The notes beneath the pieces are model-generated. The model was given only the letters and a program-made list of their open reading frames with translations, was not told where the DNA came from and did no database searches. A DNA stretch of 33,382 bases from Verrucomicrobiales bacterium (GTDB taxonomy: Bacteria; Verrucomicrobiota; Verrucomicrobiia; Limisphaerales; UBA9464), in NCBI GenBank assembly GCA_016793645.1, contig JAEUHD010000206.1:1-33382 (forward strand), read 5' to 3'. The position numbers and the translations under genes are program-made. This document shows, piece by piece, positions 1 to 33,382 of the stretch (position 1 is its first letter; the number at the start of each line of letters is the position of its first letter).

Positions 1-235
1 AGTGAGGGATGGCCGCCACCAATCTGCGCAGCCACGACAGGTAGGACGCTTCAGTGGCGAGCGCCTTGTGCTGGCGCTGAATGACTTCTCGGGTTCTGTC
101 GATGGCTTCTTCCGCGTTCCTCTGGAGGGCAGCGTAGCCACCTTGGTAGGACATCGGCTGCTCAACCCGGAGTCCATTTTTGCCTTCCAATATACGACGT
201 CCCAGTCGTATATCGGAACCAGCCCGGTTCACCAT
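1..235 (-). CDS. Tyrosine recombinase, probable integron integrase (N-terminal part only, runs off the left edge)
   Basis: An open frame reads leftwards from ATG at 235 to the window edge (78 codons, no stop). The stretch at about 15-125 reads as an N-terminal core-binding domain of the integrase SAM-like type: a helix with REVIQRQHKAL, then ATEASYLSWLRRLV. This fits the R-x-x-x-x-x-H-x-S-x-x-TE-x-x-Y-x-x-W-x-R-R pattern of IntI and related recombinases. The catalytic R-H-R-Y half lies outside the window. Its position, divergent from a run of cassette-like small genes, is the standard intI layout. A second possible start is ATG at 154; the inverted repeat at 190-213 would then be upstream of the gene rather than inside it. 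Family call is by pattern; the identity as IntI rests mostly on context. Confidence 0.6.
   Translation of the reverse strand, partial: MVNRAGSDIRLGRRILEGKNGLRVEQPMSYQGGYAALQRNAEEAIDRTREVIQRQHKALATEASYLSWLRRLVAAIPH
190..213. repeat. Perfect 9-bp inverted repeat at the 5' end of the recombinase gene
   Basis: ATATACGAC (190-198) and GTCGTATAT (205-213) are separated by six bases. A third copy, ATATACGAC, occurs in direct orientation at 370-378, about 20 bp before the first cassette junction. The A/T-rich arms stand out from the GC-rich surroundings. They may be an operator of the recombinase gene or integrase-binding repeats of an attI-like region; the sequence alone does not decide. Confidence 0.45.
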
Positions 236-397
236 GAATCACTTACAACCAAAGCATCCGACCGGTCTCAGGAGTCAATTTCAGGGGGAAACCATCGCCC
301 ATGTTTGCCCGTTTCTCCTCGTGGAGAACCAGTTGCAAAGACCAGGCCCGGAATGTGCTCCAGAACTGGATATACGACCGCCGGTCGCAGATTAAAC

Positions 398-404
398 GTT
401 GGGC
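398..404 (+). other. First cassette junction (attI or attC core box GTTGGGC)
   Basis: GTTGGGC matches the integron core consensus GTTRRRY, and the crossover would fall between G398 and T399. The first cassette gene starts at 411, only seven bases later. The upstream region 236-397 would be the attI site. An alternative is a decayed attC: CGACCGG occurs near 260 and, inverted, CCGGTCG near 381-387. No gene is seen between 236 and 397. Confidence 0.6.
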
Positions 405-410
405 TAGGGG

Positions 411-794
411 ATGATCATTAACGGCAAAGCAATTCTGGTGATCTTGCTGACAGCTCTTGTCGGCTGTTCTCGGCGGCCGGTTGCGCCGGTTACGGCCAAC
501 CCAGGCGCAGATTCCCCATCTCCAACGAACGCGACCGGAACGCCATTTGGCTCTATGGCGGTCGCACCGCCCCCCAAGCATCTCGAGTTGATTGACGTGG
601 CCCGGACGATCCACCTAAAGAGTGCCTATGCGGAACGCTATCCGGCTCTTCGAGGAGCAGAACCGACTCCTGACGGGGGCTACGAAGTTAGATTTGGACG
701 AGAGGGTGGGTTCGGTAGAATTGGCGTCTCCTACTGCTTTGATGCATCCGGCCGTTACGACCATTCCAACGTTTCGCTGTGTGATGGATTTTAA
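411..794 (+). CDS. Cassette 1: small lipoprotein of unknown function
   Basis: 127 residues. The N-terminus has a short positively charged start, a hydrophobic core and a lipobox LVGC (Cys 19), so export by Sec and lipidation at the inner or outer membrane are expected. A Pro/Ser/Ala/Thr-rich linker follows (about residues 21-55), then a compact domain with two Cys (in SYCFDAS and SLCDGF), which could form a disulfide outside the cytoplasm. I do not recognise the family. The ATG is seven bases downstream of the GTTGGGC junction, and the stop lies four bases before the R'' box of attC1; this is a tight cassette layout. It probably has no promoter of its own and depends on one upstream in the integron platform. 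Confidence 0.65.
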   Translation: MIINGKAILVILLTALVGCSRRPVAPVTANPGADSPSPTNATGTPFGSMAVAPPPKHLELIDVARTIHLKSAYAERYPALRGAEPTPDGGYEVRFGREGGFGRIGVSYCFDASGRYDHSNVSLCDGF

Positions 795-797
795 TCA

Positions 798-890
798 GCC
801 CAACAAACCGCCCGCACCGAACGCCGTGCTCACGCCTCAAATGAAGATCGCACACCTTTGGCCCGGCGTCGGTGAGCCGGGTCGTTCTGC
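798..890 (+). other. attC1 recombination site
   Basis: R'' is GCCCAAC (798-804) and the following R' is GTTCTGC (884-890), 93 bp in total. The inner arms are CCG-T-GCTCAC (824-833) and GTGAGCCGG (872-880), a nine-pair stem with one unpaired T at 827. An extra-helical base on one arm is typical of attC sites, which are recombined as folded single strands. Confidence 0.65.
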
Positions 891-900
891 TCAATAGCGT

Positions 901-1428
901 ATGCCTGCGATTGCGAAGATTGGAACCGAAGTAAGGGTGACACCTGGCGATGACGTGCAGATTATTTTTGCAGCAGGAAAGCACGAGTTCGCCGATGACC
1001 GGTCTCCCTTTTTCCTGCGGGTTGGTGGCGTCATGGAAGAGGCAGGCGAGATCATTGGCGTGTTCGGCGATGTCATATCCGGTCACCAGAGATATTTGGG
1101 CCAGATTGCAACTCTTCTCGTTCGCTTGGACCACTCCGATTGGCGGCGGGACAACCGTTCGGGTGCCAATTTCAAGGTTGGCCGGAGCGTGGCTCGCCCC
1201 AACGGTAAGCATCCATTTTACCATCCCGAAGGCACGGACATTGACGGGTTTCCATTTGTGATTCGATATGGCTCACTCGAGTCACGGAGCGCAAACGAGC
1301 CCGAAGTGAACTCCGCGCTGGAAGCATTTCACGAGGGAAGAGCAGAACCCGACGGCACAGCGAACGGGAGCCAGCCGTTTCCCTCAGGGACAAATCCAAC
1401 GTTACCGGCGGCTGGCTCCCGTCGCTGA
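901..1428 (+). CDS. Cassette 2: unknown soluble protein whose frame continues into attC2
   Basis: 175 residues, starting with ATG ten bases after the GTTCTGC junction. There is no signal peptide or membrane segment. The first part is rich in beta-type hydrophobic alternation (VRVTPGDDVQIIFAAG, FFLRVGGVMEEAGEIIGVFG, YLGQIATLLVRLDH), suggesting a small mixed alpha/beta fold. I do not recognise a family. From about residue 148 the protein is encoded by the left half of attC2, and the TGA stop lies just beyond the right hairpin arm. The Gly/Pro/Ser-rich last 25 residues are therefore probably attC-encoded tail rather than conserved protein, unless a frameshift removed an earlier stop. Confidence 0.55.
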   Translation: MPAIAKIGTEVRVTPGDDVQIIFAAGKHEFADDRSPFFLRVGGVMEEAGEIIGVFGDVISGHQRYLGQIATLLVRLDHSDWRRDNRSGANFKVGRSVARPNGKHPFYHPEGTDIDGFPFVIRYGSLESRSANEPEVNSALEAFHEGRAEPDGTANGSQPFPSGTNPTLPAAGSRR

Positions 1429-1442
1429 CCTTTGCGTTCGGC
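1342..1442 (+). other. attC2 recombination site (best-formed hairpin of the array)
   Basis: R'' is GCAGAAC (1342-1348), R' is GTTCGGC (1436-1442). The stem is CAGCGA (1358-1363), one unpaired A (1364) and CGGGAGCCAGCCG (1365-1377), pairing perfectly with CGGCTGGCTCCCG (1409-1421) and TCGCTG (1422-1427): 19 pairs with a single bulge. The architecture matches a folded attC bottom or top strand with an extra-helical base. Confidence 0.75.
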
Positions 1443-1454
1443 GCCACTTCCCCC

Positions 1455-1763
1455 GTGAAAGTTTTGGGCTCAGTAAGACGATGGGGTTTCCCCGCAATCG
1501 CAGTGGCCATTCCGTTCGTGTATTGGTACGCGGCTTTCGCTGCACTCGGTCATTTGCGCCAGGAGAGGACGAGCGGGACGGATTTCTGTTGGTGGTCTGA
1601 GGTAATCTTGGCTGGAGTTTTCCTCGTTGCCTACTGTGCGACATCTGTCCAGGACAAGACCTACGTGCGCATGCCGCTCTTTGTCGGCTATCTCACGGTG
1701 AGTTTTGCACTGCTGACGTTCGCCCTCATCACCCAGATCATACTGCTGGCGCCGATGTACTGA
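1455..1763 (+). CDS. Cassette 3: small integral membrane protein
   Basis: 102 residues, GTG start 13 bases after the GTTCGGC junction. Three likely membrane helices: about 12-32 (FPAIAVAIPFVYWYAAFAAL), 50-63 (VILAGVFLVAYCAT) and 76-99 (the hydrophobic stretch before the end). The short loops carry charges, as expected for an inner-membrane protein. Function is unknown; small membrane proteins are common cargo in chromosomal integrons. The stop at 1761-1763 is ten bases before the R'' box of attC3. Confidence 0.6.
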   Translation: MKVLGSVRRWGFPAIAVAIPFVYWYAAFAALGHLRQERTSGTDFCWWSEVILAGVFLVAYCATSVQDKTYVRMPLFVGYLTVSFALLTFALITQIILLAPMY

Positions 1764-1773
1764 TGCCGACCTC

Positions 1774-1866
1774 GCCGAACAAGGCTGCTTCAGTGAACGC
1801 GCCGATTGTGCCTCGGCTCGTTTCGGAGCGTCCTTGTCGCCGCGTCACTGAGCAGCAACGTGATCA
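1774..1866 (+). other. attC3 recombination site
   Basis: R'' is GCCGAAC (1774-1780), complementary to the leading box of cassette 3. The stem arms are 1784-1801 (GCTGC-T-TCAGTGA-A-CGCG) and 1841-1856 (CGCGTCACTGAGCAGC): 16 pairs with two unpaired bases on the left arm. The expected R' position (about 1860-1866) reads GTGATCA, a poor match to GTTRRRY. Confidence 0.65.
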
Positions 1867-2138
1867 CGATCTCTGAATCAGTCCGCCGCCGCCTCCTGCT
1901 GACCGTCCTTGCAGTCTTCAGCGCTCAGCTGGCCGTGGGAATGGCCCTGGCCTTCGGGACGTTGCGACATGATCGTTCGGACATCGGCGAGGCTGGTGGT
2001 GTCGCATGGTTGCTGGCGGTCGTCGGGCTTCTCCTGATCGCTCATCCACTCAGAAGATCATCGCGCCCTGCGTGTGCAGCATCGTTGATACTCGGCACCC
2101 TCGGCTTTCTTTGCTTTCTCTTGGTTCCCGCAAGATGA
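1860..2138 (+). CDS. Probable cassette 4: small membrane protein
   Basis: 92 residues if the GTG at 1860 is used. The same frame is open upstream to 1806, but that part is the right half of attC3, so the junction-proximal GTG is preferred. Three hydrophobic segments fit membrane helices: LLLTVLAVFSAQLAVGMALAF near residues 12-32, VAWLLAVVGLLLIAHP at about 46-61, and a third close to the end (SLILGTLGFLCFLLV). Function unknown. No Shine-Dalgarno sequence is evident. Size and topology resemble cassette 3, but no obvious sequence identity is seen between them. Confidence 0.5.
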   Translation: MITISESVRRRLLLTVLAVFSAQLAVGMALAFGTLRHDRSDIGEAGGVAWLLAVVGLLLIAHPLRRSSRPACAASLILGTLGFLCFLLVPAR

Positions 2139-2159
2139 CAGAGCCCAGGTGGCCCAAGA

Positions 2160-2255
2160 GCCGAACCGTCAGCCGCTGCCAACGCCGAGACGAAAGGAGG
2201 GGACAGGACATCTGTTGGTGGATGTTGCGATGGCAGCGAGCGGAGACTGTTGTCC
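2160..2255 (+). other. attC4-like site containing an extra inverted repeat
   Basis: R''-like GCCGAAC (2160-2166) and R'-like GTTGTCC (2249-2255) are 96 bp apart end to end. The arms CGCTGCCAACGC (2174-2185) and GCGATGGCAGCG (2227-2238) pair with one A:A mismatch. A second inverted repeat, GGACAGGACA (2201-2210) with TGTCCTGTCC (2251-2260), starts inside it and ends beyond it. The region 2256-2381 holds no gene that I can support. Confidence 0.45.
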
Positions 2256-2347
2256 TGTCCCTCCCCCGACGGAACGGAGATTGCGGGAAGTTTGGAGGCA
2301 AACGAGGAGGGGTTCCCGCCTGCTCCAGGCCACAGGGACGGCGTGAT

Positions 2348-2377
2348 TGCAGACTGAATATGGATATTCAATCTGCA
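2348..2377. repeat. Inverted repeat just upstream of the DUF4143 ATPase gene
   Basis: TGCAGACTGAATA (2348-2360) and TATTCAATCTGCA (2365-2377) form a 13-bp inverted repeat with one mismatch around a TGGA loop. It is A/T-rich in a GC-rich region and ends a few bases before the start of the next gene, so an operator or a hairpin covering the translation start is possible. Confidence 0.45.
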
Positions 2378-2381
2378 AATA

Positions 2382-3527
2382 ATTGAAAGGGTACCTGCCC
2401 ATCAACTGGTTGAGCGGCAGAGACTGGAGCCTGCCGCTGTTTTGCTGGGACCGAGGCCATGTGGAAAAACGACCCTGGCCCGTTCGTTGACCCATCACGA
2501 TTTCGATCTGGAGCAAGCGTCCGAACAAGCCCGGCTGGATGCCCAGTGGCCTGCGATCATGGCTTCGCCGGGGTTGGTGGCCTTCGATGAAGCCCAGGCC
2601 TGGCCGGAGTTGTTTCCACGACTGCGGGGAGGGATCGACGCCGACCGCCAGCGGGCGGGGCGGTTTCTCCTGCTTGGCTCGGTTTCCCCGCACCTGTTGC
2701 GGGAAATCTCCGAATCGCTGACGGGACGGACGGCATGGTTGGAGCTGACTCCGTTTTTGGCGGTCGAGCTTCCCGGAATGCCGCTCGCGGAACGGTGGCT
2801 GCGGGGTGGACTTCCACCCGTGACGCTGGAGCCGGCGCGCTTTCCCGCATGGACGCAGGATTATCTTCGCAATCTTTCCCAGCGCGACCTGCCGCTCTGG
2901 GGATGGCCCGCGACACCCCAGGTTACGGATCGCTTTCTGCGGATGCTGGCGGCGGTCCATGGCCAGATCTGGAACGCCTCCCAACTCGGAGCCAGCCTTG
3001 GCCTCAGCCATCCGACCATCAATCGGTACCTCGACTTTCTGGAGGGGACCTTCCTGGTTCGGCGACTCCCGCCCTGGTCGGGCAATCTTCGCAAACGTCT
3101 TCTTAAATCCCCGAGGATTTTCTGGCGCGACTCCGGCCTGCTCCATGGACTCCTGGGTGCCGCCACGTTCGACCAACTCCTGGTGCAACCCTGGGTGGGC
3201 GCGAGCTGGGAAGGGTTCGTCATTGAGCAGATCCTTGGATTGCTCGCCGCGGACGGTCATCCCGTCGAACCCAGCTATCTCCGGACGTCGGATGGCTTCG
3301 AAATCGACCTCGTCTTCACATTGGGAGCCAAAACCTGGGCCGTCGAAGTCAAGCTGACCACGGATCCATCACCCCAGGAATTGAGCCGCCTTCACCGAGC
3401 CGCGGACTTGATCCACGCGGACTACCGGTTCTTGGTTTCGCAGGTGCCGATTTCCGCCATTGGGGAGGGCCAAGGTTCCTGCAATCTCATGGATTTCCTC
3501 ACCCTGCTGCACAGGCAGGCGGGTTAA
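2382..3527 (+). CDS. AAA family ATPase with C-terminal DUF4143 domain
   Basis: About 382 residues. Family members usually begin with an IERVP-x-HQLVER-like segment, and this is present here in frame from 2382. The codon there is ATT and the one before is ATA, so the start is unclear; the first ordinary alternative is TTG at 2442, which sits at the edge of the P-loop. Walker A is GPRPCGKT (23-30) and Walker B is VAFDE (66-70). A winged-helix-like segment follows (about 194-231), then the nuclease-like C-terminal motif with D309 and E322-V-K324. The molecular role of this widespread, often transferred family is poorly defined; roles in defence or addiction are guesses. The missing normal start may mean reduced expression or decay. 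Confidence 0.8.
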   Translation: MERVPAHQLVERQRLEPAAVLLGPRPCGKTTLARSLTHHDFDLEQASEQARLDAQWPAIMASPGLVAFDEAQAWPELFPRLRGGIDADRQRAGRFLLLGSVSPHLLREISESLTGRTAWLELTPFLAVELPGMPLAERWLRGGLPPVTLEPARFPAWTQDYLRNLSQRDLPLWGWPATPQVTDRFLRMLAAVHGQIWNASQLGASLGLSHPTINRYLDFLEGTFLVRRLPPWSGNLRKRLLKSPRIFWRDSGLLHGLLGAATFDQLLVQPWVGASWEGFVIEQILGLLAADGHPVEPSYLRTSDGFEIDLVFTLGAKTWAVEVKLTTDPSPQELSRLHRAADLIHADYRFLVSQVPISAIGEGQGSCNLMDFLTLLHRQAG

Positions 3528-3570
3528 ACGGTTCAGGGGCGCGACCCATTTCCATCCGAAGGGCCTGCTT

Positions 3571-3608
3571 GGGACAAGGCGGATCCATGTCCTGTCCCTT
3601 GCGTTTTT
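3571..3608 (+). terminator. Weak hairpin terminator after the DUF4143 gene
   Basis: GGGACA (3571-3576) pairs with TGTCCC (3593-3598), extended by two more pairs across a bulged A, and TTTTT follows at 3604-3608. It contains GTCCTGTCCC, the same word as in the inverted repeat near 2251-2262, so it may instead be another copy of a short dispersed repeat. Confidence 0.35.
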
Positions 3609-3643
3609 CTTGATCCACGGCGGCGCGCACGCGGGTCTCCATT

Positions 3644-4639
3644 TCAGGCGCCCCGGCACTGCGCGTCGTGACACCACAAACCCATTCCCTTCCTTCGCCA
3701 TTCGCTCTCCCCGAAGGTAAACGGTCCGCAGTCGACACCCCTGGGAACCACGCGGTGGACATGGTCCGCCCCAGGTGGCCCGATTGGCCGGTCCGGAACG
3801 GCGCCCGGAAACTCCAACGGTTCGACCCGGGCGGCCAACGGGGGATTGATGAACGTCGGGACGGATATCCGGCGCCGGCTTCCGGGGTTGATGACCCGAT
3901 GCGGCGCCGCCCGGTACCGTCCCCGTGTCAGGATCTCCAGCAATTCACCGGTGTTGACGGCAAGCACGCCCGGTTCGGCCGGGACGGGCAGCCAGTCACC
4001 ACGGGAGTCCTGAACCTCCAATCCACCCGTCGCGTCCTGAAGCAACAGGGTGATCCAACTCCAATCGCAATGGGGTGCCACCCCACTGCGCGGCGTGGAC
4101 CCTGATTGCGGATAATAACAGATCTGCTTGAGCAGGAGGTAGGGCGGTTCATCCGGGGACGGATCGAAGTACCCGGTCGGCAGGGAAAGACACCCGGCCA
4201 GCGCCCGCAGCAGCAGCAGCCCCACTCCCTGGGCGGCCTTCATGTAGTCGGAGACCACGAGGGCAAACGCCGGATCCGGCCACGGATTGCCTCCCGCCAG
4301 CCGGTAGTACTCCGGCCTTCCCTCCGTCCACGCCCCCTGCGGCCACTCCCAGCCCCAATGCAACTGCTCACGCCAGTCCCGAAGATTCTTCATCCGGGAA
4401 AATCCGCGGAAGTTTGAGGAACCACGGAGATCGATGGCCTCCTTCTCCTCCGCGGGTCGTTCAAAGAACCGGACGCTCACCTCCAGCATCGCCTCCCACA
4501 GCCCGCCGGGGATTCCATGGTTTCTCAGGAGGAAGAAGCCCGCATCGCGACACACGTCGTCCAAATCCCTGAGGACGCCGGCACGGCCGGGGGCACCGTC
4601 GCGCAGCGCCGAGGCGTCAAGGGTGACCAGGGTCGCCAT
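3644..4639 (-). CDS. 2-oxoglutarate/Fe(II)-dependent oxygenase, isopenicillin N synthase-like
   Basis: 331 residues from ATG at 4639, which overlaps the end of the upstream gene by 23 bases. The N-terminal DIOX_N region carries DVCRDAGFFLLRNHGIP. The double-stranded beta-helix core has the iron ligands H190-x-D192 (in APHCDWSWIT) and H247 (AAPHRVINP), and the 2-oxoglutarate-binding R257-x-S259 (RISVPTF). All key residues are present, so an active oxygenase is predicted: oxidation of a small substrate coupled to decarboxylation of 2-oxoglutarate to succinate. The substrate cannot be read from the sequence. The gene is third in the minus-strand chain after fumC and a deoxyribosyltransferase-like gene. 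Confidence 0.85.
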   Translation of the reverse strand: MATLVTLDASALRDGAPGRAGVLRDLDDVCRDAGFFLLRNHGIPGGLWEAMLEVSVRFFERPAEEKEAIDLRGSSNFRGFSRMKNLRDWREQLHWGWEWPQGAWTEGRPEYYRLAGGNPWPDPAFALVVSDYMKAAQGVGLLLLRALAGCLSLPTGYFDPSPDEPPYLLLKQICYYPQSGSTPRSGVAPHCDWSWITLLLQDATGGLEVQDSRGDWLPVPAEPGVLAVNTGELLEILTRGRYRAAPHRVINPGSRRRISVPTFINPPLAARVEPLEFPGAVPDRPIGPPGADHVHRVVPRGVDCGPFTFGESEWRRKGMGLWCHDAQCRGA

Positions 4640-5444
4640 GGGACGGAAACGCGACGTGCGGATCGAAGACGCGCCGGCCTTCAAACAGGAACTGTTCCCG
4701 GATCTCATGCTCCTGCCAGGTCAGCACCGCCTTGAGCAGAGTCCGGACGACGTCCGACTCCGAGGCGCCCCGTTCGATCAACCACCGCCGGCCCAGCATG
4801 GGCGTCACCACCCCGCGTTCGTGATCCAACTCCGCCCTTTGGATCCGGACAAAGAGTTCGCCGGATATGATTTCGGGGATGAACTCGAACCCGGGCAGCG
4901 CGACCCGCTGGAGCACCGCGCGCAGGCACCCCAGGTCCAGCTCCCCGCGGGCTTCGCGGGCAAGATGGACGGCATGTCGCGTCGCCTCGGCGACGGTCTC
5001 GAAAACCGGCACGGAATGTTCCCGGGCCATGGCCCTGAGGAAGACACGTCCCCGGTTGAGGTCGTCCACCTCCCGCGGGGTCAGCCGGACCCCGCCCAAA
5101 ACCGCGTCCGCGGGGAGATCCATCAGCGCGAGCGCCAGCCGCCCGCGCTGGCCGATCCGGTAGGCGCATTCGGCGACGGCGGCCACGCCGCGGGTCTCCG
5201 CCGTGACCACAAACAGCCACACGTCGGCCCGGGCCTTCGCCTCCATCTCCGCAAATTGATCCTCGGGCGTCCAGGAGCCCTCCGGTAGCTGCGGATCATG
5301 GAAGGTGATTCCCGCCTCCCGCAGCAGGGGGATGGCCGTCTCCGCCCTCCATCGGGAGCTGCCGCAGGAACCACCGAGGAAAACCTGGGGGGGGATGTTC
5401 ACGGATGCGACGGTGTCCGTCGTGGCAGGGCCGGGGGACTTCAA
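4617..5444 (-). CDS. Nucleoside 2-deoxyribosyltransferase-like protein with an extra C-terminal domain
   Basis: Up to 275 residues. The N-terminal half has the Rossmann-like start [13 protein letters not shown] (21-33), then [14 protein letters not shown] (49-62) and a helix ending in [12 protein letters not shown] (87-98). This is the layout of nucleoside 2-deoxyribosyltransferase-like proteins, in which a Glu in that helix is the nucleophile. The C-terminal part (about 186-275), with [15 protein letters not shown] and [20 protein letters not shown], is a separate domain that I do not recognise. The TTG start at 5444 overlaps the TGA of fumC as TTGA, suggesting translational coupling. A GTG 14 codons further in is an alternative start. 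A base-exchange or nucleotide-hydrolysing role is possible but unproven. Confidence 0.65.
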
Positions 5445-6829
5445 GGCCGGGTCATGCGCTCCGGGCGGACCCAGGCGTCGAACTGCTCGGCGGTCAGGTA
5501 ACCCAGCGCGAGGGCCGCCTCGCGGAGACTGGTGCCCTCCTTTTGGGCCTTCTTGGCGATGGCCGCCGCCTTTTCGTATCCGATGTGCGGATTCAGCGCG
5601 GTCACGTTCATGAGGCTGACGTCGAGGTAATGGGACACCACCTCGCGGTTGACCTTCAATCCGTCGAGACAGTTCCGCGCGAAGCTCACCATCGTGTCCG
5701 ACAGCAGGCGCACGGAATTCAGGAAATTGTACACCATCACCGGATTGAAGACATTGAGCTCGAAGGCGCCCTGGCTGCCGGCGATGCCGATGGTGACGTC
5801 GTTGCCCATCACCTGCACGGCCACCATGGTCATGGCCTCGCTCTGCGTCGGATTCACCTTGCCGGGCATGATGGAGGAACCCGGTTCGTTCTCCGGAAGT
5901 TGGAGCTCGCGCAGTCCGCAGCGCGGACCCGACCCCAGCCAGCGGATGTCGTTGGCGATCTTCATGAGCGTCCCCGCCAGCGTCCGGAGCGCGCCCGAGG
6001 CGAAGACGAACTCGTCGTGGGCGCTGAGCGCGGCAAACTTGTTGGGATGGCTGGTAAAGGGAAGTCCGGTCAGCTCGGCAATGCGCCGTGAGGCGCGCTC
6101 GGCGAACTCCGGATGCGAATTGAGTCCCGTCCCCACCGCGGTCCCGCCGATGGCCAGGTCAAACAGTCCGGGCAGGGTGGTCTCGAGCCGCGTCAGGTTG
6201 CGGTCCATCAGGGACACGTACCCGGAGAATTCCTGTCCGAAGGTGATCGGCGTGGCGTCCTGAAGATGGGTCCTGCCCACCTTCACGATGTCCGCAAACT
6301 CCACCCGTTTCGCCTCCAGCGCCTCCCGAAACGTCCGGCAGGCCGGCAGGAGCCGCTGGACCACCTCCTCCGCCGCGGCGATGTGCATGGCGGTCGGAAA
6401 GGTATCGTTGGACGACTGCGACATGTTCACGTCGTCATTGGGATGCACGGGGGATTTCGATCCCATTTTTCCGCCCGCCATCTCGATCGCGCGGTTCGCG
6501 ATCACCTCGTTGGCGTTCATGTTGGACTGGGTGCCGGAACCGGTCTGCCAGATCCGGACGGGGAAATGTTCGTCGAGCTTGCCCTCGATGACCTCATCCG
6601 CAGCCGCGATGATCAGGCGGGCCTTTTCCGCCGACAGTTTGCCCAGCTCAAGGTTCACCTGGGCGCAGGCCTTTTTGAGCAGGCCCATGGCGCGGATGAC
6701 GGCGCGCGGCTTGACGTCATCACCGATGTTGAAGAAGTGGACGCTTCGGGCGGTCTGGGCGCCCCAGTAGCGATGCTCGGGGACTTCAATCGAGCCCATC
6801 GTGTCGGACTCGAGGCGGGTCTGGCTCAT
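5441..6829 (-). CDS. fumC: Fumarate hydratase, class II
   Basis: 462 residues, the usual length of the iron-independent homotetrameric fumarase. It interconverts fumarate and L-malate in the TCA cycle in the cytoplasm. The superfamily signature [11 protein letters not shown] is present, as are the active-site segments [32 protein letters not shown] (B-site region) and [11 protein letters not shown]. Start ATG at 6829 gives the standard N-terminus with RLESDTMG and the Y-W-G-A-Q-T motif. It heads a minus-strand chain with the next two genes; the TTGA overlap at its stop suggests cotranscription. Confidence 0.97.
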
Positions 6830-7060
6830 GCGGAAAAAAGAGTTCTGGGCCCGGACGCGGCACCATGCCGCCTCTCGGGGACCGGCACTTTACCCGGGTC
6901 CACGCCCCGGCCGCAAACCGGCTTTTTTCCCCGACCTGTATTCCGGGCGCATCCTGACCCGATCCCTGAACAGCCGGATGGCGGGACGGGGTTCGTCGTG
7001 CAGGCTTGAGCCTGTCATCCAGGGCTTCGGGGCGGCGGCGGTTGCGCGGGCGGGGGAACA

Positions 7061-7098
7061 GCCTGAAGGCTGGACTACAAACGGGGGGCAGCGGCGAT
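7061..7098. repeat. Copy 1 of a short dispersed repeat (GCCTGAAGGC type)
   Basis: GCCTGAAGGCTGGACTAC followed by AAACGGGGGG and GCGATT is nearly the same as 23909-23940. The flanking intergenic stretch 6830-7108 between the 5' end of fumC and the anti-sigma gene shows no other gene, only GC-rich sequence with small hairpins such as AGGCTTGAGCCT near 7005. Confidence 0.55.
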
Positions 7099-7108
7099 TC
7101 TGCGCACC

Positions 7109-7777
7109 TCACTTTCCGCCGAGACCCAGAGTCTCCCGGACCCGATCCGCCGTCTTTCGAACCTTGGCTTTGGCAATCTCGGCAAGGGCGGACGTCAGGG
7201 GCGTGATCAGGATGGCCTGGCATCCCGAGGGTGAAACCAGGTCGTGATGATGGGTTCCCGGATCGGCATGGACGAAGTCACCCGCCTGAAGGTGGCGTCC
7301 TTCGGTCACCAGGTCCCCCTTGACGACAAACAACTCCTCCGCGCCGCTGTGTTCGTGCGACGGGTAAACCGCCCCGGGATCCAGCTCGATGTAGAGCATC
7401 ATGTAGTTTCGCCGGACATTGGAGGCGAGGACCTGGAGCCGGGTGCCCGGATGCAATCCCTCGCTCCATTCACCCGACGCCGGTCGCAGGAAACGGAACC
7501 CTTCCGAAAACGAAGGGACCTGGGGAATCGGCGCCGTGGGAGGCTGCTGCCGGGGCAGTTCCCGGATGCGGGCCAGGACCCGATCGCGAACGCGCGGAGG
7601 CGGTGGGACGGCTGGAAGGTCCCGCAACAGCGACGCAGTCACCGCCAGGAAGGCATCCACCTCCATGCGAATCTCCGGGTCGCTGGCGGCCATGGCCTCG
7701 AGGTGTGCGGCTTCCGGCGCCTCCAGGGCGCCCAGCGCATACGCGGCGGCGAGTTCCTGCAATTGGGTGCAATTCAT
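7109..7777 (-). CDS. Cupin-domain anti-sigma factor (ChrR-like)
   Basis: 222 residues, no signal peptide or membrane helix, so cytoplasmic. The N-terminal helical part (1-70: LQELAAAYALGALEAPEAA) resembles the sigma-binding region of RskA/ChrR-type anti-sigma factors but lacks the H-x3-C-x2-C zinc motif. The C-terminal half is a cupin with metal-ligand pattern H141-x-H143-x3-E147 and a histidine cluster at 176-178. In ChrR, the cupin senses reactive oxygen and the N-terminal part holds the sigma factor. The gene overlaps the upstream ECF sigma gene by four bases (ATGA at 7774-7777), so the two are surely a regulatory pair. The inducing signal is not readable. Confidence 0.8.
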   Translation of the reverse strand: MNCTQLQELAAAYALGALEAPEAAHLEAMAASDPEIRMEVDAFLAVTASLLRDLPAVPPPPRVRDRVLARIRELPRQQPPTAPIPQVPSFSEGFRFLRPASGEWSEGLHPGTRLQVLASNVRRNYMMLYIELDPGAVYPSHEHSGAEELFVVKGDLVTEGRHLQAGDFVHADPGTHHHDLVSPSGCQAILITPLTSALAEIAKAKVRKTADRVRETLGLGGK

Positions 7778-8358
7778 AGCTGGCCCTCCAACATGTCCTT
7801 CAACGCCAGCATTCCCCGGCGAATCCGGGCCTTGATGGTCCCGAGCGGCTGCCCCAGCCGGATGGCGATCTCCTGCTGGGTCAATCCTCCCAAAAAGGCG
7901 AGCTCAATCGCCTCCCGCTGTTCCATCGAAAGCATCTGAAGTCCCCTCCGAATCGTGTCCCCGGTTTCCGCAGCCATGGCCCGAAGCGGGGAGGAGGCTT
8001 CCGGGGCCGGTGCGGCGACGGGTTCCGCCGCCGCGGATTCGTGCACCTCCGTCCGGCGCCGGACGGATCGGAGTCGGTCGATCGCCTTGTTGCGGGTCAG
8101 CGCGACCGACCAGCTCAGGGGATGGCCCAGCTCCAAGCGATACTGGGGGGCCCGCTCCCAGATCTGCACCGCGGCATCCTGGAGAACATCCTCCGCATCC
8201 TGCTCATTGCCGAGGATCTTGAGGGCGACCCCGTACAGCAGCGGTGCGTGCCGGTCGTAAAACTGGGCAAAGGCGGCGGCATCCCCATCCCGAAGCCGGG
8301 CAAACAGCTCCGCGTCTTCGGGGACTCCGGTTGATTCCGCGTGGGGGGACACAGCCAT
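7774..8358 (-). CDS. ECF-type RNA polymerase sigma factor (sigma-70 family)
   Basis: 194 residues from ATG at 8358; the frame is open to 8454, but the region before MAVSPHAES is unlike sigma factors. Region 2 is seen as FAQFYDRHAPLLYGVALKIL then EQDAEDVLQDAAVQIW, with the DNA-melting part LTRNKAIDRLRSVRRR. An Ala/Pro-rich linker follows, then region 4 with MEQREAIELAFLGGLTQQEI and the helix-turn-helix ending LGTIKARIRRGMLALK. It resembles SigK/ChrR-associated ECF groups. It redirects RNA polymerase to a stress regulon when released by the cupin anti-sigma factor encoded just downstream. No recognisable autoregulatory promoter was found upstream. Confidence 0.93.
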   Translation of the reverse strand: MAVSPHAESTGVPEDAELFARLRDGDAAAFAQFYDRHAPLLYGVALKILGNEQDAEDVLQDAAVQIWERAPQYRLELGHPLSWSVALTRNKAIDRLRSVRRRTEVHESAAAEPVAAPAPEASSPLRAMAAETGDTIRRGLQMLSMEQREAIELAFLGGLTQQEIAIRLGQPLGTIKARIRRGMLALKDMLEGQL

Positions 8359-8515
8359 GGACGACGGCGGCATCCTGTGCCCGGACCTCGAAAAACGAAA
8401 GCCCGGGATGGCCCAGCCTTCGGCGGCGTCGACGGTCATGACACTTCCCTGCATCCCCCGAGGAACGGCCCGGAGCCCCCTTCAGATGCACGGAATCGCA
8501 CCGGAACCCGAATCC

Positions 8516-8971
8516 TCAGAGTCCCAGCCGGACCAACTCCTTCTCCAGGGCCACCTGGAAATCCTGCATATCTTGCGGACTCGGACGATACCCCTTGGTG
8601 TCCGCAACGAGTCCGGGGCGCCCATACTGGTCCACCAACCACGCCGCCCCCTCGCCATCGCTGAACACCACGCGCCCGCTGACGAGCGCGTTGGGACGCG
8701 TCACGGCATCCACGGTCACACGGACACCCCCCAGGGCGCCGGCCGGCCCGGACGCCGGGGCGGACGCGGGGGACGCAGGCGACGGTTCGGGGGTCTTGGG
8801 AGGATCCGGATCCTTCGGCATGACCCGAAGGTCATCCACGAGGAAGCGCACCTCCATGTAGGTGGGGCGGAGTCCAAATTCCGTCTCCAGACGTTTCTGC
8901 ACATCGGACAGCTTGAGGCCGTCCGCGATCCACTGACGCACCCGATCCTGCTGTTCTGCGGTCAACTGCAT
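8516..8971 (-). CDS. Conserved hypothetical protein, helix-turn-helix-like N-terminus
   Basis: 151 residues from ATG at 8971; an upstream in-frame ATG at 9106 would add a low-complexity Arg-rich stretch and is not favoured. The N-terminus (AEQQDRVRQWIADGLKLSDVQKRLETEFG) has the shape of a small helical DNA-binding or tail-anchoring motif, followed by a helix with YMEVRFLVDDLRV. A Pro/Ser/Ala-rich linker (about 57-76) leads to a beta-rich C-terminal half with VRVTVDAVTRPNALVSGRV and WLVDQYGRPGL. I recognise it only as a type of protein found in Verrucomicrobia; function unknown. It is divergent from the P450 gene, with about 180 bp between starts. Confidence 0.6.
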   Translation of the reverse strand: MQLTAEQQDRVRQWIADGLKLSDVQKRLETEFGLRPTYMEVRFLVDDLRVMPKDPDPPKTPEPSPASPASAPASGPAGALGGVRVTVDAVTRPNALVSGRVVFSDGEGAAWLVDQYGRPGLVADTKGYRPSPQDMQDFQVALEKELVRLGL

Positions 8972-9150
8972 GCGCGCACAGTAGGAAGGGCGCGCCGGGC
9001 CGGCAAGCCGGGGGAATCCCGTCCGTGACCCAACCCGCCTTCCGGTGATTCGGAATCGAACCCGGGACCGGGGTGGGGTTGCCGCCGGCGCCACGGATTC
9101 CAGCATTGAAGGGCCGACGATGGCCGCCTAGAAGGAGCCCCTCGCCTTCC

Positions 9151-10290
9151 ATGGAATCCGTGCCCGACCCCTTCCGCGAACGACGCAACGACGACGGCGT
9201 GCTCCCGTGCGAGTTCCAGGGGGAGGTGGTGCCGATGATCCTCCGCCACGAGGACGTCCGGCGCGCGGCCAAGGACTGGAAAACCTACAGCTCCGACGCC
9301 CCATTCCGGGTGCCGATTCCCTCGGAGGAGGATGTCCGGACGATGCGACAACTGCCCGTGGAGACGGATCCCCCGGATCACACGGAGTACCGGGACATTG
9401 TCGAACCGTTTTTCCGCCGGGCCCGGGACCCGGAAATGATCGCCCGGGTGGAGGCGCTGCTGGAGGAGATGGTGCAGGATGCCCTGACCCGGGACTCCGT
9501 GGAGGTCGTCCGCCACTTCGCGCTTCCGGTGCAATCGCGGGCGCTGGCGTATCTGTTGAACGTGCCGGAATCCGAGGCCGATCTCTGGATTGGGTGGGGA
9601 ACGCACGTCTTTCGCGACGGGGGATCCAAGGGCGCCGATCTCGAAGCCTACCTGCACCGCCGACTGGACCAGGCCGCCGCGGAGCCCGGAGCGGACTTCT
9701 TCAGCGCACTCACGCAGGCGACGTTCCGGGGCCGTCCGCTGACCCGGGAGGAGATGATGGGATTCGCCAACCTCACCTTCGCGGGCGGGCGCGACACGGT
9801 CATTCACAGCATTTCGCACGTGATTGGCTATCTCGGGCGCCATCCCGAAGCCTTGGAGCAACTGCGCGAGGATCCACGTCGCATCGTCAATGCGTGCGAG
9901 GAGTTTTTCCGGGTCCTGTCCCCGTTGACCCACATCGGACGCGTTTGTCCGGTGCACACCGAGGTCCAAGGCGTCCCGGTTCCGGCGGGTGGACGGGTCT
10001 CACTGTGCTGGGCCTCGGCCAACGTGGACGAAGCGGCCTTTGAGGCACCCGGTGAGGTTCGCCTCGATCGGAAACCGAATCCCCATGTCGCCTTCGGCAG
10101 TGGAACTCATCTCTGCCTCGGAGCCGCCCATGCGCGATTGATCCTGCGGTCCCTGCTGCAGACCTGTGTCCAGCGTGTATCCCGGATTACGGTGATCGAC
10201 GCGAAGGAACACCTCGAGGTGGCCGCCGCCTACCAGCGTCCAGTCGGCTTCGAGTCGCTCCGCGTGAACTGGAAACCCCTTTCCGTCTGA
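9151..10290 (+). CDS. Cytochrome P450
   Basis: 379 residues from ATG at 9151, preceded by GAAGGAG at 9131-9137. Soluble bacterial class, no membrane anchor. Features in order: DPPDHTEYR (73-81, C-helix region), I-helix oxygen-activation motif AGGRDT (211-216), the E-x-x-R pair E251/R254, and the haem loop FGSGTHLCLG with the axial thiolate Cys 322. All essential elements are present, so an active monooxygenase is expected. The substrate is unknown, and no ferredoxin or ferredoxin reductase gene is nearby, so electrons must come from elsewhere in the genome. The DUF6487 gene begins 20 bases after the stop. Confidence 0.93.
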   Translation: MESVPDPFRERRNDDGVLPCEFQGEVVPMILRHEDVRRAAKDWKTYSSDAPFRVPIPSEEDVRTMRQLPVETDPPDHTEYRDIVEPFFRRARDPEMIARVEALLEEMVQDALTRDSVEVVRHFALPVQSRALAYLLNVPESEADLWIGWGTHVFRDGGSKGADLEAYLHRRLDQAAAEPGADFFSALTQATFRGRPLTREEMMGFANLTFAGGRDTVIHSISHVIGYLGRHPEALEQLREDPRRIVNACEEFFRVLSPLTHIGRVCPVHTEVQGVPVPAGGRVSLCWASANVDEAAFEAPGEVRLDRKPNPHVAFGSGTHLCLGAAHARLILRSLLQTCVQRVSRITVIDAKEHLEVAAAYQRPVGFESLRVNWKPLSV

Positions 10291-10310
10291 AATTCCCATC
10301 CCGCACTCCC

Positions 10311-10550
10311 ATGAACTGTCCCACCTGCAATTCTGAAATGGATTCCGGATACCTCTCGGCGACCGGAACCTCGATCGCGTGGTTCTTCGACGCCCTGCCG
10401 GGCTGGAAGAAATTCATCGGCGACGGTCAGAACGTGACCAAGCGCAACGGCAGGGTGCCCGGGGCAAGCTGTGCCGCCTGCGGCGTCGTGGTGATTTCGG
10501 GACTGAAGCTGAAGCGTCCGTCCGCAAAGGTGCCGTCGGCGAAGTCCTGA
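10311..10550 (+). CDS. DUF6487-like small zinc-ribbon protein
   Basis: 79 residues. Two Cys pairs, C3-x2-C6 (MNCPTC) and a second in SCAACG (about residues 54-57), enclose a conserved middle with Gly/Tyr/Trp/Phe residues (GYLSATGTSIAWF). This is the pattern of the DUF6487 family, a short protein with a treble-clef or ribbon-like zinc site and no known function. The basic C-terminus (KLKRPSAKVPSAK) might contact nucleic acid. It is 20 bases downstream of the P450 gene and likely cotranscribed. A hairpin, GTCCGCC/GGCGGAC (10572-10586), follows its stop without a T-run. Confidence 0.75.
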   Translation: MNCPTCNSEMDSGYLSATGTSIAWFFDALPGWKKFIGDGQNVTKRNGRVPGASCAACGVVVISGLKLKRPSAKVPSAKS

Positions 10551-10648
10551 CGCCGCCGGCGCCACGCGACCGTCCGCCGGGCGGACCTCAATTCCGGCCT
10601 CCAAACCGGGGGAGGCATCGCTTGACGGGCCCGGCTCGCCCTGAGCGA

Positions 10649-11674
10649 ATGCCGGGGATGAACCCGGACCCAATTCCCGCCGACCCGGCATCCACTCCTG
10701 CGGCCTTCAAGGACCGACGCGCCGGGTTGATCGTCTTCGGAATTTTCACGGTTTGCCTGGGAGGCCTCTGCGCCCTGTTGGTGCCGCTGATGCTCTTCGG
10801 GCAGGCCATGGCCCGCTCCACGGCCGGAGGAACTGCGACCGGCGCGGCCCCCTCGATCCTTCCCATCATTCTCGTCTACGGAGGACTGGCGGCGGTCCTC
10901 GTCTGGTTGGGAATCGGCTCCATGCTGGCCCGCCGCTGGGCACGGGCCCTGATCCTGATCTTCGGCTGGTCCTTCCTGGTCATGGGGGTGATGGCGATGG
11001 GGGTGATGGGACTTTTTCTTCCCCAGATCCTCCGGTCCGGTCAGCCCGGCGGGACTCCGGCGCTTCCCGCCGGCGCAGAGACGACCGTGATGGTAATCTC
11101 CTTCCTGTTTCTCGGATTCATCTTCGTTCTGATTCCCGGCATCTGGGTCGCCTTCTACGGGAGTCGGCACGTAAAGGCGACCTGTGAGGCCCGGAATCCC
11201 GCACCTTCATGGACCGATGCCTGTCCACTGCCGGTGCTGGCCGTCAGCTTGTGGTTGGGTTTCTCGATCCCCGGGATGTTGAGCTCGTTCCTGTCCTATC
11301 GGGCGGTGTTTCCGGTGTTTGGAATCCTCCTTTCCGGGCCCTGGGCAGTTCTCACCTCGATGGGGTTGACCCTGGTCTGGGGATTGGGCGCGTGGTGGCT
11401 CTACCGCCGGGAGGTCCGGGGTTGGTGGCTGGTCGTCGGAGCGTTCCTGATTTTTGGAATCTCCAATTTCGTCACCTACTCGCGGTTGGACCCGGTCGAG
11501 ATCTACGAGCAGATGGGTTTTCCCGCCGCCCAAATCGACGCCATGAGGGGAACGCCCTGGATGTCGGGTGCCACCATCCGCTGGCTCACCACCGCCGTTC
11601 TCGTCCCCATTCTTGGCTACATGCTCGCGATCCGGCGGTACGTTCGCAAAGAAGGCGCCGGGATTCCTTCCTGA
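10649..11674 (+). CDS. Polytopic membrane protein of unknown function
   Basis: 341 residues from ATG at 10649; a second ATG at 10658 (MNPDPIPAD) is equally possible. The frame is open further upstream, but there it overlaps DUF6487 and is not hydrophobic. About eight membrane helices are visible, including GLIVFGIFTVCLGGLCALLV, SILPIILVYGGLAAVLVWLG, ALILIFGWSFLVMGVMAMGV and VMVISFLFLGFIFVLIPGIW, then four more before a basic C-terminal tail (RRYVRKEG). The arrangement looks like two repeats of four helices. No motif identifies a transporter or enzyme family. Confidence 0.65.
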   Translation: MPGMNPDPIPADPASTPAAFKDRRAGLIVFGIFTVCLGGLCALLVPLMLFGQAMARSTAGGTATGAAPSILPIILVYGGLAAVLVWLGIGSMLARRWARALILIFGWSFLVMGVMAMGVMGLFLPQILRSGQPGGTPALPAGAETTVMVISFLFLGFIFVLIPGIWVAFYGSRHVKATCEARNPAPSWTDACPLPVLAVSLWLGFSIPGMLSSFLSYRAVFPVFGILLSGPWAVLTSMGLTLVWGLGAWWLYRREVRGWWLVVGAFLIFGISNFVTYSRLDPVEIYEQMGFPAAQIDAMRGTPWMSGATIRWLTTAVLVPILGYMLAIRRYVRKEGAGIPS

Positions 11675-11724
11675 AACCCAACCTCGTCCTTGCCGGCAGA
11701 GAGGGGCGGCCACCAGACTCCGCC

Positions 11725-13017
11725 GTGCACTTCTCCCGCCGCAGTTTTCTCCAGAAGTCCGCCGCCGCCTCCTCCGCCGTCCTGATCGGGGGCTGTGCCT
11801 CGGCTCCCAAACGCACCCCCCGGGTCCTCTCCGCGAACGACAAGCTGAATCTCGGCGTCATCGGGGTCGCCGGGCGGGGCGGCGACAATCTGGCGGGAGT
11901 CTCCAGCCAGAACATCGTCGCCATGGCCGACGTCAGCGGCGCGAATCTGGCCGCGGTGGCATCCAAATATCCGTCCTCCCGGCTGTACTCCGACTGGCGG
12001 AGCGTGCTGGACCACGCGGACATCGACGCAGTGGTGGTCAGCACGCCGGACCACAACCACGCGGTGATCGCGATGGCAGTGCTGGATAGCGGGCGCCCGC
12101 TGTATTGCGAAAAGCCGGTCACCCACACGATTGAAGAGGCGCGAATTCTCGCCGCCAAGGTGAAGAGCACCGGACTCGTCACCCAGACCGGCAACCAGAT
12201 CCATTCCAGCACCAACTACCGGCGCGTCGTGGAACTGATCCGTTCCGGGGCGATCGGTCCTGTCCACGAAGTCCACCATTGGGCGGGCTCCGTCTGGGAC
12301 ACCAAACCCTGGCCCAAGCCGGAGCCGGTTCCGCAGGGCTTGAATTACGACCTTTGGGTGGGACCGGTGAAGTGGGCGGACTACAGCCCCGAATGGGTCC
12401 CGTTCAACTGGCGCCGGTGGTGGCACTGGGGTGGCGGAACGCTCTCCGATTTTTGCTGCCACCACATGGACCTCAGCGTGTGGGCGCTCGACCTCGGCCT
12501 CCCGACGGTCATCGAGGCCTCCGGTCCGCCGCCGGACAAGTATTGTGCGCCCCCGTCCCTGAAGGTTCGGTACGAATTCGCCGCCCGCGGTGCCCAGCCG
12601 CCGGTGGTCATGCATTGGTACAGCGGACCGGAACGCCCAAATGTCCCCGGCACCCCCGACCTCTCCAAATGGGGCGGCGGCTCCCTCTTCATCGGATCCA
12701 AGGGCATGCTGCTGGCGGACTACGGACGCCGCATCCTGCTGCCGGAGGCGACCTTCAAGGACTTCGTACCGCCCGCGCCCACGATCCCGGATTCGATCGG
12801 ACACCACGAGGAGTGGATCGCCGCCTGCAAGGGGATCGGCAGGACCGATTCCCCGCTGACCTACGGCGCGCAGCTCACGGAAATCGGCGCGTTGGGGAAC
12901 GTGGCCTATCGGACCGGGAAACGCCTCGAATGGGACGCGCCCCGGATGCGCGCCCGGGGATGTCCCGAGGCGGATCCGTTCATCCGGTATCACTACCGTT
13001 CCGGGTGGTCGCTTTGA
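11725..13017 (+). CDS. Tat-exported Gfo/Idh/MocA family oxidoreductase, probable lipoprotein
   Basis: 430 residues from GTG at 11725. The signal has the twin-arginine motif SRRSFLQK (4-11), a short hydrophobic stretch and a lipobox ending in Cys 24 (LIGGC). The NAD(P)-binding Rossmann region has NLGVIGVAGRGG (42-53), and the substrate-domain entry motif is EKPVTH (129-134), as in Gfo/Idh/MocA proteins. The C-terminal domain carries GGGTLSDFCCHHMDLSVW, where the histidines line the active site. Large families of exported Gfo/Idh/MocA proteins are typical of Verrucomicrobia and Planctomycetes and are thought to act on sugar derivatives from polysaccharides; the exact substrate here is unknown. 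Confidence 0.88.
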   Translation: MHFSRRSFLQKSAAASSAVLIGGCASAPKRTPRVLSANDKLNLGVIGVAGRGGDNLAGVSSQNIVAMADVSGANLAAVASKYPSSRLYSDWRSVLDHADIDAVVVSTPDHNHAVIAMAVLDSGRPLYCEKPVTHTIEEARILAAKVKSTGLVTQTGNQIHSSTNYRRVVELIRSGAIGPVHEVHHWAGSVWDTKPWPKPEPVPQGLNYDLWVGPVKWADYSPEWVPFNWRRWWHWGGGTLSDFCCHHMDLSVWALDLGLPTVIEASGPPPDKYCAPPSLKVRYEFAARGAQPPVVMHWYSGPERPNVPGTPDLSKWGGGSLFIGSKGMLLADYGRRILLPEATFKDFVPPAPTIPDSIGHHEEWIAACKGIGRTDSPLTYGAQLTEIGALGNVAYRTGKRLEWDAPRMRARGCPEADPFIRYHYRSGWSL

Positions 13018-13030
13018 ACCGGTTCACCCC

Positions 13031-13675
13031 ATGCGCTTCCTGGGACTGACGCCCGAGGCGGTGGCCGCCCGCAGTCCCGGAGTCCCGCTGCGGCGAATCC
13101 AGAGGACGGCCGGAGGATCCACCGCCTTCGGGGCCCTGCAGTTTGGAATCGCCAGCCTGGTCGTCTTTGGCACCTGGGCCGCGGGAGGATCTCGTCTCTA
13201 CGCAGCCATCGGCGAGACGGGGGCCTTCGTCGCCTGGGCGGTCACGTTCATTCTGTTGGCCGGAGTACTATTGGCTCCGCTGGTGATCGGCTCCGGGAAC
13301 CGTGGACGCTTCCTCGCCTGTTTCGCCCTCGCGTTTGCCGCCTATTCGGCCGTGTGGATCGCCTCGTGGATTGCCATGCCCAACCGCAGCGGGGAGATCA
13401 CCGGAGCCATGGGGGGGACCGCCCTGTTTGCGCTCGTCCTATGCCACGCCTTTGGGGCGCCCCGGCTCTGGACCGACACCGCGCTGTATCTCTTCATTGG
13501 CAATGCCGCCGGCTATTTCCTCGGGGACTATGTCCACGGCCTCCTGCGCGGGACCTCCGGCAAGCTTGCGTGGGGACTCCTATACGGAGCGGGATTTGGA
13601 GCCGGAATCGGAGCCAGCCTGTTCGCGGTCCAGTCCGGAATCCGGTCGCGAATTCAGGCGGGCGAACTGCGTTGA
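13031..13675 (+). CDS. Six-helix membrane protein of unknown function
   Basis: 214 residues, starting 13 bases after the oxidoreductase gene, so probably cotranscribed with it. The amphipathic N-terminus is followed by about six hydrophobic segments: FGALQFGIASLVVFGTWAAG, FVAWAVTFILLAGVLLAPLV, FLACFALAFAAYSAVWIASW, GGTALFALVLCHAFGA, a helix with LYLFIGNAAGYFLG, and a Gly-rich one near the end. I do not recognise the family. The last 22 bases overlap the 3' end of the convergent ROK kinase gene. Confidence 0.6.
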   Translation: MRFLGLTPEAVAARSPGVPLRRIQRTAGGSTAFGALQFGIASLVVFGTWAAGGSRLYAAIGETGAFVAWAVTFILLAGVLLAPLVIGSGNRGRFLACFALAFAAYSAVWIASWIAMPNRSGEITGAMGGTALFALVLCHAFGAPRLWTDTALYLFIGNAAGYFLGDYVHGLLRGTSGKLAWGLLYGAGFGAGIGASLFAVQSGIRSRIQAGELR

Positions 13676-14565
13676 CCCGCATTCCGCGCGGCCCCGTAGG
13701 CCCCCGCCCATTCGCCCAACTCCGCAGGAACGAGCTTCAGTCCGTGTCCGCCCGGACGCCACTCCCATTCGTCGAGCAGGGATCGCAGCGGACGAAACAG
13801 GCTTTCGCCGCTGCGTGCCACCCCTCCGCCCAGGATCACGAACTCCGGGTCGAGCACGTTGCCGAACGAGACGATGGCCGCCGCGAGCGCCCGTACGGAC
13901 CGAATCCAGACCGACGCGGCGAAGGGGTCCCCCGCCTCATAGGCGCGGACCAGATCATGGGTGGTGGCGAACCGGCCGCCGGTGCGTGCGGTGATGTTGT
14001 GATTGCCCATGGCGTCCTCGAGGCTTCCGGGCGTTCGACAGATATCCGGGGGGGCTTCCGGGTCCAGGGAGACATGCCCAAGGTGTCCCGCCTTGCCCAC
14101 GGCGCCCCGGAGCAAATGCCCATCCACCATCGCAGCCCCGCCCACGCCGGTCCCCAGGGTCAGCAAGACGACGTTCTGCGCGCCCCGGGCCGCCCCGAAG
14201 GCCACCTCCCCCAGAAGGGCCGACTGGGCGTCATTGAGCACGGGCACCCCGTCCTGACGGCCAAGGTGCTCGCTCCAATCCAGACCTTCCAGCCCCTCAA
14301 AACGTCCGGGCATGGAGGCAATGGAGCGTCCATCCCGGGACGCGATCCCCGGGGCGCTGAGACCGATCCCGCGCGGGGAGCCGTGGACGGCCGTCGCCCG
14401 CGCCACCACCGTGCGGACGGCCCGGGCAAATCCGAGCTTCTCCCCCAAATCAAAGGGCTCATGGAATCGCTCCAAGAGAGTCCCGGACTCGGCCACGGCG
14501 ACGGCTTTGACGCTGGTCCCCCCCAGGTCGAGGCCCAGGCGATACGGTTTCGTTTCCATCAGCAA
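13654..14565 (-). CDS. ROK family sugar kinase with a degenerate zinc motif
   Basis: 303 residues (a second ATG lies two codons in). N-terminal phosphate loop GLDLGGTSVKAV (11-22), sugar-binding segment VPVLNDAQSALLGE with the catalytic Asp, second phosphate motif LLTLGTGVGG, and GHLGHVSLD. ROK kinases usually carry C-x-C-G-x2-G-C-x-E; here the aligned stretch is DICRTPGSLED, which keeps one of three cysteines and the Glu. This is known in some ROK subgroups, so loss of activity need not follow. The expected reaction is ATP-dependent phosphorylation of a hexose or N-acetylhexosamine. It could serve the hexosaminidase operon further right, but that link is speculative. Confidence 0.85.
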   Translation of the reverse strand: MLMETKPYRLGLDLGGTSVKAVAVAESGTLLERFHEPFDLGEKLGFARAVRTVVARATAVHGSPRGIGLSAPGIASRDGRSIASMPGRFEGLEGLDWSEHLGRQDGVPVLNDAQSALLGEVAFGAARGAQNVVLLTLGTGVGGAAMVDGHLLRGAVGKAGHLGHVSLDPEAPPDICRTPGSLEDAMGNHNITARTGGRFATTHDLVRAYEAGDPFAASVWIRSVRALAAAIVSFGNVLDPEFVILGGGVARSGESLFRPLRSLLDEWEWRPGGHGLKLVPAELGEWAGAYGAARNAGQRSSPA

Positions 14566-14605
14566 TTGGGTTCAGTCCGGCACCAGGGTTTTTCCCCCGC
14601 CCGGG

Positions 14606-15388
14606 TCATCCTTCCGTGACACTCCATCCGCCGTCCACGGCGATGACCTGTCCCGTAACAAACCGGCTTTCCCCGGAAAGGAGCCAGACCACCGCGGCGT
14701 CGAGATCCTCCGGATGCCCGATCCGCCCCCCGTCGAGCGGCTGTTTGGTTCGTACGAAGTTCAGGATGGCCTCATCGCCCTGGGCGCGTTCGGACATCGG
14801 AGTCGCCACCAGGGCGGGAGCGACCGCATTGAAGCGGATGTTCTGGGGGGCGTAATAGGCCGCGGCGGACCGGGTGAGTCCGAGAATGGCCGCCTTGGCG
14901 GCGGCGTACGCATGGGTTGAGAAAAAGCGCGGCGAGGGGGAGAAGCCGAGGACGGAGCCGCAATTGACGACGCTTCCGCCGCGTCCCTGATCGCGAAAGG
15001 CACGGACCGCGGCCCGATTGGAGTGGAACAGGGAAGTCAGGTTCAGATTCAGGGTGTAGTCCCATCCCTCATCCGTGAGTTCATGCAGCGGGCCATCCCC
15101 GTGGCGGCGTCCGCTGCCTCCCGCCACGTGGTACAGCGCATCCAAGGTGCCCCAGGTGTCCCGGGCGAGTTGCACCGCGCGTTCCGCAGTCGCGGGCTCC
15201 GTGGCATCCGCGGCCAGGATCCGCACCGGGTCGCCGAGTTCCGCGGCGAGCGCCGCCGCCTTGTCCGGACTCCGCCCGACCACGACCACCCGGGCGCCCT
15301 CGCGGACGCAGGCCCGCGCCGCGGACCGGCCGAGTCCGCTGGTTCCACCGACGATGACCACCACCTTGTCCGACAAGCGGCCGTGCAT
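14606..15388 (-). CDS. Short-chain dehydrogenase/reductase (SDR)
   Basis: 260 residues, standard classical-SDR length. Cofactor loop GGTSGLG (14-20), adenine-contacting D61-A-T, structural motif HVAGGSG, and the catalytic set S145 (NCGSVLGF) and Y161-x3-K165 (YAAAK). The C-terminal GQVIAVDGGW is typical of FabG-like members. An Arg soon after the second strand (VVVVGRSPDK) suggests NADP(H) preference. The substrate is not evident. It is divergent from mcsA; the 102 bp between starts must hold both promoters. Confidence 0.9.
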   Translation of the reverse strand: MHGRLSDKVVVIVGGTSGLGRSAARACVREGARVVVVGRSPDKAAALAAELGDPVRILAADATEPATAERAVQLARDTWGTLDALYHVAGGSGRRHGDGPLHELTDEGWDYTLNLNLTSLFHSNRAAVRAFRDQGRGGSVVNCGSVLGFSPSPRFFSTHAYAAAKAAILGLTRSAAAYYAPQNIRFNAVAPALVATPMSERAQGDEAILNFVRTKQPLDGGRIGHPEDLDAAVVWLLSGESRFVTGQVIAVDGGWSVTEG

Positions 15389-15490
15389 GCGGCGGACTGT
15401 TTCCCAGGAGGCGTGGGGAACTCAAGCCGTCCGTCCCCCCGGTCACCTTGACTTCGAGACCCTTCGCCCGGACTGTGCGGACCTACGGGT

Positions 15491-15991
15491 ATGCAATGCC
15501 AGTTCTGCAAGAAGGCCGCGGCCACGGTCCATCTCACTCAGATCGTCGAAAACGAGGTCAAGAAGGTGGATCTCTGTGAGGCGTGCGCGAAGGAGAAGGG
15601 GGTGAACGACCCCACCGGATTCTCGATCGCGGATTTGCTCCTGGGATTGGGGGCTTCCCAGAAGATGGAGGAGGCCAACGCCGCGGCCGGCAACGAGGTG
15701 GCGTGTCCGAGCTGCGGATTCACCCAGGCGGACTTCAAGAAGACGGGCCGCCTGGGATGCGCGCGGTGCTATGAGGTCTTCGCCGAAGGACTCGGTGCCC
15801 TGCTCAAGGGCATGCACAAGGGGACCCAGCACAAGGGCAAGGTTCCCCCGGCGCTCCGGAAGGCGGCGGCCCAGAAGGCGGAACTGTCCCGACTCGAATC
15901 CGACCTGAAGGCGGCCATCGGGCGGGAGGATTTTGAGACCGCCGCCACCCTTCGCGATCAGATCAAACAGGCCAGGAATTCCGCGGATTGA
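15491..15991 (+). CDS. mcsA: McsA-like zinc protein, activator of the McsB arginine kinase
   Basis: 166 residues. Four C-x2-C pairs (C3/C6, C29/C32, C72/C75, C90/C93) make two zinc sites, and the C-terminal UVR motif occupies about 132-162 (ELSRLESDLKAAIGREDFET and on). This is exactly the McsA plan. In Firmicutes McsA binds and activates McsB and helps control CtsR/ClpC; here it heads mcsA-mcsB-clpC, but no ctsR gene is present in the window. The 25-base gap to mcsB supports an operon. Likely cytoplasmic, redox- or metal-sensitive through the Cys pairs. Confidence 0.88.
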   Translation: MQCQFCKKAAATVHLTQIVENEVKKVDLCEACAKEKGVNDPTGFSIADLLLGLGASQKMEEANAAAGNEVACPSCGFTQADFKKTGRLGCARCYEVFAEGLGALLKGMHKGTQHKGKVPPALRKAAAQKAELSRLESDLKAAIGREDFETAATLRDQIKQARNSAD

Positions 15992-16016
15992 GACCCATCC
16001 CCCCCGACTTCAACCG

Positions 16017-17114
16017 ATGAAGATCCTCGAATTCCTCATCCCTGCCGCCGATGCCTGCCGTCGGAGCGGTCCGAACGACAAGATCGTCCTGTCCTCGCGC
16101 GTCCGTCTTGCCCGGAATCTGACGCAGCTTCCCTTCCCCGGTCACGCGCGGAAAGCCGACCGCATGAAGGCCTTTGAGCTTCTCGTGCCGGCGGTGGCGG
16201 AGCTGCCCCAGATGTCCCCGACCCCGTTTGCCGAGGGCATGGACAAGCTGACGGCCCTCGACAAGCAGGTGCTGGTCGAGCGCCACCTCATCAGCCGCGA
16301 TCACGCCCAAAAGAACGCAGGCAGCGGGCTCGTCCTGAACCATGAGGAAAGCCTTTGCGTGATGGTCAACGAGGAGGATCACCTCCGGATGCAGGCTCTC
16401 CGCCCGGGACTCCAGTTGAATCAGGCGTGGCTGGCATTGGAAGGCGTGGACACGTCCCTGCAGGAGCGGATGGAATTCGCCTTCTCCGACGAGTACGGCT
16501 ACCTCACCGCCTGCCCCACCAACCTGGGAACGGGGATCCGGGTGAGCGCCATGCTCCACCTCCCGGGACTGGTGCTCGCGGAGCAGATCAACCAGATCAT
16601 CCAGGCCGTCAACAAGCTCGGCCTGGCGGTCCGCGGCCTGTACGGGGAGGGCACCGAGGCGCTCGGGAACATCTTCCAGGTTTCCAACCAGCAGACCCTG
16701 GGGGAATCCGAGGGGGAGATTGTGGACCGCCTGAACAAGGTGGTCCTGCAGATCATTGAGCACGAGGACAACGCGCGGCTCGCACAGATGGAGAAGAAGC
16801 CGACCGTGCTCCTGAACCATATCGGACGCGCCTACGGCATTCTCCGACATGCCCACAGCATTTCCTCAAAGGAGACCATGAATCTGCTGAGCCTGCTTCG
16901 ACTGGGGGCGGATCTCGGAATGTTCGGCCCCATTGAGCGGGCCTTCGTGGACGAATTGTTCCTCTCCAGCCAGCCGGCCCACCTCCAGATCGCGCATCCG
17001 GGCAAGCTCGACGCCGAGCAGCGCGATTCCGTCCGGGCCTCCATGTTGCGGTCCCGCATGGCGGGGGTTCCCAGCCCCGAGCCGCCCCGGACGCCGCCGC
17101 CCCAGGTCGCCTGA
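16017..17114 (+). CDS. mcsB: Protein-arginine kinase McsB
   Basis: 365 residues from ATG at 16017. It has the phosphagen-kinase-like ATP domain: SSRVRLARN (26-34), NEEDH (118-122) and the CPTNLGTG loop (166-173), with a later SNQQTLGESE segment. Near the C-terminus is R336-D-x2-R339-A, matching the phosphoarginine-binding motif through which McsB senses its own product. The enzyme phosphorylates arginines on misfolded proteins, which then become ClpCP substrates. The immediate neighbours, mcsA and clpC, complete the pathway. The Pro-rich tail (PSPEPPRTPPPQVA) is an unusual addition. Confidence 0.94.
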   Translation: MKILEFLIPAADACRRSGPNDKIVLSSRVRLARNLTQLPFPGHARKADRMKAFELLVPAVAELPQMSPTPFAEGMDKLTALDKQVLVERHLISRDHAQKNAGSGLVLNHEESLCVMVNEEDHLRMQALRPGLQLNQAWLALEGVDTSLQERMEFAFSDEYGYLTACPTNLGTGIRVSAMLHLPGLVLAEQINQIIQAVNKLGLAVRGLYGEGTEALGNIFQVSNQQTLGESEGEIVDRLNKVVLQIIEHEDNARLAQMEKKPTVLLNHIGRAYGILRHAHSISSKETMNLLSLLRLGADLGMFGPIERAFVDELFLSSQPAHLQIAHPGKLDAEQRDSVRASMLRSRMAGVPSPEPPRTPPPQVA

Positions 17115-17221
17115 CCGATGCCGGCGCACCCGTCCGCAAGATATTTTGACCTGCTGCCGCCAATTCCCCAGATTCCATCGGCGAGCGATCCAGGAGGTCC
17201 GGAAACCCCGCCATCGAAGTC

Positions 17222-19750
17222 ATGAGCGAAGAGAACTTGAACAACTTCACGCCGCGGGCCCAGCAGGTGCTGGCCCTGGCCCGCAAGGAGGCCGACCGCT
17301 TCAACCACAATTTCGTCGGCACGGAGCACCTGCTCCTTGGCCTGATCAAGCTGGGACAGGGGGTTGCCGTGAACGTGCTCCAGCGCATGGGGCTCGATCT
17401 GGACAACGTCCGCCAGGAGGTGGAGAAGGAGGTGCGCACCGGCGGGAACGAGAACAAGTCCTCGGGCAACATCCCCTACACGCCGCGCGTCAAGAAGGTG
17501 CTCGCCCTGGCCGCCAAGGAGGCCAAGGCACTCAACCACACCTACGTCGGCACCGAGCACATCCTGCTCGGTCTGCTGCGCGAAGGCGACGGGGTCGCGG
17601 CCAAGGTGCTCAAGACCCTGGATGTGGACATCGAGGCCTGCCGGCAGGAGATCCTCAAGGAACTCGATCCGGGCTTCCAGCCGGGTGAGGGCGAGGAGGG
17701 CGCCGAAGCCCCCAGTGAACCGGTGAAGGCCGGTAAGTCCGAGGAGGGCCGCAAGGCGGTGAAGACGCCCGCGCTGAAGGCCTTCGGACGGGACCTTACG
17801 GAACTCGCGCGCAAGGGGGAGATGGATCCCGTGATCGGGCGCCAGCCGGAGATCGAGCGCGTCATCCAGATCCTCTGCCGCCGCACCAAGAACAATCCGG
17901 TGCTCCTCGGCGAAGCCGGTGTCGGCAAGACCGCCATTGTGGAGGGACTCGCGCAGGAGATCGCCCGCGGAAACGTTCCCGAACTGCTCGCCGAGCGCCG
18001 GGTGATCACCCTGGATCTCGCGCTCATGGTGGCCGGGACGAAGTACCGCGGCCAGTTTGAGGAGCGGATCAAGGCCGTCATGGACGAGATCAAGAAGGCG
18101 CGGAACATCATCCTCTTCATCGACGAGCTGCACACCATCGTCGGGGCCGGGTCGGCCGAGGGCACCATGGATGCCTCCAACATCTTCAAGCCGGCGCTGA
18201 GCCGCGGGGAACTCCAGATCGTCGGAGCCACCACGCTCAACGAATACCGGAAATACATTGAAAAGGATTCCGCCCTCGAACGCCGCTTCCAGACCGTCAA
18301 GGTGGAACCCCCGAGCGTCGAGGACGCGATCACCATCCTCAACGGCCTGAAGCCGAAGTACGAGGAGCACCACAAGGCCGAATTCGCCCCCGAGGCGATC
18401 ACCGCCTGCGTCCGGCTTTCGGACCGCTACATCACGGCGCGGTATCTCCCCGACAAGGCCATCGACGTCATGGACGAGGCGGGCGCCCGGGCGCGGATTG
18501 CCGCGATGCAACGCCCCCCCGACGTCAAGGACATCGAGGCCGAAATCGAGGCCGTGAAGCAGAAGAAGGAACAGGCCATCAAGGATCAGGATTTTGAGGG
18601 GGCCGCCCAGTTGCGCGACCGGGAGAAGGCGACCAAGGACCGGCTGGAGAAGATCCTCAGCGAGTGGAAAACCAACAAGGACGAGCGCCGCGTGCAGGTG
18701 GGGGAGGACGACATCCTGCAGGTGGTCGCAAAGTGGACCGGGATTCCGCTCCAGCGCATGGGCCAGACCGAAACCCAGAAACTGCTCATGGTGGAGCAGG
18801 AACTGGAGAAGGTGGTGATCGGGCAAAGGGACGCCGTGACGTCCCTGGCAAAATCCCTCCGGCGCGCCCGGGCGGACCTCAAGGATCCCAAGCGTCCAAT
18901 CGGCTGTTTCGCCCTGCTGGGGCCCACCGGCGTCGGCAAGACCCTGCTCGCCCGCACCCTGGCGGAGCAGATGTTCGGTTCCGCCCAGAGCTTCATCCAG
19001 CTCGACATGAGCGAGTACATGGAGAAGTTCACCGTGAGCCGCCTCATCGGCTCGCCGCCGGGCTATGTCGGCTATGAGGAGGGCGGGCAACTGACTGAAA
19101 AGGTCCGCCGCCAGCCGTATTCCGTGGTTCTCTTCGACGAGATCGAAAAGGCGCACCCCGATGTCATGAACATGCTTCTCCAGATCCTGGAGGAGGGGAA
19201 ACTGACGGATTCGCTCGGGCGCCAGGTGGATTTTCGCAACACGATCATCCTGCTCACCTCCAATGTGGGTTCCGACGTGCTGCGCAAGAACACCACGATG
19301 GGATTCGCCAAGCAGAGCGACAGCCAGGATTACGAAATCATGCGGGGCCGGATCCTGGACGAGGCGAAGAAGTTCTTCCGGCCGGAATTCCTCAATCGCC
19401 TGGATGACATCATCGTCTTCCGGACCCTCGGAAAGCCCGAACTCATCCAGATTCTGGAGCTCGAGGTGAAGAAGATCCTGGCGCGGATCGCCCGGCGCAA
19501 TGTCCCGGTGAACCTCGACGAAAAGGCCCGCGAGTTTCTCATCGAGAAGGGATTCGATCCCCAATACGGCGCCCGGCCCATGCGGCGCGCCGTGGAGAAG
19601 TATCTCGAGGACCCGCTCGCCGAGGAAATTCTGCGCGGAACCCTCACCGAGGGCGAACCGGTCTACGTCACGGCCGACAAGGAAAAGTTGTCCTTCACCC
19701 AGCAGAAACCCTCCCAGGAGGATGCGGCCAAGGGGGCGCTGGCCTCGTAG
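17222..19750 (+). CDS. clpC: ATP-dependent Clp protease ATP-binding subunit ClpC
   Basis: 842 residues. The N-terminal double Clp-N repeat (1-145: [10 protein letters not shown] and [10 protein letters not shown]) is the adaptor and phosphoarginine-binding domain. First AAA module: Walker A GEAGVGKT (230-237) and Walker B ILFIDE. A UVR-type coiled middle domain (about 436-470, ending [13 protein letters not shown]) is diagnostic of ClpC versus ClpA or ClpB. Second AAA module: Walker A GPTGVGKT (about 567-574). A ClpP-docking loop is visible in TTMGFAKQ. It unfolds proteins and feeds them to ClpP; the ClpP gene is not in the window. It starts 107 bases after mcsB and is probably in the same operon, possibly with an additional promoter in that gap. 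Confidence 0.97.
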
Positions 19751-19829
19751 GATCCGCCACGGGACCGTCACCGCAGGCCCTCGCGAAATTCACGTGCAGG
19801 CTTGCCACGCGGCCCGGCAGGATTCATCC

Positions 19830-20636
19830 ATGAGCAGGATGACGTCGGTTCCTGACACGGCCCCGGCCGGCCCCGAGCGTGGGGAGCTTGGTTCGCGCAT
19901 GCTCGCGCGCACCGGCTCCGACACGCCCTACCGCATGCGCATGGCCGAGACCGCCGAGGACCTCCGCGCGGCTCAAACCCTTCGGTTCATCGTCTTCAAT
20001 CTCGAACTCAACGAGGGACTGGAACAGTCCTACGCCACGCTTCGGGACGAGGATCCGTTTGACGCGGTCTGCGACCACCTGCTGGTGGAGGACAAGGCGT
20101 CCGGCGAAGTGGTGGGGACCTACCGGCTCCAGAGCGGCACCAGCGCGGCCCGCAATCGCGGGTTCTACTCGGAGCAGGAGTTCGATTTCACCCCGTTCCG
20201 CCCGGTGCAGCATCAGATCGTCGAACTGGGACGCGCCTGCGTCCACAGCGAGCACCGGAACCTCCCCGTGCTGGGGCTGCTCTGGCAGGGAGTCGCCCAG
20301 TACGGGCGGCGCCACGGAGCCCGCTACTTCGTGGGATGCAGTTCCCTCACCAGCCAGGACCCCTCAGTCGGGGCTGCGGCCTACCGGGAGCTGAGCCGCG
20401 ACCACCTGGTCGAACCGGCGTTCCGGACGGAACCGCTCCCGCCCTTCCGGTGCGGTCTCGATTCCCCCGCGGCGACGACTCCCAAGATTCCCAAACTGCT
20501 GCGCGCCTATCTCTCCTTCGGCGCCAAGATCTGCGGTCCGCCGGCCATTGACCGCGAATTCGGGACCATCGATTTCCTGACCGTGGTGGACATGGACCAG
20601 TTCCCCGCGGCGGCCCGACGCTTTCTGGGAGAATAG
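19830..20636 (+). CDS. GNAT-type N-acyltransferase, OlsB/ornithine-lipid-synthase-like
   Basis: 268 residues from ATG at 19830 (a second ATG at 19839). The core carries AQTLRFIVFNLELNEGL, then DHLLVEDKASGEVVGTYRL and an ELGRACVHSEHR segment. These are hallmarks of the acetyltransferase_5 group that includes OlsB, which transfers 3-hydroxyacyl chains from acyl carrier protein to the alpha-amino group of ornithine (or another amino acid) in making phosphorus-free membrane lipids. A typical partner for the second acylation (OlsA/PlsC-type) is not adjacent. cdsA follows 72 bases on, so a membrane-lipid context is plausible. Amino-acid substrate unknown. Confidence 0.75.
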   Translation: MSRMTSVPDTAPAGPERGELGSRMLARTGSDTPYRMRMAETAEDLRAAQTLRFIVFNLELNEGLEQSYATLRDEDPFDAVCDHLLVEDKASGEVVGTYRLQSGTSAARNRGFYSEQEFDFTPFRPVQHQIVELGRACVHSEHRNLPVLGLLWQGVAQYGRRHGARYFVGCSSLTSQDPSVGAAAYRELSRDHLVEPAFRTEPLPPFRCGLDSPAATTPKIPKLLRAYLSFGAKICGPPAIDREFGTIDFLTVVDMDQFPAAARRFLGE

Positions 20637-20708
20637 TCGCATCGAACCGCCGTTGGGCGGCGATCCATCCTTCCTTCCGAGTCCGCGGATTGGTAGCAAC
20701 AGCGCGGC

Positions 20709-21632
20709 ATGTCCTCGGCTCCAACGGTTCCCCCCTCGAATCCAAAGCCGTTGACCAAGGGACAAACCTTCGTCCGCCGGCTCGCAAGCACCCTCGTGCT
20801 TTGGACCATCGTTCTGACCGCGATCTTCTCCACCCATCCCGTGGTGGCGAATTACGTCTTCCTGTTGCTCGTCACGGGCCTGGCCGCCGCCGGACTCTGG
20901 GAGTTCTACGGCCTCGTGGAACAGCGCGGATTGGTCTGCTTCCGTGGCTGGGGGCTGTGCGCGGGGGTCGCCCTGATGGCCAGCACCCATTACTACGTGA
21001 CCCACGCCCGCGGATTCCAACTCGGCCCGGGCAAGCCCAATGACTTCGAGACCGGCGTGCTGGTGCTGTTCGTCCTCGGACTCTGCCTGCGCCAACTGTT
21101 CGATTCGCGCAATCCAAACGGCATCGTGGCCATCGCCACCACGCTGCTCGGACTCATGTACGTGCCGTGGCTGCTGAATTTCATCCAGAAGATCAACTAT
21201 CTGGACGGCGTGGACGGCCGGTTTTATGTGCTGTACCTGCTGATCGTCACAAAGTTCTCCGACGTGGGGGCGTACTGCGTCGGCTCGCTGATCGGCCGCC
21301 ACAAGATGATCCCCCGGATCAGCCCCGGGAAGACCTGGGAGGGATTTGTGGGTGCCGTGGTGGTTTCCACCGGCGCCAGCTTCTTGATGGCCCATTTCGC
21401 AGGCGGACGGTTGAAGGAAATGAATCCGGGCCACGCCCTGGCCATTGGACTCATCCTCAGCCTCGGCGCCGTGGTGGGCGATCTGATCGAGTCCGCCTTC
21501 AAGCGCGAAGCCGGGGCGAAGGATTCCGGTCGGCTGTTTCCCGGAATCGGCGGCATCCTGGACCTGATCGACAGTCCGCTGTTCAACGCCCCCCTGCTGT
21601 ACCTCTATCTCCGACATGTGCTGACGCATTGA
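20709..21632 (+). CDS. cdsA: Phosphatidate cytidylyltransferase
   Basis: 307 residues with about eight hydrophobic helices. Near 185-215: SDVGAYCVGSLIGRHKM then ISPGKTWEG, which are CdsA hallmarks. The C-terminal signature begins SAFKREAGAKDSG (about 262) and continues LFPGIGGILDLIDS. The usual form is P-G-H-G-G and D-R-x-D; here His is Ile and Arg is Leu. The rest, including the K-D pair and final Asp, is intact, so activity is expected. It makes CDP-diacylglycerol from phosphatidate and CTP at the inner membrane. dxr follows 42 bases on and is probably cotranscribed; this cdsA-dxr order is common in bacteria. Confidence 0.94.
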   Translation: MSSAPTVPPSNPKPLTKGQTFVRRLASTLVLWTIVLTAIFSTHPVVANYVFLLLVTGLAAAGLWEFYGLVEQRGLVCFRGWGLCAGVALMASTHYYVTHARGFQLGPGKPNDFETGVLVLFVLGLCLRQLFDSRNPNGIVAIATTLLGLMYVPWLLNFIQKINYLDGVDGRFYVLYLLIVTKFSDVGAYCVGSLIGRHKMIPRISPGKTWEGFVGAVVVSTGASFLMAHFAGGRLKEMNPGHALAIGLILSLGAVVGDLIESAFKREAGAKDSGRLFPGIGGILDLIDSPLFNAPLLYLYLRHVLTH

Positions 21633-21674
21633 CCGTCGGCGGGGCGGCCGGTCACTGTCCCCGGCTTATCCGCC

Positions 21675-22817
21675 ATGCCGCGCATGAAAAACGTCGTTCT
21701 GCTGGGAAGCACCGGATCCATCGGCACCAGCACGCTCAAGGTCGTTGAGGACCTGCCGGATCAACTGCGCCTCATCGGACTTGCGGCCGGAGGCAACGCC
21801 ACCCTGCTCGAACAACAGGCCGTCCGTCACCGGCCGCAGGCGGTGTCGCTTCAGGACCCCTCCGCAGCTGCCGCCCTGGCATCCCGTCTCCCACAAATCG
21901 CGGTCCACTCCGGAACCGACGGATTGGTGACCCTGGCCACCCTGCCCGAGGCGGACATCGTCCTGATTGCCATCGTCGGCACGGCGGGCCTGGCACCGGC
22001 CCTCGCGGCCATCCGGGCGGGCAAGGACATCGCCGTCGCCTCCAAGGAAATCCTCGTCATGGCCGGCGAGATCGTCATGTCCGAAGCGCGACGACACGGG
22101 GTCCGGGTTCTGGCGGTGGACAGCGAGCATTCCGCCATCTTCCAGTGCCTCGGCGACCGCCCCCCCTCCTCCGTGCGTCGCCTGATCCTCACCGCGTCCG
22201 GGGGACCGTTTCGGACCACCCCGCGGGAGGCATTCGCCGGGATCACGGTCGAGCAGGCCCTGAAGCATCCATCCTGGGTGATGGGACGGAAGATCACGAT
22301 CGACAGCGCGACCCTGTTCAACAAGGGGCTGGAGATGATCGAGGCCCGGTGGCTGTTCGATATCGAAATGGACCGGGTGGACGTGATCGTCCATCCCCAA
22401 AGCGTGGTCCATTCCATGGTCGAGTTCGTGGACGGCTCGATCGTGGCACAGTTGTCCACCCCGGACATGTGCCTTCCCATCCAGGTTGCGCTCTGCCACC
22501 CGGATCGCCTGCCGAGCCAGCGGGTGCAAACCGATTTTGCACGCCTGGGTTCGCTGACCTTTGAGAATCCCGATCCCGTCCGGTTTCCCGCCCTCTCCCT
22601 GGCCCGGCGCGCCGGGGAGGTGGGTGGGACACTCCCGGCGGTGCTCAATGCGGCCAACGAAATCGCCGTGGAGCGCTTTTGCCGGCGTGAGCTTTCCTTC
22701 CCCGGGATCTGGGAAACGGTGGGCCGCGTCATGGAGACCCATGCGGTGGTCACCCACCCGGGTTTGGACGAGATTCTTGCCGCGGATCGGTGGGCCCGGG
22801 AGGCGGCATCCCGGTAG
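21675..22817 (+). CDS. dxr: 1-deoxy-D-xylulose 5-phosphate reductoisomerase
   Basis: 380 residues, family length. NADPH loop LLGSTGSIGTST (9-20); ASKEILVMAGEIV; the metal and substrate segments DSEHSAIFQCL and LTASGGPF; HPSWVMGRKITIDSATLFNK; and the metal-binding KGLEMIEA. Catalyses the rearrangement and NADPH reduction of DXP to MEP, the committed step of MEP isoprenoid synthesis. A second pathway gene, ispH, lies at 30319-31230. The ATG at 21675 has an alternative three codons later. All active-site motifs are present. Confidence 0.97.
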   Translation: MPRMKNVVLLGSTGSIGTSTLKVVEDLPDQLRLIGLAAGGNATLLEQQAVRHRPQAVSLQDPSAAAALASRLPQIAVHSGTDGLVTLATLPEADIVLIAIVGTAGLAPALAAIRAGKDIAVASKEILVMAGEIVMSEARRHGVRVLAVDSEHSAIFQCLGDRPPSSVRRLILTASGGPFRTTPREAFAGITVEQALKHPSWVMGRKITIDSATLFNKGLEMIEARWLFDIEMDRVDVIVHPQSVVHSMVEFVDGSIVAQLSTPDMCLPIQVALCHPDRLPSQRVQTDFARLGSLTFENPDPVRFPALSLARRAGEVGGTLPAVLNAANEIAVERFCRRELSFPGIWETVGRVMETHAVVTHPGLDEILAADRWAREAASR

Positions 22818-22931
22818 GGGGACCGTGCCAAAATGGGTGGCCCGCCCCCCCCGGGGACCCTCCGGTCGAATGCCGATGCCGGCGGAAGCGTCTTGACGGT
22901 GGGTCTCAGCCCTACCAAATACGCCCGTCCC

Positions 22932-23780
22932 ATGGTTCACATGCTCCGCCGCGCCCTCACCCTGCTCCCCCTCCTGTCGCTGGCCCTGGCCGGTTCGGCC
23001 CGCGCCGACGGCACCAACGAACCCCCCGCATTCGTGGATCCGCAACTGGAGGCTGCGGTCCGGCAACAGGTGTTCTCCAAGCGGAATACCACCAATGCCC
23101 TCACTCCGTCCGATGTGGCCCAGGTTTCCGTGGTGGTGGGCAATTTCAGGGGCATCACCAACCTGTCCGGACTCGAGCACTGCAAGGCCATCGCGTCGTT
23201 GGAACTCGCCGGGAACCGCATCACGGACCTTTCGCCCCTTCGCGGGTTGAAGCAGTTGCAGTTGCTGATTCTCAGCAGCAACAAGATCACGGACATCTCG
23301 GTCCTGGGCACCGTTCCCGCGCTCCAATACATTGAACTGTCCCACAACCAGGTGAAGGAGGCGGCCGCGCTGGCCGCGCTCACCAACCTGGCATCCCTGT
23401 ACCTCGGCGACAATCGGCTGACCTCCATTGCCGCGGTCACCAACCTGCCCCGACTGGTCACGTTGTACGCGGAACGGAACAGCCTGAAATCGATCGCCGG
23501 GGTCGAACGGCTTCGCGGACTGAGCAGCGTGTCCTTCTCGGGGAATCAGATTTCCGACGTGACCCCGCTGGCGGGCCTCCGGGCCCCCTCGTTCCTGTTC
23601 CTTGAGAAGAATCGCATCCGGGACCTGACGCCCCTCAACGCGTGGATCACCAATGACGTGGCGGGTCCCCGCGGCTTCGCCCCGTACCTGCAGCTCTTCA
23701 TCAAGGACAACCCGCTGTCGTCCCGCAGCAAGAAGCTGCTGACGGAATGGTCCAAGGACGGCGTCCGGGTGAACCCATAG
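22932..23780 (+). CDS. Secreted leucine-rich-repeat protein (internalin-like repeats)
   Basis: 282 residues from ATG at 22932 (another ATG at 22941). A Sec signal peptide is clear: basic start, LTLLPLLSLALAGSARA, then likely cleavage before DGTNEP. About seven 21-22-residue leucine-rich repeats follow, of the type L-x-x-L-x-L-x-x-N-x-I-x-D-[IL]-x-x-L seen in internalins (for example ASLELAGNRITDLSPL and LLILSSNKITDISVL). An N-terminal cap (VDPQLEAAVRQQV) and a C-terminal segment without repeats complete it. Such proteins bind other proteins or surface ligands; no enzyme domain or membrane anchor is visible, so a periplasmic or secreted binding role is the best guess. Confidence 0.85.
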   Translation: MVHMLRRALTLLPLLSLALAGSARADGTNEPPAFVDPQLEAAVRQQVFSKRNTTNALTPSDVAQVSVVVGNFRGITNLSGLEHCKAIASLELAGNRITDLSPLRGLKQLQLLILSSNKITDISVLGTVPALQYIELSHNQVKEAAALAALTNLASLYLGDNRLTSIAAVTNLPRLVTLYAERNSLKSIAGVERLRGLSSVSFSGNQISDVTPLAGLRAPSFLFLEKNRIRDLTPLNAWITNDVAGPRGFAPYLQLFIKDNPLSSRSKKLLTEWSKDGVRVNP

Positions 23781-23908
23781 TCAGGGCGCCTCCGGATCCG
23801 GCGCTGAATCCTTCGGGGGTGTTTGGACACGACCCCGCCGCGGTCCATGAACCAGGGCTCATGGGTTCTGCAATTCCCTGACCGAACCGCCGTTCACCGC
23901 CCCGAGCC

Positions 23909-23940
23909 GCCTGAAGGCGGGACTACCAACGGGGGCGATT
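23909..23940. repeat. Copy 2 of the short dispersed repeat (GCCTGAAGGC type)
   Basis: GCCTGAAGGCGGGACTAC then CAACGGGGG and GCGATT match 7061-7098 with small differences and one short insertion there. It lies in the 228-bp gap between the LRR gene and ilvE (23781-24008), which has no other recognisable content. Confidence 0.55.
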
Positions 23941-24008
23941 CCGTCGGGGAATCGTCCCGCGGCTTGCACCGCCTCGTCACGGTCGCCTAGGGTCTCCGGA
24001 CTTCGACC

Positions 24009-24881
24009 ATGAAGGTGTACATTGACGGAGAGTTCCTCGACGAGGCCCATGCCAAGATCAGCGTGTTCGATCACGGACTGCTCTATGGCGACGGCGTATT
24101 CGAAGGCATCCGGATGTACCACAACCGGATCTTCAAGCTGCGCGAACATATCGAACGGCTTTACTGGTCGGCCAAGGCCATCCTGCTCGACATTCCGATG
24201 ACGCAGGAGGAGATGATGCGCGCCTGCGTGGAGACCTGCCGCGCCAACGGACTCCGCGAAGGCTACATCCGCCTGATCGTCACGCGCGGCAAGGGGACGC
24301 TGGGATTGGATCCGCGGCGCTGCCCGAAGCCTTCGGTGGTCATCATCGCCAGCACGATCCAGCTCTATCCTGAAAAGTACTATCAGGAGGGCCTGACGAT
24401 CATCACGGTGCCGACCACGCGCAACCTGGTGAATTCCGTCAACCCGGCCATCAAATCGCTCAACTACCTCAACAACATCCTGGCCCGCATCGAGGCGAAC
24501 AACGCCGGGGTGGAGGAGGCGATCATGTTGAACAGCGAGGGCTTCGTGGCCGAGTGCACGGGCGACAACATCTTCATCATCCAGAAGGGCCGCCTGTACA
24601 CGCCCCCGCTCAGCGCGGGTGCACTCTACGGCATCACCCGAAACACGGTGCTCAAGTGTGCAACAGGACTCGGCATCACCTCCGGTGAACCCAACCTGAC
24701 CCGGTACGACATTTATAACGCCGCCGAAATGTTCCTCACCGGGACCGCGGCGGAGATCGTTCCCGTGGTCCGCGTGGACGGACGCGTCATCGGGGACGGC
24801 AGGCCTGGCCCCGTGACCGCGTCCCTCACCGCCGCGTTCCATGAGCGGACCAAGGTGGATGGCGAAATCATCTTTGAATGA
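24009..24881 (+). CDS. ilvE: Branched-chain amino acid aminotransferase (class IV)
   Basis: 290 residues. Fold-type IV PLP enzyme: KISVFDHGLLYGDGVFEGIR (16-35) at the N-terminus, the Schiff-base lysine K149 in NPAIKSLNYLNN, EAIMLNSEGFVAE, then the phosphate-binding turn and MFLTGTAAEIVPV. The GVFEGIR and SLNYLNN segments fit IlvE better than D-amino-acid transaminase or aminodeoxychorismate lyase, but these close relatives are hard to separate without an alignment. It transfers amino groups between Leu/Ile/Val and 2-oxoglutarate. 84 bases separate it from the GH84 operon, so it may or may not be cotranscribed. Confidence 0.88.
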   Translation: MKVYIDGEFLDEAHAKISVFDHGLLYGDGVFEGIRMYHNRIFKLREHIERLYWSAKAILLDIPMTQEEMMRACVETCRANGLREGYIRLIVTRGKGTLGLDPRRCPKPSVVIIASTIQLYPEKYYQEGLTIITVPTTRNLVNSVNPAIKSLNYLNNILARIEANNAGVEEAIMLNSEGFVAECTGDNIFIIQKGRLYTPPLSAGALYGITRNTVLKCATGLGITSGEPNLTRYDIYNAAEMFLTGTAAEIVPVVRVDGRVIGDGRPGPVTASLTAAFHERTKVDGEIIFE

Positions 24882-24965
24882 CCGGTCTCCCGACCCGCTG
24901 AGCCGTCGCCGCACCCCGGGGCCGGCGAGCGATTCCCCGCGGGATCCCGCCCCACGTCCCCCCGC

Positions 24966-26369
24966 ATGAACACCCCGGCCGACGACACATTCCTGTCCGG
25001 GGTCATCGAGGGCTTTTATGGCGTTCCCTGGACCCTTCCGGAACGCCGGGAACTGCTGTCCTGGATGAAGGCCTGGGGCCTGAACACCTATGTGTACGGT
25101 CCCAAGGATGACGTTCATCATCGGACCTTGTGGAGGGAGCCCTATCCGCAGGACGATGCCGAGGAGTTGCGCTCCCGGATTGAATCCTGCCGGAACCACG
25201 GGGTCCGCTTCTGGTATGCGCTGGGTCCCGGCCTCGACATCCGCTTTTCGAGCGACTCCGACCGCGCCGCGCTCCGGGGGCGCATCCGCCAACTGCTGGA
25301 TCTGGGGTGCCGGGATTTCTGCCTCCTGTTCGATGACATTCCGGATGTCATGGACCCCGGGGATCGCCAGCGCTGGGGATCGTTCGCGGCCGCGCAATGC
25401 GACGTCGTCAATGACGTGTACCGCTGGACCCTCACCCGGAACCCGCAGTCCCGGTTCCTGTTTTGCCCAACCCCGTATTGCGGTCGCATGGCGCTTCGGG
25501 AACTGGGCGGCCCCGACTACCTGGGCGTCGTGGGACGTGAACTCGATCCGGCGATCGGAGTCTTCTGGACGGGACCCGAGATCATCTCCCGCGAGATTAC
25601 GGTGGAGCACGTCCGCGAACTCGAATCGGTGCTCCGGCGTCCGGTGGTGATCTGGGATAATCTCCAGGCCAACGACTACGACGGACACCGCTTTTTCTGC
25701 GGCCCCTATTCAGGACGTCCCCCCGCCCTGCGCGGGGCGGTCTCCGGGATCCTGCTGAATCCCAACACCGAGTTCCCCCTCAACTTCGTCCCGTTCCGCA
25801 CCTTTGTGGACTACCTCCGGTCCGACGGCTCCTGGAACCCACGAGCCGCCTACCGCGCGGCCATGGCGGAGTGGCTCCCGCATTTCGAAACGGTCGCCGC
25901 CCCGCTTAAGCTCGATGACCTGATGCTGCTGGGGGACTGCTACTACCTGCCGTACGAGGACGGGGACGCGGCGGTGGAATTGTGGGCCGTGACGCAGCGG
26001 CTGATCTCAAAGCCGCGAAGCGACTGGGGCGCGGACCTCCAGGCATTCGAGTCGCTGTCCGGACGGCTCCGGGACACCTGCGTTCGCATGACAGAACTGC
26101 GCCGCCGTCCGCTGTTCCACGCGTTGAACCGCCGGATCTGGGAATTGCGCGAGGAACTGGATCTCCTCGCCCGGTTCGTCCGGCATCGGTCGGATCCCGC
26201 TCTGGACACCGTTCCATTCGAATCGGACTTCCATCGTCCGCAGACCTACCGCGGAGGCCTGGTGGCGAGGCTTCAGGGATTGCTGCAGGCGCATCCGGAC
26301 GGTTCGTTCACTCCCTCTCCCGAGGCCGCTGCCGCGGGTCGCCCCGGCATTTCCCAAAATTCCCCATGA
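24966..26369 (+). CDS. Cytoplasmic GH84 beta-N-acetylglucosaminidase, O-GlcNAcase-like
   Basis: 467 residues, no signal peptide. The GH84 barrel begins SGVIEGFYGVPW (11-22) and continues NTYVYGPKDD (40-49) and YALGPGLDI (84-92). The catalytic Asp pair is D123-D124 (LLFDDIPD), the substrate-assisted retaining centre of GH84. Further on, FWTGPEIISREI and WDNLQANDYDGHRFF match the substrate-binding loops of animal O-GlcNAcase, recalled from memory. The likeness continues into the stalk domain: CYYLPYEDGD and YRGGLVARLQGLL correspond to human LFYLPYEHGP and the FRGGLAGEFQ segment. It is closer in plan to the eukaryotic enzyme than to secreted clostridial or Bacteroides GH84 enzymes, which have signal peptides and extra modules. 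Its TGA overlaps the next ATG (ATGA). Likely releases GlcNAc from a cytoplasmic glycoside or glycoprotein. Confidence 0.92.
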   Translation: MNTPADDTFLSGVIEGFYGVPWTLPERRELLSWMKAWGLNTYVYGPKDDVHHRTLWREPYPQDDAEELRSRIESCRNHGVRFWYALGPGLDIRFSSDSDRAALRGRIRQLLDLGCRDFCLLFDDIPDVMDPGDRQRWGSFAAAQCDVVNDVYRWTLTRNPQSRFLFCPTPYCGRMALRELGGPDYLGVVGRELDPAIGVFWTGPEIISREITVEHVRELESVLRRPVVIWDNLQANDYDGHRFFCGPYSGRPPALRGAVSGILLNPNTEFPLNFVPFRTFVDYLRSDGSWNPRAAYRAAMAEWLPHFETVAAPLKLDDLMLLGDCYYLPYEDGDAAVELWAVTQRLISKPRSDWGADLQAFESLSGRLRDTCVRMTELRRRPLFHALNRRIWELREELDLLARFVRHRSDPALDTVPFESDFHRPQTYRGGLVARLQGLLQAHPDGSFTPSPEAAAAGRPGISQNSP

Positions 26370-26995
26370 GCGAAGTTCAGATCCGCCCCGCCCGTCCGGG
26401 CGACGAAGCCGGCGCCTACCATGTGTGTCTCAAGACGGGAAACTTCGGCGCGGACGGGGAGCCGTTCTACCGGGAGGATCCGGAGGCGCTGGGCCGGGTG
26501 TTTGTGGGTCCGTATCTCGCGTTCGAGCCCGAGTTCAGCCTGATCCTGGAGGACGCCGCAGGGGTTTGTGGTTATGCGCTGGCCGCCCTGGATTCGCGGC
26601 AGTTTTTCGCCCGCTATGAGGCGGAATGGAGACCCCGGCTGTGCGCGAGCCATCCGGAGCCCTCGGGGGATCCGGCGGGCTGGACCCGCGTGCAGCAGGT
26701 CTATTCCTGGTACCATCATCCGGACTATTACTGTCCGGAACCGTATGAACGATACCCATCGCATCTCCACATCGACCTGCTGGAGCGCGCCCAGGGCCGC
26801 GGGTTCGGACGGCGCATGATGGAGGACGTGATGGATCGGCTTCGACGCAAGGGGTCTCCGGGCGCCCATCTCGGTGTATTCCAGGCCAACACCCGGGCGA
26901 TGGGTTTTTACAAGGCCCTGGGATTCTCGGAACTGGTCCGGGTCGGATCGGGCGCGGAAGCCTGCGTTTACTTCGGAAGGACGTTCGCACCATGA
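26366..26995 (+). CDS. GNAT acetyltransferase related to the C-terminal domain of O-GlcNAcase
   Basis: 209 residues. N-terminal EVQIRPARPGDEAGAYHVCL, then FSLILEDAAGVCGYALAALD (57-76). This resembles the start of the acetyltransferase-like domain of human O-GlcNAcase (YTIRP-x-x-PKDE then FVLEDEDGICGYALG; from memory). The middle has a conserved WYHHPDYYCPEPYERYPSHLHIDLLE region, and the acetyl-CoA loop is QGRGFG (143-148), which is intact; the human domain lacks it. GFYKALGF (180-187) is the usual GNAT C-terminal motif. An active acetyltransferase is predicted; possible acceptors are glucosamine or another amino sugar, but this is inference. It overlaps both neighbours by four bases. Confidence 0.88.
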   Translation: MSEVQIRPARPGDEAGAYHVCLKTGNFGADGEPFYREDPEALGRVFVGPYLAFEPEFSLILEDAAGVCGYALAALDSRQFFARYEAEWRPRLCASHPEPSGDPAGWTRVQQVYSWYHHPDYYCPEPYERYPSHLHIDLLERAQGRGFGRRMMEDVMDRLRRKGSPGAHLGVFQANTRAMGFYKALGFSELVRVGSGAEACVYFGRTFAP

Positions 26996-28275
26996 AGGCC
27001 GCGTCCATGGGTTTCCTCAACCGGCGGGTGATCCCGGTGCTGACCGCGCTCGGGGACAATCCCTACCTGTCCGCCATCCGGGCCGGCATGGTCTCGGTGG
27101 TTCCCCTGACCATCATCGGGGGTCTGTTCATGGTGGTGGCCAACCTGCCCATCTCCGGATGGGAACAACGCATCGCCCCCTGGCTTCCCCTGCTCAAGGT
27201 GCCGATGACCGCAACGTTCGGACTCATCGCCGTCTTCGCCTGCTTTGCCGTCGCCTACGACCTCGGCAAGCAGATGCGGCAGGAGGCGGTGGTCAGCGCC
27301 TCCATGGCGACGGTCGTCTTCCTGATGATCCAGATGGGCTACCGGGAAGCGGACCAGGAGTGGTTCCTCCAGATGCCCGGTCTGGGTTCGCAGGGCTTGT
27401 TCACCGCCATCCTCGTGGCCCTGGTCACTGCGCGCGTGCAGAAGTTTTTCACGGACCAGAACCTCGTGATCCGGCTTCCGCGCAATGTCCCGGAGGTGGT
27501 GTACGAGTCCTTTCTCTCACTGACCCCGTTCCTCACGCTGATCCTGGCGTTCTGGGTCGTCCGGTATGTGCTGGGAGTGGACATCAACGCGGGCATCCAG
27601 AAGGCCCTGTCCCCTCTCGTCTTCGCCCTGAACACCCTTCCGGGAATTCTTGTGTACGCCTTTCTCGTGACCCTGCTGTGGTCGGTCGGGATCAATGGGG
27701 ACAACACCATGGACGCCATCGTGGCGCCGATTTTCCTCGGTTACCTGACGGACAACGCTGCGGCCGCGACGCACGGACAACCGCTGCCCTACATCACGGC
27801 CAACGGGTTCTTCACCAGCTTTGTCAACGTGGGGGGCACCGGTGCCACCCTCGCCCTCGCCCTGGTGATGTTGAACTCCCGGGAGCCCGGCTACCGGAAA
27901 ATCAGCCGTGTCTCCCTGCCCACCCAGATCTTCGGCATCAATGAACCCATCTTCTTCGGATTCCCCATCGTCCTCAATCCGGTGTTCATGGTGCCCTACC
28001 TGCTCAATGCCCTGATGCTGACCACCGGCAGCTATCTCCTCATGGAATGGGGACTGATCCGCCGGCCCTCGGTCGGCGTGCCCTGGACCACCCCGCCCAT
28101 CATCGGCCATTATCTGGTCACCGGAAACGACTGGCGGGCGGCGGTCTGGGGAGCGGTGTCCATCGTTCTCGCGATGGCCGTGTACTACCCGTTTGCCCGC
28201 GCGGCGGAACGCCAGCGCCTGGCGGCCGAGTCCGTGTCCGCCCCCGAAGCACCCGTTCCTCCCGGTCAGGGATAG
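26992..28275 (+). CDS. PTS EIIC-type permease, lactose/cellobiose/diacetylchitobiose family
   Basis: 427 residues, about ten membrane segments. Family marks: FLNRRVIPVLTALGDNPYLSAIR at the N-terminus, a hydrophobic core with VNVGGTGATLAL (about 275-285), and GINEPIFFGFPIVLNP (about 315-330), the NEP loop of the EIIC substrate site. No EIIA or EIIB gene is nearby. In ChbC-type porters I recall a His in the segment before the GG-x-GATL motif; here the corresponding stretch is LPYITANGFF, with Tyr, which needs checking by alignment. Overlap ATGA with the GNAT gene gives strong coupling. It may import GlcNAc or chitobiose, with or without phosphorylation. Confidence 0.85.
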   Translation: MKAASMGFLNRRVIPVLTALGDNPYLSAIRAGMVSVVPLTIIGGLFMVVANLPISGWEQRIAPWLPLLKVPMTATFGLIAVFACFAVAYDLGKQMRQEAVVSASMATVVFLMIQMGYREADQEWFLQMPGLGSQGLFTAILVALVTARVQKFFTDQNLVIRLPRNVPEVVYESFLSLTPFLTLILAFWVVRYVLGVDINAGIQKALSPLVFALNTLPGILVYAFLVTLLWSVGINGDNTMDAIVAPIFLGYLTDNAAAATHGQPLPYITANGFFTSFVNVGGTGATLALALVMLNSREPGYRKISRVSLPTQIFGINEPIFFGFPIVLNPVFMVPYLLNALMLTTGSYLLMEWGLIRRPSVGVPWTTPPIIGHYLVTGNDWRAAVWGAVSIVLAMAVYYPFARAAERQRLAAESVSAPEAPVPPGQG

Positions 28276-28559
28276 GATCGGAACGAAGTCCCCACGAAGA
28301 ACAGAAACGCGACGACCGCCAACGACACCCCGAGGCCCTGGGCGACGCGGACGGTGAAGGGAAAGCGATTGAAGTGCTCGGACATCTTCGCGAAGGCGAT
28401 CCAGACCAGCGGGGCCGCAAACAGCCAGTACCACTGGTGGATGACGATTTCCACGAACTCCGACGGCACGGTGTTCCCATGAGCCCGGTAGAGGATCCGC
28501 GTCAACACGACACCCAGGGTCAGGAAGGCGAGTTGCGTCAGGGCGAGGACGTGGATCAT
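28266..28559 (-). CDS. Small three-helix membrane protein
   Basis: 97 residues from ATG at 28559; the frame is open to 28607, but that extension is charged and unlikely. Hydrophobic segments at about 2-20 (IHVLALTQLAFLTLGVVL), 38-53 (VIHQWYWLFAAPLVWIAF) and 70-90 (VAQGLGVSLAVVAFLFFVG). Function unknown. Its 3' end overlaps the convergent permease gene by ten bases. Confidence 0.55.
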   Translation of the reverse strand: MIHVLALTQLAFLTLGVVLTRILYRAHGNTVPSEFVEIVIHQWYWLFAAPLVWIAFAKMSEHFNRFPFTVRVAQGLGVSLAVVAFLFFVGTSFRSYP

Positions 28560-28705
28560 GGGAGAACCTTTCGCTCCGATGACGCCACGGGGACGGCCCG
28601 ATTGCAAACCCGGTCACGAAACCGCGGCCGGGATGGGGTGCCGGTCCTGGAGGAACCCATCGGGAAATCTCGCCTCCCCGGGGCAAGCTCCCCTAGCGTC
28701 GGCGC

Positions 28706-30136
28706 ATGAAGGTGCATGCCGGCGATCATGGGTTCCGGCGGTTTCCGTGCGTTCCGCTCGGGCTGACCGGAATGGTGCTTGGGGTGCTTCTTGCAGTGCC
28801 CACTTCCGGGTGCCGCCTGGTGAAGAACGAGACCGTCCAGACGAAGACCATGCTCGAGTCGCTGGTGGGCAAGAATGACGGTTCCAATGCGACCAATGCG
28901 TTCGACATCCTCCAGTCGGAAGTCATGCGATCCGCGGACGTGTACGTCGGCGCCGTGGCCAACGCCGCGGACGCGTTTCGAAGACAGGTGGGAACCCCGG
29001 AGGCCCGGCAGGCAGGCCTGCAATGGAAGCTGCTTCAGGGAACCGCGGCCTACATCGACGCGACGGGGGAAAATCCGCTGCTGGACGCGGTGGACCTGGC
29101 GGTCCTGGCCACCCTGTCGCGCTATTTCATTGAGGACGAGTGGGTGGGTAAACGGTTCGGGACCGCGGCCCGCCCTCTTCTCGAGGCCCATGTCCGATTG
29201 GAAGCGGAGGCCTGGAAGGTACTGTCACCCTACCTGTCCCCGGAACAGGCCCATGACCTGAAATCGACCCTCGACGAATACCGGCGGAAGTTTGCCGGCA
29301 CCGAGTTCGTCGCAGCGGTGCGACTGCCGGAACTTGCGGAGGCCTTGGGACAAAATCGCGCCCCCACCGCCGCCCGGAAGAGCACCAGCATCTTCAACCT
29401 CCTGTACCTCGATCCGCTGGCCGGGTTGGATCCCGCAACCCAGGCGGTGGAGCAGACACGTCTCCTCGCCCAGCGGGCAATCTATTACGCCCAGCGGGCA
29501 CCGCTGCTCCTGGGGTGGCAGGTGGAGCTCACCACCTACCAGATCTCGGCCCAACCTGAGGCCCGGCAGGTCCTCGGGGATCTCAGCGGGGTTTCGACCT
29601 CCGCCCAGTCCTTCGCACGGACCGCCGAACTGCTTCCCGGGCTGATCCACAGCGAGCGCGAAGCGGCCATCAACCAGTTCTTCGACGGAGTCACGCGTGA
29701 GCGCACCAATCTGGTCTCCGACCTCGTTTCCCAGGAGGGACGCCTGCGCCAGATGCTGCCCGAACTGCGGCAAACCCTGGACGCCGGAGGCACCATGGCC
29801 ACGTCCGTGCAGAGCGCCATCGCCTCCCTGGACGGCTTTGTGCGCTCGGTCTCGGCCCCGGACACCAACGCGCCCCCGTCCTCGACGCCGTCCCATCCGT
29901 TTGACGTCAGGGACTACGGAGCCGCCGCGGAACGCATTGGTGCCGCGGCCAGGGAACTCAACGCCACCCTCGCGTCGCTGGACCGCGCCCTTCCCGGGGT
30001 GACGAAGGTGGGCGATGACGTGACCGCGGATGCCAAGGCGGTCGTCACCCACGCATTTCTGCTCGGTCTTGTCCTGCTGGTCGCCGCCGGCGGGATCACG
30101 GTGGCCACCGTCCGCCTCTGCCGCCGCCCGAACTAG
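28706..30136 (+). CDS. Large envelope protein, possible lipoprotein with a C-terminal membrane helix
   Basis: 476 residues. A hydrophobic N-terminal segment (PLGLTGMVLGVLLAVPTSGC) ends in Cys 36; the residues before it (PTSG) are only a fair lipobox. The long middle is helical and Ala-rich with heptad-like patterns (about 60-440), reminiscent of chemoreceptor or Tol-like coiled coils. A second hydrophobic helix sits at the C-terminus (AFLLGLVLLVAAGGITVATV) followed by RLCRRPN. I do not recognise a family. If both ends are anchored it would span or loop in the envelope; if not, the N-terminus is an ordinary signal anchor. Confidence 0.6.
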   Translation: MKVHAGDHGFRRFPCVPLGLTGMVLGVLLAVPTSGCRLVKNETVQTKTMLESLVGKNDGSNATNAFDILQSEVMRSADVYVGAVANAADAFRRQVGTPEARQAGLQWKLLQGTAAYIDATGENPLLDAVDLAVLATLSRYFIEDEWVGKRFGTAARPLLEAHVRLEAEAWKVLSPYLSPEQAHDLKSTLDEYRRKFAGTEFVAAVRLPELAEALGQNRAPTAARKSTSIFNLLYLDPLAGLDPATQAVEQTRLLAQRAIYYAQRAPLLLGWQVELTTYQISAQPEARQVLGDLSGVSTSAQSFARTAELLPGLIHSEREAAINQFFDGVTRERTNLVSDLVSQEGRLRQMLPELRQTLDAGGTMATSVQSAIASLDGFVRSVSAPDTNAPPSSTPSHPFDVRDYGAAAERIGAAARELNATLASLDRALPGVTKVGDDVTADAKAVVTHAFLLGLVLLVAAGGITVATVRLCRRPN

Positions 30137-30144
30137 CCCGGATC

Positions 30145-30310
30145 GTTCACAAGCTTTCGTCACGAGGCGCAGCGAATGCCCGTCGGGCAAGGCGGCCGAA
30201 GCGATTCCGAACCGGGCTGTAGGGGGACATACTGTCCGGTGAGGAACGCGAGGCCAACGCCGCCCGACGGGCGTGCAGCCAGCCGCAGTAGAAGGAGTGT
30301 GACTTATCCG
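30145..30310 (+). ncRNA. Structured intergenic repeat, possibly a HEARO/IscB omega-RNA-like element without its nuclease gene
   Basis: The 180-bp gap between convergent genes is filled with ordered structure. GCCCGTCGGGC (30178-30188) pairs with GCCCGACGGGC (30262-30272), flanked inside by AAGGCGGCC and GGCCAACGCC. Between them are the paired words GGGGGACA/TGTCC and a GGTGAGGAACGCGAGG segment. GTTCA occurs at its left end (30145-30149) and GTGA near the right (30299-30302), reminiscent of HEARO integration ends as I recall them. Repeats with this layout seem common in Verrucomicrobia, but I cannot confirm that. No IscB-type RuvC/HNH gene is adjacent, so it would be a standalone copy. A REP-like repeat is the alternative. 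Confidence 0.4.
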
Positions 30311-30318
30311 GCCCGGAT

Positions 30319-31230
30319 TTATGCGGAAGCCACCGGAAGGGAAACCGGAGGCAGGAGGATCGGGGAGAGGGACAGCGGCTCCGACGCCACGGAGCGCCGC
30401 GCGAATGCCTGCAGCCGCTCCTCGACCGACCGGATCAAGTCGTCGGGAGTGCTGGTCCCTGCCGTCAGTCCCACCGTATCCGTGGGCCGAAACCACTCCG
30501 GATCCAGGTCGGCGGCGGTCTGGATGTGATGGACCCGGGCACAGGATCGCAAACACGTCGCCACCAATTCGCGCGTGTTGTTGCTGTGGGCGCCACCCAG
30601 GACGACGACCACGTCGGATCGTCTTGCCAGGGATTCGGCGGCGGACTGGCGTTGCTTGGTGGGCAGACAGACGGTATCCCGGAACACGACCTCGCTCTGC
30701 GGAAACCGTCGCCGAAGGACATCGACCAGTGTCCGAACCCGGTCCAAAGGCTGGGTTGTCTGGGAAACCACCCCGAACCGATCCCGGGGCGCCATTCGAT
30801 CCACATCGGACTCGTGCAGGATCACGTCGCACTGCGGATGGTCCCCGGTCAGTCCCCGAACCTCCACGTGATCCCGCTGTCCGATCACGACCGGGTGATA
30901 CCCCCGTCGCACGAGGTCGCCCAGCGCGCGGTGGGCCACGTGGACCAGCGGACACGTGGCGTCCAGCATGCGCCTCCCCGAGGCGCGAATCTCCTCCCGA
31001 TGCCGGTCGCTCGTCCCATGGGCGGTGACCACGACCGTCTCCGTCGTCACGACCGCCAGATCGGTTTCAAGCCTCAACCCCTGCGCCCGGAGGCGTGCGA
31101 GGACGTGCTCGTTGTGGACCAGCTGCCCCAGAATCGTCGCCGGCCCCCGCGCGGCCTCGGCCTCCGCCAGCGCCAGGGCGTCCCGCACGCCGAAGCACAT
31201 GCCCAGATGATCAGCACGAAGTAGGTTCAT
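30319..31230 (-). CDS. ispH: 4-hydroxy-3-methylbut-2-enyl diphosphate reductase
   Basis: 303 residues. The three [4Fe-4S] ligands are C12 (GMCFGV), C93 (ATCPLV) and C188 (DTVCLPT). Substrate-binding residues are present: H39 region (QLVHNEHV), H71 in TAHGTS, H121 and E123 in QRDHVEVRG, and SNNTREL. The last MEP-pathway enzyme, making IPP and DMAPP from HMBPP. The tail of about 16 residues after the catalytic core is unusual but harmless-looking. No Shine-Dalgarno sequence precedes the ATG at 31230; instead there is a CTTTG-N5-CAAAG inverted repeat 11 bases upstream. The winged-helix regulator gene lies just upstream on the same strand. Confidence 0.96.
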   Translation of the reverse strand: MNLLRADHLGMCFGVRDALALAEAEAARGPATILGQLVHNEHVLARLRAQGLRLETDLAVVTTETVVVTAHGTSDRHREEIRASGRRMLDATCPLVHVAHRALGDLVRRGYHPVVIGQRDHVEVRGLTGDHPQCDVILHESDVDRMAPRDRFGVVSQTTQPLDRVRTLVDVLRRRFPQSEVVFRDTVCLPTKQRQSAAESLARRSDVVVVLGGAHSNNTRELVATCLRSCARVHHIQTAADLDPEWFRPTDTVGLTAGTSTPDDLIRSVEERLQAFARRSVASEPLSLSPILLPPVSLPVASA

Positions 31231-31240
31231 GGTGGATTCG

Positions 31241-31255
31241 CTTTGAATGGCAAAG
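31241..31255 (-). promoter_or_regulatory. Probable operator upstream of ispH
   Basis: CTTTGAATGGCAAAG: half-sites CTTTG and CAAAG separated by five bases, the same size and spacing as the palindrome at 32220-32236. Read on the minus strand, both are ACTTTG-N5-CAAAG followed within a few bases by an AATCC and the start codon. The likely binder is the winged-helix protein encoded at 31291-31599. Confidence 0.6.
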
Positions 31256-31290
31256 TAATTGAGTCTCTCCGGGGAGTGAAACGGGTGGGA

Positions 31291-31599
31291 TCAGGAGTGG
31301 CGCGCCTGGGCGACGATTTCCGCGAGGCGTTCAATATGGCGCTGGAATGCAGCGCGACCCGCCGTCGTCAGGGAGCACGTGGTCAGGGGACGATTGTCGC
31401 GGTACTCCTTGGTAATGGCGACGAACCCGGCCTCCTGGAGGGTCCGGATGTGCGTGGTCAGATTGCCGTCGGTCATCTGGAGTAGGTCGCGCAATTCGGT
31501 GAAGGACAATTCCGGTGTGGCGGCAAGCGCCGCCATCATGGCGAGCCGGCCCTTTTCGTGGACCACACGATCCAGTTGGAGGAAAGGCTCGGGGTTCAC
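31291..31599 (-). CDS. Winged-helix transcriptional regulator (ArsR/MarR-like, HTH_34-type)
   Basis: 102 residues from GTG at 31599, overlapping the upstream gene's TGA as GTGA. Helix-turn-helix: LSFTELRDLLQMTDGNLTTH, a typical winged-helix reading helix, then the wing with YRDNRPLTTCSLTTAGRAAF and a C-terminal dimerisation helix (ERLAEIVAQA). Members of this group of about 100 residues are often paired with a membrane protein, as here. It probably represses its own operon and ispH through the CTTTG-N5-CAAAG palindromes. The signal could be sensed by the adjacent six-TM protein. Confidence 0.85.
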   Translation of the reverse strand: MNPEPFLQLDRVVHEKGRLAMMAALAATPELSFTELRDLLQMTDGNLTTHIRTLQEAGFVAITKEYRDNRPLTTCSLTTAGRAAFQRHIERLAEIVAQARHS

Positions 31600-32213
31600 T
31601 GGTCCCGTTTCCTCTCCACCAGGAGCAGCCAGGCCCCGGCCGCGAGGTGGCCCAGGCCAAACGTGAGCGCCATGGCGAGATGTGCCTCGCGGATTCCGGG
31701 ACCGCCGACCCAGGGTCCCACCCCCAAGGAGATCAACCCGGCCGCAATGAACGCCCATCCGAGCAACCGGATGCCCCGGAGCGTGAAATGTCCCGCCGCA
31801 TGCAGACCGAGACCGTACAGGATCATCCAGGCCCCCGAGAGCGTCTCCGCCCGCGGAGGCGCGCCCTCCAGCAGCCGCAGGGCCGTTCCGACGACGGCGA
31901 CCGCGATGGGAGGAGTCATCGCGGACAGCACCCGCCGCGTCGGAGGCGTCCAGAACGGCTCCGCCGCCCCGAGGGCCTGACGCCGCACCCGGAACCCCGC
32001 CCACGCCACGGCCAGAACCGCCACCCCGGTCCAATACAGAACACAGTCCCGAGCCCCCCGCCCCCCCCAGCCCGCCGCCCCCGCGGATCCCGCCGCCATC
32101 CCGAGAATCCCAATCCCGACCAGCGTGGGCCCCAGCGCCCGTCGATACAGGGCCGCCCGCTCCATCAGGAGGCGGATCGTCTGCAATTGCTCCGCCGCCT
32201 GTCGCTCGTCCAT
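31596..32213 (-). CDS. Membrane protein paired with the winged-helix regulator
   Basis: 205 residues. Short cytoplasmic N-terminal helix (ERQAAEQLQTIRLLMERAALYR), then about six hydrophobic helices, including ALGPTLVGIGILGMAAGSAG, CVLYWTGVAVLAVAWAGF, TPPIAVAVVGTALRLL, GAWMILYGLGLHAAGHF, LLGWAFIAAGLISLGVG and ALTFGLGHLAAGAWLLLV, ending in a basic tail. It starts at 32213, just six bases after the palindrome at 32220-32236, and its stop overlaps the regulator's start. The pair is a known type of unit in diverse bacteria, but the function of the membrane partner is unknown; sensing or modulating the regulator is a reasonable guess. Confidence 0.75.
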   Translation of the reverse strand: MDERQAAEQLQTIRLLMERAALYRRALGPTLVGIGILGMAAGSAGAAGWGGRGARDCVLYWTGVAVLAVAWAGFRVRRQALGAAEPFWTPPTRRVLSAMTPPIAVAVVGTALRLLEGAPPRAETLSGAWMILYGLGLHAAGHFTLRGIRLLGWAFIAAGLISLGVGPWVGGPGIREAHLAMALTFGLGHLAAGAWLLLVERKRDQ

Positions 32214-32219
32214 GGATTT

Positions 32220-32247
32220 ACTTTGAGGCTCAAAGTGAACATGTCAA
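32220..32247 (-). promoter_or_regulatory. Promoter with overlapping palindromic operator of the membrane protein/regulator operon
   Basis: ACTTTGAGGCTCAAAGT (32220-32236) is a perfect palindrome of eight-base arms around one G. On the minus strand, TTGACA (32247-32242) is a perfect -35 box, and 17 bases later AAAGTA could be a weak -10 element. The palindrome thus covers the spacer and -10 region, as expected for a repressor site. The start codon is at 32213. Confidence 0.65.
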
Positions 32248-32345
32248 CCGGGAAGCGGCTGTCGTGGATTCGCGACTGGGCAAGCCGGGGGTGGGCCTGA
32301 TACCACTGGACCGGTCACCGGTTCATCCAGACCGGCGCCACACTC

Positions 32346-33382
32346 ATGAACTCCGCATTGATGTTCCTCAGAACGATCGGAACCCTGCTTGCATGCAGCG
32401 CACTGTGGGCCCAGCTCGCTGCCCAGTCGCCCGCGGCTCCTCCCCAGCGCAGCCAGGCGGAGCTGGAGACCCTGCTCGGTCCGATCGCACTGTATCCCGA
32501 CCCACTGCTGTCCATCATGTTGCCGGCGGCGTGCTATCCCCTGGAGATCGTCGAGGCGGCGCGCTTTGTGGCCAACACCAACAACATCCCCAAGATTGAT
32601 GCGCAGTCCTGGGACGTGAACGTCAAGAGCGTGGCCAAGATCCCGGCGGCCCTGGCCAAACTGAATGCGGATCTGACATGGACCTCAAACCTGGGCCAGG
32701 CGTTTCTGGATCAGCAAAAGGACGTCATGGACACCGTCCAACTCCTCAGGAACAAGGCCCAGGCTGCGGGAACCCTCAAGACCTCCGAGCAACAGATCGT
32801 GATCGTGACGAACATGGTCATGGAGAAGACGGTGGAGACCAAGGTCGTCGTGGTGACCAATACCATCGTCCAGATCGAGCCGGCCAATCCCCAGGTGGTG
32901 TACGTCCCGCAGTACGTCCCCTCCGCCGTCTACTACCCTCCGCCGACCTACAACCCGCTGACGCCGCTGATCACCTTCGGGGTCGGTGTGGCCGTCGGGG
33001 CGATCGTCGCCAACAACTGCGATTGGCACTACGGGGGCATCTATGTTGGCGGAGGCTGGGGCTACCACGGCGGCTACTACGGCGGCAACAACAACGTCAA
33101 CATCAACATCAACAACAACAACACGATCAACAATATCGGGAACAATAATAACATCGGGAACAACAACCGCCCCGGGACGGGTCCCGGGCAGGCCTGGAAA
33201 CCCGACAGCTCCCGACTGCGAACCGCCGGAGCTCCCGGCTCCGCAACCGCCTATCAGTCCCGGGAGGCGCGCGGGTGGGGTTCGTCGGCATCGGCACCCT
33301 CCGCGGCCACGATGCCCGGCTCCGGCAATCGCCCGGCCGCCTCGTCCTTCCCGGGAGGAGGTTCCCGGCCATCCACGGGCAC
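32346..33382 (+). CDS. DUF3300 family protein (3' end beyond the window)
   Basis: At least 345 residues, frame open to the edge. Sec signal peptide near residues 1-27 (MFLRTIGTLLACSALWAQLAA). The DUF3300 core is clear: ELETLLGPIALYPDPLLSIM, then a helical region with KIDAQSWDVNVKSVAKIPAAL and TWTSNLGQAFLDQQKDVMD, and the QVVYVPQYVPSAVYYPPP segment. A Gly/Tyr-rich hydrophobic part follows, then an Asn-rich low-complexity run (about 245-278) and a Ser/Pro/Gly-rich tail. Periplasmic or outer-envelope location is likely. Function of DUF3300 is unknown. Its start is 110 bases from the divergent operator at 32220-32236, which might affect it. Confidence 0.88.
   Translation, partial: MNSALMFLRTIGTLLACSALWAQLAAQSPAAPPQRSQAELETLLGPIALYPDPLLSIMLPAACYPLEIVEAARFVANTNNIPKIDAQSWDVNVKSVAKIPAALAKLNADLTWTSNLGQAFLDQQKDVMDTVQLLRNKAQAAGTLKTSEQQIVIVTNMVMEKTVETKVVVVTNTIVQIEPANPQVVYVPQYVPSAVYYPPPTYNPLTPLITFGVGVAVGAIVANNCDWHYGGIYVGGGWGYHGGYYGGNNNVNININNNNTINNIGNNNNIGNNNRPGTGPGQAWKPDSSRLRTAGAPGSATAYQSREARGWGSSASAPSAATMPGSGNRPAASSFPGGGSRPSTG

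Follow-up and report, generated by a model that had tools for sequence, protein, structure and literature searches.

Why should one palindrome stand both before an operon for a membrane protein and a small regulator and before ispH? In the window (the whole stretch of 33,382 nucleotides that was analysed, from a Verrucomicrobiales bacterium), CTTTG-N5-CAAAG occurs twice, at 31241-31255 (CTTTGAATGGCAAAG) and 32221-32235 (CTTTGAGGCTCAAAG), exactly where the original prediction had placed the pair. The chance expectation for the window is 0.01, and none of 100 shuffles contained two sites. The gaps to the start codons, 7 nt from the first operator (O1) to the six-TM ATG (32213) and 10 nt from the second (O2) to the ispH ATG (31230), agree with the predicted 6-11 bases. 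It had also been pointed out that both sites lie on the same strand, which is true but trivial, the site being a palindrome. The locus reads as follows.

32242..32247, minus strand: -35 element TTGACA, 16 nt before CAAAGT (the right operator half taken as the -10)
32220..32236, no strand assigned: operator O1, ACTTTGAGGCTCAAAGT, before the six-TM/regulator operon, where it occupies the predicted promoter spacer and -10
31596..32213, minus strand: six-TM membrane protein, 205 aa, with a conserved N-terminal helix L..IRtLMER...YR
31291..31599, minus strand: HTH_34 (PF13601) winged-helix regulator, 102 aa, with a GTG start and a 4-nt overlap with the six-TM stop
31240..31256, no strand assigned: operator O2, ACTTTGCCATTCAAAGC on the minus strand, before the accessory ispH
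30319..31230, minus strand: accessory short-form IspH, 303 aa, a second LytB paralog, with Fe-S cysteines C12, C93 and C188 and substrate residues conserved

The genome-wide scan proposed with the original prediction was carried out as a set of pattern searches. The 5.87-Mb genome has three CTTTG-N5-CAAAG sites, two of them at the six-TM/regulator/ispH locus, and three is also what the reversed control yields; the number of sites alone is thus no proof, and it is their placement that carries weight. The third site (C322:3805) precedes YipA-YipB, the names that we give here to two polytopic membrane proteins.

Relatives from the same order, among them Verrucomicrobia, Limisphaerales and Pedosphaera MAGs, keep the gene order six-TM, regulator, ispH together with both operators (consensus ACTTTGYANTRCAAAGT). 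Across the class, counting sites that match at least 9 of the 10 core positions (at most one mismatch) within 150 nt of a gene start, an operator precedes 67 of 73 six-TM genes (reversed control 2, shuffle mean 0.3) and 54 of 66 ispH genes (reversed control 0, shuffle mean 0.2). Several of the apparent misses at ispH have an operator more than 150 nt upstream or a co-diverged version of it. The ispH copy of the site had been named as the one whose conservation mattered, and this comparison favours the original prediction. In 38 genomes, CTTTGYANTRCAAAG occurs at 29 sites (control 1), all but one of them at the module, and ACTTTGN5CAAAGT at 40 sites (control 11), of which 32 are at the module. 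The 8 sites outside it are no commoner than the 11 of the reversed control, and so are not counted as regulon except where orthologs repeat, as with YipA-YipB. Both operators of the pair are real and are conserved, and the comparative evidence indicates that they are functional. Chance palindromes were rejected on the window shuffles, the placement in the genome and the conservation relative to reversed controls.

Linkage to the regulator is not needed for an ispH to keep its operator. In one genome (G032) the six-TM/regulator pair has been relocated beside a carB-like gene (L030), with no operator nearby, and the lone ispH on a separate contig (L037) retains a perfect operator, ACTTTGTAATACAAAGT. 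Inserted DNA parts the regulator from ispH in two other loci (L098 and L116), and the operator stays before ispH. Operators also lie near distant regulator homologs in other Verrucomicrobiota classes, as exact sites in 9 of the 11 loci fetched. Some loci carry paired operators, 20 nt apart upstream of the six-TM gene in L115 and L116 and about 33 nt apart in L130, L133 and L191.

The position of O1 suggests how it could act. In 45 of 69 six-TM genes a TTGAC stands 12-13 nt ahead of the operator, and TTGAC or TTGCC is found at the same spacing in most relatives. With TTGAC at -12 or -13 and a 16- or 17-nt spacer, the -10 falls on the right half-site, so that the operator overlaps the core promoter predicted for the regulator's own operon. 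In 58 of the 69 the six-TM start codon follows the operator by 7-9 nt, which is where transcription would begin; thus, the six-TM/regulator mRNA is probably leaderless. The ispH upstream regions have a different element, GAAC-N15-18-[GC][GC]TC, in 20 of 59 cases (0.3 in shuffles), which resembles a promoter for an ECF-like sigma factor. In about 20 relatives (e.g., L029, L037, L040 and L095), a conserved TTGAAC-N16/17-GGTC lies just before the ispH operator. The window ispH promoter has no GAAC-N16/17-GGTC, and its -10 is therefore uncertain. We infer that the promoter geometry fits repression at both the six-TM gene and ispH.

Two other modes of action bear on this geometry. The palindromes are close to start codons (7-10 nt) and could form a short stem, and might therefore be an RNA hairpin that controls translation or senses temperature rather than a DNA site for a protein. 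We regard this as highly improbable, and rejected it, since the paired loop positions N1 and N5 do not covary (0.45 observed, 0.43 expected; 0.24 and 0.45 at ispH) and stem-breaking CTCTG-N5-CAAAG variants persist. Moreover, the folds in the window are unexceptional (z of +1.0 and -1.9), the ispH operator can stand over 100 nt away from its start codon, and at the six-TM gene a -35 lies at a fixed distance upstream. Alternatively, the regulator could activate, or could both activate and repress depending on its membrane partner. The ECF-type GAAC-N16/17-GGTC in a third of the relatives' ispH promoters leaves room for such a second input, but the operator overlaps the -10 and the predicted start rather than lying upstream, and a spacer of normal length needs no MerR-like distortion. 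We consider activation unlikely and repression the better reading.

Is the neighbouring regulator the protein that binds? Its autoregulation is assumed from operator position, and a different transcription factor, encoded elsewhere, could bind the operators with the neighbouring regulator as only one of its targets. The sites are almost confined to the six-TM/regulator/ispH module, recur near distant homologs of the regulator, and change together with its recognition helix, all of which makes a separate factor very unlikely. Recognition-helix His50 is replaced by Gln in only 3 of 73 regulators (L106, L109 and L110), and in those genomes the operators at both promoters shift from CTTTG to CTTTA: 10 of 12 half-sites are CTTTA, compared to 7 of 218 elsewhere. 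All three loci belong to one family (f32), so a Fisher test on this association overstates independence, and the replacement may represent one or two events in that family. A second clade (L056-L059 and L061) has CTCTG left half-sites at both promoters. Upstream of ispH in this clade, about 20 nt beyond the CTCTG operator, there is an extra half-site (TTGCAGAG or AATGCAGAG), which suggests a larger compound operator. Taken from these sequence comparisons, the neighbouring regulator is very likely the protein that binds the operators.

The regulator matches PF13601 over profile positions 2-80 of 80 (E of 3e-25, 88.5 bits against a cut-off of 27), above the gathering cut-off across the whole domain. 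Six hydrophobic stretches and a conserved N-terminal helix mark the six-TM protein, which matched no Pfam or NCBIfam family in profile searches. Foldseek with a model of it (pLDDT 84) returned nothing significant (best E 0.1, TM 0.41), and on these values a SatP acetate channel fold was rejected. The analysis supports the predicted cotranscription of a winged-helix regulator with a six-TM protein. The role of the six-TM protein as sensor and anti-regulator, which we suggest from the gene pairing, is the least supported step. PadR operons with HAAS-domain proteins likewise co-transcribe a small winged-helix regulator with a multi-spanning membrane protein, but they differ from this module in the DNA-binding family and the membrane protein, and the target here is a metabolic paralog. 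HTH_34 proteins such as the solved relative PH1061 (PDB 1ub9) share the family, the size and the GNL..H.R.L recognition region. A further parallel is an HTH_34 locus of Amycolatopsis (L063), in which a regulator 45% identical to this one also follows a membrane protein. There, an ABC transporter operon ends in the membrane protein and regulator, two operator copies (ACTTTGTGTTACAAAGT and ACTTTGCGATTCAAAGT) lie at the operon start, and there is no ispH.

Which IspH is controlled? The original prediction had the regulator tuning the final step in the making of isoprenoid precursors. Control of the window ispH by the regulator module is supported by the comparative evidence, but that gene is not the sole ispH of the genome. 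A PF02401 search found two LytB genes, the short one in the window and a long one elsewhere (G000:C362:5590-6624) that has no operator; IspG is encoded on C263. The long housekeeping form is about 415 aa, and a LytB, in most cases of this form, occurs in nearly every genome of the class. The gene controlled is the accessory IspH, not the housekeeping copy, and the original wording on the pathway step is unsupported. Among 141 genomes, the short form (E < 1e-70) is found in 35, all with the regulator; nine have the regulator only, 97 have neither and none has the short form alone (Fisher p of 4e-25, a value that ignores phylogeny and to which linkage could contribute in part). Genomes of the same genus (G001, G015 and G043) lack both together.

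It is conceivable that the short form is a LytB-fold reductase for another substrate and that the circuit is unrelated to isoprenoid precursors. It is additional to the long form, lies beside a diiron protein or the Yip proteins in relatives, and reads GGAHSNNT where E. coli has GSKNSSNS, with N in the neighbouring residue in place of S226. However, it passes the TIGR00216 equivalog cut-off (239 bits against 187.85), and its cysteines and substrate residues (C12, C93, C188, H39, H121, E123, T158, T191, S216, N218 and S260) are at least 95% conserved. Because the catalytic residues are intact, the short form is probably a true HMBPP reductase, and we think another substrate doubtful, though well worth keeping in mind. 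Mycobacterium tuberculosis also has two IspH homologs, LytB1 and LytB2. Both are active when expressed in E. coli, and LytB2 is essential with LytB1 no substitute, according to an excerpt of the source (PMC8837944), which describes no linked winged-helix/membrane module. The accessory copy described here differs from that pair in never being found without the regulator.

Other genes seem to share the operator. YipA-YipB is directly downstream of ispH in G031, G024, G027, G013, G033 and G022, and where it is unlinked (C322 of the same genome as the window, G005 and G029) it carries its own operator. The YipA of this genome (L003:774-1508) has no ATG near the operator and an in-frame ATT where the six-TM gene has its ATG; translation starts at a TTG within the operator or at the ATT, unless the assembly is in error. 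Loci without the short IspH have the second operator in front of a diiron AurF/rubrerythrin-like protein (L112 and L139) or a DUF4153 protein (L117 and L129, with a similar protein in L128). In L139/L202 (G090) the operator is directly before a diiron protein of this type fused to a B12-binding radical-SAM domain. Family f46 has the order operator, six-TM, regulator, operator, ispH, diiron protein, and 4 of the 11 loci fetched from other classes of the phylum have YipA-YipB or radical-SAM neighbours. The common theme of these targets is the cell membrane. In L131 (G063) the gene immediately upstream of a distant regulator/membrane-protein pair encodes a CreD inner-membrane protein (PF06123), which hints at a role in the envelope. 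Within the window, 32346-33382 encodes a divergent DUF3300 protein with a low-complexity stretch (GYYGGNNNVNININNNN), cut by the window end. Control of this gene was considered and rejected; among the loci searched, a homolog occurs only in the window's own. The other membrane genes apparently in the regulon, a target that seems to vary with lineage, and the predicted overlap of the operator with the -10 all go beyond the original prediction.

The comparison shows conservation of the operator at both promoters, its co-segregation, its persistence before unlinked ispH genes and its change together with His50; what we infer beyond this is binding, repression, a membrane signal, the direction of control and the physiological output. 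We propose, with a probability of roughly 0.78, an autoregulated, membrane-coupled one-component circuit in which an HTH_34 autorepressor with a membrane partner also represses an accessory ispH. The regulator would bind ACTTTG-N5-CAAAGT as a dimer. The operator of its own promoter falls within the spacer and -10 (TTGACA-16-CAAAGT), and binding there would block RNA polymerase, so that the operon represses itself. At the second promoter, an operator at the predicted start site would allow repression of the accessory paralog and, in many relatives, of the downstream YipA-YipB together with it. The co-translated six-TM protein probably senses the state of the membrane and captures or releases the regulator. 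Derepression could then supply additional HMBPP-reductase capacity together with envelope proteins at times when the membrane requires them.

We also speculate, as a tentative extension that is more probably wrong than right, that this is a phylum-wide membrane-sensing switch in which one regulator/membrane pair and a fixed operator are combined with interchangeable envelope genes (the accessory IspH, the AurF/rubrerythrin-like diiron protein, the B12 radical-SAM enzyme, YipA-YipB and DUF4153). Together these might make or maintain an undescribed isoprenoid-derived membrane component.

Among the papers searched none mentions PF13601 or HTH_34, and we found no description of an operator or regulon for this family; in searches that also covered the operator sequence, ispH repressors and paired ispH genes we did not find this circuit. 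If correct, the circuit would assign both a DNA operator and a regulon to PF13601 regulators. It would also be a case of transcriptional control dedicated to a bacterial IspH enzyme, of which we likewise found no description. The circuit offers a handle on why many Verrucomicrobiota retain two IspH enzymes, and it points to uncharacterised membrane genes that would share one switch.
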